From the NCBI GenBank assembly GCA_030737835.1, contig CM060856.1, positions 7,277,245-7,341,244 on the forward strand: a stretch of DNA of 64,000 bases. Direction: 5' to 3'. Source of the stretch: Acorus gramineus (taxonomy: Eukaryota; Streptophyta; Magnoliopsida; Acorales; Acoraceae). Numbering within the stretch: position 1 is the stretch's first letter; every line of letters begins with the position of its first letter. The position numbers and the translations under genes are program-made. The notes beneath the pieces were generated by a model, which was not told the DNA's origin, searched no databases, and saw only the letters and a list, made by a program, of their open reading frames with translations. Below, one piece after another: positions 1 through 64,000 of the stretch.

Positions 1-1654
1 GAATCTAATCCTTTAGAACAAGTGATAACAAAGTTCAATGGTAATCATTCATATTTACAACTAATAATAATTTTTTATTATTATAAATTTTTGCTGTACA
101 AGAGTTTCTTTAAGTAGGCTTATTACTTTACAACAACAACAAAAAAAGTGTGAAACATAACTTTATTAATTACTGATATTCACGTTCAATATATAAATGC
201 AAGCCTTGAACGAATCTGGCAAATAATTTTTGAATGGAAACAAATCTAAGGTCCTTGTAATAAAGGTCCCACACAAAAACAAGAACCCAAGGAAAATTGT
301 TTGGCTGAATAAAAGAAACAAACACTTCAAATAGAATCTTTCAAATAGTCAAAGAAGCATATATTCGGTGTGTATCCGTAAATCATATGTGATAATATAA
401 TAAATTAATAAGGATAATTTAATTATTTTTTAAATATATGTAAAAAATTATATGTTAAGTGTGATAATTGATATCAGTTCTTTATATCACAAAAATATCA
501 TTCAAACTTAACTAATGCAATAAAAAGCATAAACACAACAATTCAGGGAAGCAAAGAAAAAGTGGTCCTTAGAGTATTCTAATGATGTTAACCATCAAGA
601 CAAAAGGAAAAGATGTTAATACAAGATTTTATGTCCCATTCCCACAACAAATTTCCTCACAATTTATAAGGGGTCCCCATATTAAGAACAAATAAAGAAG
701 AAAAGCATGACAGTGACACAGAACGTATCTCATATACACTTATCACTTACTGAGTTTCATGAACTTAAATGACCATCACAACTCCACATTGTCGAATAAT
801 TATATTATAAATTCCTTGAAGATATGAGGCTGCATAAAACATTGGGAAAAATTTGCAGCATACAGACAGACCTTTTTTGGATTACAAAATGCTTCTACAT
901 GTATGTAGAGACATGTATAAACTATAAAGGAGAAAACCATGTCCTACCTACCTCTCAAATCGATGTTGGTGAGACTTTCATCTTTCATTTATATCAAAAT
1001 TATGAATAAATGGTTTTTATATATTTTCCATTCTTTTATGAAAAATGTTACATTCAGTTTATTTTACAATACAAAACGCAGTTTATCCATGTATTCATTT
1101 TTTTAAAATGATATATTTCATATAATGAATTATGTGCTTTTTTATACAAGAAGAATTATATACTTCAATAAATTGAATGATATTATTATAATGAGTGTGA
1201 AAAAATTTCAATGAAATATAGTTACAGTGAATAGAAGAGATTAACGAGATATATAAGATTGTATGGTGGGCTTTTTTTTTTACTAAAAAAACATCTGGGG
1301 CCAATGGTATTGGCCGGAAGGATATTGATGGGCCCAAGTTTATTATGGCTCTTGCCTTTATTTTTTCTTAAGTGTAATAGAGACATGTAGATGGTCTCCC
1401 TCCAACGCAATTTGCCAACCTATAGTGCATTACTTAAACATTTTGCGTGTGATTTTGATTGATGATGCAGACAATTTAACTGTAGGTCTAATGTTGTAGG
1501 TTGTTATTTCCTACTACCAATATATCTTTATAATATAATATTTATTCCAAAAATAAAATAGATATCTTTATAATATATTAGCTTTCAAGATCAAATCTTC
1601 CGAAAACAGTTCCACGCGTAAAGTCTATTTTATGTAGAGAAGTGTCTACTTCCA
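1..1654. other. AT-rich intergenic DNA, no gene seen
   Basis: No open reading frame here resembles a known protein. The longest frames are short, AT-rich and lack splice context. The stretch is probably old decayed repeat, but no terminal repeats or target duplications could be paired. Confidence 0.5.
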
Positions 1655-1664
1655 TTAAAAAAAA

Positions 1665-4570
1665 GGGTAATTAGCACTTTTAACCTCATAAAAATGAAAA
1701 TTCTCAAAAATAGCTCTGTCCGTCGAATATTAGCAAAAACTAGACCCATTGACCCGATCAGCATTTCCACGTCAGCGTTGACCTTTTTTTTTTTAATGTT
1801 TATATTGAAGATGGATTATATATAATCCGTCTCCAGTGTTTTGCCTGATTAACAAGGAAGACAGATTATATATAAGCCGTCTAAAATTCCATGAATTCGT
1901 GAAAATGCAAGGGAGACGGTATATATTTATACTGGAGACGTTTAAAATCCCTTGCACTTTTGCTTTAATTTTTTTTTCTTTTTGTTGAAACATATAATAA
2001 ATCCTGCTTGAACATATATGAAAATTTATGAAAATCATGCTTGAATGAAATAAAACAACTTAAATGAAATAAAACACAAGTTGCATAAATACAATCACTT
2101 CATTACTGTTTCTGAACACACATGAAAGTTCATATATATAATAAACATATCTTAAGTTCTATAAATACAGTTATCCAAAAAATTTAATAAATCCTTTCTT
2201 TTTGGCTTTCCTCGGAGTAGGAGGTGTTGATGACGAGGGTACGTCGATAGCTGTAGAAGATGGCAAAACTGAATGAGCCAAAGTGATAAATGGTTCGTCC
2301 GATCCCCGACTGACAGTAGTAAAAGTGCACCAAATTCTGCGTGGTCCACGAACATATGTTTGGAGTGTTATCTCTGGAGCTTGATCTGAAACTGGAGCTA
2401 GTTTTCGTGGCTGCTCATCCAATTCTGACTCGAGTCGTACATCACCAAAGAACTCATCAATTGTGAATTCAGTGTCAGCTCCTAGCCCAAATGCACTGTC
2501 ATTAATGACATCCTTGGAGTAATCATCATCATCTGTAGCTGCACTGGAGGTACTCGATGGTTGTTCCCTTTCCCCCATCATCACCTTTGCATAATCACGT
2601 GCCACAACAATTAAACGTCTTCACTCATCATAATTGGGGTACAACACCAAACCCCTTGTAAGCACCTCACTAATATTCTGTGTAACTCCCCACCTGTTAT
2701 TAAAAGTTTAATTAAGATAAGTGGTTTTAAAATCATTTATCACTTTATAAAAATGTAACAGATGTTTAAGAAATTACCGAATGTTGTGCGACATAGCCTA
2801 GAGGGTGGTGTGGGGGTGGTAGAGGTGTGATATGTCTGATTGTTCTCTCACAATACCGCTCCATATATCTCCTCGAACTCTGGGTACGACAGAATTGGTG
2901 GATGTGATCCAAGTGTTGGTGCCAACGCTCGATATAAGTTTGGTGATATACCATCCAATTGGTAACCTGTCTACATCGTCTGTTCACCCGGTCGATGACC
3001 TCTACAGTAAATGGTATGTCTTGATGCGCCCCAAATTGACGTGTGACTCGATTGGGCACATGCATCTCCACAATATCAAAGCAAATGAGTGGGACCCTAG
3101 CCAATCACAACTCCATATGATCCCTACAAGCAGGTGGCAGTATCTCATATGTCCCAACATAAGGCTGTCATATAATCTACAAAAAAAATCCGAATTATAA
3201 TTAGTATCACAATCTTAATGAGTATATATTGTGTGTGCAATATAATAATAATGTTTGAATCACCTGTGACTCAAGCTGGTAGTCCAGTTGTACCCTATAG
3301 TATATCAAAACTCGTGATTTTTTATTAAACCTCTGAGTCACCTTTCACCTGATAGTGAGGAATTTAGTGAAATATGATCATCCATGAATTGATAATAGAT
3401 AATGAAAAATATGCATTACCTTGTTCCCAAAGGTCTATCTCCAAGCACAAAATGAGTCATGTAAGTCCGGTCGTCCCATGTGTAATCTCTCCCACGACCA
3501 TATCTGTGGCAACAAAAAAAGATATGAGTAACATTGATAAAAAGAATAAGTTCTACAAGGGAAACTTGGAGTTTTCATATTACCTGTAGCAGTGAATAAA
3601 ACCCATGAGATCCTGCCGACGTCCTCTCTCCAAGCACACTACCCTTGTACAGCGCTCTATACAAGTGGGCCAATGCAGCTGCACCCCAGGAATATCAGCC
3701 AGCATCATCCAAATCTCTAAGTAGATAAAAATAACATGCATATATCTTATTTCATGTGCCATCAGCGAAAATGGTGGATCCAAGAACAAATAAGATATAT
3801 GCACGTGCATACTGCTAGAGGATGTCGTCGTCTAAATCAATATCTGGTACAATGCTGAAGGTTTCTTTAAGCTAGGAGAGATAAATTGTACCACCCTTGA
3901 TCTTATCTGCAGGGGGGCCAACACCTAACAGCTCCTCACAAACGTCTCCCCAATCATCACAGTCTGTAATACCGGTCACTAGCTTGCCATCAATGGGGAG
4001 CACAGTCAGAACAGCAACATCTTGAAGTGTGATAGTCATCTCGCTATGTCGCAGATGAAATGTGTTGGTTTCTGGTCTCCATTTCTCAACGAGTGCTTGT
4101 AAAAGTCGATGATCTGATCTAGTATATCCCATCTCTGTCAAATAGTAAAATCTGGATGCCCTCACGTATGGCTCGATACATGGATCCATGACCTAGTGAT
4201 GCAATGCCACCATGTGGATCGTGAACTTCATGACATCAATCTGTGTCAAATTGAATTTATTCGTTAAATAAAATAATTTTGACCACAATAATAACACAAG
4301 AGATAAAATAATTCAATTGATATGCCGTCTCCCTTGCATTTTCACAGGTTCATGGAATTTTGAACGGGAGACGACTTATATATAATCTATCTCCCTTGTT
4401 AATTGGGCAAAACATAATCCGTCTCCAGTATAAACATTATAAAAAAAAAAAGAGCAAACGCTGACGTGGCAACGCTGACCGGGTCAACGGGGCTAATTTT
4501 TGCTAATATTCGATGGGCGGGGCTATTTTTGCGAATTTCATTTTTGTGGGGTTAAAATTGATAATTACCC
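1665..4570. mobile_element. TIR transposon carrying a plant mobile domain gene
   Basis: The two ends are long imperfect inverted repeats of about 250 bp. The left end opens gggtaattagcac and the right end closes with its imperfect complement, ending taattaccc. Both arms contain the same cassette of small palindromes around the motif tatatataa flanked by gagac/gtctc (left about 1805-1925, right about 4325-4435). Flanks are A-rich (taaaaaaaa on the left, ttaaaaata on the right), so a 9-bp target duplication is possible but not clean. The only cargo is a minus-strand plant mobile domain (PMD) gene; no transposase was found. Long inverted repeats fit a non-autonomous Mutator-like element, which is an inference. 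Confidence 0.7.
2171..4189 (-). pseudogene. Plant mobile domain (MAIN-like) protein, decayed
   Basis: This resembles the PMD family (MAIN/MAIL1-like and transposon-borne relatives). Reading on the minus strand, exons fit 4189-3594, 3503-3420, 3341-3264, 3176-2778 and 2693-2171 with GT/AG borders. Recognisable pieces are a helix-rich start, then LQDVAVLTVLPIDG, YSWGAAALAHLYRALYKG and FDIVEMHVPNRVTRQFG, ending in an acidic/serine-rich tail with a basic C-terminus. Exon 1 continues in one frame through four stops (after TIYLS, after DDDIL, before NKIYA and before YSWGAA). Further stops replace expected tryptophans near the start of exon 4 (two) and after PNYDE in the last exon (one). A one-base frame change also seems needed near 3630. 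It is therefore a pseudogene. Known functional relatives act in meristem maintenance and silencing; no function is claimed here. Confidence 0.75.
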
Positions 4571-4602
4571 TTAAAAATATTATATAATATATTTTATTTT
4601 TT

Positions 4603-5008
4603 AAAAAAAATCCATATAACTCTGTAAATTGCCTTAAATCCATATAACTCCATGACTCTTCCTAAAGTCCTAGTATACCAATGAGCCTCTACAATGTATA
4701 AAAAATATATAAAATCATTATTATCTACCCCTCCAAATAGGGTTTTATAATCTATCCAGATAAGTAAAATCGTTATTCATAGATGATATTTTCACCTTTT
4801 TAACAAATTATATGAGATTTTTGGTATACTATGTTTTCAGTCAGGATTAATCAAACGCAAAATATTCTTCATCTGTCAATGAAAGTTTAACTTATGGGTT
4901 TATTTAGATTTACATAGGTGCTTTTAGAAAGTTATATGGACTTTAGAAAAATTCAGAGAATTATATGGATTTCAGACGGCTTATATGGAGTTATTTAGAT
5001 TTTTCCCC
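4603..5008. repeat. Possible MITE with imperfect inverted ends
   Basis: The left end (aaatccatataactc) and the right end (gagttatttagattt) are imperfect inverted complements, and the motif catataactc recurs inside both arms. No coding content is present and no target duplication is clear. Confidence 0.4.
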
Positions 5009-5267
5009 CCTTTTTTTAATGAATCACATGTACCCTTTTATGTTAGAATGAAAAAGAATTAAATGACTCATATATTGAAACGTATATGTAATGAGATTAG
5101 TAGATTACATGTGGGTCCTACAATAATACATAAATATATTTTTCCATTTTTTTTATAAAAAAAACCTCGTATGCATGTATTAAATGAGAAGTTCATTTGA
5201 TGGTCAATTAACCAAACATATTGTATAAGATCGAATATTCGTATCATCTCTCACTTATAGCTTTGAT

Positions 5268-5287
5268 GTCGTCGTCGTCGTCGTCGT
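5268..5287. repeat. GTC trinucleotide microsatellite
   Basis: About six to seven perfect GTC units stand in otherwise AT-rich intergenic sequence. The surrounding 5009-5579 holds nothing else that could be identified. Confidence 0.9.
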
Positions 5288-5579
5288 TTGATAGTTAAGG
5301 CTCCTCAATTTTGTCATAACCTCAGTTTTGTCACAACATGTGATGGTCTTGTGCGCAACATCCCATGTGAACCAAAACATCTGAAATCATATACATGTGC
5401 AAATTAAGCCAACTTGAAGTCCTTTGTCTTTCTAGAGTTAAACATGTTTAAACAGGGTATACTATGTGAACTGTTAAAATTGTTTTTCATGCTTATTCAC
5501 ACAAAAACATTAATAAGTGCCTACACACATTTTTTTCATGTGAACCAAAACCCAGCTTCCTAACCAGATAGGCCTCAGA

Positions 5580-6842
5580 GTTAGGATCGGATCAACTAGC
5601 CTATCAACGGATTAGGTTTAGGTTGAGTCGAGGTGAACCCGTGGCTTGGGTCCACCAAACCCGGATCGGACCCGGGTAAACAGAAGAAAAAAAAGCATAT
5701 ATGTTGAATTAAAGTTTTCAATCTAAACATTGTAAGAAATTAAAGCATATATCACATTCAGAGATAACTCAATTCAAAACATATCACAATAAGGGAGAAT
5801 TAAAGAGATTATTTTCTGGAAGGGAAAGCATCGGGTTGTGGCCTTGCAGGCCTACGGCGGTGACGTCAAGCATCGGACATCAAGGGAGGGAGGGAGGGAG
5901 GGAAAGGACAGGAGATGGGAATGGGATGGGGTCGATCGTCGGGCGTCCGGAGAGAATGAGAGAGGGTAGAATGGGATGTTAAGATTTTGTGGTGGCTTCG
6001 AAGTTTAATATGGGATCAATGAAAAATGTCAAACATGTTAGGCCTCATTTAATAAATGGATAAATATTTAAGATAAGTTAATCTAATTTATAGGAATAGA
6101 AATACCATTTTTTTTTATCCAGATTTACATTTGGTAATGTATTTTGTTATCCTTATTTTCTGTGTTCTTATCCTTAACTTTGCATTTGGATCACTTGATT
6201 TAAAATATGGAATAATTTCAAAAAAAATTAAAAATATCAAGTCTACATTTTCTATTAATGAAGCATTAATATTATAGGTTTTGGTTTCATGAAGTTTTTA
6301 AATTATTTTTTTTTTAGAATGGCAGTCATAAAATTTGTCCATGTTTTACAAATGCGGTTAAAAAATGGGAATAAAGTCTGGTTCCACTTTTTATTTAGAA
6401 CAAAATATCCTCACTTTTTACCCTTGCTATATCCATTTTTTTTCTTATGCTATATGAGATAACATGTGATTTAATCAAATTATTTTCTTATCCCAACTTC
6501 TTATCTTAATGCCAAATCAGGCCTTAGATTTCGTGGGTTAACTCGAGGGTACTAACGGTTGGGGATTTTTGTGGGTTTAAAACTTTATATGGGCTTTGGG
6601 TTTGGGCTTTAGCATTTTTTGTGGGTAACTTAAGGGGTTGGACTTGGGTCATGGCAGCAAAAAATTAGGGGGTTCGGATTCAAATCCATATAGGATTTGG
6701 TCAGGGTAGACCCGAACCCGCTCCGTCTGGATGGCAGGTCCATATTGGGTCTCAAGTCTTCTGGGTTAGGTATTTTACAGTTTTTATCAAGTCGGGTCCG
6801 AATCGATCCATGACCCATTAATAGGTCTACGACCAACCCTAC
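5580..6842. mobile_element. Degenerate hAT-like non-autonomous element
   Basis: The left end (ttaggatcggatcaac...) and the complement of the right end (gtagggttggtcgtag...) are imperfect inverted repeats of about 28 bp. Subterminal parts are rich in the words gggtttgg and gacccg, as in many degenerate hAT elements of plants. A GC-richer patch near 5830-5960 includes a run of ggga repeats. A Tourist-like MITE is nested at 6041-6523. The short frame at 6630-6836 is not a gene. No convincing 8-bp duplication was found. Confidence 0.4.
6041..6523. mobile_element. Tourist-like (PIF/Harbinger) MITE
   Basis: The ends are ggcctcattt and the complement ggcctgattt, with TTA on both flanks (6038-6040 and 6524-6526). 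The 483-bp body is AT-rich with no coding content. The three-base TTA duplication and the GG...CC ends are diagnostic of PIF/Harbinger-derived MITEs. Confidence 0.85.
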
Positions 6843-6890
6843 TCATAAATTTGGCCCGTCACAAATTCATGTCCCATGGGACATCCCAAT

Positions 6891-7717
6891 AGAACCGGGT
6901 TAGATCCAACACTCGTTGGACAATTCGACTGTCAAACGAATTTTAGACCGTTTGATCCATATTTATTAAAATTGACACATTAAAAGAAATTATATTTTAG
7001 ATGTTCTGTAATTACATATGTTAAACCAAATTTATCATTTAATTAAATTACAATTGTTTTCCATTTTAGAAACTTCACTATTCCTTCTCCTCCTCCTCGC
7101 CCTTCTCCTCCTCTTATACTTTTCTCCTCCATTAACCCCTCTTGATGACTCATACCAATAGCCGATTAATGATGACATTATCCTTCATGGGTGCAATTAA
7201 ATTCCTGGGTTGTTGCTTAGGGAAGTGATAGCATATATGTATGGAAAAAAGGGCTCAAATATACACAACAAATTGACAGTAGAACAAACCGTGATGATGC
7301 AAGCTTATTATTAAAAATAAAAGTTTACACGTGGAGTACAATCAAGTCACAAATACATGAACAATCACTTCTATAAAAACTACCAAGACATAACATCTTC
7401 AATTACAACGATACACAAAAGAGGTCGTCAATAAGAAAGTTGAGCGAGAGGAGAGAAGGTGTGTGGCAATCAGTTTGAGCGTCGAGAAGGGTTAATGGAT
7501 GAGGAGAAAAGTCTAAGAGGAGGAAAAGGGCTTGGGAGAAGGAGAAGGAGAAGGGTGAATAGAATATAGAAGTTTCTAAAATGAGAAAAATTGAAATATA
7601 ATTAAATGTTAAATTTGAGTTAAAATATTTAATTACAGAATATCTCAAATATAATAGCTTTGATGTGTCAACTTTAATGTATTTAGAACAAACAAGTGTT
7701 GGGCCTAACCTGGTTCT
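6891..7717. mobile_element. Foldback Mutator-type element with perfect 9-bp duplication
   Basis: The element is flanked by identical catcccaat at 6882-6890 and 7718-7726. It begins agaaccgggttag and ends with the complement of agaaccaggttag. The arms (about 6891-7145 and 7470-7717) are imperfect inverted copies that include a pyrimidine-rich tract with repeated ctcctc. About 320 bp of loop separates them. There is no transposase. The 9-bp duplication plus long inverted arms indicates a non-autonomous Mutator-like element. The minus-strand frame at 7403-7720 is just the arm read through. Confidence 0.9.
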
Positions 7718-8738
7718 CATCCCAATAGCCTCAGAATCACATGGTTGAGCAACAATATTAAAACAAGCCGATAAAAATGGTGATTAATTATTGATGATAA
7801 AAATAACAAGGAAAATACGAGAAAGAGTTGTTATTGTTGTCATATGCAGTCTCAACATGTTTTGAATTTGTTTAAATGCATATATTCGTTTAATAAAATA
7901 TATACATTTATACAAAAATAAAGCTTATATTCAATTGAATTGAATGTCATCATACCTTTTTGTTAAATAAAATATATGCTCAATCAATTAGGGGCCGTTT
8001 GGTTCAGCGGAAAGCTGATTTTAAGTCCTGATTTATAAGTGCAGATTGTATAAGTTCTGATAAGTTTTAATCAGTTCAGAAGAAAAACTGTTTGGTTCAG
8101 CGGAAATTATAAGCACTTATTGCAAATAAGTGTGTTTGGTTCAGTACTGAAGAGTAGAGCTTATGACAAGGGTGTTTTGGTCCATTTAATAAGTGCTGAA
8201 TGTAATTTGATGTTTGGTTGAAAACTTGATTATTTACTTATTTTTTCTATTTATTAAAAAAAGATATTTTATTAAATGTCTATTTAATAAATTATTAGAT
8301 ACTACAGTTTCATTACTTATTAGAACCTGATACAAGCTTATATAGATTTACAAAAAAATAACTCAAGACATAATGACTTTTCATGATGTGGTAAATATGC
8401 AATCTATATTTACCAATTTTGAAATATCATAACAATCACATACCTGTCAACTTTTTTTTGACAACTCTCATCTACAACCTGATACAAAGTGGCATATCCT
8501 GTCATGCTACACATTATAAATACAAGAGAATAATAAAAACACTTTATGATTCAAAAATAAAAACCTGTAGATCATCAAATTCCTCCAAACCAAGAAAAGG
8601 TAATACTTATGCTACATATGTTTTCATGCTACAATAGATAGCCACATGAGTATGTTACAACATTCTCAAATAAAAAAAAAGTTTCAGATCATTAAATATT
8701 TACATTACAGTGCTGGTTTCATAATCCAACTTCTACAG

Positions 8739-8966
8739 TCATTTGATGGCCAAGAGTACAAGCAAAAAAAAGATCACAAACACCATCAATATGATACATA
8801 TGCATGAACAACATCCAAAGATGAGTATCCCTATGGGGCGTTGAACTGCGACGGCCTTCTCAACCTTCTCCTGAGCTGGCACCTGGTAAGCCTCGGGTCC
8901 GTGCGCCCGACGCACTTCATCAACCCACACAAAGCATTGTTTAGTCAATGTATTGTATGCAAACAC
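8739..8966 (-). pseudogene. C-terminal exon resembling GRF-type zinc-finger membrane proteins
   Basis: The 75-residue frame contains QCFVWVDEV, matching the end of the GRF zinc-finger signature (C followed by F-x-W-x-DE). It is followed by a short charged linker and a strongly hydrophobic stretch (FGCCSCICIILMVFVIFFLL) close to the stop. Small plant proteins with a GRF finger and a C-terminal membrane helix are common and are often repeat-associated. An acceptor-like site lies just upstream on the minus strand near 8967. The N-terminal part with the first zinc ligands was not found, so this is called a fragment. Alternative: a real last exon of a gene starting near 11,400. Confidence 0.4.
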
Positions 8967-9706
8967 TCGTCAAGTAATTTTTATCATAGATCGTTCTGAC
9001 ACATGGTTGCCTTGAGTTCCTTAAGTTACAAAATCGTAAAGACGATTATGCGATATGTAAATCAATGAAAGATCAACTTATGCTTCTAAAGACTTCCAAT
9101 TGATCATCATGAAAGTTATACTGATATTAAAAAAAAAACAGCAGAAAACAGTGAGCCTGGCTGGAGAAATCAATGGCATGTAAAAGTTCCAAACTAGAAA
9201 TGGATAATTATAGAAGCCAAACAAAGGTTTTGATTGTAGAGTCCCTCAATTGAATTTAGGAAACATGAGCAGTACATTTAGCAATTTCAGAAATTTGATA
9301 TCAACATACAAACTATAGGTGTTCTACAATAAGGTCAAGATTTGGCATTGTGGACCAGGGCATGTTGTTTTAGTATTTCACTTGTAGAATAAGATCCATG
9401 TCAGGTTAATGTTCATGTTTGTTAATTATGAGCGAGTCACACATGCAATTCATTTGTCTTCATATGAGTTGCATAGACTGTGGATGCAATATGTAACTTT
9501 GCTAAAGTTATTACATGAATATTTTTATACAATGGTATAAATAGGTCTTGATTCTATACTCCTTACATAGTAAAGTTGACTTATAAGCTAACTAGGTGAC
9601 ACACATTTCATAACAACAGAAAACTTGCTTTCCTATGGATTTAATCAGCTTCAATTATCTCCCCCCCCACCCCCCATTGAAACTCACTCTCCACTCAAAA
9701 CCCACC

Positions 9707-9956
9707 TATAAAAACCCCTCCCAACCCTCCAAACCTTTCCACCACAACCTCCCAAAGCAACACAAAAAAAAAAAAAAAAACAAACACAAACACACACACA
9801 AAGAGAGAGAGACCTTTCCCTCCAAAAACAATGGCAGAGCCTCTACTAGTAGACTCAGAGAAACCTAAACTAAACCCTTCCAAACCATTCAACAAGGTCT
9901 TCATCATGATCATCTCCCTCCCCCTCCTTTACTTAACTAAAGCTGGCCAGAGATGA
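9707..9956 (+). other. Promoter-like stretch plus first-exon-like ORF inside the PIF element
   Basis: A TATA box (tataaaaa, 9707-9714) lies about 120 bp before an ATG at 9831. The leader between them is CA- and GA-rich, typical of plant 5' UTRs. The ORF gives 41 residues starting MAEPLLVDSEKPKLNPSKPF and continuing into a short hydrophobic stretch, then a stop at 9956. A possible donor follows AACAAG at about 9900. The protein family was not recognised. Its orientation is opposite to the GRF-like exon of the same element, so it may be a captured first exon. Confidence 0.35.
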
Positions 9957-11170
9957 ACTTAAGCATATAGGAAACTAAAAAAACACACATCTAAACCAAC
10001 CACTCATTCATAGTATTGGTTATTTTGTTCACTGAGGGTTCAAAGAAAAATCATCCGCTGAAAGTAAATGAGTTATATATAGACACACACACATACAATT
10101 TTTTATTTTTTTTTGAATTCCAGTAAGAAAATGTAGAAAGAAAAAGAATCCTAATAACTATAGGAATGGAAATTACCATCTTGGTTTCGCTTCAGTAAAA
10201 AGTTTCAGTGAATTCTAATCAGATAAATCAGTCTAATCAAATATTGGCAGTAATAACAGACCACTTATTTTTTTCGATAATTAAAGCCCTTCAGAAATTT
10301 TTTGTTGTGGTACAAATCTGCAGACTAAACCATACAAACTGATAAGCATAATAAAAAAATTACCCTTACCCGACTTACAATTCAAGTATTCAACAACAAA
10401 TGCTTCAGGAATAAAATGGTAAAACAAAACCTCAAAAATCTAAGCACATTCAAAGCCTTAATCATGAACACAAGCTAAAAAAAAGACCACATTAGAAAGT
10501 TCAATAATCCAAACCCTTTAGAATTCCCAACTATTTTACACATTTTCATAAGAATTGGTATGCATTGATAATCGAAAAGCATCGCAGAAGGAAATTTTGA
10601 TCAGGTAAGAGCATGGTAACAAAAGATGACTAAGTACTTAATTCTTGGCTAGAAACTATTAAAGAAAACTGTTTAAATTAACAAACCACACCAACATTTC
10701 TTACAGTCCATCCTTATCTAAAAGGGGTCATCAGTGTGCAAAATTTGACAAACATGAACAACATATATGTACAACATTGGAACGATGGGTTAAGGCCAAA
10801 ACTGCACAGATTAAACACAATCCTACACAGCATGGACACCACTAATAAGTAAAACCTGTAAATTAATTCACTGGAATGAGGACTAGAACCCCTAAAAATC
10901 AGTTCAGAATGTTTTTTTTCGAATATAGGGTTCAGAGTACAAAAAGTATACCTCGGATCGGTCTCTGATTCGATGGGTATGGCCTGATGCGGCGAGGGGT
11001 GGTTCCTGAAGGGACGAGGATGGCCTGATGCGGCGGATCCCGGGTTTTTGAACTTGATCTGTCGTGGAGAATGGAAGAGGAGAGCTGATCGACTTGCTGT
11101 GCTGCTCGATCTGCCGAAGATGAGAGGTCGATGATGGTCGAAGGAGCAGATGAGCACGAAAGGACGGGGC

Positions 11171-11350
11171 GGAGCAGATTCTCGGACCTCCGTGACGGGG
11201 CGGAGCAGATTCTCGGACGGAGCTGATGGGGCGGAGCAGATTCACGGACGGAGGCGACGGGGCGGAGCAGATTCTCGGACGAAGGTGCCGGGGCGGAGCA
11301 GATTCTCGGACGGAGGTGACAGGGCGGAGCACATTCTCGGACGGGGTGGT
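11171..11350. repeat. 31-bp minisatellite, about six units
   Basis: The word ggagcagattctcgga (and close variants) starts at 11171, 11202, 11233, 11264, 11295 and 11326, a constant 31-bp spacing. The unit is GC-rich (core cggggcggagcag). Since 31 is not a multiple of three, long frames through it on either strand change reading at each unit and are unlikely to be coding. It sits downstream of a minus-strand TATA-like box (11421-11430), so it would form a leader of any transcript from there. Confidence 0.9.
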
Positions 11351-11669
11351 GGTGAAATCGTGGATTTTAGGGTTAGGTTTTGAAAATGTTATGTTTGAGG
11401 AGAGAGAGAATGAAAGTTGGTTTATATATGTGTGGTAATATGTGGTTTTCAGTGGGGGCATTTTGGTCTTTTGGCTTGACAGAAACGCTTAAGACGGAAT
11501 GAAAAGTGTGGGACGAGGGACTGAGAATTTTCAGACGTAAAACCTGATTAAGGGCTTATATTCAGTATTTTTTTTGTCCCCAACCAAACACACTTCACCT
11601 CAAAAAGTACTTATTTTCAGCTTTCAGCTGAATAAGCACTGAAATAGGTTTGAACCAAACTGCCCCTTA

Positions 11670-13054
11670 GAGTATCTCAATCACATAAGAGCTTTACCGG
11701 ATAATGCTAGTTGCAACAAATCCATAACCTCCCACAAAAAGAAATGAGCCCTACTACACTCAATCTATTTTGCAGTCTCGTTTGCAATTTTAAATCATCT
11801 CCCCCACACTATAATAGTGTAGTATAAACTCTGGCATCACAATGTATAAAAATTAAATTTGAATGATAATCCATAATTTGTTAATATGTTGTAACCTATA
11901 CAACCCGTAGTATAAATTAATTATTATGACATGTTTGTTTAGTTTTATCACATAGTCAAAGACATGAAACAAAAATAGTTAAAATAAAACATAGCTTACA
12001 GCAGAAATTTATAAGCATAAACACCATTAATGTCAGCAACTATCATGTGCCTCTCATGTATTATCAACCATGCCTTTCCGCAAATCATCATACCATATGA
12101 GCAGGGACTCGATACCAAAAATGCAGCAAAATTTATAAATTAGAAATGGTAAGGGCTTCCCTTGACAGAGACAACCCTCCAAAAATAAGCGTATGCCGCA
12201 ATAATAAAGTGGCGGGCACACGGTAATCTTTAGTAAAAGGCGAAAGAATAGTTCGCTCCGTGCCCACCACACGGCTGTGTGATTTTTTTTATATTTTACT
12301 ATGCCTTCTTATTTATAGTCGAACGAACCTGAGCTCCTCAAAGCACTAGCCAATGTGGGACTAAAATCTGACATCCCTAACTGGTCCTGGGCTCATACTG
12401 TACAGAACTCATGCCGGGCCTATGATTAGATCGGTCCATTTTGCCTCTCTCAACCCCGGCGTCCTATCACTTTTGTAGCATGAATGAATGCATTTTGATT
12501 TTTTTAAATGTGTATTTATTTAATGAAAATGCATATTTAAAATATTAAATACATATATTTTTTTATAATTTTAGAGTATATACTCTAAAATTTTAAGGAG
12601 TACCTAGTTTTTAATTTTTTTTATAAAAAAAAACCTCTCCCATGAAAATGTAATTGAATTTTAGTATTTTAATGAATAATATAAATTGCATCATGGCACA
12701 AATTTTTTTTTAAAATATAATACATAATTTAGATACATTTAAAAAATATAAGTGACTCTCTTCATGTGTTTTGTCATGTTTAATAATACGTTAGTTTGTA
12801 ATGTAACTGACTTGAAAAAATAATGCATATATAGATCAGCTACATTTCAAATGTAATTGACTTTCAAATGAAAAATAACAAAAATACAATATATAAATGT
12901 TAACACACATTTAGTTATGAATCTGAGTTTCAAGAGAAAAAAGAAATGTTTAAACAATAACAGAAATCATATCTGACAGACATTGAAAACAACAGTCAGA
13001 TTGTATGAAATCAATGCAATGGCTGAATAATCTTCCAAAAAAATTTCAAATCTG
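11670..13054. other. AT-rich intergenic DNA with a possible LTR remnant
   Basis: Around 12,345-12,480 the words ccaatgtgggac and a TATA-like ttatttata upstream (about 12,310) recall LTR ends of plant retroelements, but no partner LTR, primer-binding site or target duplication was found. The frame at 12054-12272 has no recognisable similarity. The rest is featureless. Confidence 0.25.
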
Positions 13055-13069
13055 ATGCTAAGTGTTTTT

Positions 13070-13674
13070 TTTTTTTTTTTTGGAAAAAGGTAGGCCAATT
13101 GTTATAACGAAGATGAGTATTACAATATTGGTCTGAATGCGGGGAGGAGAGATGAGGAAGCGTGAAAGTAGAGAGATACATGCACAACCGAGGACCCGGA
13201 AGGGAAGCTCGGCCTGTGCGCTAAGCTAGGGCATAAGTGGCGACGAACCAAATCCCCGTCGAAGCACAAGCAGTACCACCGCGAGAAGTTGGGAGTTGCG
13301 GCTTGACTTACTCCTCGCAACTGATTCTACCCCCTAAGTACCTCACCCCTTTGAGACCCACAAGATGTCTTCCCCAGTCCTGCACTAGGAAGAGAGTAGA
13401 GTCCCAAAGGTTTTCAAAGTAGAGTTGCTGTCCCTGGAATATTACTTCATTTTGTGTGCGTCATAACCCCCAAAGGCCCACGGGGCTCAGGATTTTGAGG
13501 AAACGTGCGTGGATGGTGCGGGCCCCCGTTGGAGCGATGGAATTCATCGCATTCCATAAGTCTGACAAGGATAGGAAAGCTAAACTTGTTTCAGTCGCTA
13601 AACCTAGTGCAGTCCACAACCTGACAGCGATCAGACAAACTAAGAGGAGATGCTCGACCGTCTCCGGGTCAGAC
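13070..13674 (-). mobile_element. 5'-truncated L1-type LINE (zf-RVT end plus 3' UTR)
   Basis: A 15-bp target duplication, atgctaagtgttttt, flanks the insert (13055-13069 and 13675-13689). The low-coordinate end is a T run, meaning a poly(A) tail on the minus strand. The distal part reads on the minus strand as the zinc-binding reverse-transcriptase C-terminal domain: ETVEHLLLVCLIAVRLW, about residues 10-26 of the readable frame. It then continues into a 3' UTR of about 400 bp. Severe 5' truncation, tail and long duplication are the classic marks of target-primed L1 insertion. The plus-strand frames at 13237-13764 are antisense shadows. Confidence 0.93.
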
Positions 13675-13926
13675 ATGCTAAGTGTTTTTAAAAACAAAAT
13701 AAGTGATTTACAGGAGAAAAAAAAAATTGATCGACAAAGAGCCAATTCAATTGTGAAAATCTAAAAAAAAAAAAGAGACCATAACCAAGAAAAGAGGAAG
13801 AAGCTGAAGCTACATCCGGACCCACTTTTTTTTGTTTCTTGTCACCGTGAAGGTAAAAAAAAAACTGTGTATTTTTTTTGTTTCCAAAGATCATGAGATT
13901 TGACTTCAACAAAAAAAAAAGGGGGG

Positions 13927-14412
13927 GTTAAAGACATTTACATCCCTGTAAACATGGATAATCTCATATAAGTCCGTGTGAAAGTTAGGGCAGACATATG
14001 AGTCCCTAAAAACTCACAAAAATCTAATTATCATCCTCGAATCAAATTTTCATTCCAATTTAATAAAAGAATATTTTATCACCATGTAATTGTGTAAACA
14101 TTATAGTCTCTATAAACAATCATAAAAACAAATTAGTCTATGCAAGATCAAATTATCCTTGTAAGACTTTTTATGTTTCTTCATTTCTATTGATGTATTG
14201 TTTGAAAACGGTTAAAAATTTGAGGATAATTTAATCATTTCATGGTTATAGATTAAAGTTAAGTATGATAGGTTGGGTTATGATTAATTTTTGTTAAAAT
14301 CAGGGATGTAAATGGATTTTTGTAAATTTTTAAAGACTTGTACATCTGCCATAACTTTGATAAAGATTTATATAGGATTACCTATGTTTGGGAGGCTTGA
14401 ATTCCTTTAACC
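13927..14412. repeat. Foldback element, inverted arms about 125 bp
   Basis: The start ggttaaagacatttaca and the complement of the end (ggttaaaggaattcaag) begin arms that remain alignable for about 125 bp, with shared words such as agttagggcaga / agttatggcaga. A-rich runs flank both sides, so the target duplication cannot be resolved. No coding content. Confidence 0.6.
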
Positions 14413-15210
14413 AAAAAAAAAAAAATCACTGGGGATTCAAAAAAAATCCACCGTCCATTCAAATCTTTAAATTTGTTTTGATGCATTCAATATATAAAGT
14501 CAAACCACGTCATCAATAATCTATGGTTAAGTTTTATTTAAGTCTCATTGATTTTTGGGAACAATTACGAAAAAAATAAAACCGTAAATTGGGTATTAAC
14601 TTTATGACCATATGTGACTTTTGATGGGGGCTTAAAAGATATATAGCCTAAAAATTATTATTGAAAATTTAAAATGATGAGATTCCATTAAATTTATAAA
14701 TGTAGTTTTACTGAAATTACATTCGAAATACATTATTTAAAATTTTGACTTTGACATTGCATTTTTAGCCTATATTTAGCTCGAGAATAAGCTTATAATA
14801 AATTACAATTAGTCAGAATAACTTCATTATAGATATTTGAATGACTGGAATAAATGAAAATCTGTATGACATAATTAACTAGTATAAAATGGGATATGGA
14901 TTTCATCTACCCATTAAAATTAAATTATTCGATGTTATTCAAAAATGTATGGGTCTGCTGTCAAATCAATTGTTAACACCTCTTATAAATCAACAACTCT
15001 CAAATTAATAGTCGTCATTTTTTTACCTGTTATAAATCCTTATCTATACTTTATTCATATTTTATCCGAACAATAAAAAATTTTTAGTGTACTTTTCAAT
15101 TAAAATAATTCAAAACACAATAAAATACAAAATCTTTTAATCCTTATTTATACTATAATAATAATAAATCTCATACTAATTTAATTCTCGAAATGGGGCT
15201 TAATATTTTA
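14413..15210. other. AT-rich intergenic DNA, nothing identified
   Basis: Low-complexity AT-rich sequence with no frame, inverted end or repeat that could be supported. Confidence 0.4.
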
Positions 15211-15549
15211 GGCTCTGTTTGGTTGCGCGTTTGGGCGCGTTTTTGCTTTTTGAAAAGCTGAAAAGTTAAAATCGTGCAGCCAAACGGGGCAGCTTTTTAC
15301 ATAATCGGAAGCTGAATTCCTTTTAATTTTTCCCTCGAAATCTGTGTTTTAAAATAAAAAACAACACTTTTTTGTCGGAATCGATTTTTTGAATTGAAAA
15401 ACAACTTTCTCTGCCAAACATTAAACTCTTTTCAAATATTGATTCCTGAATTAAAAAAAAAGCATTTTAAAAAAGTCAAAGTCTTAAAATTATCTTAAAA
15501 AGCAGCTTTATTCCAAAAATCACTTTTCAAACTGTGTTTCCAAACGGAC
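15211..15549. mobile_element. Tourist-like MITE just upstream of ATG3
   Basis: The ends are ggctctgtttgg and the complement gtccgtttgg, with TTA on both sides (15208-15210 and 15550-15552). The 339-bp body is non-coding. It ends about 265 bp before the ATG3 start codon, so it lies in the promoter or at its edge. Confidence 0.8.
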
Positions 15550-15816
15550 TTAGTTAAAAAAAAATTCCCGGAGACAAAAAAAATGTGAAATGGAGGAGGT
15601 CCCATGCAGATGAGGCCTTCATATGTCCAACGGTCTAGATTCGAAGTCCTTAGAAAGTCATACGGATCGGAGGGTTGTAATTACATAAGCGTGCCTTCCA
15701 AGTCTCCCCGCACAGCCGTTTCTACTCCTGCAAGGATTCTGTTCGATTTATTTTCAAGCCTTCTTTGGTTTCTCCCCGATCAAGATTTCTAGGGTTTCAT
15801 AGAGAGAGAAGGAGAG

Positions 15817-18800
15817 ATGGCGCTGACGCAGAAGATCCACGGATTGTACAAGGGGACGGTGGAGAAGATCACGAAGCACCGCACGGTCTCCGCTTTCAAG
15901 GAGAAGGGCGTCCTCAGCGTCGACGAGTTCGTGCTCGCCGGCGACAACCTCGTCTCCAAGTGCCCCACCTGGTCCTGGTACTCTCTCTCTCTACAGATTC
16001 CCCTATTTGTTATCCCGATCGCGTTGCACAGCCTGTTTTGAATCATTGGCATCTAATTTGATGAAAAATTTGGGTTTCTGTGGTACCAAATTGTTCTTTA
16101 TGTAATCTATTGAATCAAATTGGGTGTTTAGGGAATCGGGGGAGCCGAGCAAAAGAGTGGATTATCTTCCGGCGGATAAGCAGTTCCTCATCACGAGAAA
16201 TGGTAACTAGAAGTCATTGAGAGTTATAATTCGGGAAGAATAGTGACTTCATGATATCGTGTTTTGAATTTTATAGAACTGAAAGTTTTAGCCGTTTGTG
16301 TTCAGTGCCTTGCCTGCGGAGGGCCAGTGCCGTAGAAGAAGAATATGAAGCTGCGGGAGGGGAGTACCTTCTCGATGATGAGGACGACTGGGTGGCGACG
16401 CATGGGAACCCGAAAGGTATTGACTGATTGTCTTTATTGTGAGAGAGCTTTATTTTTAGTTTATTGTTAAGCATATTGGATTCAATTAATCCACGTAACG
16501 CACATATTGGCTCTTTGGCTAGAGCTATTGCTCCCCATAAATCTTGAGTTTGATGCACATTGTTTGTGGGTGATTTTATGCATCTGGGGTTTTGTTGGGG
16601 GTTCCTCATCACAAAAAAATCCAAATTTTATAAAGTTTTTCAGCTAGTGTGTTAACCTATCTGTATTCTTTGGCGGTTATGCATGTTTTGGTTTAGAAAC
16701 GAAGCAGAGAGAGGAGGAAGATTTGCCATCCATTGAGACATTAGAGATAGGCAAGAGCCGTACTATTCAAGCCATTCCCTCATATTTTGGTGGTGAGCAA
16801 GAAGATGATATCCCTGATATGTTGGAATATGAAGATACTGAAGACCATGATCCGGTGAGTGAATAGACTTGTCAATGTGTCTATATGTTGAGACCATCTT
16901 ACCAGAGCTCAGTGTCATGTTGTTATGTTGGAGATGTGTGTCACGATTCCTATTTCAGATTTTGTGTAGTTGGTTGATTTATTATATTTTATATCATTGC
17001 CAATTGCATTAATTTTTTTTCTCATATTTTCTGAGTGAGGAAGCCCCTGGCAAACTTGCATTTTCTCGCATGACAATGATGTAGCTTTGTTATATATAAG
17101 CCACATGAATATTATTTCCTTAGCTGTCTCTTGCACACTTATTTAGAAGTAATAGAAGTTTTAAAGAAAACTTTAAAAAGATGAGGTCATTGGTGAAGTG
17201 GCAGTCAATCTTTTCTAAGCATGATGTAAATATGGGTGATTGGCTTGTACTTTGGGATCTAAAATTGTATTTTGTGCTTGATTTCATTTTCTATTGGAGC
17301 GTCACCTTTCTGAGATGCACTATCTGTCTATCTCTGTTTCTTTCTTTGGAACCATAGTAATCCTGTTAACTTTCTTGAAGAACAAGAACAGCAAGTAAGA
17401 AGCTTATTCTGTTTCTGGTCTTTTTGGAAATCTGGAATTGAAGAAATAAACTCAGAATGTGCTTGAAATCCCAATAAAAAATCCCATATTCCTCTCACTC
17501 TCATGCCCACAGCGCTTGTCGTCTGCAGTTAGCTTCAGTATGTATGAAATTATGCTGTAAATTCATTGCTTCATTTACCCAGGATGTTGTTGTTTCTATT
17601 GCAGGCAACCCTCCCATCTTCATATTTTGTTGCGCATGAACCAGATGATGATGATTTTCTTCATACGCGAACATATGACATCAGCATCACGTAAGTGTTT
17701 ATTGTGGTTATGACTTCTTTTGAAAGCCATGTGAAAGAATTCAAAGAAATTAAAACTGGTGTATTTTCATTTCTTTTGTGTATTTATGTGTGAACTATAC
17801 TATCCACCAGCCAACTTGCCTGACAGTCGGGTTCAACACGCTGGATTTGGATTGGTCCAGGCCCTAGTTGCAGCCTTGGTACCAAGATACTTGAGAAAGT
17901 GTTTATCCTTGATTGGCTGTAGAAATGACTGGTTTGCAAACAGCATCTGTGAGAAAGTATCTATCTGGAAGAACAACGTGAAACAATATGTGAAACTTTT
18001 GTGTGTGTTTGTGTGCGTGATCTTCGAATAAGATGAAAAACAACAATGTTGACTAGTTGAAAAAACAGCCATGTTAAGTAGTCTCTCACTTTTAGCCCAT
18101 ATTCTATCAACATATATAATCTCATTTACTCCATATTAGTTAGCATAAGAGGCATTGAACCAGTAGATGGAGCAAAGGTATCATTGGTTAAAATCAATGT
18201 TAGAGATGGTCAGAAATTGATAAATCACTCATAGAAATGGCTGGTCTGCAGTCAGAAACTGTGTGATAGGATGTCTTGTGAGCAACATTAAACAAACCAG
18301 TAAAAATGTATGTGGTTCATGAAATATAGTGAAAATCCTGTTACTGAAAGCAAATTAAATAATTGGAATATTGTAACAACCTCGCTCCTCCCATACCTCC
18401 TTAAAAATACTGCGCCACTGTCCAAGGTGATAAAACACTCACTAACCCACTATTCCAAACCAGGCAGTTGAATCACATTGATCGTTTGCATATCATGTAG
18501 CAAATGTGCATTTCTTTCTTTATCTAAAGACATAAAACCTTTGCTCCAATTAATGACATTATATTGTTCAGTTTATAATGATCAAATAACATCCAGAACC
18601 CCATATTTCATTATTATTTTAAAATTCTGAAGCTCATTTTTAGTGTTGGTTACTTACATTTTCATATTGGAAATTTACATCTTTTTGAGGTCTTTTGTAC
18701 TGTCATTTCTAAATGGATGACTATTATCTCCCCCTAGTGATGCATGTTCCTGTCAACTGTTGTTTATTTTTTCTCTAAATTGGATGTATTATATCTTTAT

Positions 18801-21249
18801 TTGAAATCACACAATAAAAATTGTGAAATGAAATATCTATAAGATAATTTTATTCCAATATTATCCTGACTAAACTTCTGTGCATTTGCAGTTATGATAA
18901 ATATTTCCAAACTCCCCGTGTGTGGCTTACTGGATATGATGAGGTTTGTTTGAACTTGTATATGCAATCTCTACGAATGTTAATACTTGAGTGAGCTTTA
19001 AATAAAATATGATTTGGCCACTATTTGCATTGCAATTGGGTTTGCATAATCCTTCCTTCAGGATCATCAATTTTGATCTTGGGTCATTGGAGCATTTATA
19101 ATTATTAACTTGGATATTATTTTGGGTGATTCCTCATCTACTTTTCTTTTCTTTTCATCTTTTTCGGATTTGTACACCAGAATTTAATAAAATTTGATGG
19201 CAGGATTTTTTTTTTCATTAAAAAAAAGAAAAGAAATTCAAATACTATTTTGGTGGTCATTTTGCATTTGAATGAAATTTGGCAATTTATCTGTGTTTAT
19301 GTGCACGATTATGGTGCTATAAAATAAGAGTACTATTCATCCTTGTACAACTTTGGTTGATACAGAATTCTACTCTGATCCTTTTTTTTTTTTTTGGAAA
19401 GCAGTTTAGAAGTGCCAACTGGAATTAAATATTGAACAAAATTGACAAATGCAAGAGGAAGAAGAGTAATATAGCCTAAATATGGGAGAACTCTCTTGTA
19501 ATTACTATGATCTGTATTCCATTGGCCTTTTGCATTTGAGTGAGGTGTTGTTGCTCTGGGTATGGGATGTAGCGTATGGGGATATATTTGCCAGTTTAAT
19601 ATTAGTTGGTGGACCCCTCTTTATCAGAAAAAGAGCTTAAATATGACAGTTGTGGTAATGTCATTCTTTTGTCTGAGAGGGTTAATTTGAAAAATTTTAC
19701 TTCTATTGGGACCAAGAGGGGGTTAATTATCTGATAACTTGAGGTATTGATTTGTGTGACATATTTATTTTTCTTCTTTTCTTTAATGAGGACTGTCCTT
19801 ATGAATTGATTGAACATTAATTTATTTGAATATTTAGATAGCCTAGTTCTGTGCATAGTGCACTTTTTTATTCTCTCTGTCCACTTTCTTGGCCATGCCA
19901 TCACAGTCAAGGATGCCTTTACAACCAGAGCTTGCACTTGAAGATGTTAGTCAGGACCATGCGCACCAAACGGTAATCTCTTTTAGCATCTGCTCTCTGT
20001 CGTCTGCTTAAACTCACACCCCTGTGCCATTACCCTATTCCAACCCAATTCATGAGTAACTCACTAAAAAATTTGGAAGAATTAAGTTTGAAAATGTATA
20101 GATATTCCTCTTCTAATGTTTTCCTGTTTAGCTTTTCAGTTTCCGTTCAATCTATGCAGCTCATTTCATGAATTCAATCTTTGTTGTATGCAGGTAACAA
20201 TTGAAGACCATCCTCATCTACAAGGGAAGCATGCGTCAATACATCCATGCAAGCATGCACGAGTGATGAAAAAGATTATTGAGGTTATCTTGTCAAGTGG
20301 AGCTGAACCAGAAGTAGACAAGTAATCTTCTTCAACCATTTATGTCCAGTCTATCATATAACTCAGGAGTTCTTTGTCTTGCATTTTTTCCACTCCTCCA
20401 GGCATCATGGGCATGGATTTTACTACTAATGCTGCCCCATGACATTCCATCTCTTTGGGGATGTTTTGCGGCTTATTTGAAGCTGTTTCTGTGGATAGTT
20501 GTTCAAGTAAAACTGTGTTTTCTCATTTTTATAGTTTCAGTGTCATCTTTAACAGAGAGAGCCCAGTAGTTTTGTATCTTCTATACATGTAGTACTTACC
20601 TAGAAAGTCCTGTCAATATGTCCTTTCTGTAGCTTTTTTTTTTTAATGGAAAAAGGGAATTGGAAAAAATTGGACGATTTCTCGATTTGTGCTTGTCATT
20701 CTTGTGCAGTGGCCATGCTAATCTTCTCTGTAGCTTTCTATTGATTGCGTAAAAAATGGTCCAAGTTTTTTAATTAGAAAAAAATGGACTGTTTCTCAAT
20801 TATTATTTTTTTCTGTAGCTTTTTATTGATCGTGTAACATTGCAAGATGTCAGGACTTCATTATGAAAGAATGGTATTATGAATTATAAACGGCCAATGC
20901 AAGGGACAAAAGAAGGGGCTGCTCTGGCTTGAGTTGCTTGAGTTCTGTTTGGAGGCCTCAAGCATTTGCTATTTTTTAAATTTTACTCTTGTATTTCCTT
21001 CTGTCGTTTTCTATTCTTATTCTTCTGTGACCTGGCGTATCTTTCACCTAGACATTCAATATAAATTCACTTTCATATAAAAGAAAACTTCAATTTAATT
21101 ATAAATCATACATCTGTGTTTCTGTGGAGTCTAACTCACTATTGACTTGCAGATACCTCTTTATCTTCCTGAAATTTGTGGCCTCTGTAATCCCAACAAT
21201 TGAATATGATTACACCATGGACTTCGAACTTGGCAGCTCCAGTTTGTAA
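15817..21249 (+). CDS. ATG3: ATG3, E2-like enzyme of ATG8 lipidation
   Basis: ATG3 takes ATG8 from ATG7 as a thioester and transfers it to phosphatidylethanolamine at the forming autophagosome. Exons are 15817-15977, 16132-16202, 16306-16416, 16697-16854, 17605-17690, 18892-18943, 19907-19972, 20194-20321 and 21153-21249. All borders are GT/AG and the total is 930 bp, or 309 aa, near the usual plant length. The start carries the amphipathic N-terminal helix ([13 protein letters not shown]), followed by [15 protein letters not shown]. An acidic, flexible middle region (about 85-170) follows, then the E2 core with RVWLTGYDE (about 205-213). The catalytic cysteine is in the HPC motif at about residue 254, and the conserved FLKF lies near 283-286. 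The start is the first ATG in a purine-rich leader and matches the family N-terminus. The last intron contains an antisense U6 pseudogene. Confidence 0.97.
20663..20733 (-). pseudogene. U6 snRNA pseudogene, 3' half, in ATG3 intron 8
   Basis: On the minus strand the sequence contains acagagaagattagcatgg, then a variant of the middle (cactgcacaagaatgac), then cacaaatcgagaaa and a T-rich end. This is the 3' two-thirds of plant U6 snRNA with a handful of mismatches. The 5' part, including the U6 5' hairpin, is missing and no snRNA promoter elements were seen. A second, more decayed copy of the tail lies at about 20,773-20,803. Flanking words ctgtagctttctattga recur at about 20,730 and 20,812, indicating local duplication after insertion. 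Confidence 0.85.
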
Positions 21250-24200
21250 GAGGAGGTAAATTTTAATTTCAGAATTTTAATATTACGTGCTCTTGGAATT
21301 TTTCTGTGTCTCTGGGTCTTGGGACATCTATATGTTGCTTTTACATGCCAGTCAAAGATGGGAGGTGCAGAAACAAATATAAATCTGAGTTCTAGTGTTC
21401 CAGCCATACTGTATACTACTTGTTACTAACACTGTTACAGTACTTATCCAAATCAAGAACCTAATATGAAACTATATCAATGTCCTGTTGGGGCATACTT
21501 CAAGGCACCCACTAAAATAACCAGGTATTGGAATCTGGAAATCTGGGCAATGTGTTAGGATCCATATCTATGCTCAGAGACAGCAGAATGGGGACTCTTT
21601 TAGTTCTACTAGCGCCGTCAGAATTTCGTGTTCATATGCTGTCAATTCTGTTGAATTCTAAACAGTCAATACATGGATGATTTCATGTGGTTTAGATGAC
21701 AATCTAGGACAATGGATAGGCTAACTGACAAATTCTCTCTCAGCCATTTCAGCGAAACATGTTTGCACCTTGGGCTCCGGTACACTCGGTCATTCCTGTG
21801 TTCCTAACCGAATGTGAAATCTTTAATAAAACATGTACTCTGTTAGGTGAGTATATACTAGGTAAGGGAAATTTAAAAATGCGAGCATTTTATGGTATAT
21901 ATTTTTCATCAGACAAATATTTACTTAAAAAAAAAAAGAAATGTCAAAACATGTTGCAGGAATAACTATCTCAAACATTTTCCTTGCGCTCTTACATACC
22001 ATCTTTACATCTCAACCAACATGCATTACCTTCGGTTTATAAGTAGTAAATGAAACTGTTGCTGGACAATTTTCCACCTGGGGTGAGTTTGACATATGAG
22101 CTAAAGTGCTATGCATGGATGCATTAATCAGACACCAATTGCTTTCTTCTTCACATTGCTTCACTTTTGTTCCTCGTCAAGGCATGTCACTGTTTAATTT
22201 CATTTATTTATTTGGTACAGGGAAACAAGTTGAAGAGTGGCTGTTCAAAATTCACTGTCTAGAGGAACCCTTGCAATTTTTTTTTCCTGTATATAGAAAA
22301 AACACAATCGCTCTCACTGTCCATTGTACAAATTTTTTTAATTTTTTTTAGAATTCTTTCTATGTGAAGATGGTTTATTTGTTCAACCCAAAAAAAAAAA
22401 AAAGGTGGCATTAAAGGTGATTGACTTGATGTTTAAAAAGTAATGAAATAAAGGTCTTTGCCATGTACATTTTGTTTGTTCCTATTGTTTGTTCCTAGTG
22501 GGCTATTTAGTGTAGGAGTGGTTTATATTAACATTATCCTTATATTAAATGCCCGGATGAGTGCTCCAAAGGTAGTAATCCCTGAGGTTTCCAAAAAATT
22601 AAATTATTTGGATGATAATTGGGGCAAATTATATAGGTTGATTTTATTGTATTTTTTGATGAAATCCACCATCTATATAAAAAAAAAAAAATTGATATGT
22701 TCTGTCTTGTGTGTAGTTTGATATGCAATTATCACCTTTTTTTTGTAAATAGAAACTCTAAAATTATTAAAATACATATTATTATATGAATTGAGAAATA
22801 TACACTAAATCATTAGTAAAAAAAATTGTGGTCTTGTACATCGTGATGGAATTCATACATTGTAATAACATAGTATATCTCACTGCACAGGGGTATAGAT
22901 GGATTATATCTCAATGTATGAGGTGTAATAACATAGTATATCTCACTGCATAGGGGTATAGATGGATTATATCTCAATGTATGGGGTTAATAGATGGATT
23001 TGTAAAATGAATTGAGAGTGCATGAGCGCTCACATGGAAAACAAGAAAAATAGAAAGGGGAAGGAGCCAAGGAAATTTCGTCAGAGGGGCACATCATCTT
23101 GTCCCCCTCTCTTGCTTTTTGGGTTGTGTGTTAGGTTAGCTGTATAATCTTGTTCAAAATTCAGACACAAAATGTACAAAATCAGGAATCTTATTTTTCA
23201 CGTGAATGTTCATGAATCCATGATTTTACAACAAATAAGACAGATAATCTAAATTCATCACAAAAGTGATAGCATAAATGATTTTTTTTAAATTTATTCA
23301 AATCCGTTTCCAAACAGTATAAATGTTTGAGTTACCAAATTGTTTAATTTCTGAAAGACAAGCTAACATAAAGTACAATGTAGTGAATGTACATAAGCAA
23401 ATAGAAAGCATAAAACAAGATAAAAGGGAGAGAATGGACAGGAAGCTATTTAATCCACAAAACTACATGCACAAAAAGCAACAAGAAGCCGCATCGAAAT
23501 TACACGCCAATGGCCTTTGATAAATGCCTCCCCCAATTCAGTTGATCGTAGAAGCCTCTCAAAGGTTCTCAAATTAAAACCTCGACTGGCATATTTTCCT
23601 TCAGAAAATCTCTTAAAAATGTTAGACATAATCCTATTTACAGTGTCGCTTGTAGTTTGTATGTGTTTTGATTTTTTATAAAATCATATACTTTATCTAA
23701 TTAAGAACATGCTTTGAATAAAAATAAATAAATAATATAGTTTCATTTATTGAAAATCTAAAAGGATCAACGATGCATATAACTTAATGAGTCAATGCAA
23801 AATTCATTGAAATAAATCTCATTGGAAAACGTTACTTACAGTCTTATTTTCAATTTACACACATTTTAATTTTTTTTAAAAATATAATCCATTAATTAAT
23901 GTATATATTATTATGAAAAATGACATATTTTAATGAATTACATAAATTTATTTATTTAAAAAAATGAAAAATTTCTAACCATTTATAAGAGTATGTGAGG
24001 GTTTTAAAATATATGAAACTAGAATCGGAACTGAAAAAAAGATTGTGTAAGAGCATATGCAATCCTAAACCCATACTCATATCAATTTTAAATTTGAGTA
24101 AAAATACTACAAAATCTTTTCCAACCCTTAGACCCAAATCCATATCAAATAAACATACATTAAAAAATTTACCCCAATCAAGAGTGACCCAAATTTCACC

Positions 24201-24399
24201 CAAAATTTCCCACTGGCTTGTTTCTTTAAACCAAATCAGCGAATAATTGGGAGAAGATAAGAATCTTTTTAAAATAATTCAAATTAATAGTTAGAGACAT
24301 ATCATACTAAACGAAACTTTTATCCAAACTGCAAATGAATTTAAGTATAAATTTGAGTAAGGACCAAAAATATCTAAGAGAACTCAATTTAAATACTAA
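21250..24399. other. Intergenic DNA between ATG3 and the PLAT gene
   Basis: The ATG3 3' UTR should occupy the first few hundred bases. Small frames (for example at 22106-22351 and 23323-23520) have no recognisable similarity or splice context. A short tandem duplication at 22861-22987 is listed separately. The rest is AT-rich and featureless to the eye. Confidence 0.4.
22861..22987. repeat. 63-bp tandem duplication, two units
   Basis: The unit starting tgtaataacatagtatatct at 22861 is repeated at 22924 with very few changes. It includes ggggtatagatggattatat. A following partial copy trails off near 23,000. It appears to lie within a repeat family also seen around 32,690-32,910. Confidence 0.85.
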
Positions 24400-24540
24400 G
24401 GCTCCATTTGGATCTGTGTTTAAGTAGATTTTACATTTAAAAAACTTAAAATTCATAAACATGGATTCAAACACATTTTCATTTAATTTTTTAAATTAAC
24501 ATTTTCATCTCAACATTTCAACCTCACATCCAAACACAGT
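24400..24540. mobile_element. Small Tourist-like MITE (141 bp)
   Basis: Starts ggctccatttggatctgtg and ends with the complement of actgtgtttggatgtgagg. Both flanks read ctaa (24396-24399 and 24541-24544), consistent with a TAA target duplication plus a shared base. Non-coding. Confidence 0.7.
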
Positions 24541-24754
24541 CTAAGGTGTAGATGGTTCACAAAAAATAAATTGACATATTTTCTTGGAAATAATATCACA
24601 CATTTTATTACTCACATCACACATCACACGTCCAAACGAAATATTAGCAGAATATTACTCATTTGCCGATAGAAATTAAACTCAAGGGGTTATTTGGATT
24701 TTCAAAGGGTTATTTGATTTACATAAATGTTTCATGGAGTTATACAAACTTTAA

Positions 24755-25189
24755 GCTCCCGTTTGGAACTGGAATAAGATTTATTCTTGGATTTACATTT
24801 ATCCAAGCATAAGTGAAAGAATAAAATGATTTTGTGTTTGGTTGTGTTTTGAATTATTCTTATTGGTAAACGTAAGAATAAATGTTTTGTTTTTTGGGTA
24901 AAATGTGAATAAAGTATGAATAAGGATTTATAAAATGTGAAAAAATAATGATAGTTGATTTGACAGATGATTTATAAGAAGTGATGACAGTTGATTTGAC
25001 AGTGGACCCACATATTCTTTGAGTGGAATAACCTATGATAACTTTAATTCCAGGAGTTTGTTAGAATCCATATGCCATTTTATATCAGTTTATTCTAACA
25101 TGCTTTATCAAGAGTTATTAAAGATTTTTAAACACCCTTTATTTCTTATCTGAAGTTATCGGATTACTTATTTTCTAAACAAACGGGGC
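24755..25189. mobile_element. Tourist-like MITE upstream of the PLAT gene
   Basis: The left end gctcccgtttggaa and the complement of the right end gccccgtttgttt are imperfect inverted repeats. The body repeats words such as gaataa in both arms. The left flank is taa; the right flank does not match well, so the exact edge is uncertain. It ends about 270 bp upstream of the PLAT start codon. Confidence 0.55.
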
Positions 25190-25412
25190 GAGGAAAGTTA
25201 ATAAGTTAAATGGATTTCCAACAGTTCTCGAGCTCAAAAAAATAAAGGGAAAATGCACATCCATGTGCACTGATTTTTGTAAATAATATCAGAGATAGTG
25301 ATATTTTAATAAAGTTACTTTTTCTATGTTTAAATGACATATTTTCACAAACATTTCCCGTGATTATGACACACGATCTCAAAATCCCAAACAAACACAG
25401 TCAAGAAATCAA

Positions 25413-25420
25413 ATATATAA
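25413..25420 (+). promoter_or_regulatory. TATA box of the PLAT gene
   Basis: The word atatataa lies about 45-50 bp before the start codon, followed by a C-rich tract and an A run. With usual plant spacing this would leave a leader of only about 15-25 nt. Confidence 0.55.
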
Positions 25421-25463
25421 CACCCCCCCTCCCCACTCCCATTTCCACTAAAAAAAAAAAAAA

Positions 25464-26121
25464 ATGGCTCTCTCCACAATCCACCACCTCCTCCTCCTCC
25501 TCCTCACTCTCTCTCTCTCCGCCACCACCATCGCCACCACCTCCTCTTCAGTACCCACTCAAACTCATTCAATTAAAAAAACCCACTCTAACAAATCAAA
25601 CACTAACACTTTTTTTCCATCTTCTCCTCTTTTGTTCACAGGACAACGCCGAGTGCGTGTACAGCATCTACGTCCAGACCGGCTACGTCATCAAGGGGGG
25701 CACGGACTCCAAGATCAGCCTCTCCGTCGGCGACGCCAAGGGGAATCAAGTCCACGTGCCAGATCTGGAGTCGTGGGGGCTGATGAAGGAAGGATACGAC
25801 TACTACGAGAGAGGGAACCTCGACATCTTCAGCGGGAGGGGACCCTGTTTGAGTACCCCTTTGTGTTCCCTCAATCTGACCTCCGATGGATCCGGATCCC
25901 ACCACGGATGGTACTGCGAGGACGTCGAGGTCACCGCCACGGGTTCGCGCGTCCCCTGCTCGCAGTCCCTGTTTTACGTGCGACGGTGGCTCGCAAATGA
26001 CGCGCCGCCTTATCAGCTCTCGGCATTCGTTGATGGGTGCTCCTCCCCCTCTAATGCTGCTGCTGCTGCTGCTGGGAAGCGCGTCTTTGGGGGTGAACGT
26101 GGTGGGGGTGTTGTGGCCTAG
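25464..26121 (+). CDS. PLAT/LH2-domain stress protein (PLAT/ATS3-like)
   Basis: Two exons, 25464-25550 and 25642-26121, with a 91-bp GT/AG intron, give 188 aa. Residues 1 to about 25 form a secretory signal peptide with a leucine-rich core. The PLAT beta-sandwich follows from about residue 30: DNAECVYSIYVQTG, KGGTDSKISLSV, then GYDYYERGNLDIFSGRGPC, the hallmark of plant PLAT-domain and EMBRYO-SPECIFIC 3-like proteins. NLTSDGSGSHHGWYCEDVEV comes next, with cysteines spaced as in the family. Relatives are ER or extracellular proteins induced by abiotic stress; substrate is unknown. The C-terminus has an added alanine run and a Gly/Arg tail. The coding exon is far more GC-rich than its flanks. 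Long frames on the other strand here are shadows. Confidence 0.92.
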
Positions 26122-27050
26122 TTTGGGTTTGGGTTGCTTTTTATCAATAATGAATGGGGAGTGTGCTTGATATGATGGTGTGTGTGTGTTTTTTTTTTTT
26201 TGGTTGGTTTTTTTGTTTTCTTTGTTTGAGTGAAAGAGAGAGAGAGAGATGTTGGATATGATATTCAACATTATGGATAAAAATAAGATGGATCTTGATC
26301 TAATCCAGGTTGTGTTGTATAAAATGGATGGAGTGCTGTTTTTCAGTCTCGCCATACAGAAAATCAATGAAACATATAAAAAAAATTTATATTTTTTTAT
26401 AAGTACATCTATTAAATTCATTGGTAGGAACAGAGATGTATATCTTTTTAACAATTTTTTCATATTATCAATCTAATGAATCCATATGATTGATCATAAA
26501 ATTATATGCATTTTCATTTACTTTCGAATTAAAATAACACTTGTGAACTGTCCTTAACATTATTCATTATAGAAACTCTCACTATAAAATACACACACAA
26601 AAAAAAAAGAATGAATTGAATTGAATGTATCCATTGAGAAGGCTGAGAATAAATAAGAATGATGCGCACATATGATGGTTGTTAGGCGCTCCTCGATTCG
26701 ATCTGCAACTAAATCAATGTGGACTGTCTTTCATCTCCGATCGCTAGCTCGAGCAGAGACTGCCCGGGGTGAGTGAATGAGAAGGGGCTTCTTTACAAAT
26801 ATGTAGTGGTAGAAACCTTGTGCTTACAGTGATGAAGCATAGCCGGGGCTGCCAAAATGGGGTGAGGAGATGGGGAGGAATTCACAATCTCCCACCACAG
26901 GAATTCTTCTCAAATATGTTAACAGAGGTAGAGGAGGCAAAAAATACCCATAAAAAATACAAGGAAGAATTAATGCACCCCGAGATCCATCTCTGGTTGT
27001 CGCGGGTCCTCAAGGGATCATATGCAGGCCAAAGCTGGAGCTTTCTCATG
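26122..27050. other. Convergent 3' regions of PLAT gene and HUB1
   Basis: The two genes point at each other with about 930 bp between stop codons, so both 3' UTRs lie here. GT-, T- and GA-rich low-complexity tracts follow the PLAT stop. No further gene is visible. Confidence 0.5.
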
Positions 27051-30000
27051 TCAAATGTAGATGGGTTTGACGTCATTAGGCCCGAAGATTGTGGAACAAA
27101 CCGGACACCGGCGTTGGCGGTTAACAAGGGTTTTCTGTATGCATGTGTGGCAGAAAAGATGGTAACATTTGGCAATGACAACCTGGAAAGTACAAGAACA
27201 GGAGATGAGCAATGACCATATACATGAACTGTGGCAATGTTTGCTGCAACTTCGAATTACTTGTACATTATACATTATAACTTGTAGATTATAGATTTTT
27301 GCTTTTCTCATAAAAAAAAAAACAGACATGTTTATCGTAGAAGTGAATAAGCAGCAACGAATGTTTGTCAAAATAAGCTACAATATAAAACAGTTTTTTT
27401 TGTAGTGTAATTGTGAAAAATACTATTTCAAACTGTGGATGTAAAAATTGATCATGTTTGTATATAAATGGGTACAACTGTTATTCATGTGGTAGATTAA
27501 GGGTAGTTGTGTACAAGATGAAATTTTTATAAAGGTATGCATAAGCTATAATCTGAAAAGCGTCATTGACCCAACTTTAAATATTGCATGTTTAAAGTTG
27601 TTTTAGCTAGAATAACTTCCAGTTTAAACAAACATATCACAACTTATTTTAAGTTAAAAACTAGAATCTACAACTTGTAAGTTTAAACAAACAGTCAAAC
27701 ATAAATTATATATCTCTCTCTCTTTCTCATCTATCCAAAAGAGAGTATGACCGATAATTTTGTATAAAGTAGTTGAAAGGGTAGAACTGTAGTGACACGT
27801 GATGGTTTAGTATGCACTTTAGGCCTTACATTGAATGATCATCTTTTATAGTGTATAAAAACATAATACTAACAGAACCACAATGGATTTTATTCACTTT
27901 ATCAGCAAAAAAGAAACAGAAGCTAACAAACCCAAGTAATACTTACTTGCTTCTCTCTTTCATGGCACACACTGCATTTTAATATCCCCTTGTATTCTTT
28001 GATTTCTTGTTGGAGTTTTTCAATGACTGAAGAGCCCTCCCTACGCACTTGGAGATAGGTGACCTTCCTTGTTAGGATTTCTATATCATCATCTATTCTC
28101 TTCTGGTCAAACCTGGGAGGTTTTGAGAAAACAAATTAAGTTTCATCCTTTGCAAGCATGATAACAAGCAGAAATTGAACTACATGAGCCTTACCTCTCA
28201 CTCTCCATTTCTATCTGCAAATCTGAAACATCTATTCGACTTGTCTCCAACTTAGATTCTCTTTCATCCAGTGATTGCCCTAGATGCTGAGATTCCTTAT
28301 GTGCATCCATCAGTCTCTTTTTTGCACTCTCCAAAGAAACTGAAGCTTGTGCCTCATCATCCAGGAGTTTCCCAATCTGCTCGGACCAGATTCTTAACTG
28401 AACCAAAGCATGTTCAAATCAGCAACCAAATCAGGCTTTTTTTTTATAGAAAAAATAAATCTTGTTTTATTTTATTATGGCCTCTAAATGTCACCTGATC
28501 TTCCAACAGTGAAACTTTCAAGTTGTAGAAATTCATAGATTCACTGGCCTGTTGCATTTCCTGGTGCATGGTCAGTACTTCCATGCGAAGAGTTTCTTGC
28601 AGCTGCCTATTTTTTGTAGTTTCCATAACAAGCTAGAAGAAATTAAAACAATCAGCCATTCTGTAGAGACAGCAAAATTTTAAAGAATACAGAACTTATA
28701 TCGAATTTCCCAACCCATGACAATTGGAACAAAGGAAATAATGAAAAGAACGATTGATAGCATGATCAAGCATACCAAATGTAAGTTGTTCTGGCTTAAT
28801 CGTGTGCATGTTTGTGTGATTAGAGACAAAAATACACCCTCATAACTAGAAGAATCATTTAAAAGCAAGGAAATAATGAAATAATCAATTCACGTACATC
28901 AAAGAAAAGAACATCATATTTGATCAAGAAGATGCCCAGCAAGAATCATAAATGACTTAAATTGGGTGGCAACTGGCAAGAAATTCAGAAAGCTTCTAGA
29001 ACTTCCAATATTTTGATGTTAGGAAACTCTCCAATACCTCCCCAACAGGGGTGTAAAGGCAATGGATTGATCTAAACCACATAACCTGTCTCATATTTCA
29101 GATCTAAAACAGGATTAGCTGAAACAAAGAAGGTAATGAACGCCTTTGGGCAAATATAAGTAATGCAGTGGTCATATTGAAAATTAGTCTATAAAAAATA
29201 AGTCCAACGAAATGAACAGAATTTTTATAAGATTCATCATTGTGTTTGATCAGAGAGATAAGCCAATTCTGGATGCTCAGGGAGAAATCCCACAACTATG
29301 TGCAAATCACAATAATAATAAAAGAGAGGAATGACACTGGAAGTCATATCCACACTTCCTACTATGACGATATAACTGGATTTACATAGGACTCCTATAT
29401 TTTCATACTTATGTGGATGCCGTGAATCTGATGATAAACCATCCCCCCCCCCCTTTCTTTTTTTTTTCTTTCTTGAGGACAAGTATGGATTCTACTACCC
29501 AATTTCATTCAAGTGATTTGGGGTACAAATCCAAAAATAAAGAGGAAAGAAATAAAAGGCGAGGAAATTAGATGAATTATCTACATAACCAGAACTCCAA
29601 AAGAAAACAATAGTAAACTCTAGATCTGCAGATTGTTCTCAAATCACATCCACCTGGCTGCCACACATATAACGCCCAAACTTTGATCGGTCCTTCACGC
29701 CTTCCCAAATGCTGTTTGCCAGTGTCTAGGCTCTGTTCAGGAGATTGCACCTGATCGGGATAATTAACAACCATTTGTTTTCTTTTTTATTTTTGAAAGC
29801 TAACCATTTCAATCATCATGATTTTATTTATTTATTGAGATAATCATCATGAATTAGAAAGATCCTTTTCTGATTTAATTTGGGAATGGTCAAAAGTTAA
29901 AACAATATTCCCAATGGGATTGCACCTGATCAAACTTTGACTCGAGTTCAACCATAAGTCACTTCACACCTTAACTTCCCATAAAATATAAATCAACAAA

Positions 30001-33000
30001 AACTAAAAAAAACATGTCCCATGTTTAGAAACGTTATCTCGGTTAATTCAAAGCTTCTGGGATCATACTCAGCTTAACATAAGACAACATGAAAAACAAT
30101 GCACTGCAGCTTCAATATGTATATGTATATATGTAACTTCTTAAAATTTCCAAAGTCAACATTTCTATACCACTCGAATCTAGTGAATTTTAAAGAGGGG
30201 AGGACAGGTTCAGCCCTTTTTTTTTTTTGGAAGAAATAAAGGTTTCGGCTTTAAAAAGTATAAATTTCTACTATATAGACAAAGTGATCGGAATAACCAT
30301 ATGCATACACTCAGAACAGATCAAAATGATTCTGTACATGGAGAGATGTGTCACCTTGATGTTGTAGTCATCTCTCTCTGTTACTTGCTGCAATAATTGA
30401 CGATTTTGAGTTTGCATATCTTCATAAGCTTGCCCAATAGTCTGCAAGGAATGCAAACCACACAAACTTTTAAAAATCCTTATTTATGTTTAAATAAATG
30501 TGATCTTTTTTTAAAAAAAATAGAACCAAGTTTAGAAATTAAAACCTCGATTTCAGATAAATAAGCCTCTCCTTCCTCATGTTTAGATTTTAAAACTTCA
30601 GACGATCTACATATATCTCTGGATGACATAGAAGGGCCAATGAGTGTCTAAGACAAATTTTCATGCTAAATAAGTGAACGTGGAGAAACAGTTACTGACA
30701 ATGATAAGAAAGGAGAGCACACAATATTACACATATTAATGAAGCAAACGACAGATTAAATGTAATAAGTTGATCCGGACAAATGGAGAATAAAAATGGT
30801 GGCACTTACCTTTTTGAAACTTCCAACTTCTGCCTTAAGTCAGCAATCTCAGCTTCAGCTGCAGCTAGCCTTTGCTGGGATATCGCTTCTGCTTCATTAG
30901 CAGCCTTGACACGCAGCTCCAGACTGTGCTCATCAAGAGAAGATTTCAGACACTGAACGCCTGACCATGCTTTGTATTCCAAGTCTCTTAACTCCATTAC
31001 ATCCCTGAAAAAAGATAATTAGTATGCAGAACCTGACACACATTATTATTTAAATGTCACCTGAAAACTTTGTATTAGGGAAGGTCAATAGAGTATAGAA
31101 GAACCATAAAGTTTGGCAAGAGGAAACATTTGGAACTGATGGAATGTCATAGGGGTATTGAACAATAACAGAAAAAGATGGATTAACATAGTTTATTAGT
31201 TTGTTCCACAACATATGACAAAAAAGAATATGCCATCCTAATGATTTGGGGCGGAGGGTGGGTGAGGGTGACTAACCGATGTCAAAATTAATGGACTGCA
31301 ATGTTTTCCAAGAACAAGAAATACTATTAGCAAAACTGAATAAGCAATAGGAGAGAGGAACATAGGTTGAAATGAAATCAAGAATATCAAGAACTGAATA
31401 AGCTTCATGTACGTAAACTATTGGGAGATATAATATCGATCTGAAGAAAGTCAAATTTAATATTCATAGTCCGATATTTAATTGAAATAAAATGCAACAT
31501 AGAATATAAAATCACTCAGGCACTGCAGTCATGCTAGGATTGCGTTCAGACACAAATACAAATAAGAAACCATTACCTAGAATCAGTGGATTCACGTCTA
31601 TACATCTCTAAAATTAACGTCAATTCTGTGTCACTCTCTTCTAGATCATGAACCTGAAACAAAATAACGGGGTGAATCCTCCTATCAATTATATGATTCA
31701 GCCATTCAGGAAAATGAAACTCATGTCAGAAGAACAAAGTCAACAATGATATACAGCCACATAAAAAAACTTTCATGCTAGTCCTTAAAGATGATTAATT
31801 GCAATTCATATATTTTTTTAAATCAAGCAGATCCCCAAAAAAAAAAAAAAAAATTCTTGTAACATTTTAAAAGATGATTATATGTCACAAGTATTAGCTC
31901 GAATAGCATTATCTATCAACTCACTCAGACCTGGGAATAGGGTGGACAAGAAAAGGAAAAGGTGCGTTTGATGTTATGATTTTTCAATCTCTTAGGCAAT
32001 CAGCCAAAAATCCAAACTAGAACATTCTCCAGGTGTTTTTTTCTTTTGAATTCCCTAAAGATTTTCAGCTCTTTGACGGTAGATATAATCTGGGGAATGA
32101 ATTTATGGCAACTCTAGGTCCCTAGGATCATTCTGCCAATGTCGAACTGTTGGAGTAAGATTTTGGCTGCAATAAAGACCAACCACTTCATGGACCTGAA
32201 ATTTGTTATTCAGTTTATGATATATCATAAAAGAACAAAATTGAGCAATCCAAACTATAAGCATTGGGAACAAATATTAGTTTCACCCCTGCCCACAACT
32301 GGCAATAGCTTCTCTAATTTGAAAATAGTTGATTTCAACACAACTTGAGACAAGTAAATGAAGGTTTCCCCTTTTTCATTTCTGATCCTGAACAAGGATC
32401 ACAATTTCATGAACCCAAGGCATTTTTTAGTAAAGACAAACAAATCTGGAAGACACACAATGATGCAAGCACCAAGATGTGTTGGTGCTTCATTTGAAAA
32501 ATCTGGATTCCACTTCATTTGAAATATGCTTCACATAAGCTTGCGTGACTTCAAATCTGACATCATATAGGATTTTCCCCTCCATATAACTTTAAATTGA
32601 AAATGAGTTGGTCATCATAGTTTTATGGACTAATATTATTTCCTTCCATTCTCAAAAAGAATTGGAAATATCGAGCTCTCTGAGCAGCCCTCACAAATTT
32701 ATTTTTTTTAAAAAAATATACAACTACCCATTGAAATACATACTGTTATACGAATTGAAGTATATACTGAGATACGCTAGTGTATTTTTTTTCTTTTAAA
32801 AAAGGAAAAAATTTACAGCTCCATATACTGAGATACACTGTGATACTGCAGTGTATAGGGCTGCAAACAGGGCTGCAAAATGGACTGAGTGTATGGGCGC
32901 TCTATAGAATTTAATTGCAGATAATGGGATGAGAAACTCAGTAGCAAATAGCAGCTTTCAGAACGTGTGTGTTTCTTAAGGTACTGAGTGGAGTTTGGAG

Positions 33001-36000
33001 AATATATTTTCACAAAAGTTGGACAGGTCAAGAACCTGGACTCTGTCATAAAATCAGCATCAAACTTGAAAAAGTCCATGAGGATTTGCATTATTTGCAG
33101 AGATATAAATTCTGCAATTAGCACCAAGATGAGGTCAGACAACTAACTCATATTATAATTTCAAATCTAAACAAAATTAAAGATTAGGCCAGATATAGCT
33201 TGAGAAACTGCACTTGTTACGAATAGAAATACGTCAGATGATTAACAAACCACCAGCAAACCAGCAATTCACCTAAATATTTCTGAAAAGATATGGTTTA
33301 CACACAATTCTGTCAGGTTCATAAAAAATGCAAACAATTCAGAATAACTGCAGGAATATGTCAAAAGGAAGACAATGTAGAAGAGAAAGAACTTTGAAAT
33401 GTCCAATGCTCTAGACACAAAACAACAAGCATCAGAAGTGCCAGGTACAGAATCTGGAAAGTTGCTTTATAGCAGTTAACGCTAACATATTTATCAGCTA
33501 TTGGCCTATTACCATTGACATCGCCATCTCCCCATTTTCCCAAACAACACAAAACCTATGCACATGCAAAAGGACAATAGAATTCCATTTATCAATGTGT
33601 AAGGAAATACCAATATATATATATATATATATATATATCATTTTTAGCAAAAGAAAAAATGTACAAATTTACAAATACAGATCTGTGCATTTCCTAAATT
33701 ATTCATAAAAACAAAAATATGCTTGTTCTTAAACGCTAGCCTGAAACAGAGGACTTCCAAAAAATTTGAAATCACCTCTCCTCCAATGACGATATATGCA
33801 AAAATTATTCAAGTAATTCAATCAGACAAAACTAAAAGTTGTACTAAGGTGTGATAACTAAGAAAAAACAACAATGGTCTGGCAAATTCATATACCACTC
33901 CCTGCAGTTTCTGTATCTCAGAAGTTTGCTCAGCAGATCTACCAGATAAAACTCCTAATTCAGTTTTCTGCAATAGAAAATAATAATTACTACTTAACAA
34001 AAAAACATATTTTATTTTCATATAAAGCATAACAAGTCTAAGCACAGATACGGTGGTGAAGCTCACCTTCCTCTCCAAAATATTAGAAAGATATTGTACT
34101 TCTGCTCGCATGGAATGAATTTCTGAAGGAGAACCCTTAAAATGATTAAGTTGGCTTTGTATGCACTCCATATCTTTCGGAAAAGATAACACCATTTCTT
34201 TAAACTCAGCAATTATCTCTCTTCTTCCTAATTTTGTTTTAGAAAAAGGGTTATCCGAGGAACAATAAATCAAACAGAAAATAACAAGCAAGATACAAAT
34301 GCATGACATAAATTCATTTCTTCATTTACCTGATTCTCTTAATGCATCCTCTAATCTTTTGTCAAGCTGTGTTTTCTCGTCAACCCTTTTCTGCAACTCC
34401 TTTTCCATCTCATCTATTCGAGATTCAGCAACTAAACTAGCTCTTCGAGGAATATCAGCTAATTCAACCTTCAGATTCACTTCTCTTTCTCGCCACAAAA
34501 AGCTATCTTTCTCCACCTATTCTTGCATGATTAAAAGATGTAATTAGCAATGCAGATAAGAGCATCTTAGCAGAAAATAGACAAAGGCTACATTCATCAG
34601 CCAACCCAACACAACCTGTAGTTTCTCCAGCATTTCTTGCCATTGATTAATTTCTGTTCTTGATTTATCAAGTTGTTCTCTCAGTAAGAGATATGTTCTT
34701 GATGAAGTTATTTGCTTCACACCCTCAAGACAATTCTGACAATCCATTCATTAAAAATTAGTGTAAGCTGAATGTTCAAAAAAGTTTATAACAAAAGGCA
34801 ATGAAAAGGAAATCATACTGCCAACCTGCAAAACAGCCAACTTCTTTAAAATCTTTATCCTATCTTCATATAAACTCTTAAGCTCAACCAACCGATTTGA
34901 AGATAAATCCTGTTCAAAAACACAATTTAAAAATTTATATTTTTTAGCTTGTTAAGAGATATAAGATCAAAAGTTGAGTGAATTGAATTAAAAAATACCA
35001 AGAACTCCTTGAGTGTGCCTTCCATGTCCTGCAATTCCTTTTGCTCATCTCTGGCCTTATCCTCCGCAACATGTTTACTGCCTAATGTTGGAGATGGAAA
35101 GACTGCTCCATGTGCTGAGTTTCTTTGTGCCTTAAGCGCTATGAGATTACGATTGCTTTCTTCCAATTCCACAAAAGTGCCCTCCAATTCCTCTTCATAA
35201 AATCACCAGAAAGGTTACTGTCAAGTTTTCTGAATGTTAAATCACGGATGAAGACATTATAATGTCAGCCAAAGAAAATTCATCTCATGGTTATCAAGAA
35301 CACACCTGATAAACATTTAACTTCAGCTTTGTTCTTTGCGTGTTCATCCCGATATCTCTGTAGATCATATAGGGATGATCTTTGCTTGGAATGGAGGTTA
35401 CTCAAAGAGGATCGTAAGTTCTTGACCTCCATGGCCAAGTTATTAGTTGCCTCCCACAACTGGATGCTGGTCTCTATTAAGACAATCAAAACAGAAAAGA
35501 AACCTAGATAAACAATAGATAAAAGAAGCAAACCATGCTTAAATAGAGCCAAAATGCCTCCCCCAATGATTACCTATTTCAAGAGATGATCCTTGAACTG
35601 CAACACAAAGTCCATCTTTGGCATGCCATAAATCATTTACAGCAGATACTATATTTTGTAAAACATTTTTCGTAGTCGCATGGGCAGTCCGCAAGCCATC
35701 CAACTGACTCAAGGGTGAACATTCAGAGGTATCTGTTGCGCATGTTTGAAGGAGTCTGCACAAGAAACTATCCTCTTTGGGGCATGAGGTTCCATCTGAG
35801 TGCCATGTTGGATGCAACATTTAGAAAAATAATACAAGTTAAATATTTCAAAGGGAATGGATGATGCATGATGCATACCGTATGAGGACAATGCTATTTG
35901 CAAAACATGTGCATTCAGTTGATAATAGTGTATCAACTTGGCCAACAATTATTCAATTCTAAATCAATGTAGAAGGGTACAACCGATGGTACCAGCTAAA

Positions 36001-38362
36001 GCAATTACTTCGATGCTCCCCTGAGTTTGATAACCCGACCTCCTTCATGGAAAGAGTAGGTGCTAACCAACTAATCAAAACTTGGTTTGCAAAGCCAAAA
36101 CACTCTTGCACAAAGAAAATAATCTAATTTGCAAAGAAATGGTATATACATTTAAGAAAATCATTCCAAAACCTAATCTGAATAACACAATCTGATTAAC
36201 CAAAATCCTCTTGTACAAAAAACATAATGTCCTGTTTGGTCCCCATCATAAGAGGATAACAAGTCCCGATAAAGCCAGAATAGCAACAAAAAAAGTTTGT
36301 TTCACAATTGTAAGCACTGATGAATATGTCCCAGCTGAACTAGTATAAGCCTGCTAACAATTATTGGGGAAGTTGGAATTGTTAAACCACACTTATCTAT
36401 GCATGTGGCATTAAATGAAATTCTCCATCATTTCAAAAAAAAAAAAAATCATGTGGATTAAAACACTACTAAGATCATATGCTTTTCCATGTTCATATAA
36501 TATGCTTGGACCAACAAATAAGCCATAAATCACCACCTTGAATAAAAATGTATTTTAAAAAATAAAATATAAATGCAATATAAATGGGCTCACCTGAAGA
36601 GACCGGTGAATTTTTGTCATTAAAACGTCCATTTGCAGAGGCACGTGAGTTAGCAGCAAGCGCTTCCAACTTCTCAACTAACTGTTGCAGTGCCAAAGAG
36701 AGTTTTTTAAGAACTTCTAGTTTTCTTCTGTTTGAAAAGGATATAGTAAACGATTATATACCTCTTTCCAAGAACTATCAACCACCGATAATGTGTCACT
36801 GAAATCACATCCTTTATCTTTCAGTTGACAAAATTTATTCTGCAGAGCGGTATACTCAACCTTCTGGACTTCCAATTGTTGAAGAAGCTTTTGATTTTGG
36901 AATTGGAGAACGGTGGCATCCAGCTGCAAAAGTGATCACAAAAGTAGAAATAAGCAACATTAAGTGAACCAGTTCAAAAGCCTAGAAAGCTGACATGCCA
37001 TTATAATAGTCTCGTTAGAAGACATCAAGTGAATGAGTAGTATTTTCTCTGACAAAATGATGCAATCCAATTTACATAATCATTTGATCTGGCTTCCTTT
37101 TTAATTCCAGTATCATCCGTTGGTTTCAGATTGTTCATTCAATCTCAGTTTAGGTGCCAACATATATCACTCTAACCCCCCGTTTGGGTAATGGGTTAAG
37201 CTCGGATAAGAGTTTTTTGTTTGCAGAGTATAACTTGGTATTACTAAGCCAATTTAAACGAGTATAAGAGAGTATAACAATTCTAAGCAACCCCTAGAAT
37301 AAGCTATACTCAGTTTATCTATTCCCATTTCCCATGAGTCCACATGTTAAATCAACTTTTTATATCTTATCACATCAAATCACTTATCAACACCTCTTAT
37401 ACATCAAAGGACCCACATGTCAAATCAACATTTTTACATTTTATTTATATTTTATTCTTTATCAACCAAACAACTCAACCTCTATTCTTACGTTTTCTAA
37501 TGAGAATAATAAAAAACACAACCAAACAGAAAATCTCTTATTCCTGTAGAATTGTTATCTATGCTGGAATAGTTTTCTATCCATAATAACTCAATTCCTC
37601 AATCCAAACGGGAGGTGAGAATAAGCCCATCGTTCTCTAGAATAACATTCACATAAGCTACAAATCATCCTCTTTCCATACAAAAAACATCAGAAGCATC
37701 TACCCAATCTAAAATGTTTCTAATTACACATAATTGAACCTCTTCCACAGGTAAAAGGCATGACAACATGAAACCGACAGATTAAACCAAATAACACATT
37801 TTCTCATCGTAGTTATTAAATTACAGGGCAAGTTTTGCCTTTGAAAGTTCACAACTCACCCAATAACACCAGAAGCTTTATCCAAAACCCTAAATGACGA
37901 AATGAAAAAAAAAAACAGCGCATTTTAAACGAACAAGGTCCACCTATCAAAAACCCAATTTTATCTTCAGAAATCCTAGATGAAGGACATGGACCCAAAA
38001 CCACCTTAATCATGCACCCACGTGAACAAAGTCCCCGATTTTCACAGAGAGAGAGAAAAACGAAGAAGTAAGGGATCGCCTAAGCAGTAAGCACAACCAA
38101 CCACACTCCAGTCAACGGATACACATCCATCCAAAAAGGGAAGAAGCAGAGGCGTGCGCCTCGGGCACAAATTACGCAAACAAGACACCCAAATTGGGGT
38201 TCAGAAAAAAAAGAAGGTTCAGTAAAAACAAACAGAAAGAAAGAAAGATCTCACCTTTCTGTCTTCCGAGCAAGGCACTATCCAGTGCTTCTTTGCGGCA
38301 GAAGTGGGGGAGACAGAGCTGAAGTGGCGGCGCTTCCGGTCGTGCTCGCCCGTGCTTCCCAT
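27051..38362 (-). CDS. HUB1: HUB1, BRE1-type RING E3 ligase for histone H2B
   Basis: HUB1 monoubiquitinates histone H2B with HUB2 in the nucleus, affecting transcription elongation, dormancy and flowering. Nineteen exons (minus): 38362-38255, 36923-36762, 36681-36594, 35795-35574, 35473-35306, 35192-34999, 34909-34826, 34735-34616, 34516-34330, 34227-34067, 33967-33896, 31653-31577, 31004-30810, 30606-30546, 30441-30355, 28632-28495, 28397-28195, 28112-27947, 27182-27051. They total 2625 bp, 874 aa, as in known HUB1. The N-terminus (MGSTGEHDRKRRHFSS) and the ending FGPNDVKPIYI are HUB1-like rather than HUB2-like. Long coiled coils fill most of the protein, including SSLDEHSLELRVKAANEAEA. The C-terminal C3HC4 RING ligands are about C822, C825, C837, H839, C842, C845, C857 and C860. 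Intron 1 holds a MITE and intron 11 is 2.2 kb. Confidence 0.96.
33613..33638. repeat. AT dinucleotide microsatellite in HUB1 intron 11
   Basis: Thirteen AT units in a row inside the long intron between exons 11 and 12. Confidence 0.9.
37176..37615. mobile_element. Tourist-like MITE in HUB1 intron 1
   Basis: Starts ccccccgtttgggtaat and ends with the complement of cctcccgtttggatt. Flanks are taa and tga, compatible with a diverged TWA target duplication. Both arms contain repeated ataag/cttat words. It is similar in style to the element at 24755-25189. Confidence 0.65.
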
Positions 38363-39881
38363 GGAACCCTAGACGACGACCCCCTCTATCATTAGGGCGT
38401 CGGGGAAAGGAACGACAGACGAGCTTCCGAAACCCTATAAGTGTGGAAGCGAAGAGGATTCGAGGCAAAACTGGGACGATTTCGGGTTGGATTACAGGCT
38501 CCAATGCAGAGAGAGAGAGGAGCACGAATGTTCTCTTTTGGGATTCCGGACGGAATTTGGGATTCGTTGAATGAAAGGGGAGTAAAACCGTCATTTTGAT
38601 AACCGGGTATACTGGGTATCGTAGGTTGGGCGGTCTTTTCATACCGCTTCTTTCTTTCTTTCTCTTTTTTTTCTACGCTTTTTTTTCTCCCTTGAATCTA
38701 CATGGCATTTTTATGAGCACGTACAATTAATCGCAATATATTTTATTGTTTGCTTTTGGTGTGTTTGAAAACACGTTTTAAAAAATAATTTTTAATTTTA
38801 TAAACAGTGTTTTAAAATGTAATTAAAATAATTGTTTTTAATTAATCAAGAAATCACGTTTAACAGTTTTTTAGATGTTTTTTTTTTTGTTGTAATCATG
38901 ATGATAGTTTTTAATTAAATGAACTTATTTAATAACCTGTTTAAAGCTTCTAAATTTTAAAAAAACTAAAAGCAATCTAAAACAAGCTGTCAAACGAGGG
39001 TGTTAATTGAATTTACTTAAAATATGTTGTTTTCAAAAAATCAAAACAAAAGTGGATTATTGGTTCACATAGGACTGCGTAACATATTCCTTTAAAAACA
39101 TTTTTAAATTACATAGTTAATAGATGCTAGAATAAATTAAAGAGTGTTGTTGCACTCAGTTTTTTTTTTCAATTTAAAACACAGTCCTATACACTATGTT
39201 AAAAATACAGTGAAACATATACTTCATTCGATGTTGTATATACCACATTAAATATTTTTTACACTCATTAAAAATAGATTAATTTAACTCGAAATGAAGC
39301 GATATGCACTTTTTATCAAAACATATACCTCATTAGATAATATTTACTATTTAAAAAAAAATGAAAACCTGTGAGGTCTGAGTTTTGGTTGATGAATGTG
39401 ATTGGGTCTAACATTTTTCTAAATTAAATATATACATTTCCATTTTTTATAATAAATTATTATATATTAACATACTAACATAATATAATATATATACTAT
39501 ATAAAAGAATTTAATACTAAAAACTGGTTTTAAAACTGGTGTTTACCAAAAACTCTCTCTCCACATATTATAAAAAAATTAAAATTAAATTAAATATCTT
39601 TTATTTCTTTTTATAAGGTCGTCTCTGGATTGGGTTAGTTTTATCTACAAGGAGATGCACTCGATACTCTTCTACATTTACTTTTGCAAAGTACACGTTA
39701 TTACAATAGTATATACTCCATTATCATACTATCATCAAAATATTATTATATAAAAAATAATCTAAAAGTAATAGTTAAAATTTGTCCCCGTCAAAACAAA
39801 TTTCTAGTTCCGCCACTGTGTCCCTGATACATATACACCGACCAACACTGGAGGCAAGCATGCATGAGATCACTGACTCCC
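38363..39881. other. HUB1 upstream region and hydrolase 3' flank
   Basis: HUB1 promoter and leader lie in the first few hundred bases; the strand-minus leader has GA-rich tracts near 38,500. The rest is AT-rich with no gene. A possible degenerate MITE spans about 38,755-39,005 (gtgtttgaaaac against gctgtcaaacgag), not well supported. Confidence 0.4.
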
Positions 39882-42800
39882 TTACTCATCCTTCATCGAA
39901 CACTCGTGCCTCCGCCTCTGCCCGACCTCCACGAGCTGAGCGAGCAGCGCCTCACACACCTGGGAAGCGCTGGCCTCGCCCGGGTCATCACTCAGCGACG
40001 AGTACACCATCCACGCATGGTCCAGCTTCCGCTCCAGGCGGACCACAACCGAGCCTGGGACCTCCGCATCCCTCCGTGTGACGAGCCCGTCACTCTTCTC
40101 GCCGTACCTGACCTGCATGAGCTGGGCGCATGCAGCCATGGCGGCCGCCAAGGGCATGACCACGGGGAGCTTTGTGGATTGGCCGTTCGAGACTGCGGGG
40201 AGCTCGGCGTGGGCAACGTGGGAGAGGGTGGCAAGGACCGCTGGGGCTAGGCTGGCTTCGGTGTGGAATGACACGATGGGGAGCTCTGGCGGTAAGGGAT
40301 GCTTCGTCAAGAATTCTCGCCTTTTGTCGTATGTCAGGTCTTCCAGTGCTTGTAAGTCTCCCTGCATGGACACAAAGATGAATAGTGTGTTTCAATGGAG
40401 GCATAAGTCAAGTAAGTCTGGTCCAAAACGGAATTGCTTATTCTATAAAAATTCAGTTATGATAAATTGAGGGAATTATGCCTCCAGGAATGGCCACATT
40501 CTAAACGCCATTTATATAGGTGCTCAAGCAAAAGGAAAATAAAAATGGTTACCAAACTGACAATACGTTCATGAATTGCAATGTTGATTGAATGATGCAG
40601 CCGATAGAGCTGTTTTTTATGACAGATAACAAGTCCCAAATCAAAGAAAAAAAGATCAATCTTACTTAACCACCTCTTGACAAATAGGGGTACCCTTTTT
40701 TGTAAAACGACATTGGATTCAAGTCGGTACCCTTTTTTGTAAACAGACATTGGATTCAAGTCTTACTCCTGTTAATAAGAGAATTTTGGACCTGGGCAAA
40801 ATAAAAACCAAAAAATTACCTAACAAAAAAAAAAGTATCAAGGAAAAACAATGACCGTGCCATTTAATTAACCACATAACATATTGAAAATCGTTTTTTT
40901 CTTTTCTTTTCAAGTCACTCGAAATCTGACCCAAAAAATTATAGAGGTATATTGGCTAGGGGAAAAAAATGCATGGAATGATGTCATGCTGAAACTAAAT
41001 GAAGACTCAGCTGTTGAACGTAAGCAATGTTCAGCATTAGCATGGTAAAGATAATCCTACCTTGAGAACTTTGCATATCATAATTTCCATGATTTTTCGT
41101 AATTGAACATAGTCACCAAGCTGCCCTTCTCGCAGTATATCAGAAGCAATCGGACTACCTCCATAAGGACTTTGTGCTAATGCCAACCCAGCGACTTTAT
41201 CTTTCAAATCCGACCAGTACAAGGACAAAGCAGCCGCAGTGTCTACTCCCCCCTTACTATGTCCGAGAAGCAACACGCGTTTTTGAGAACCCCAATAAAT
41301 TTCTTCAATGTACTCTTTTATTTCTCTGGCATTTTTTTCGACTGAAGCCTGAACATTCAATGTTGCAGTATGGAAGACAAGGCGGGATGAAAATGAAATA
41401 AATGGAAGGAAAAAAAAGGATCAGCTACCTCACTATGTATCTTGGCTATATGACATGCCAGACCCATCTTTGAGAAGAACATTTTTGTGTTAACGAAATA
41501 TAGCGGTCCGTGGTTGCTAAAAAGACCTGCCAAATAAAAAAATTATCGGAAAATTATAGCAGAATCAAAGAACAGTTGGCAGAATCCTTAACACCAACGG
41601 AATCAAAAGAAAGAAATAAAGAAAAAAAGAAAGAGAAGACTCTTACCTGGAACCAACAAATATACCACTGAATCGGGCAATTTGTGCTCACCTTTTCTGA
41701 CACGAAAGAAAATTATAAATCAGATTGGACGAACCTCAATATTATGTATATCATGAAAATAAAATCAGGTTTTATTTAATGAATCTCATTCCGAAGATCT
41801 GTCGGCTTAGTCAGATATTGGTAATTGTACCTAACATTGCCAAGCAATTCCATGAATCTTTTAGTACCATCTTCAACTGGAGGCATGCCTGGTGAATGTT
41901 GGAGCCAACCTATATCATCTGCTGATCCACGGACGGTCCTTCGTGCACGAGAAATCAGGCTGTAAATTACAAAATTATTTAAACAGTATAAGAAACAGAA
42001 GCAAAAGTTAAAACATGCAATCTTGAATCACACACCTCTTTTTCTCAATTCACTGCACGAACATCACCGCACAACTTTTATGACTTCATTTGACATACCG
42101 CCAAATGCTCTCACAGTCATATATAGTACAAAAAAATTCAGGCATTATGTCTAAAGTATAATTTCATACACATCACACATCTTAGCCTAGCCTACATGTG
42201 GTTTTCACTGTGTCAAGCATTTCAACGCGCTCTCAAAATAAGACCAGATATCTATGGGAGTGGAACATTGTCTATACTATCAGTACTTTTAAGCCCCATA
42301 AATGCTGTTACTTCCCTATAACTATGAAAGCTATGCCATATTATACAGTGAAGTTTGGCAGTAATCAGTTGGTCAATTGCTCATCTATGTCCTGCAAGTT
42401 ACTCTAATTAATTCAAATTATATCTAGAGGGAGAGATAAGAGATGTATGACTAGCAATCAGGCACAGAAAATGGTCATTTAAGCTGTTTCCCTTCAATAA
42501 TAGTTAGTCGTTTACAGTGCTTCAAACTTTCCACTTACTAAATTCCCGAATAAACAAACCTCAATTTGTACATCAAGCTATTAATTTATAAAAAAAAATT
42601 ATAACAATCTTCATTTCACTTTTTGAAGCCAAGGTTTGAAGACATTGAACTGCATATGCAAGTGGAGCTACAAAAGAAATACTTTTTTTATGGGGGAGAG
42701 AGGAAAAGAAAACGTTCTTCGGACTTTCATATCTTAATATGAAATTTCAAGAAAAGGTTACAACAGCGACATATGCAAGTTACCCTATGTCAAATATCAG

Positions 42801-45800
42801 TATGATCATCACCCATTATATCAAACCCAGAAAATGCAGAGAGAAAATTAGAGATGCCATTGGCCCAACAAGAAATTAATCAAAAAATTCTTTAGAAGAA
42901 AAAAACATTGGAATCCCAAAGTAGCTCGCAGACAGTGGAATAAATTATTTTCAGATTTGAATCCACAACATCAGAAGATTTTAAAATATATATATTCCAT
43001 GGCCTGCAGCAACCATAAATGCCCATCATTGCTTTAAAACAGTTGCAATAAATATTTTATTTCCAAACCCATTCAAAATAATAGTCTGAATACCAACAAG
43101 CATGTCATGTATATAATGCCTAAACATTTTAATATTCATACCCTTGAAAAATTGAAAATCCATTCTGGGTATTTTGAGTTGATTGCACAACTTGATTGCT
43201 GTCCTGAGAGGAGCTTCGGGTTGATCTCCTCCTGTTTTCATTGTCCAAAGAGGGACCTGCACTCACATCAGAAACAGACTCCGAAATTTGAGACCACCTC
43301 CCAGACGAAGACGTATGATCACTAGAGCTAGAGCTTGTCACATGTTCGGAGGATAATGTTTTCATTTCCTGCTCCCTCAAGTTATCATATCGAGGCACAG
43401 ATTCATCTGCAAAAATTGGCAGTTCAAGGGTAAAGTCACATAGAGGAATAAATATAAGTGAGATGAAACACAATGCAGTCCAGCAGTGCAGCAATTCTCA
43501 GAATGCACCATGTGCTGATTAAATTCAGGTTCTAAAATATATTATCTAATTTAATGTGGATGTAATGGAGACGAAAATGACATCATAATTATAGATTTGG
43601 AAGATGAAATCCAGATAATATGATGAAGAAATAATCTCAGATATGTCGATAAATATAAAACAAAAGGTACACAAGCAAATCACAAAACAGAATTCACGCA
43701 GTGGACTGACCAGCAAGACCAGTGAAACATTGACTAAAGTATGATGTTGTCTGTGAAAGATACGAAGCAGCTTCGCTGAGAGCTGGGATGGATGTAAAAA
43801 GTTGAGGGGCAAGCCCACCATCTCCTGAACTATCATTCTGAACAAAACAGAAGCACCAGTTAGAAATTATGAGTGGTGAAAGCAGCTAAAATGATGAACA
43901 AAAATCTAATTTTTAATATCAAAAGTATTCCAATTTTATAAAATGCAGTTAAAATAAATTTTAAAACCATACTACTCGAGGTTCAAAGAAATATAGAATG
44001 TGTTATCATAAAATAAATAAAAAAACTCATAAATTGCATAGAAAAGTAAGTCATTAAAATATCCTCTCCTTCAAGCTCTCACAGCCACCACATAGTCAAT
44101 GCCATGGCTGAACACTAGGCCAAGTCTGAAGCTAGGAGAGCTTTTATGCTGGTTATGATGGGATAATTCAAAAAATTCCTTGTTTTGTTTGTGCGAACTA
44201 CTCTAATTCTTTCACTATTTTTCCGTGCATGTAAATAACTTCCTATATGTAAATTTACATTACTAACAGAAGAAACTGTGCAAATAATCTGTTAAAAGTT
44301 TACATATAACTATGTCAAAACCATTCACAAAGAAAATCACTATCATAATAAGTACAGATTCATGTGAAATAGGGTGAAGAGGAAACGAGTTCTTAGTTTG
44401 GGTCTATTTCCAAGTCAACTATAAATGGTTAGTCAAAATAGGTCAGAAACTTAAGGCCCCAAGATACAAGATCACCGAACATGGACAAAAACAAGGGTTT
44501 GGCATGACGGATGTGCTTGGAGGTTCTACTCCCACACTGCTTCCAACGTAAAGGCCAACAACCATCCATAAAAACATCATCCAAATCTGCTGTTATTAAA
44601 GAAAACCTGGACACTTGCCATCTCCCATCAAGATTAAAAGGTCTGCCTCATATGTAGGTAGATAGATGAGGCATAAAAAGTGCAACTGCAGGGTCACCAA
44701 TGGATGCTCTCAATGTGGCAAGTCAGACTATCTCCTCGTAATTGCCCCCTCCATTTTAAACCTAACCTGCCGATGGTCAGGTTGATAAGGGCAGTTCCAG
44801 GTCAACCATGATTTTCCCTGACAAGAACCCGACTTTGTCAATATTACTTTTTATGCATATTTTTTAATCAATTATTCCTAAGATAAATATTAAGCGTGAA
44901 AAAATGACACAAGCCTAAAGTGGCTAGTTGGCCTAAGAAACCATGCTAAGGACCTGCCTAGGTTTGGTTCCATGTTCAGTTCTCACTTCTCACATGCTGC
45001 AAAACCTTGTTGCAACACTTCACAAAAAAAGGGTTAAATCAGGTCTTGAGCCTCCGTCAAGCTGGGTCCACTTCAACCCAAATCCGACACAAACCCGACC
45101 CATTGACAAGCCTAGTTCTACCTCAGGGTGAAGGAATTTTTTTGTAATTAAGTGAGGGAATCCTTGATTCTGCTCACACTTTTGCTCATCCATCCCTCTT
45201 GTCTTCCAACGCACTCTTCAAGCCCTTCTGGCCTACTCTGCATCTCCCTCATTTCTAATTCAAATATGAACACCACTGCCAATGGATCTCCAAAATCTGG
45301 ATCCTCATAGGAAGCAAGAGTGGATCTCACAATGACTTTCGAAGCTTAATGCATCAGTCTGCTGAGCTGGGGGGGCGGCTATCTTGGGTAGTCAATTTGC
45401 AGTGGCAGAATTTGCTTAGGTATAAGCATCGAGTGCAAGCTCTCCACATAGAGACAATGTTTCTTATCCTTGGACGATAAGATTATTGAAATTCTACTCC
45501 CATTTCTATGACTCATAATTCATGGTTTTCTTTTTGGTTCAGAATTCTGTCAAAATGGCAGTGCAAATTGATTCTTCAGGTGCTTTCTGTGGAATATATG
45601 TTGAGCTTGGATATTGCAATGGGATAAGGTGGTTTGCCCCCCTTTGTATGGAGCTTGAGTGCCCATGACACTAAAAATATTGAGTTTATCAAAAAATAAT
45701 GATAGTTCATTGGGCTCAATTTGGAATCCAAAATCATTGGTAGACCAACACGTGAAAAAAAAAAGAAGGATTTTGCTCAATCATCCACAACTTCACTGAT

Positions 45801-46182
45801 CATCTGTCAATTACATGTTTTTGGCTCAAACATCAGTGATAATGAATCCTTGTACAAATTTTCATTCTCTCCACCATCAGCAATAACTCATATTCATATA
45901 TCTAAAATTGCCAAAAATGCTCTCAATGATGCAATATCCAACCGAAAAAATGGCATGCATGCTCAAAACAGATCATACATTGTACAACTCAACAAGACCA
46001 CGTTCCCCACATTCTACTACTCTTAATTCTATACTCAAGAACTGATCATCATCTGTCAAATGTGAATCACAAATGCTACATACATTTTAATCATTGTTAA
46101 CACTTACCACCGAAGAAGTGGTCGGTTCTCCATTCCTCAAAGGTCCAGACTCCATGTTCGGGGCAAAGAACCTGACAACCAT
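39882..46182 (-). CDS. Plant alpha/beta-hydrolase, lipase-like, GHSKGG type
   Basis: Eight exons (minus): 46182-46108, 43837-43711, 43406-43142, 41959-41831, 41696-41647, 41526-41429, 41348-41061, 40361-39882. They total 1512 bp, 503 aa. A 5'-UTR exon probably ends at 46553 (cttcag followed by gtaaga), so the first intron precedes the ATG. The N-terminal third is low-complexity and serine-rich (about 80-140). The hydrolase core runs from LPDSVVYLLVPGLFSNHGP (about 205) to near the end. The nucleophile elbow GHSKGG places Ser at about 279; EKSDGLV gives Asp at about 435 and LDHAWM gives His at about 459, a complete triad. This matches a conserved plant family of uncharacterised hydrolases; the substrate is unknown. 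No transmembrane helix or clear signal peptide was seen. The C-terminus is charged (RRRHE). Confidence 0.93.
40689..40762. repeat. 37-bp tandem duplication in the last hydrolase intron
   Basis: The unit ggtacccttttttgtaaa with its following cattggattcaagtc occurs twice, 37 bp apart, with two or three mismatches. It is intronic. Confidence 0.85.
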
Positions 46183-46901
46183 GTCAATAAAAAGGTCAGC
46201 GTTCATTGAATGTCCCCGCGATCAGATTCTCGTAAAATTCATTGTTCGATTAAATTTTTTAAAAAAAGTTCAAACCCATTCATTCAACGCATCCAAAATT
46301 CTCAGAAACTAAAATCGGCACAGTTTTCTTTTAAATCCATCCACACCATTCAATTATATGGATTCAATCGATTCAATACAACAGCAAATTATTTTACGAA
46401 TGATTCAATTTTATGAACTTATGAATTGCGGAATTCGATGCGACTGAAAGAAAACCAAATTGGGGGCTTTTGCCAATTAGAACCGAAAACTACCAAAAAT
46501 ATCCATGTTTTCTCAAAATCGAATTCACTGAAGAGAAATTTAGACGTCTTACCTGAAGAAATATCGATTGGGGAGATAATCAAATCTTTGAATATTATAA
46601 AAAATTGAAATTCGATGAGAATGGCTGAAACAGTTGTTTGAGTTTCGGACGTTTTTAGAGGGATTTACAGGACGAAAAGTCTGGAAAGCGTGGGAACCCT
46701 GTAAACGACGCTTGATGAACACGTGGGTGATTTTGGACGGTTAGATCAGTAGATTTTCGATTTTTCGAGGAAAATATTACCGTCCAATACGTATATTCAT
46801 GCGGGTAAAATGGATTTAGACCCCCTAAAGTTTTCAAAATCTACATAAACATTCCCTAAAGTTTAAAAACATGCACTTACACCCCCTGCCATTATATTTT
46901 T

Positions 46902-47220
46902 GGGATTTTAGTTTTAAGTCCCCGCAAACCATCATATTTAGTGATCGATCCCTCCCTTCTTCGTATTTAGGTTTTAGTCCCCAGATTTAAATGATAGTTC
47001 CTTTTTAGTCCCTGAGAGGGACCTATCCATAAATTATTTAATTTATTTTTTAATCCCTGAGAGGAACATATCCATAAATTATTTAATTTATTTTTTAATC
47101 CCTGTGAGGGACCTATCCATGAATTATCCTTTAAATCGGGGGACTAAAACCTAAATACGAAGAAGGGAGGGATCGATCACTAAATATGATGGTTTGTGAG
47201 GACTTAAAACTAAAAATCCC
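46902..47220. mobile_element. Foldback Mutator-type MITE, perfect 9-bp duplication
   Basis: The target duplication tatattttt is identical at 46893-46901 and 47221-47229. Ends are gggattttagttttaagtcc and its near-perfect complement. The arms extend about 90 bp, with words gatcgatccctcccttctt on one side and the complement on the other. The loop has repeated gagaggga-type words. No coding content. Confidence 0.92.
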
Positions 47221-47469
47221 TATATTTTTTCCATTAAGATGTGATAAAAGTAATTTAAATTACTGTTTTACCCTTAACTATCTAAATATCCATAGTAAAA
47301 ATCAATTAATTAATTCTAGATATACTTTATGAAAATCAACTTATACAATAATTAATTCTTCAAATACATCTTAATGCATTTTTGTGAGAATTAAATTACA
47401 TAATAATTAATTACAAGGTGAAAAAAACCTACCAAAAAAAAGTGAAAACATTATAAAGATTTAATTAAA

Positions 47470-47925
47470 GAAATTTTTAGTTTTAAGTCCCTCTAAACAT
47501 GTCTATTTAGGGATCGGTCCCTCACTTCTTGATATTTATTTTTTAGTCCCCATATTCAACCGCCTATTTGGTTTTAGTCCCTCCGTCAAACGTCCGTCCA
47601 TACACCGTTAATTTGTGAAATAAAATTTTATTTTTTAGTCCCCATAAACTATGTTATTTAGTTATCAGTCCATCTAAACTATGTTATTTAGTGATTGGTC
47701 CCTGTAAAATATGAAGAAGGGAGGGAATAATTACTAAATAACATAGTTTACAGGGACTTAAAAATAAATTATATTTCACAAATTAACAGTGTATGGACGG
47801 ACGTTTGACGGAGGGACTAAAAACCAAATATACGGTTGAATATGGGGACTAAAAAAGAAATATCAAGAAGTGAGGGACTGATCCCTAAATATACATGTTT
47901 ACAGAGACTTAAAAATAAAAATCCC
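47470..47925. mobile_element. Related foldback MITE, longer arms
   Basis: The left end (gaaatttttagttttaagtcc) and the complement of the right end (gggatttttatttttaagtc) belong to the same family as the 319-bp element at 46902. Flanks ttaattaaa and tatattaaa match at seven of nine positions. The arms include cgtccgtccatacaccgtt and its complement, so the RNA would fold into a long hairpin. Confidence 0.8.
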
Positions 47926-48415
47926 TATATTAAAATGGTAAAATCGTACTTTTATCTCATCTTAATAAAAAATCAAATTGTAGAGGGGTGTAATTGCATA
48001 TTTTTAAACTATAGGGGGTGTTTCTGTAGGTTTAAATAACTTTAGGGGGTCCAAACGCATTTTACCTTTTTTTTTTTTTTTTTGTTAATAAATCTTAAAA
48101 ATCAAAATGAAAAATTAATTAGAGGTCCCTGTAATCACCTATCTATTATTTTTAGATCCCTAAAACTTTTCAAGTTCTTTTAAATCCCTCGTATAGTGAA
48201 AAAAATTTAGGTCCCTCCAGCCGGTCGTTGTTCAAAAATATCAAAAATGCACTCTGCCTAATTATTTTAGTACACTGTTAACACTCATCAATACATTGTT
48301 AACATTCCCGAATACATTGTTAACCTTCACATAATTTGTCCTCCTTCCAATTATTTCAGTACACTCTAAACACTCTTCAGTACATTGTTAAGTATCTTTA
48401 GTACACTGTTAACAC

Positions 48416-51400
48416 CAGTGTTCTGATATGCGGGATGCGGTTTCCGTGCGGCTAGGGTACCGCACAGAGTATATGCAGTATGCGGGAGTATATGCGGGAG
48501 TATATGCGGTTCTATAATTTTTTATTAATAAAAATTAAAAAATGAATTATTCTATAGTGATTATTTATAAACAAGAGTTAACAAGCTAATATCATAAATT
48601 TAAATAAATCTAACCTTTTATGTCAATAATCCAAAGGAGTTGTAAAATAATATCCTGCAACAATGAACAATCCATTCAATAATTTAGTAGAAACACGGTG
48701 GCACCTATAATACAATAAAAATGCATAAATTAGATATATAAGTCTATTTAACCATAAGTATTCAATTCAAATGACATGCACAAACACAATTTAGCAATGA
48801 AACATGATCACATATTCACATGAGACATGAAAGTGATGAAACATTTAAACATAAAACAAAGTAGAATATAGTTCACATAAGTACATAACATAATAAAACA
48901 AAAGTTCACACAAATACACAATCAGTCTACAAATAAAACAATATAAATTAGTCCGATTCCCATTCAATACTAGCATTAGAGACATCATCATCAGTCTCAT
49001 CATCAGGGATGTCATCAATCTCATCTAACTCATGCATGTCCTCATCAATATCAAGCAATCGTGATGAAGTAGACGTGGAAGGCTCTCCTCTTCCTGTCAG
49101 TCCAGATTCAGGGAAGACCTCCTCCTCTGCATCCTTTTCAGCAATCCACTTGTAAGCATGAGCACGATCTTTCGAAGAAAGAGGATCTTTACCACTTTGG
49201 GCCCTTTCTTTCTTTCGATCCATGAGCTTGGCATTGAATTGAACATATACCAAGTCATTTAACTTTTAGACTTCAAGTCTATTTCTTTTCTTTGAATGAA
49301 TCTGTAAATAAAATATAGTAAATTCATAATCAATAAAAAGTTGTAAATTTGTAAAAAAGTGAATAGCAAAATAAAAATAAATTACCCCCTCAAAAGAACT
49401 CCAGTTTCTCTCACACCCAGAAGAAGATGCAGTGAGATTCAATATTTTGCAAGCCATTAATTGCAAATGCGGTGTATCCAATCCATGCACGTCCCACCAG
49501 TTAGCTACACAATAAGATTTCAAGTGTTAACAAAGTACATGAGCATTTAAATAAATGTAGAAAGCAAATAATATATTATTCACAATTAAATATTTATTAC
49601 CAGGATTGTAGTCATCATTGTTAATGGATCGTTGCAACACAGCTAATGGCTTTCCAAAGAGTCCATCGGCATTCTTATATGCAATCAATTCTTTCCTTGT
49701 AATTACATCTTGAATTTCCAAGGCAGGGTAGAAAATCTCAATGCATTCCCGCAAATGACTCTTCAATTCCCTGTTGCTTTCAATGAAAGTACGGTCTCTA
49801 AAAAAGTAGTAGGGGTTGAGATAATAAGCTGCACAATGAAGAGGACCATCTAATCTTCCTTTTGACTTCGAGATAATAGGAGCAATAAAAGGCATGTAAG
49901 ATGATTCAACATCCTTAAACAATTCCATTATCTCCTTTTTAGCTTCCTCAAGACCACCATATACAAAACCCATTGAAGGTCTCTGTTCACCATCTACAAT
50001 GCGAAGGAGATGACACAAAGGTGCAAAGATTTTAATGGCCAATGCAACTTGATTCCAAAAACTTGGACTTATCACAATATCTGATGCCTTTTGCCCTTTC
50101 CTTGTGTGATACCACTTGCAATCCCTCCATTCTTCAGAAGTAAACATCAATCTAAGTTTATCCTTCTTTGAATATATACTCTCTAAGGAAAGAAACATAG
50201 TGGCAAATCTTGTGGCTCCAGGTCTCACAATTTCTCCTTTTTCGGTAAAGCGGCGCATCATACTCAAGATCTTCGTGTGGCTATAAATGAAAGTAGCAAC
50301 AGTTCTAGCCTTCTCCACGGCACTATTTACCTTTGGTTCTTTGCCAATTTCCTCGAGAAACCAACAGATTGGTGACCATCATTCAGCATGGAGGTTTCAA
50401 ATCTCAAGGCATTAAAATTGATAATTATGGAGCTTAATTTAATTGCTTTAGTTTGTGAACAATGTTGGAGCTCCTTTAGAATAGTATTTGCATGTTTATC
50501 AGTGTGACTCCTTTGTTACATTTCTTCCTAAAGCAGTACTTATTTTTGAAAAAAAGGTGAGAGCTCACTGCCTGTATTTAAAATAAATAGCAATGGAAAA
50601 CTCAGGAACATAGGCCTTAGCTCCAACAAAACAAGTTAGAAAACCAAGCAGATAGGTGAGATATGTGATATGTCCAAGAAATTTATACAAACTTAGGATT
50701 AACCCAAATTCAGCAAACTACCTATTTACCTCAAAACCCCCACCCCAACAACAAATAAGAATTAGAAATATCCACTCTTCTCTGGAGAAGTCCAATGTTT
50801 AAAATTAAAAGGATGCTTTTACCCCATTCTTTTTGGGTCCCAAAAACGTGAATCAACATTATCAAATTCTTGCTTGTCACTACCTACTCTGCTTCAGTGG
50901 AATGTGATAGAGGAGTGACAATGCAAACACCAATATTATACACCATCAAGCAAAGAAAGTAAAATCAGTACATCTTAACATGTAAAAGAGGGAGTTAGAT
51001 CACCGATTCACCCCGTGAAGGAGGCCAGACCGCTAGAGGAGTCGCTGGCTCGCGCCGGACCGCCAGAGGAGTCGCTGGCTCGCTGCGTGAAGGAGGCCGG
51101 AGTCGCCGGACCGCCAGAGGAGTCGCCGGCCGGAGTCGAAGAAGAAGAAATCTTGAAGAAGTCTCGCCTGCGTGGATTCGGCGATTCGGCGTTGAAGAAG
51201 TCCCGAGGAAGAAGAAGTATTGAAGAAGAAGAAAACTAGGGCAGGTCGAGCCGTCGAGGGATTCAAGGTCGAGGGATTTTGTTTTTTGTTTTTAGTGCTA
51301 AACGGGTTGACCCGTTTAGCACTCCTATTACTGTGCGCCCGCTTAAGCGGACGCATAAGCGGGATCGGGCCGCATATGCGGGCCCGACCCGCATAGCCCC

Positions 51401-51487
51401 GCCTAATGCCCCAGGCGGTTCGGTCGAGTGACCGAACCGCACGTGCGGCCGCATATGCGGCCGCACGGGGCGCATTTCCGAACACTG
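48416..51487. mobile_element. hAT transposon, internally deleted
   Basis: Ends are cagtgttctgatatgcg and the complement cagtgttcggaaatgcg. Flanks are ttaacac on the left and ttagcac on the right, a near-identical 7-8-bp target duplication as in hAT elements. Subterminal regions of 100-200 bp at both ends are crowded with the hexamer atgcgg or its complement, likely transposase-binding sites. A decayed transposase lies on the minus strand (48948-50390). GC-rich tandem words (ccagaggagtcgc) at 51,020-51,140 mark the 5' side. Confidence 0.85.
48948..50390 (-). pseudogene. hAT transposase, decayed C-terminal two-thirds
   Basis: Frames on the minus strand read as the hAT core: WFLEEIGKEPKVNSAVEKA, then TFIYSHTKILSMMRRFT, RPGATRFATMFLSLES and PLHCAAYYLNPYYFF (exon down to 49601). 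The next exon (about 49504-49386) gives the hAT dimerisation motif WWDVHG...LTASSSGCERNWSSFEG. A last exon (about 49301-48948) ends in an acidic tail. The N-terminal BED finger and the first catalytic part are missing; a stop stands just before WSPICWF, and another interrupts the last exon (RLEV stop KLNDLV). It is a relic, not an active transposase. Confidence 0.85.
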
Positions 51488-51685
51488 TTAGCACTCATTA
51501 ATACATTGTTACATTATTAAGCAATGGCATTTTTGGTATTTTAAAATGACATTCGGCTGGAGGGACCTAAAGATAATTTTTCTTCGTCTTAGGGACCTAA
51601 AAAAACTTAAAAATTTTAAAGAACTTAAAAATAATAAATAAGTGATCACATGGCCCTCTAATTAATTTTTTCAAATCAAAATCTA

Positions 51686-52732
51686 CAATTAAAAATCATA
51701 TTTTAAAATATCCATTTAAATATATTATTATTTGAAAAACTGATTATATAAAAGTTGAATCTAAAGTTACGTTTGTTTTGCAAACTATTTGAAAAATATG
51801 ATTTTATATAAATAATTAAAGAAAACTTAGGAACAAACTTTTTTTGCTTTATAAAAAACATAATTTTTACACTAAAAACTAAAACAAATTTTTAATTAAC
51901 CATGTTTTTTTGTATCATTTGAAGACTCCTTTTGTTTTTTCGATATCACATTTTATAAACCTCTATTCACATTTTTTTACATTTTATCAACGACTTATTG
52001 ATAATCAACTAAACAACAAAAACTTCTTCATTATATTTTTCAATGAGAATAACTAAAAACACAATCAAATATAAAATATCTTATTCCATCGATATTATAT
52101 ATCCCGGAATAGCTTATGTTGTTACTTGCTATTTAAACAATGGTTAAGATGGCAAGAGAATAAATCATCTATTTGCTTGAATAAATCAGATCAATGCCCA
52201 ATTCCCAGTGTTAAGACGCAATTTCCTCTGGTATACAAAAAGTTAATAAACGAAACCTTGACTCTCTTTTCGTTTTTACAACCACATTTATACATAGTAA
52301 ATGAAATTGGATTATTAAACACGTACTCATTTTCTCAATGCATACTCCATCACAAAAAAAAAGAAGAATGCATTCAATTTATAAGCATATGCATTTCATC
52401 TTTTATATAAAAAATCAAGTATATATTCTAAACATTCACATTGATCGTTAATATGGTACTTATGTAAGGTGTTTATGCTGCTTTTTGATGCACGCATTTC
52501 GAAAGTGTTCTTTTATGGCATTGACAAACTCACATATTTTATACATTAAACGCTTGATCCAAAATGTAGACTTTTAAATGCGGGTTCCTATTTGGAATGG
52601 GCTGGGATCCAGTTGAAAATGATTTTGATCATTCTGATCAATATCAAACTGTAGAGCTAATTGTTGGATACATGTATCACTCTCTTATTGAATACTGATG
52701 ATCCCGACCAAACTCAGACTTGACTCAATGAA
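51686..52732. other. 3' flank of the STP gene, AT-rich
   Basis: No gene is present. The stretch from 52113 onward is the start of the segment that recurs at 59312 onward. The frame at 52126-52410 is in this duplicated flank and has no similarity to known proteins. Confidence 0.45.
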
Positions 52733-54900
52733 TCATTGTTTTATCACCCCATCAACGCCACCACCTGACTCACTCTCCTCCCCCTCCACAAACCTCCTCC
52801 AGAACCAATGCTCCCCCCACACCCTCTCCATCCTCTCCATCGGCACGTCTTTTGTCTCCGGCAACAACACGTAAACAAACCCCGTCATCACTGCCACCCA
52901 ACCCGCGAAGAAGAAGAAGATCCCCGCCTTCATGTGGCACAGCATCGCCAGGAACGTCTGCGCCACCGCGAACGTGAACAAGAAATTCACCGCGACCGAC
53001 ACGCTCTGCCCCGCTGACCGCACCTCGAGCGGGAATATCTCGCTCGGCACGAGCCACCCGAGCGGGCCCCACGACCACCCAAACCCGGCCACGTACGCGC
53101 ACACCGCGACCAGCACCGCGAACGCCCAGCCCTTCCCCATAAGCTCGCGAGGGTCGTCGCCGAGACGCGCGGCGAGGACCGCGCCAATGACGAGTTGGGA
53201 CGCGAGCATCTGGAGACCGCCCGCGATGAAGAGGGTGCGGCGGCCGAGGCGGTCGACCGCGAGCATGGAGAGGAAGGTGGAGGTGGTGCCGACGAGGCCC
53301 GTTACGATGGAGGACATGAGGGACGCGCTCTCGCCGAGGCCCATCGTGCGGAAGAGGAGGGGGGCGTAGAACGCGATCACATTGATCCCCGTCACCTGTG
53401 TTCGATTATTTCATTAAATTGTATGACATGAGTTTGTTATATACATTGAGGCTTGTTTGGATGTGCGGTTGAGACGATAAAATCTGACATTTGAAAAGTA
53501 TTATTTCAATACTGTGCTTCAAACTTTTTTTTTTTTTTTGTGGGAGGGACTAAAACGGTACATATCTTTTAAATCTATGATTAAAATCAAAATATGAAGA
53601 AGTAAGTGATCAATCACTAAATCCTATAGTTTATAAGAATTTAAAAATAAAAAACTTTTTTTTTTATGAATGTTTGTTTAGCGTTCAGTTTTTCAATCTT
53701 CTCTTGTTTTTCTAAAAAAGCATCGTTTGAAAAGCTAGCAAAATAATATTTTTCAGAAATTCAGTTTGAAACGTCGGATTTTAAAATTTTTAGTGTTTCA
53801 GTAGCACATATAAACACAGTTGAAACAACCAAATGTTCAAGCCCGTTTGCATCGGTGGTTGGAAAATTCTAACCTTTTCCAATACTAAATATGTTCTACC
53901 GCAAATCTAAAACGGGACATTAAGCTAAAACCAATGTTTAAATGCTTATGCAAAATCAATTATTAGATAGATAGTTTTAAACACGAATTTTTTATTTAGT
54001 TTTCGTTTCAAATTTAATTTTTTTATATTTTAAAATTAACAAAAAAAAAACTGTATTTAAGGGGAAAAAAATTAACAGTGTAACATTTGCATCACAGATT
54101 ATTTTAATTAATTTAGAGCACAAGTTGTTTTTCAAAATCATTTCTATTCCCCTCACCTGCTGGAAGAAGGGGATAGCGAAGGCCATCACCAACTGGGGGC
54201 GGTACCGCCTCCGCATGAAGTCCCGAAAGGGACGTCGCGAGGACTTCGACGTGTTGCAAGCCGAGACGAGGTCCTCAATCTCCGCACCTACATCAGGCGT
54301 GCCGCGGATCTTCCTGAGGAGGATCGTGGCCCGGTGGAGGTCATCCTCGCGGCCGCGCTGGACGAGGCTATTGGGGGTCTCTGGAAGGAAGAGCGCACCA
54401 AGGGCTAGGGCGGAGGCAGGCACGGCGGCCAGGGCGAGGGACAACCGCCAGCCCCAGCCGCCGGAGATTTTCTCGGTGCCGTAGTTGATGAGGTTGGCGG
54501 AGAGGGCGCCGATGCCGACACTGAACTGGAAGCCATTGTTGAAGGCTCCCCTATACTGGGGAGGGGCCATCTCTGATAGATACAATGGGACTGACTGTAG
54601 ATAGAAAAACAAATGGAATCAATAACAGAAAATTTTGAATTTCTATTTTGTTGTAATGGTTTGTGTTTTTGTGATTTGGGCCGGATCCAGGCAATACTAG
54701 GCCCACGGGTGGCTGTCTTTATGCAATCACTGCTTACGTGTGATTCTGGTCCCAATCATTGTAATTGATAATATGGCAATGATTGGTGGATCTAGGTCAG
54801 GATTCTTGCAAGAAAAATCTTTTTTGACTCCTTAGTCCCAGTATACAAGATTATCCCTTTCCAGCGAGTGATCGAGGGGTATTGGGGATCATGTTGGGTA
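52113..54900. repeat. Tandem segmental duplication, copy 1 (visible part)
   Basis: Starting at cttatgttgttacttgct, this stretch matches 59312 onward. The offset to the second copy is 9110 bp in the exon region, of which about 1.9 kb is a later LINE insertion. Similarity runs through STP exon 4, intron 3, exon 3 and into intron 2. Copy 1 must continue to about 59,311, where copy 2 begins. Confidence 0.9.
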
Positions 54901-56735
54901 AAAACCTTTTCTATCAAACTAGTCACCTAGATGCTCTCTTTCCTTTCCTGTTGGAATTGAATAGTTAATTCAGCCATTACTCTTTTTGAAATAAAAATAA
55001 TCACATTTTCATTAAAAAAAAAAATACAAGACTACCCCTATTAAGGCCTCGTTTGGTTTGTGTCATTTTGGGATTGAATTTGATTCCATGTGAGATTATC
55101 ATGAAAGTGTATAAAATACAGTGTTTGGTTAGTGGTAATCTTGATGGTAATTGTGGATCTACTTGAATTAAAATCCATCCATGTGGAAAAATAGGGTGGA
55201 ATCAGATTCCCACCCTTTGTGGTGGTAATCTCAAATTCTACAAGAAATCATAAATTAAATTACTATTATACCGTTTATAAATTAATGAAATTACTATGTA
55301 TATCCATTATTCTAAAATAAATAGCCTCTTTTTCTTTCTTTTTTTTCCCCACAACTTATATAATGGGTTTATATAGTCATTTTGATTTTTTAATTAAAAA
55401 TTTATGTTATAATTTTTATATGTGATGTGAAAAAATTTAATTGTGTATTAGATATTGATTTATATTTTTAAATTTAGTTTTTATTTTTGTAGATGGGTTT
55501 GGATATTATTATAATTGGTATAATGTGTGATGTGGGTTTAGGCCTAAAGCAATACCTCCAAATCCGTAACTAATAAAATTGGTTATTTAATTTTTAGGGA
55601 AGTTCATAATATTCAACTGATTTAGAAAAATTACTATTATTATATGTTTAATTACATAATTGATTATTTTGTTTATTTGCATTCATTAAATATTTATAAA
55701 AATATTTATAAAAAATTTACTTTTTTTATTATTGTGATATGGGTAAAGAAATAAATTTTGCAAGTATATATAATAGTAAGGGTATTTTAGACATTTAAAT
55801 AAAATTTCTTATCATTTTCCATGTATGAACCGAACACTTAGAAAATGATTCTTTGGTGAAATCCACTAGCGAACCAAACAATCTGATGGAATTAGGATTC
55901 TTTGTAAAATAATTCTGGATAAACTGATTCCTGGTAAAGTAATTTCACTCAAAAAAATGACACGGATCAGATGGGGCCTAGAGTGTGAGATTTATAATAA
56001 AAGATTGAAAATATAGATCCAGTTCTAACTTGATCTAAACCTCTCGGTTGTCTTAGTACTTAAACATAGAGGATGATTTGATCTCGTGCAATGGATCATA
56101 TTCACAATCAACCACTGAGTAAAATATTTCAGGAACTTATAAGTGTAGTCTATGGTCCCAACTACCATTATTGAGTCATCACGGGTTGTGTGAACCAAAC
56201 CTGATTTGCAAATCCGACGCCAACGCCAAGTAAGACCCGGCCAAGGATGAGCATGTACACGTCCACGGCAGCGCCGCCAAGCGCCGCACCAGAGAGGAAG
56301 GCGGCCCCACCAATGAGGATGGAGGTCCTCCGACCGAAGGCCCTGGTCACGGAGGCGGCGAAGAAGGTGGCCACGAGTCCGGCGATGTAGAGGGAGGAGG
56401 TGAAGGTTGTGAGGAGCTGGCTGTCGAACTTGCAGTAGTTGCTGACGTTAGAGTCGGCCCTCATCCTCGCATACACGTCTGGGAAGAACTTCTTCAAGAA
56501 GGGTCCCATGGACGTCACGCCACCTTTCCATATCCCATCAGATTTTGTCAATCTCTAACAATTGTCATGCGTGATTGAACTGAGAGAGTGAGAGAGTGAG
56601 ACCTGAGATTCCGATGTCGTAGCCAAATATGACGCCGCCCATGGCGGCCATCACACAGGAGAGGACGACGAAGGACGTTATTCGGCCGTTGTAGGGGTCG
56701 CCGGAGTTGGTTGTTGTGGAAAGACTGGCTGCCAT
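52733..56735 (-). CDS. STP-family hexose/H+ symporter, copy 1
   Basis: STP proteins import hexoses with protons across the plasma membrane. Exons (minus): 56735-56603, 56523-56201, 54594-54157, 53395-52733; total 1557 bp, 518 aa, with 12 predicted membrane helices of the major facilitator fold. Features: FGYDIGISGGVTSM with the proton-binding Asp at about 40, RVLLGVGVGFANQ, YLSEMAPPQYRGA, LPETPNSL, IPFFQQVTGIN (Q297, Q298, N303), DRLGRRTLF, WGPLGWLVPSEIFPLEVRS (W412) and PETKDVPMERM. Cys at about 75 and 451 match the disulfide that ties the STP lid domain. The usual sugar-contact Asn of helix 7 (motif GLVN) is Gly at about 334. Intron 2 (1.6 kb) holds a MITE. GC-rich antisense frames here are shadows. 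Confidence 0.95.
53540..53672. repeat. Half foldback-MITE remnant in STP copy 1 intron 3
   Basis: The sequence gggagggactaaaac through aatttaaaaataaaaaac is one arm of the same family as 58265-58539. The other arm is missing. The same remnant is at about 62,648-62,763 in copy 2, so it predates the duplication. Confidence 0.7.
55045..55978. mobile_element. Long Tourist-like element in STP copy 1 intron 2
   Basis: Left end ggcctcgtttggtttgtgtc and the complement of the right end (ggccccatctgatccgtgtc) are inverted repeats; flanks taa and tag resemble a diverged TWA duplication. The 934-bp body is AT-rich and non-coding. Whether copy 2 has it cannot be seen because the window ends first. Confidence 0.65.
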
Positions 56736-57625
56736 GGCTGTTTTTCAGATGGTTTGTGTGTGTGTTGGGGGGGATAGGGTGGGCTTGTAATAATGTTTTG
56801 GGAAACTTTTTCTTTTCCTTGCTGGATTGGTTGCTGTGTGTGTTGACTGTTGACTTTTAAGAGGAAAGAATAAAATGATGAGGTGTCGGACAGTGTATGA
56901 ATTAGGCCATCATTTTCTGTTATGTCTCAATCAGTGTGACTGAATTCTATATGCATACTTATTTTTTATCTGATGTGCAGGTTTTTCTTGGCTATCATTT
57001 CACTGGAGGTTTTTCTGGCCATTGTCAGGGGTTCAGATACTCTTCATAACAATTACATGAAAATCATATCTTATCAAATAACATATGCCACGTAGACGAT
57101 AAAATAATAAATCTATGATTTGTAATGTTATTCATGATAAAAACTCATTCATGTAATCTTTAATTTCTTTTAAATTACTTATGTGATATTTATTTATTGA
57201 TCAACATAAAGATTTTTTTACATAGAAAATAGAGAATCTCATTCCATGATTAATTAGAGGTATAAAATGCACATGTATGTTTTGCATCTACAGTGTATAT
57301 TGTATTCGACCCCGGTGCAAGCGGGTTTTATTTGTTGTTCATTATGAGCGAGCACGACAGGCAGGGTTGGACTCATTGACTAAACACAAACAACCACTTT
57401 TTAACCAAACTTTCTTTGTCTTATAAACTTTGTATTACTGATATTAATATTAAGTCTAAAACTTTCGGTCTTAGTAGGTATGGGCGGAGACGCACTAGCT
57501 ATAAGCCTAGGTCGTCACGCTTTCAAAGAGTGTTTACCTCTTTCGGGTTCATTTCTTCCTTTCACTAAAAAGTATGGAGAAAGGAGGCAATGCAATGAAC
57601 TTTCTCACCACAGATGTATGATGGA
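56736..57625. other. Upstream region of STP copy 1
   Basis: This should contain the STP promoter and leader on the minus strand. G/T-rich sequence precedes the start codon; no confident TATA box was found. The rest is AT-rich intergenic DNA. Confidence 0.4.
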
Positions 57626-57639
57626 AGGAGCACATGGGC

Positions 57640-58190
57640 AGGGTTGACTTGGCCTGTTAATCGGATGGATACGGATACAGATCGGATAGACCCATATCCA
57701 TATTTGTATCTGAATTGGATATCCGAAAAAATATCCGTATCCGATATCCGACAGATATTCAAAAACCCATATCCGTATCCGATCCAAAAATCCGGATACG
57801 GATTCAGATAATATCCGAAATATTCGAACCAGATTAAAATGTAAAAAATTTATAAAATTTTAAATCCTAACATGGTTAAATAGGTATCCACTAAAGACAT
57901 AAGAATATAAATTTTAATATAGTTAAATAAGTATTCAATATGGTTAAATAGGTTTGTGTTTTGTCCTAGATCATGAGCCATTGGATTTTCATCTAAGGGT
58001 TAAAACTAATTCTAACATATATAAATAAAATAACAATTCGGATATGGATCCGAAAATTTTCGGATACGGATTATTTGGTTCGAATACGGATACGGATTTT
58101 CAGGTATCGGATATTTTCTACATTTTCGGATACAGATTCAGATCGGATTCGGATATTTTTTCAGATAATTTATCAGACTTAGGGCAGACC
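57640..58190. repeat. Degenerate hAT-like element rich in ggatac words
   Basis: Both ends are packed with short direct and inverted copies of ggatacgg, atccgtatcc and atatccg (57,660-57,830 and 58,040-58,170). The left limit gcagggttgac and the complement of the right limit (tagggtctgcc) are weakly inverted. Such subterminal repetition is typical of non-autonomous hAT elements. The short frames here read through these repeats and are not genes. Confidence 0.6.
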
Positions 58191-59118
58191 CTAAGATTCA
58201 TCAAACCGGAATGGGCCCAGACGAATTTATGAAATGGGCCCCGAAGTATATATGAAAAAATATAGGGTTTTTTATTTTTAAGTCCCCATAAACCATAGGA
58301 TTTAGTGATTGATCCCTCACATCTTCAGATTTTGGTTTTAGTCCCCAGATTTAAAGGATATGTTCCTTTTTAGTCCTGAGAGGGACCTATCCCTAAATTA
58401 TTTGATTTTCTGTTTAGTCCCTGGGAGGAACTAAAAATGAATATATCCTTTAAATCTGGGGATCAAAACTAAAATACGAAGAAGTGAGGGATCGATCATT
58501 AAATCCTATGGTTTATGGGGACTTAAAAATAAAAAACCCAAAAATATAATGACTAACAACAAAATTAATCTTCAAAATAAATGAATAAAAACAAAACAAA
58601 AATCACACTACGAATAAGAAAAAATTTATTTAAGTTTTCATTTTTAAGTAACAATAAGAGAAAAAAAAACAAACTCTTTAAAATGTGAGATTTGTTAATC
58701 AGAATATTACATTCTTTGTAAATTTAAATACAAAACTAAATTCTTGTATAATTGAAAATTTTAAATATGTTATGAAAAACTAAAAAAGGATAAAAAGAAA
58801 TGAATGAATGATTTAAAAAAAAAATTTAAAAATCCAAATGTAAAAATAATTAAATCAATTTACAATTAAAAAATCGAAGATGTAAATTAGAATTATGTAA
58901 GAAAACACAATAAAATTTAAAAATACATATTAAAAGGATAATATCCTCTTGAGAAAAGAATAAATTTTAAAATTTTAATACTAAAAATAATCAAAATAAT
59001 TCTAATACAACCGTATTTTTAGAGATTTAGGCCCCTGTAACTTTAATACAACCATATTTCAAGGAATTTGGGGCTCTAGGCAATTGCCTTGGTTGTCTAC
59101 CTTTAGGGCCGGCTCTGC
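58188..59118. mobile_element. Non-autonomous element with gcaga/ccctaa ends
   Basis: The left end gcagaccctaagattc and the complement of the right end (gcagagccggccctaaagg) are imperfect inverted repeats resembling a widespread plant hAT-like family. It contains a nested foldback MITE (58265-58539). The centre is AT-rich without coding content. No target duplication was confirmed. Confidence 0.5.
58265..58539. mobile_element. Foldback Mutator-type MITE, perfect 9-bp duplication
   Basis: The duplication aaaaatata is identical at 58256-58264 and 58540-58548. Ends are gggttttttatttttaag and its exact complement; arms of about 95 bp contain ccataaaccataggattta and its complement. The 275-bp length is close to the 319-bp relative at 46902-47220. 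Confidence 0.93.
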
Positions 59119-59402
59119 ACATGGGGTGTGATATATGTAAAAGACTAGGAACTTTTGTTCTGTAATAGGTAGTATCTCTATGTTCAACTTCGTTAAGCGA
59201 TAGCTCCGTCTCTACCTCTCTACAAAGGCGAAGGAAGCTCAGTAAAGGAGAAGGTGAGGGTAAAAAGAAGGAGTGGTGGCAGGGGACTACTATAGTGGCT
59301 TTGATCGGGGTCTTATGTTGTTACTTGCTATTTAAACAATGGTTAAGATGGCAAGAGATTAAATCATCTACTTGCTTGAATAAATCAGATCAATTCCCAG
59401 TG

Positions 59403-61294
59403 TTTTTTTTTTTAATAAAGGTAGATGTTTGCTACCAGATTTCATTTCTGAATTCGAATTACAAATTCTGAATGGAGGGAGAAGAGAGTAAAATAAAGCT
59501 AGAAAGAAAGATATTCACAACAAGAGAGCTCTCGTGGCCTGGGTTAGAAGAGGCATCTAACCGACCTAAGCGAGATCAAAAGCCCACCCTGTCACCCTGT
59601 CATGCGCATGGCCCCTTCACTAAACTGGACCTCCCCCGCTCTCGCAATGTGTCGGCCCCAATCTGACATATACCCTTGAAACATGTCCCACATGTTTTCT
59701 TGATACACCCTCGTCCCTTTGAAGATGGCTTCGTTGCGCGTCTTCCAAATAGTCCACGCCCCCGTCGGTACTATGGATTGCGAAACCACCGCAGCCATGG
59801 AGTTATTGTTTGCTCGCTTCATTGCTTTCCCCGCCGCCCATAGCTCCTCCACTGAATGGAATGATTTGAAGGCCCGTGAACCTCCCCACCAACGTCCAAA
59901 ACTCCTGAGCCACTTCGCACGTACAGAACAGGTGCTCGACTGTCTCCGTAGCCCCCAAGCAAAGGGCACACACCGTGGAGTCTTTTGGCGCCCATCTTGC
60001 ACGATACGCCCTTGTCATTAGACGTTCTAAGAATACAAACCACACAAAGACCTTTATCTTCAATGGGATCTTTGGCCGCCACGTTTGGGCAAACTTCGCG
60101 CTCGGCGTCGACCCCCCCCCCCCCCCGCCTGTTCAGTCGACCACCTGTTGTACGCACTCTTGACTGAGTGCGTCCCTGACCGGTTGAACCTCCATCTACA
60201 CCGATCCTCCTCGGACACCTGAAGGTTGTGCAGCCCGAGTCTCTCCAGCAGCACCATGAACTGTCTGGTTTCGTCCCCGGTAAGTCTAGCCCGTAACAGC
60301 TCGATCAACCACTCTCCATCTTCTGGTTGATAGAATTCCCCCACCGTCCCTTCCTTCTTATTCGCCATACGATAAATATCAGGGGCCAGGTCGCACAGTT
60401 TCTCTACCTCGCTCCACCGATCCATCCAAAAATGCACAGAGGCGCACTTACCAATCTTCCATTCGATTACGGAATCCATGTCATCGCGCTCCGCGAAGAG
60501 TCCCTTGCAAATCTGGGACGTGCGAGCATTCATCACAGGCCAGCGCTGCTCACCAATACCCCCACCACCGTATCGGTCCCTAAAGAGGACGCACCACAGC
60601 GATTCGCACCTGTTAAACCAACGCCAGGTCCATTTTGAGAGAAGGGCCCGATTCATCACACGGAGATCAAGCACACCCAAACCTCCCTCCTTTTTGGGTA
60701 TACACACCGTCCCCCAGACCACCAAGTGTGAAGCTCGTCGCGACTCATCTTCTCCAGATACAATCCATGTGCTCAAGCACCCCGGCTGGAATTCTAAATA
60801 TTGAGAGATAGAAGATTGGTAGGTTCATTATTACCGCTTGCAAAAGCGTCAGCCGCTCCCCCCCCCCCCCCACCTAGCTAAGAAGCTTCCCACACAATCC
60901 TGCCAGATGTCGTTCGAATCGCTCGATGAGAGGGTCCCACTGCTCCTTCTTGAGCCGACCTTTGACCAAAGGTAGCCCCAGGTGTTTAGTAGGCAACACA
61001 GCCGTCAAACAACCCATCCATGCCGCAAGTTCGGCTTCCTCCTCCATCGACGTGTTCACCCCATGCATGACACTCTTTTGCATATTCAGCTTGAGCTCCG
61101 AAAGCATACCAAAACATAACACAATGAAGCGAAGGCCCCTCACGCTTCGTCCCGACACTTCGCTTAACAGAATTGTGTCATCCGCGTATTGAAGCACTGA
61201 CACCTTCCTACCCGCAATTGAGTTGGCTAGGCCCGAGATCCAACCCGTCTCTTCTGCCCTCGCGCATAGTCTCTGCAAGACGTTGGCCACCAAC
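59403..61294 (-). mobile_element. 5'-truncated LINE (RT, zf-RVT) inside copy 2
   Basis: An 11-bp duplication, aattcccagtg, flanks it (59392-59402 and 61295-61305), and the low-coordinate end starts with a T run, the tail on the minus strand. Reading from 61,294 downward the frame carries the reverse-transcriptase motif QYADDTILLSE, then PTKHLGLPLVKGRLKKEQWD. A following block starts near 60,776 (KEGGLGVLDLRVMNRALLSKW), and the zinc-binding end reads KDSTVCALCLGATETVEHLFC. Frames are interrupted at C/G homopolymers near 60,107-60,126 and 60,859-60,872. The insertion begins in the middle of the reverse transcriptase, so it was never autonomous. It is absent from copy 1. Confidence 0.95.
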
Positions 61295-61305
61295 AATTCC
61301 CAGTG

Positions 61306-61842
61306 TTAAGACACAATTTCCTCTCGGTATACAAAAAGTTAATAAACGAAACCTTGACTCTCTTTTCGTTTTTACAACCACATTTATACATAGTAAATGA
61401 AATTGGATTACACAACACATACTCATTTTCTCAATGCATACTCCATCACAAAAAAAAGAAGAAGAATGCATTCAATTTATAAGCATACGCATTTCATCTT
61501 TTATATAAAAAATCAAGTATATATTCTAAACATTCACATTGATCGGTAATATGGTACTTATGTAGGGTGTTTATGCTGCTTTTTGATGCACGCATTTCAA
61601 AAGCGTTCTTTAATGGCATTGACAAACCCACATATTTTACGCATTAAATGTTTGATGCAAAATGTAGACTTTTAAATGCGAGTTGCTATTTAGAATGGGT
61701 TCGGATCCAATTGAAAATGATTTTGATCATTCTGATCAATATCATGATCAATATCAAACTGTACAGCTAATTGTTGGATACATGTATCACTCTCTTATTG
61801 AATACTGATGATCCTGACCAAACTCAGACTTGACTCAATGAA
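61306..61842. other. 3' flank of STP copy 2
   Basis: Matches 52,216-52,732 of copy 1 closely, with a short duplication of atcatgatcaatatca near 61,740. No gene. Confidence 0.6.
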
Positions 61843-63707
61843 TCATTGTTTCATCACCCCATCAGCGCCACCACCTGACCCACTCTCGTCCCCCTCCACA
61901 AACCTCCTCCAGAACCAATGCTCCCCCCACACCCTCTCCATCCTCTCCATCGGCACGTCCTTTGTCTCCGGCAAAAACAAGTAAACAAACCCCGTCATCA
62001 CCGCCACCCACCCCGCGAAGAAGAAGAAGATCCACGCCTTCATGTGGCACAGCATCGCCAGGAACGTCTGTGCCACCAAGAACGTGAAAAAGAAATTCAC
62101 CGCGACCGACACGCTCTGCCCCGCGGACCGCACCTCGAGCGGGAATATCTCGCTCGGCACGAGCCACCCGAGCGGGCCCAACGACCACCCGAACCCGGCC
62201 ACGTTTGCGCACACCGCGACCAGCACAGCGAACGCCCAGCCCTTCCCCAAAAGCTCGAGAGGGTCGTCGCCGAGACGCGCGGCGAGGACCGCGCCAACGA
62301 CGAGCTGGGACGCGAGCATCTGGAGACCGCCCGCGATGAAGAGGGTGCGGCGGCCGAGGCGGTCGACCGCGAGCATGGAGAGGAAGGCGGAGGTTGTGTT
62401 GACGAGGCCCGTTACGATGGAGGACATGAGGGACGCGCTCTCGCCGAGGCCCAACATGCGGAAGAGGAGGGGGGCGTAGAACACGATCGCATTGATCCCC
62501 GTCACCTGTGTTCGATTATTTCATTAAATTGTATGACATGAGTTTGCTATATACATTGAGGCTTGTTTGGATGTGCGGTTGAGACGATAAAATCTGACAT
62601 TTGAAAAGTATTGTTTCAGTACTATGCTTCAAACATTTTTTTTTTTTTGTGGGAAGGACTAAAAGGATATATATCCTTTAAATCTGATGATTAAAATCAA
62701 AATATGAAGAAGTGAGGGATTGATCACTAAACCCTATAGTTTATAAGGACTTAAAAATAAAAAAACCCTTCTTTTATGAATGTTTGTTTAACATTCAGTT
62801 TTTCAATCTTCTCTTTTTTTTTAAAAAAAATAGAGTTTGGAAAGCTAGCAAAATAATATTTTTCAGAAATTGAGTTTTGAAACGTCGGATTTTAAAATTT
62901 TTTGTGTTTCAATAGCACATATAAACACAGTCAAAACAACCAAATGTTCAAGCCCGTTTGCATCCGTGGCTGGAAAATTCTAACCTTTTCCAATGCTAAA
63001 TATGTCCTACCGCGAATCTAAAACGGGACATTAAGCTAAAACCAATGTTTAAATGCTTATGCAAAATCAATTATTAGATAGATAGTTTTAAACACGAATT
63101 TTTTAATTTAGTTTTTGTTTCAAATTTAATTTTTTTATATTTTAAAATTAACAAAACAAAACTGTATTTAAGGAGAAAAAAATTAACAGAGTGTAACATT
63201 TGCATCACAGATTATCTTAATCAATTTAGAGCACAAGTTGTTTTTCAAAATCATTTCTATTCCCCTCACCTGCTGGAAGAAGTTGATGGCGAAGGCCATC
63301 ACCAACTGGGGGCGATACCGCCTCCGCATCAAGTCCCGAAAAGGGCGTCGCGAGGATTTCGACGTGGTGCAAGCCGAGACGAGGTCCTCAATCTCCGCAC
63401 CTACATGAGGCGTGCCGCGGATCTTTCTGAGGAGGATCGTGGCCCGGTGGAGGTCATCCTCGCGGCCGCACTGGACGAGACTATTGGGGGTCTCTGGAAG
63501 GGGGAGCGTGCCGAGGGCTAGGGCGGAGGCAGGCACGGCGGCCAAGGCAAGGGACAACCGCCAGCCCCAGCCGCCAGAGATTTTACTAGTGCCGTAGTTG
63601 ATGAGGTTGGCGGAGAGGATGCCAATGCCGACACTGAACTGGAAGCCATTGTTGAAGGCCCCCCTATACTGGGGAGGGGCCATCTCTGATAGATACAATG
63701 GGACTGA
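61843..63707 (-). CDS. STP-family hexose/H+ symporter, copy 2, partial
   Basis: Exon 4 (62505-61843) and exon 3 (63707-63270) are present with intact splice sites and frame, giving the C-terminal 366 residues. Exons 1 and 2 should lie beyond the right edge. It differs from copy 1 by about 20 of 220 residues in exon 4 and 9 of 146 in exon 3. It keeps the helix-7 Asn (GLVN, position 334) that copy 1 lacks. It has Asn instead of Pro in the IPxFQQ motif (position 294), Leu instead of Trp in WSWGPLGW (position 407) and Cys instead of Arg in LVQRG. The lid cysteine at about 451 is kept. No stop or frameshift is seen, so it may be functional; its 5' half cannot be judged here. Confidence 0.88.
62645..62768. 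repeat. Half foldback-MITE remnant in STP copy 2 intron 3
   Basis: Same position and same arm as in copy 1 (53540-53672): gggaaggactaaaagg through cttaaaaataaaaaaacc. It is an allelic-position duplicate created by the segmental duplication. Confidence 0.7.
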
Positions 63708-64000
63708 CTGTAGATAGAAAAACTAATGGAATCAATAACAGAAAATTTTGAATTTCTGTTTTGTTGTAACGGTTTGTGTTTTTGTGATTTGGGCTGGATC
63801 CGGACATTACTAGGCCCACGAGGGGTTGTTTTAATGCAATCACTGCTTACGTGTGATTCTGGTCCCAATCATTGTAATTGATAATATGGCAATGATTGGT
63901 GGATCTAGGTCAGGATTCTTGCAAGAAAAATCTTTTTTGACTACTTAGTCCCAGTATACAAGATTACCCCTTTGCAGCAGGTGATCGAGGGGCATTGGGG

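What the first reader, a model, noticed from the sequence alone, without database searches (positions are those of the whole stretch)
53287..53292. STP copy 1 has Gly where sugar porters have the conserved sugar-contact Asn
In helix 7, copy 1 reads GLVGTT (codon GGC) and copy 2 reads GLVNTT (codon AAC). This Asn is conserved in STP proteins and aligns with GLUT1 N317, a sugar ligand. The other core residues (FQQ, TGIN, GPLGW) are intact in copy 1, so loss of this one contact may change substrate or affinity, or mark loss of transport.
Basis: partly seen in the sequence, partly recalled or inferred. Interest (0 to 1): 0.75.

Follow-up and report, generated by a model that had tools for sequence, protein, structure and literature searches.

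The report
Plant sugar transporter with altered pocket
One of two neighbouring plant sugar-transporter genes has glycine instead of asparagine where the protein touches the far end of a glucose molecule; the change looks inherited within its branch of the family and probably weakens glucose binding, and it is the neighbour with the textbook residue that is changing fast.

Summary
The Gly/Asn difference is real: GGC at 53288-53290 in copy 1, AAC at 62398-62400 in copy 2. It lies in helix 8, not 7, at STP10 Asn332, which contacts the C6 hydroxyl of glucose (PMC6345825).

The 'loss' reading fails. Of 16 intact-looking STP loci readable in this genome, 9 have Asn, 4 Leu, 2 Gly, 1 His; the second Gly is the nearest gene outside the pair. 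Polarised by that gene, 20 amino-acid changes fall on copy 2, 3 on copy 1 (14 of 37 undecided), while silent changes are even (14 and 13): copy 1 is the constrained gene. Copy 2 has broken two positions that are invariant in the 14 other rows.

Best explanation: copy 1 is an intact H+ symporter, probably of the STP3 type, that reads the C6 hydroxyl weakly: low glucose affinity, pentose uptake spared. STP10 N332A still transports; yeast Hxt36 with Gly or Ala here favours xylose. The STP3 link rests on letters recalled from memory. The pair's ancestral residue is probably Gly, but unproven. No assay could be run.

The parts
56603..56735 (-). copy 1 exon 1 (codons 1-44 and first base of 45)
   Evidence: spliced frame without stops, GT-AG intron ends
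56201..56523 (-). copy 1 exon 2 (lid domain, proton-pair Arg140)
54157..54594 (-). copy 1 exon 3
52733..53395 (-). copy 1 exon 4 (helices 7-12, stop codon)
53288..53290 (-). copy 1 Gly334 codon GGC, the STP10 Asn332 site
54505..54507 (-). copy 1 Ala182 codon GCC, the STP10 Ile184 site, second altered pocket residue
63270..63707 (-). copy 2 exon 3 (exons 1-2 lie beyond the window, at 65355-65223 and 65143-64821 in window-equivalent numbering, locus L009)
61843..62505 (-). copy 2 exon 4
62398..62400 (-). copy 2 Asn334 codon AAC
63618..63620 (-). copy 2 Ile182 codon ATC (STP10 Ile184 site)
62179..62181 (-). copy 2 Leu407 codon TTG; Trp in the 14 other rows, in copy 1 and in the C4 gene
62032..62034 (-). 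copy 2 Trp456 codon TGG; Gly in the 14 other rows, in copy 1 and in the C4 gene
63282..63284 (-). copy 2 Asn294 codon AAC; Pro in 9 and Gln in 4 of 13 other rows
52113..57306 (.). copy 1 side of the tandem duplication unit (partner from 59312 in the window to 65946 in window-equivalent numbering, with a 1.9 kb insertion)
   Evidence: about 93% identical stretches

Best explanation
Copy 1 is an intact plant sugar/H+ symporter of the STP family, probably of the STP3 type. Its helix-8 Gly334 takes the place of the Asn that in STP10 touches the C6 hydroxyl of glucose, and Ala182 takes the place of an Ile of the hydrophobic patch. The proton pair, the lid disulfide and the other polar contacts are kept. 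Shown: the residues, the intact gene, the constraint on copy 1, and a second Gly gene in the same branch. Inferred: with the C6 reader gone and the patch weakened, glucose (hexose) affinity is low, in the mM rather than the uM range, while pentoses, which have no C6 group, are carried about as well as before. Also inferred: Gly is the older state of this branch, and copy 2, a tandem duplicate evolving almost without constraint on amino acids, carries Asn by reversal.
For: Site equals STP10 Asn332, which contacts the glucose C6 hydroxyl. [quoted passage not shown] In yeast Hxt36, Gly and Ala at this site gave fast growth on xylose in excess glucose and are named as the best for selectivity; N367A raised glucose Km from 6 to 171 mM and lowered xylose Km from 108 to 25 mM. 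Gal2 N376G keeps 0.84 of the growth rate on arabinose. Copy 1: open frame, GT-AG introns; proton pair and lid cysteines kept; six lid aromatics kept. Polarised by the C4 gene: 20 amino-acid changes on copy 2, 3 on copy 1, 14 of 37 undecided; silent base changes 14 and 13; Fisher p = 2.3e-4; omega about 0.05 for copy 1 and 0.74 for copy 2; end branch 0 against 0.066. Second Gly in the C4 gene, same branch at 100/99 support.
Against: No transport data for either copy. Counting changes with held sequences only, Asn kept in copy 2 with two separate gains of Gly costs as much as one gain and one reversal; the reversal is favoured only if the recalled AtSTP3 is right. At site 182 (copy 1 Ala, C4 gene Tyr, copy 2 Ile, 12 of 13 other rows Ile) the simplest reading is that copy 2 kept the old residue. 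The C4 gene has three further pocket changes (Gln177 to His, Ile184 to Tyr, Phe401 to Tyr), so it is not a clean witness that Gly is compatible with ordinary transport. If all undecided changes are given to copy 1, the asymmetry weakens to p = 0.053. Yeast Hxt proteins are distant facilitators; the effect in a high-affinity symporter may differ. PMC8298354 Table 1 lists only glucose for AtSTP3, whereas PMC4809294 and PMC12845465 include xylose.
Confidence: 0.55

Rival explanations
1. Asn is the ancestral state of the pair and copy 2 simply kept it; copy 1 and the C4 gene gained Gly separately, perhaps by selection for another sugar.
For: Equal cost to the reversal on the tree of held sequences (4 changes in all). 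Copy 2 also has the family-typical Ile at site 182. A reversal by chance to exactly the family residue at a two-base change is not likely a priori.
Against: It would put two-base pocket changes on copy 1, whose other amino-acid changes are few (3 of 23 polarised). Recalled AtSTP3 with Gly would then need a third separate gain.
Confidence: 0.25
2. The Gly is real but has little effect: water or neighbouring side chains take over, and both copies transport glucose alike.
For: Other polar contacts are intact in copy 1; N332A alone did not abolish STP10 transport.
Against: Replacements of this Asn in Hxt36, Hxt7, Hxt11 and Gal2 lowered glucose affinity in the tables and text seen; copy 1 also lacks the Ile184 patch residue.
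Confidence: 0.15
3. Copy 1 has lost transport and is on its way to a pseudogene.
For: A sugar-contact Asn and a patch Ile are changed.
Against: Open 518-codon frame, intact splice sites, omega about 0.05 (at most 0.27 if all undecided changes are given to it), intact proton pair and lid.
Confidence: 0.05

Closest known systems
Arabidopsis STP3 (low-affinity monosaccharide/H+ symporter, Buettner et al. 2000, seen only as cited)
   Same: With letters recalled from memory it joins copy 1, copy 2 and the C4 gene in one branch (100/99, 99/99), is 64% identical to copy 1, and has Gly at this site.
   Different: Not checked against a database record; the recalled AtSTP3 has Phe at the Ile184 site and Ser at the Asn433 site, where copy 1 has Ala and Asn.
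STP10 (PDB 6H7D, 7AAQ, 7AAR)
   Same: Best solved relative (E 1.9e-188), same lid cysteines, proton pair and 10 of 13 sugar-contact residues.
   Different: Asn332 is Gly, Ile184 is Ala, Leu43 is Ile in copy 1.
Yeast Hxt36 N367G/A, Hxt7 N370S, Hxt11 N366T, Gal2 N376 variants
   Same: Same helix-8 position changed; glucose recognition weakened, pentose uptake kept or improved.
   Different: Laboratory mutants of low-affinity facilitators; copy 1 is a natural plant symporter gene.
STP7- and STP14-like genes of the same genome (C6_14983, C6_14991; C7_13048, C8_11409)
   Same: Also lack the Asn; they have Leu. AtSTP7 is listed for arabinose and xylose, AtSTP14 for galactose and arabinose.
   Different: A separate branch of the tree; the STP7/STP14 labels rest on recalled letters.

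Membership tests
STP (sugar transport protein) family | Sugar porter fold family by profile | tested here: met
   Pfam Sugar_tr E 1.3e-115; NCBIfam sugar porter TIGR00879 354 bits over cut-off 237.8
STP (sugar transport protein) family | Lid domain with Cys77-Cys449 and its aromatic cluster | tested here: met
   Both Cys and the six aromatics kept in both copies
STP (sugar transport protein) family | Proton pair Asp42/Arg142 | tested here: met
   Both kept in both copies
STP (sugar transport protein) family | Helix-8 Asn332 sugar contact | tested here: not met
   Gly in copy 1; but Asn is absent in 7 of 16 STP loci of this genome, so it does not define the family
STP3 subclade | Groups with STP3 in a tree, apart from the other STP subclades | tested here: inconclusive
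   Groups at 100/99 and 99/99, but the AtSTP3 letters were recalled, not fetched
STP3 subclade | Low glucose affinity | not testable with these tools
   needs an uptake assay
High-affinity STP10-type hexose symporter | Full set of 13 sugar-contact residues | tested here: not met
   Copy 1 is identical at 10 of 13, copy 2 at 12 of 13

The most novel reading that the evidence does not exclude
The helix-8 position is a natural substrate dial in plant STPs (Asn: high-affinity hexose; Leu: pentose or galactose; Gly: low-affinity), and this tandem pair is a natural test of it: after duplication copy 2 regained both the Asn and the patch Ile of a high-affinity pocket, while copy 1 stayed a low-affinity, pentose-tolerant carrier.
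Probability: 0.17. Interest if true: 0.6.

Novelty: new member of a known kind. Interest (0 to 1): 0.38.

Why it matters
The position that yeast engineers change to make hexose carriers accept pentoses varies naturally among the STP genes of one plant genome. If the residue predicts the substrate class, genome annotations of plant sugar transporters could be refined by one site, and the unexplained low glucose affinity of STP3 would have a structural cause. For the finding itself it matters that the odd copy is the constrained one and the textbook copy is drifting.

Tried and rejected
Searches for relatives outside this genome gave nothing: single protein in viral contigs, alignment A1 in viral contigs and in genome contigs. 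A text search for five peptides of the Gly type found 0 papers. In one cassava STP motif table the consensus for this stretch has Asn (VITGAVNVIST); a consensus does not exclude Gly members. Papers wanted but not held: PMC5841717 on STP7 and PMC12054785 on STP6/STP10.

Gene conversion of copy 2 from another STP: the codons around sites 182 and 334 of 14 other loci (the C4 gene and 13 more) show no obvious donor; base differences between the copies are not significantly clustered (19 neighbour pairs, 15.6 expected, p = 0.17) and codons with more than one change are 6 against 3.3 expected, p = 0.09. A formal conversion test was not done. Copy 2 as a plain pseudogene: no indel in 1557 coding bases, 5.35 expected for one copy, p = 0.005; absence of stops is uninformative, p = 0.30. 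The indel rate used 17 events in 2476 bases of introns and 3' flank; the 5' flank (9 events in 640 bases) was left out, which makes the test milder.

Rows dropped before counts: seven broken STP-like stretches (C4_27360, two on C128, two in L055, two in L056; all read Asn) are not among the 16; five more distant sugar-porter places (L001/L038, L031, L032, L033, L034) are not counted as STP. C6_14991 is in the count of 16 but not in the tree. C38_49 is partial (246 columns), and columns 34-44 of C1_15088 were masked in the trees because overlapping matches filled them wrongly. No structure was predicted.

Full report
What is there. The window is a piece of a 398.6 Mb genome (G000:C10:7277245-7341244) that reads as a plant. 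Two sugar-transporter genes lie in tandem on the minus strand. Copy 1 has four exons (56735-56603, 56523-56201, 54594-54157, 53395-52733), 518 codons and three GT-AG introns. Copy 2 has the same structure; its exons 3 and 4 are in the window (63707-63270, 62505-61843) and exons 1 and 2 lie beyond it. The duplicated unit runs from about 52113 to 57306 on the copy 1 side. The copies differ by 74 of 1557 coding bases, 61 of 1105 in intron 2 and 47 of 759 in intron 3. dN/dS is 0.038/0.083 (NG86) and 0.035/0.116 (ML).

The observation. The codon is GGC (Gly334) at 53288-53290 in copy 1 and AAC (Asn) at 62398-62400 in copy 2. The site aligns with STP10 Asn332. PMC6345825 (passages seen) says that Asn332 contacts the hydroxyl on glucose carbon 6. 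PMC4263072 (passages and section 7 seen) places the same Asn in helix 8 and equates it with XylE Asn325, GLUT1 and the yeast Hxt Asn. Of the 13 STP10 sugar-contact positions (listed in PMC11033725), copy 1 keeps 10, has Ile for Leu43, Ala for Ile184 and Gly for Asn332; copy 2 keeps 12; the C4 gene keeps 8. The proton pair and lid cysteines are kept in both copies, as are the six lid aromatics.

Is Asn the rule? In this genome I could read the site in 16 intact-looking STP loci: Asn in 9, Leu in 4 (C6_14983, C6_14991, C7_13048, C8_11409), Gly in 2 (copy 1 and C4_27987), His in 1 (C1_15088). Seven broken STP-like stretches, left out of that count, all have Asn. The whole-genome search scores only the best candidates, so 16 is a lower bound. 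In the tree of 17 rows (15 loci, STP10, STP6; sites 334 and 182 left out) copy 1, copy 2 and C4_27987 form a branch at 100/99.

Which copy is the odd one? With C4_27987 as outgroup, of 37 amino-acid differences 20 are derived in copy 2, 3 in copy 1, 10 match neither copy and 4 have no outgroup residue; silent base differences split 14 to 13 with 3 undecided; bases in amino-acid-changing codons split 31 to 2 with 11 undecided. Fisher's test gives p = 2.3e-4. If every undecided change is given to copy 1 it is p = 0.053. Omega is about 0.05 for copy 1 and 0.74 for copy 2. On the protein tree copy 1 has an end branch of 0 and copy 2 of 0.066. Copy 1's residue is the commoner one among the 14 other rows at 23 of the 37 sites, copy 2's at 9, and 5 are ties. 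Copy 2 has Leu at Trp407 and Trp at Gly456, both 14 of 14 in the other rows, and Asn at Pro294 (Pro in 9, Gln in 4 of 13). Copy 2 nevertheless has no indel in 1557 coding bases, where 5.35 would be expected for one copy at the rate of the introns and 3' flank (p = 0.005), so it has not been a free pseudogene throughout.

Polarity of the site itself. On held sequences alone, one gain of Gly plus a reversal in copy 2 costs the same as two separate gains; the fewest changes at the site are 4. The excess of changes on copy 2 makes a change there more likely, but at site 182 the simplest reading is that copy 2 kept the old Ile (12 of 13 other rows). AtSTP7 and AtSTP14, also from memory, have Leu and join the Leu loci of this genome (100/97 and 100/100). 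These placements need database records before they count as a test.

How it most likely works. The symport machinery is intact, so copy 1 should still couple sugar to protons. The Asn that reads the C6 group is gone. [quoted passage not shown] In Hxt36, small nonpolar residues Ala and Gly at this site are named as giving the best selectivity for xylose over glucose; kinetics were given for Ala and Ile, not Gly. In Gal2, N376G keeps 0.84 of the growth rate on arabinose. In Hxt11, aliphatic and small polar residues help growth on xylose in glucose, while His, Gln, Lys and Arg do not. The Ile184 site belongs to the hydrophobic patch credited with uM affinity in STP10, and copy 1 has Ala there. 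Both changes point to low hexose affinity with pentoses spared. In Table 1 of PMC8298354 AtSTP3 is the only one of the 13 STPs with a stated affinity that is called low; AtSTP7 is listed for arabinose and xylose, AtSTP14 for galactose and arabinose. PMC4809294 also names STP3 as the exception in glucose affinity. If the recalled residues are right, the Arabidopsis STPs known to be unusual are those without the Asn; this is a hypothesis, not a result.

Verdict. The inference that copy 1 lost a conserved STP feature, with copy 2 as the normal copy, is not borne out. I found no paper in ten searches of the held library that treats natural variation at this site in plant STPs, but those searches were narrow, and the two most relevant papers (STP7; STP6 against STP10) are not held.

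Noticed in passing
59400-61293: A 1.9 kb insertion splits the 3' flank of copy 2; its minus-strand frames (60874-61305, 60060-60824) read like a broken non-LTR reverse transcriptase (YADDTILLS, recognised by eye), though Pfam gives no match at 1e-3.
   Followed up: partly
48948-50378: Minus-strand frames that by eye resemble a hAT-type transposase remnant; no Pfam match at 1e-3.
   Followed up: partly
54595-56200: Intron 2 of copy 1 is about 495 bases longer than that of copy 2, one block near 55120-55600.
   Followed up: no
62646-62775: A short repeat in intron 3 of copy 2 recurs at 58257-58539 and around 47125-47921 in both orientations.
   Followed up: no
L043 (C1:15083000-15092000): An otherwise STP1/STP10-like gene has His at the same helix-8 site; [quoted passage not shown]
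   Followed up: no
L044, L057 (C6:14981500-14998400): A tandem pair of STP7-like genes, both with Leu at the site and Ile for the second Gln of the helix-7 FQQ motif (FQI).
   Followed up: partly
L042 (C4:27985000-27994900): The second Gly gene also has His at Gln177, Tyr at Ile184 and Tyr at Phe401 and no intron 1: an even more altered pocket.
   Followed up: partly
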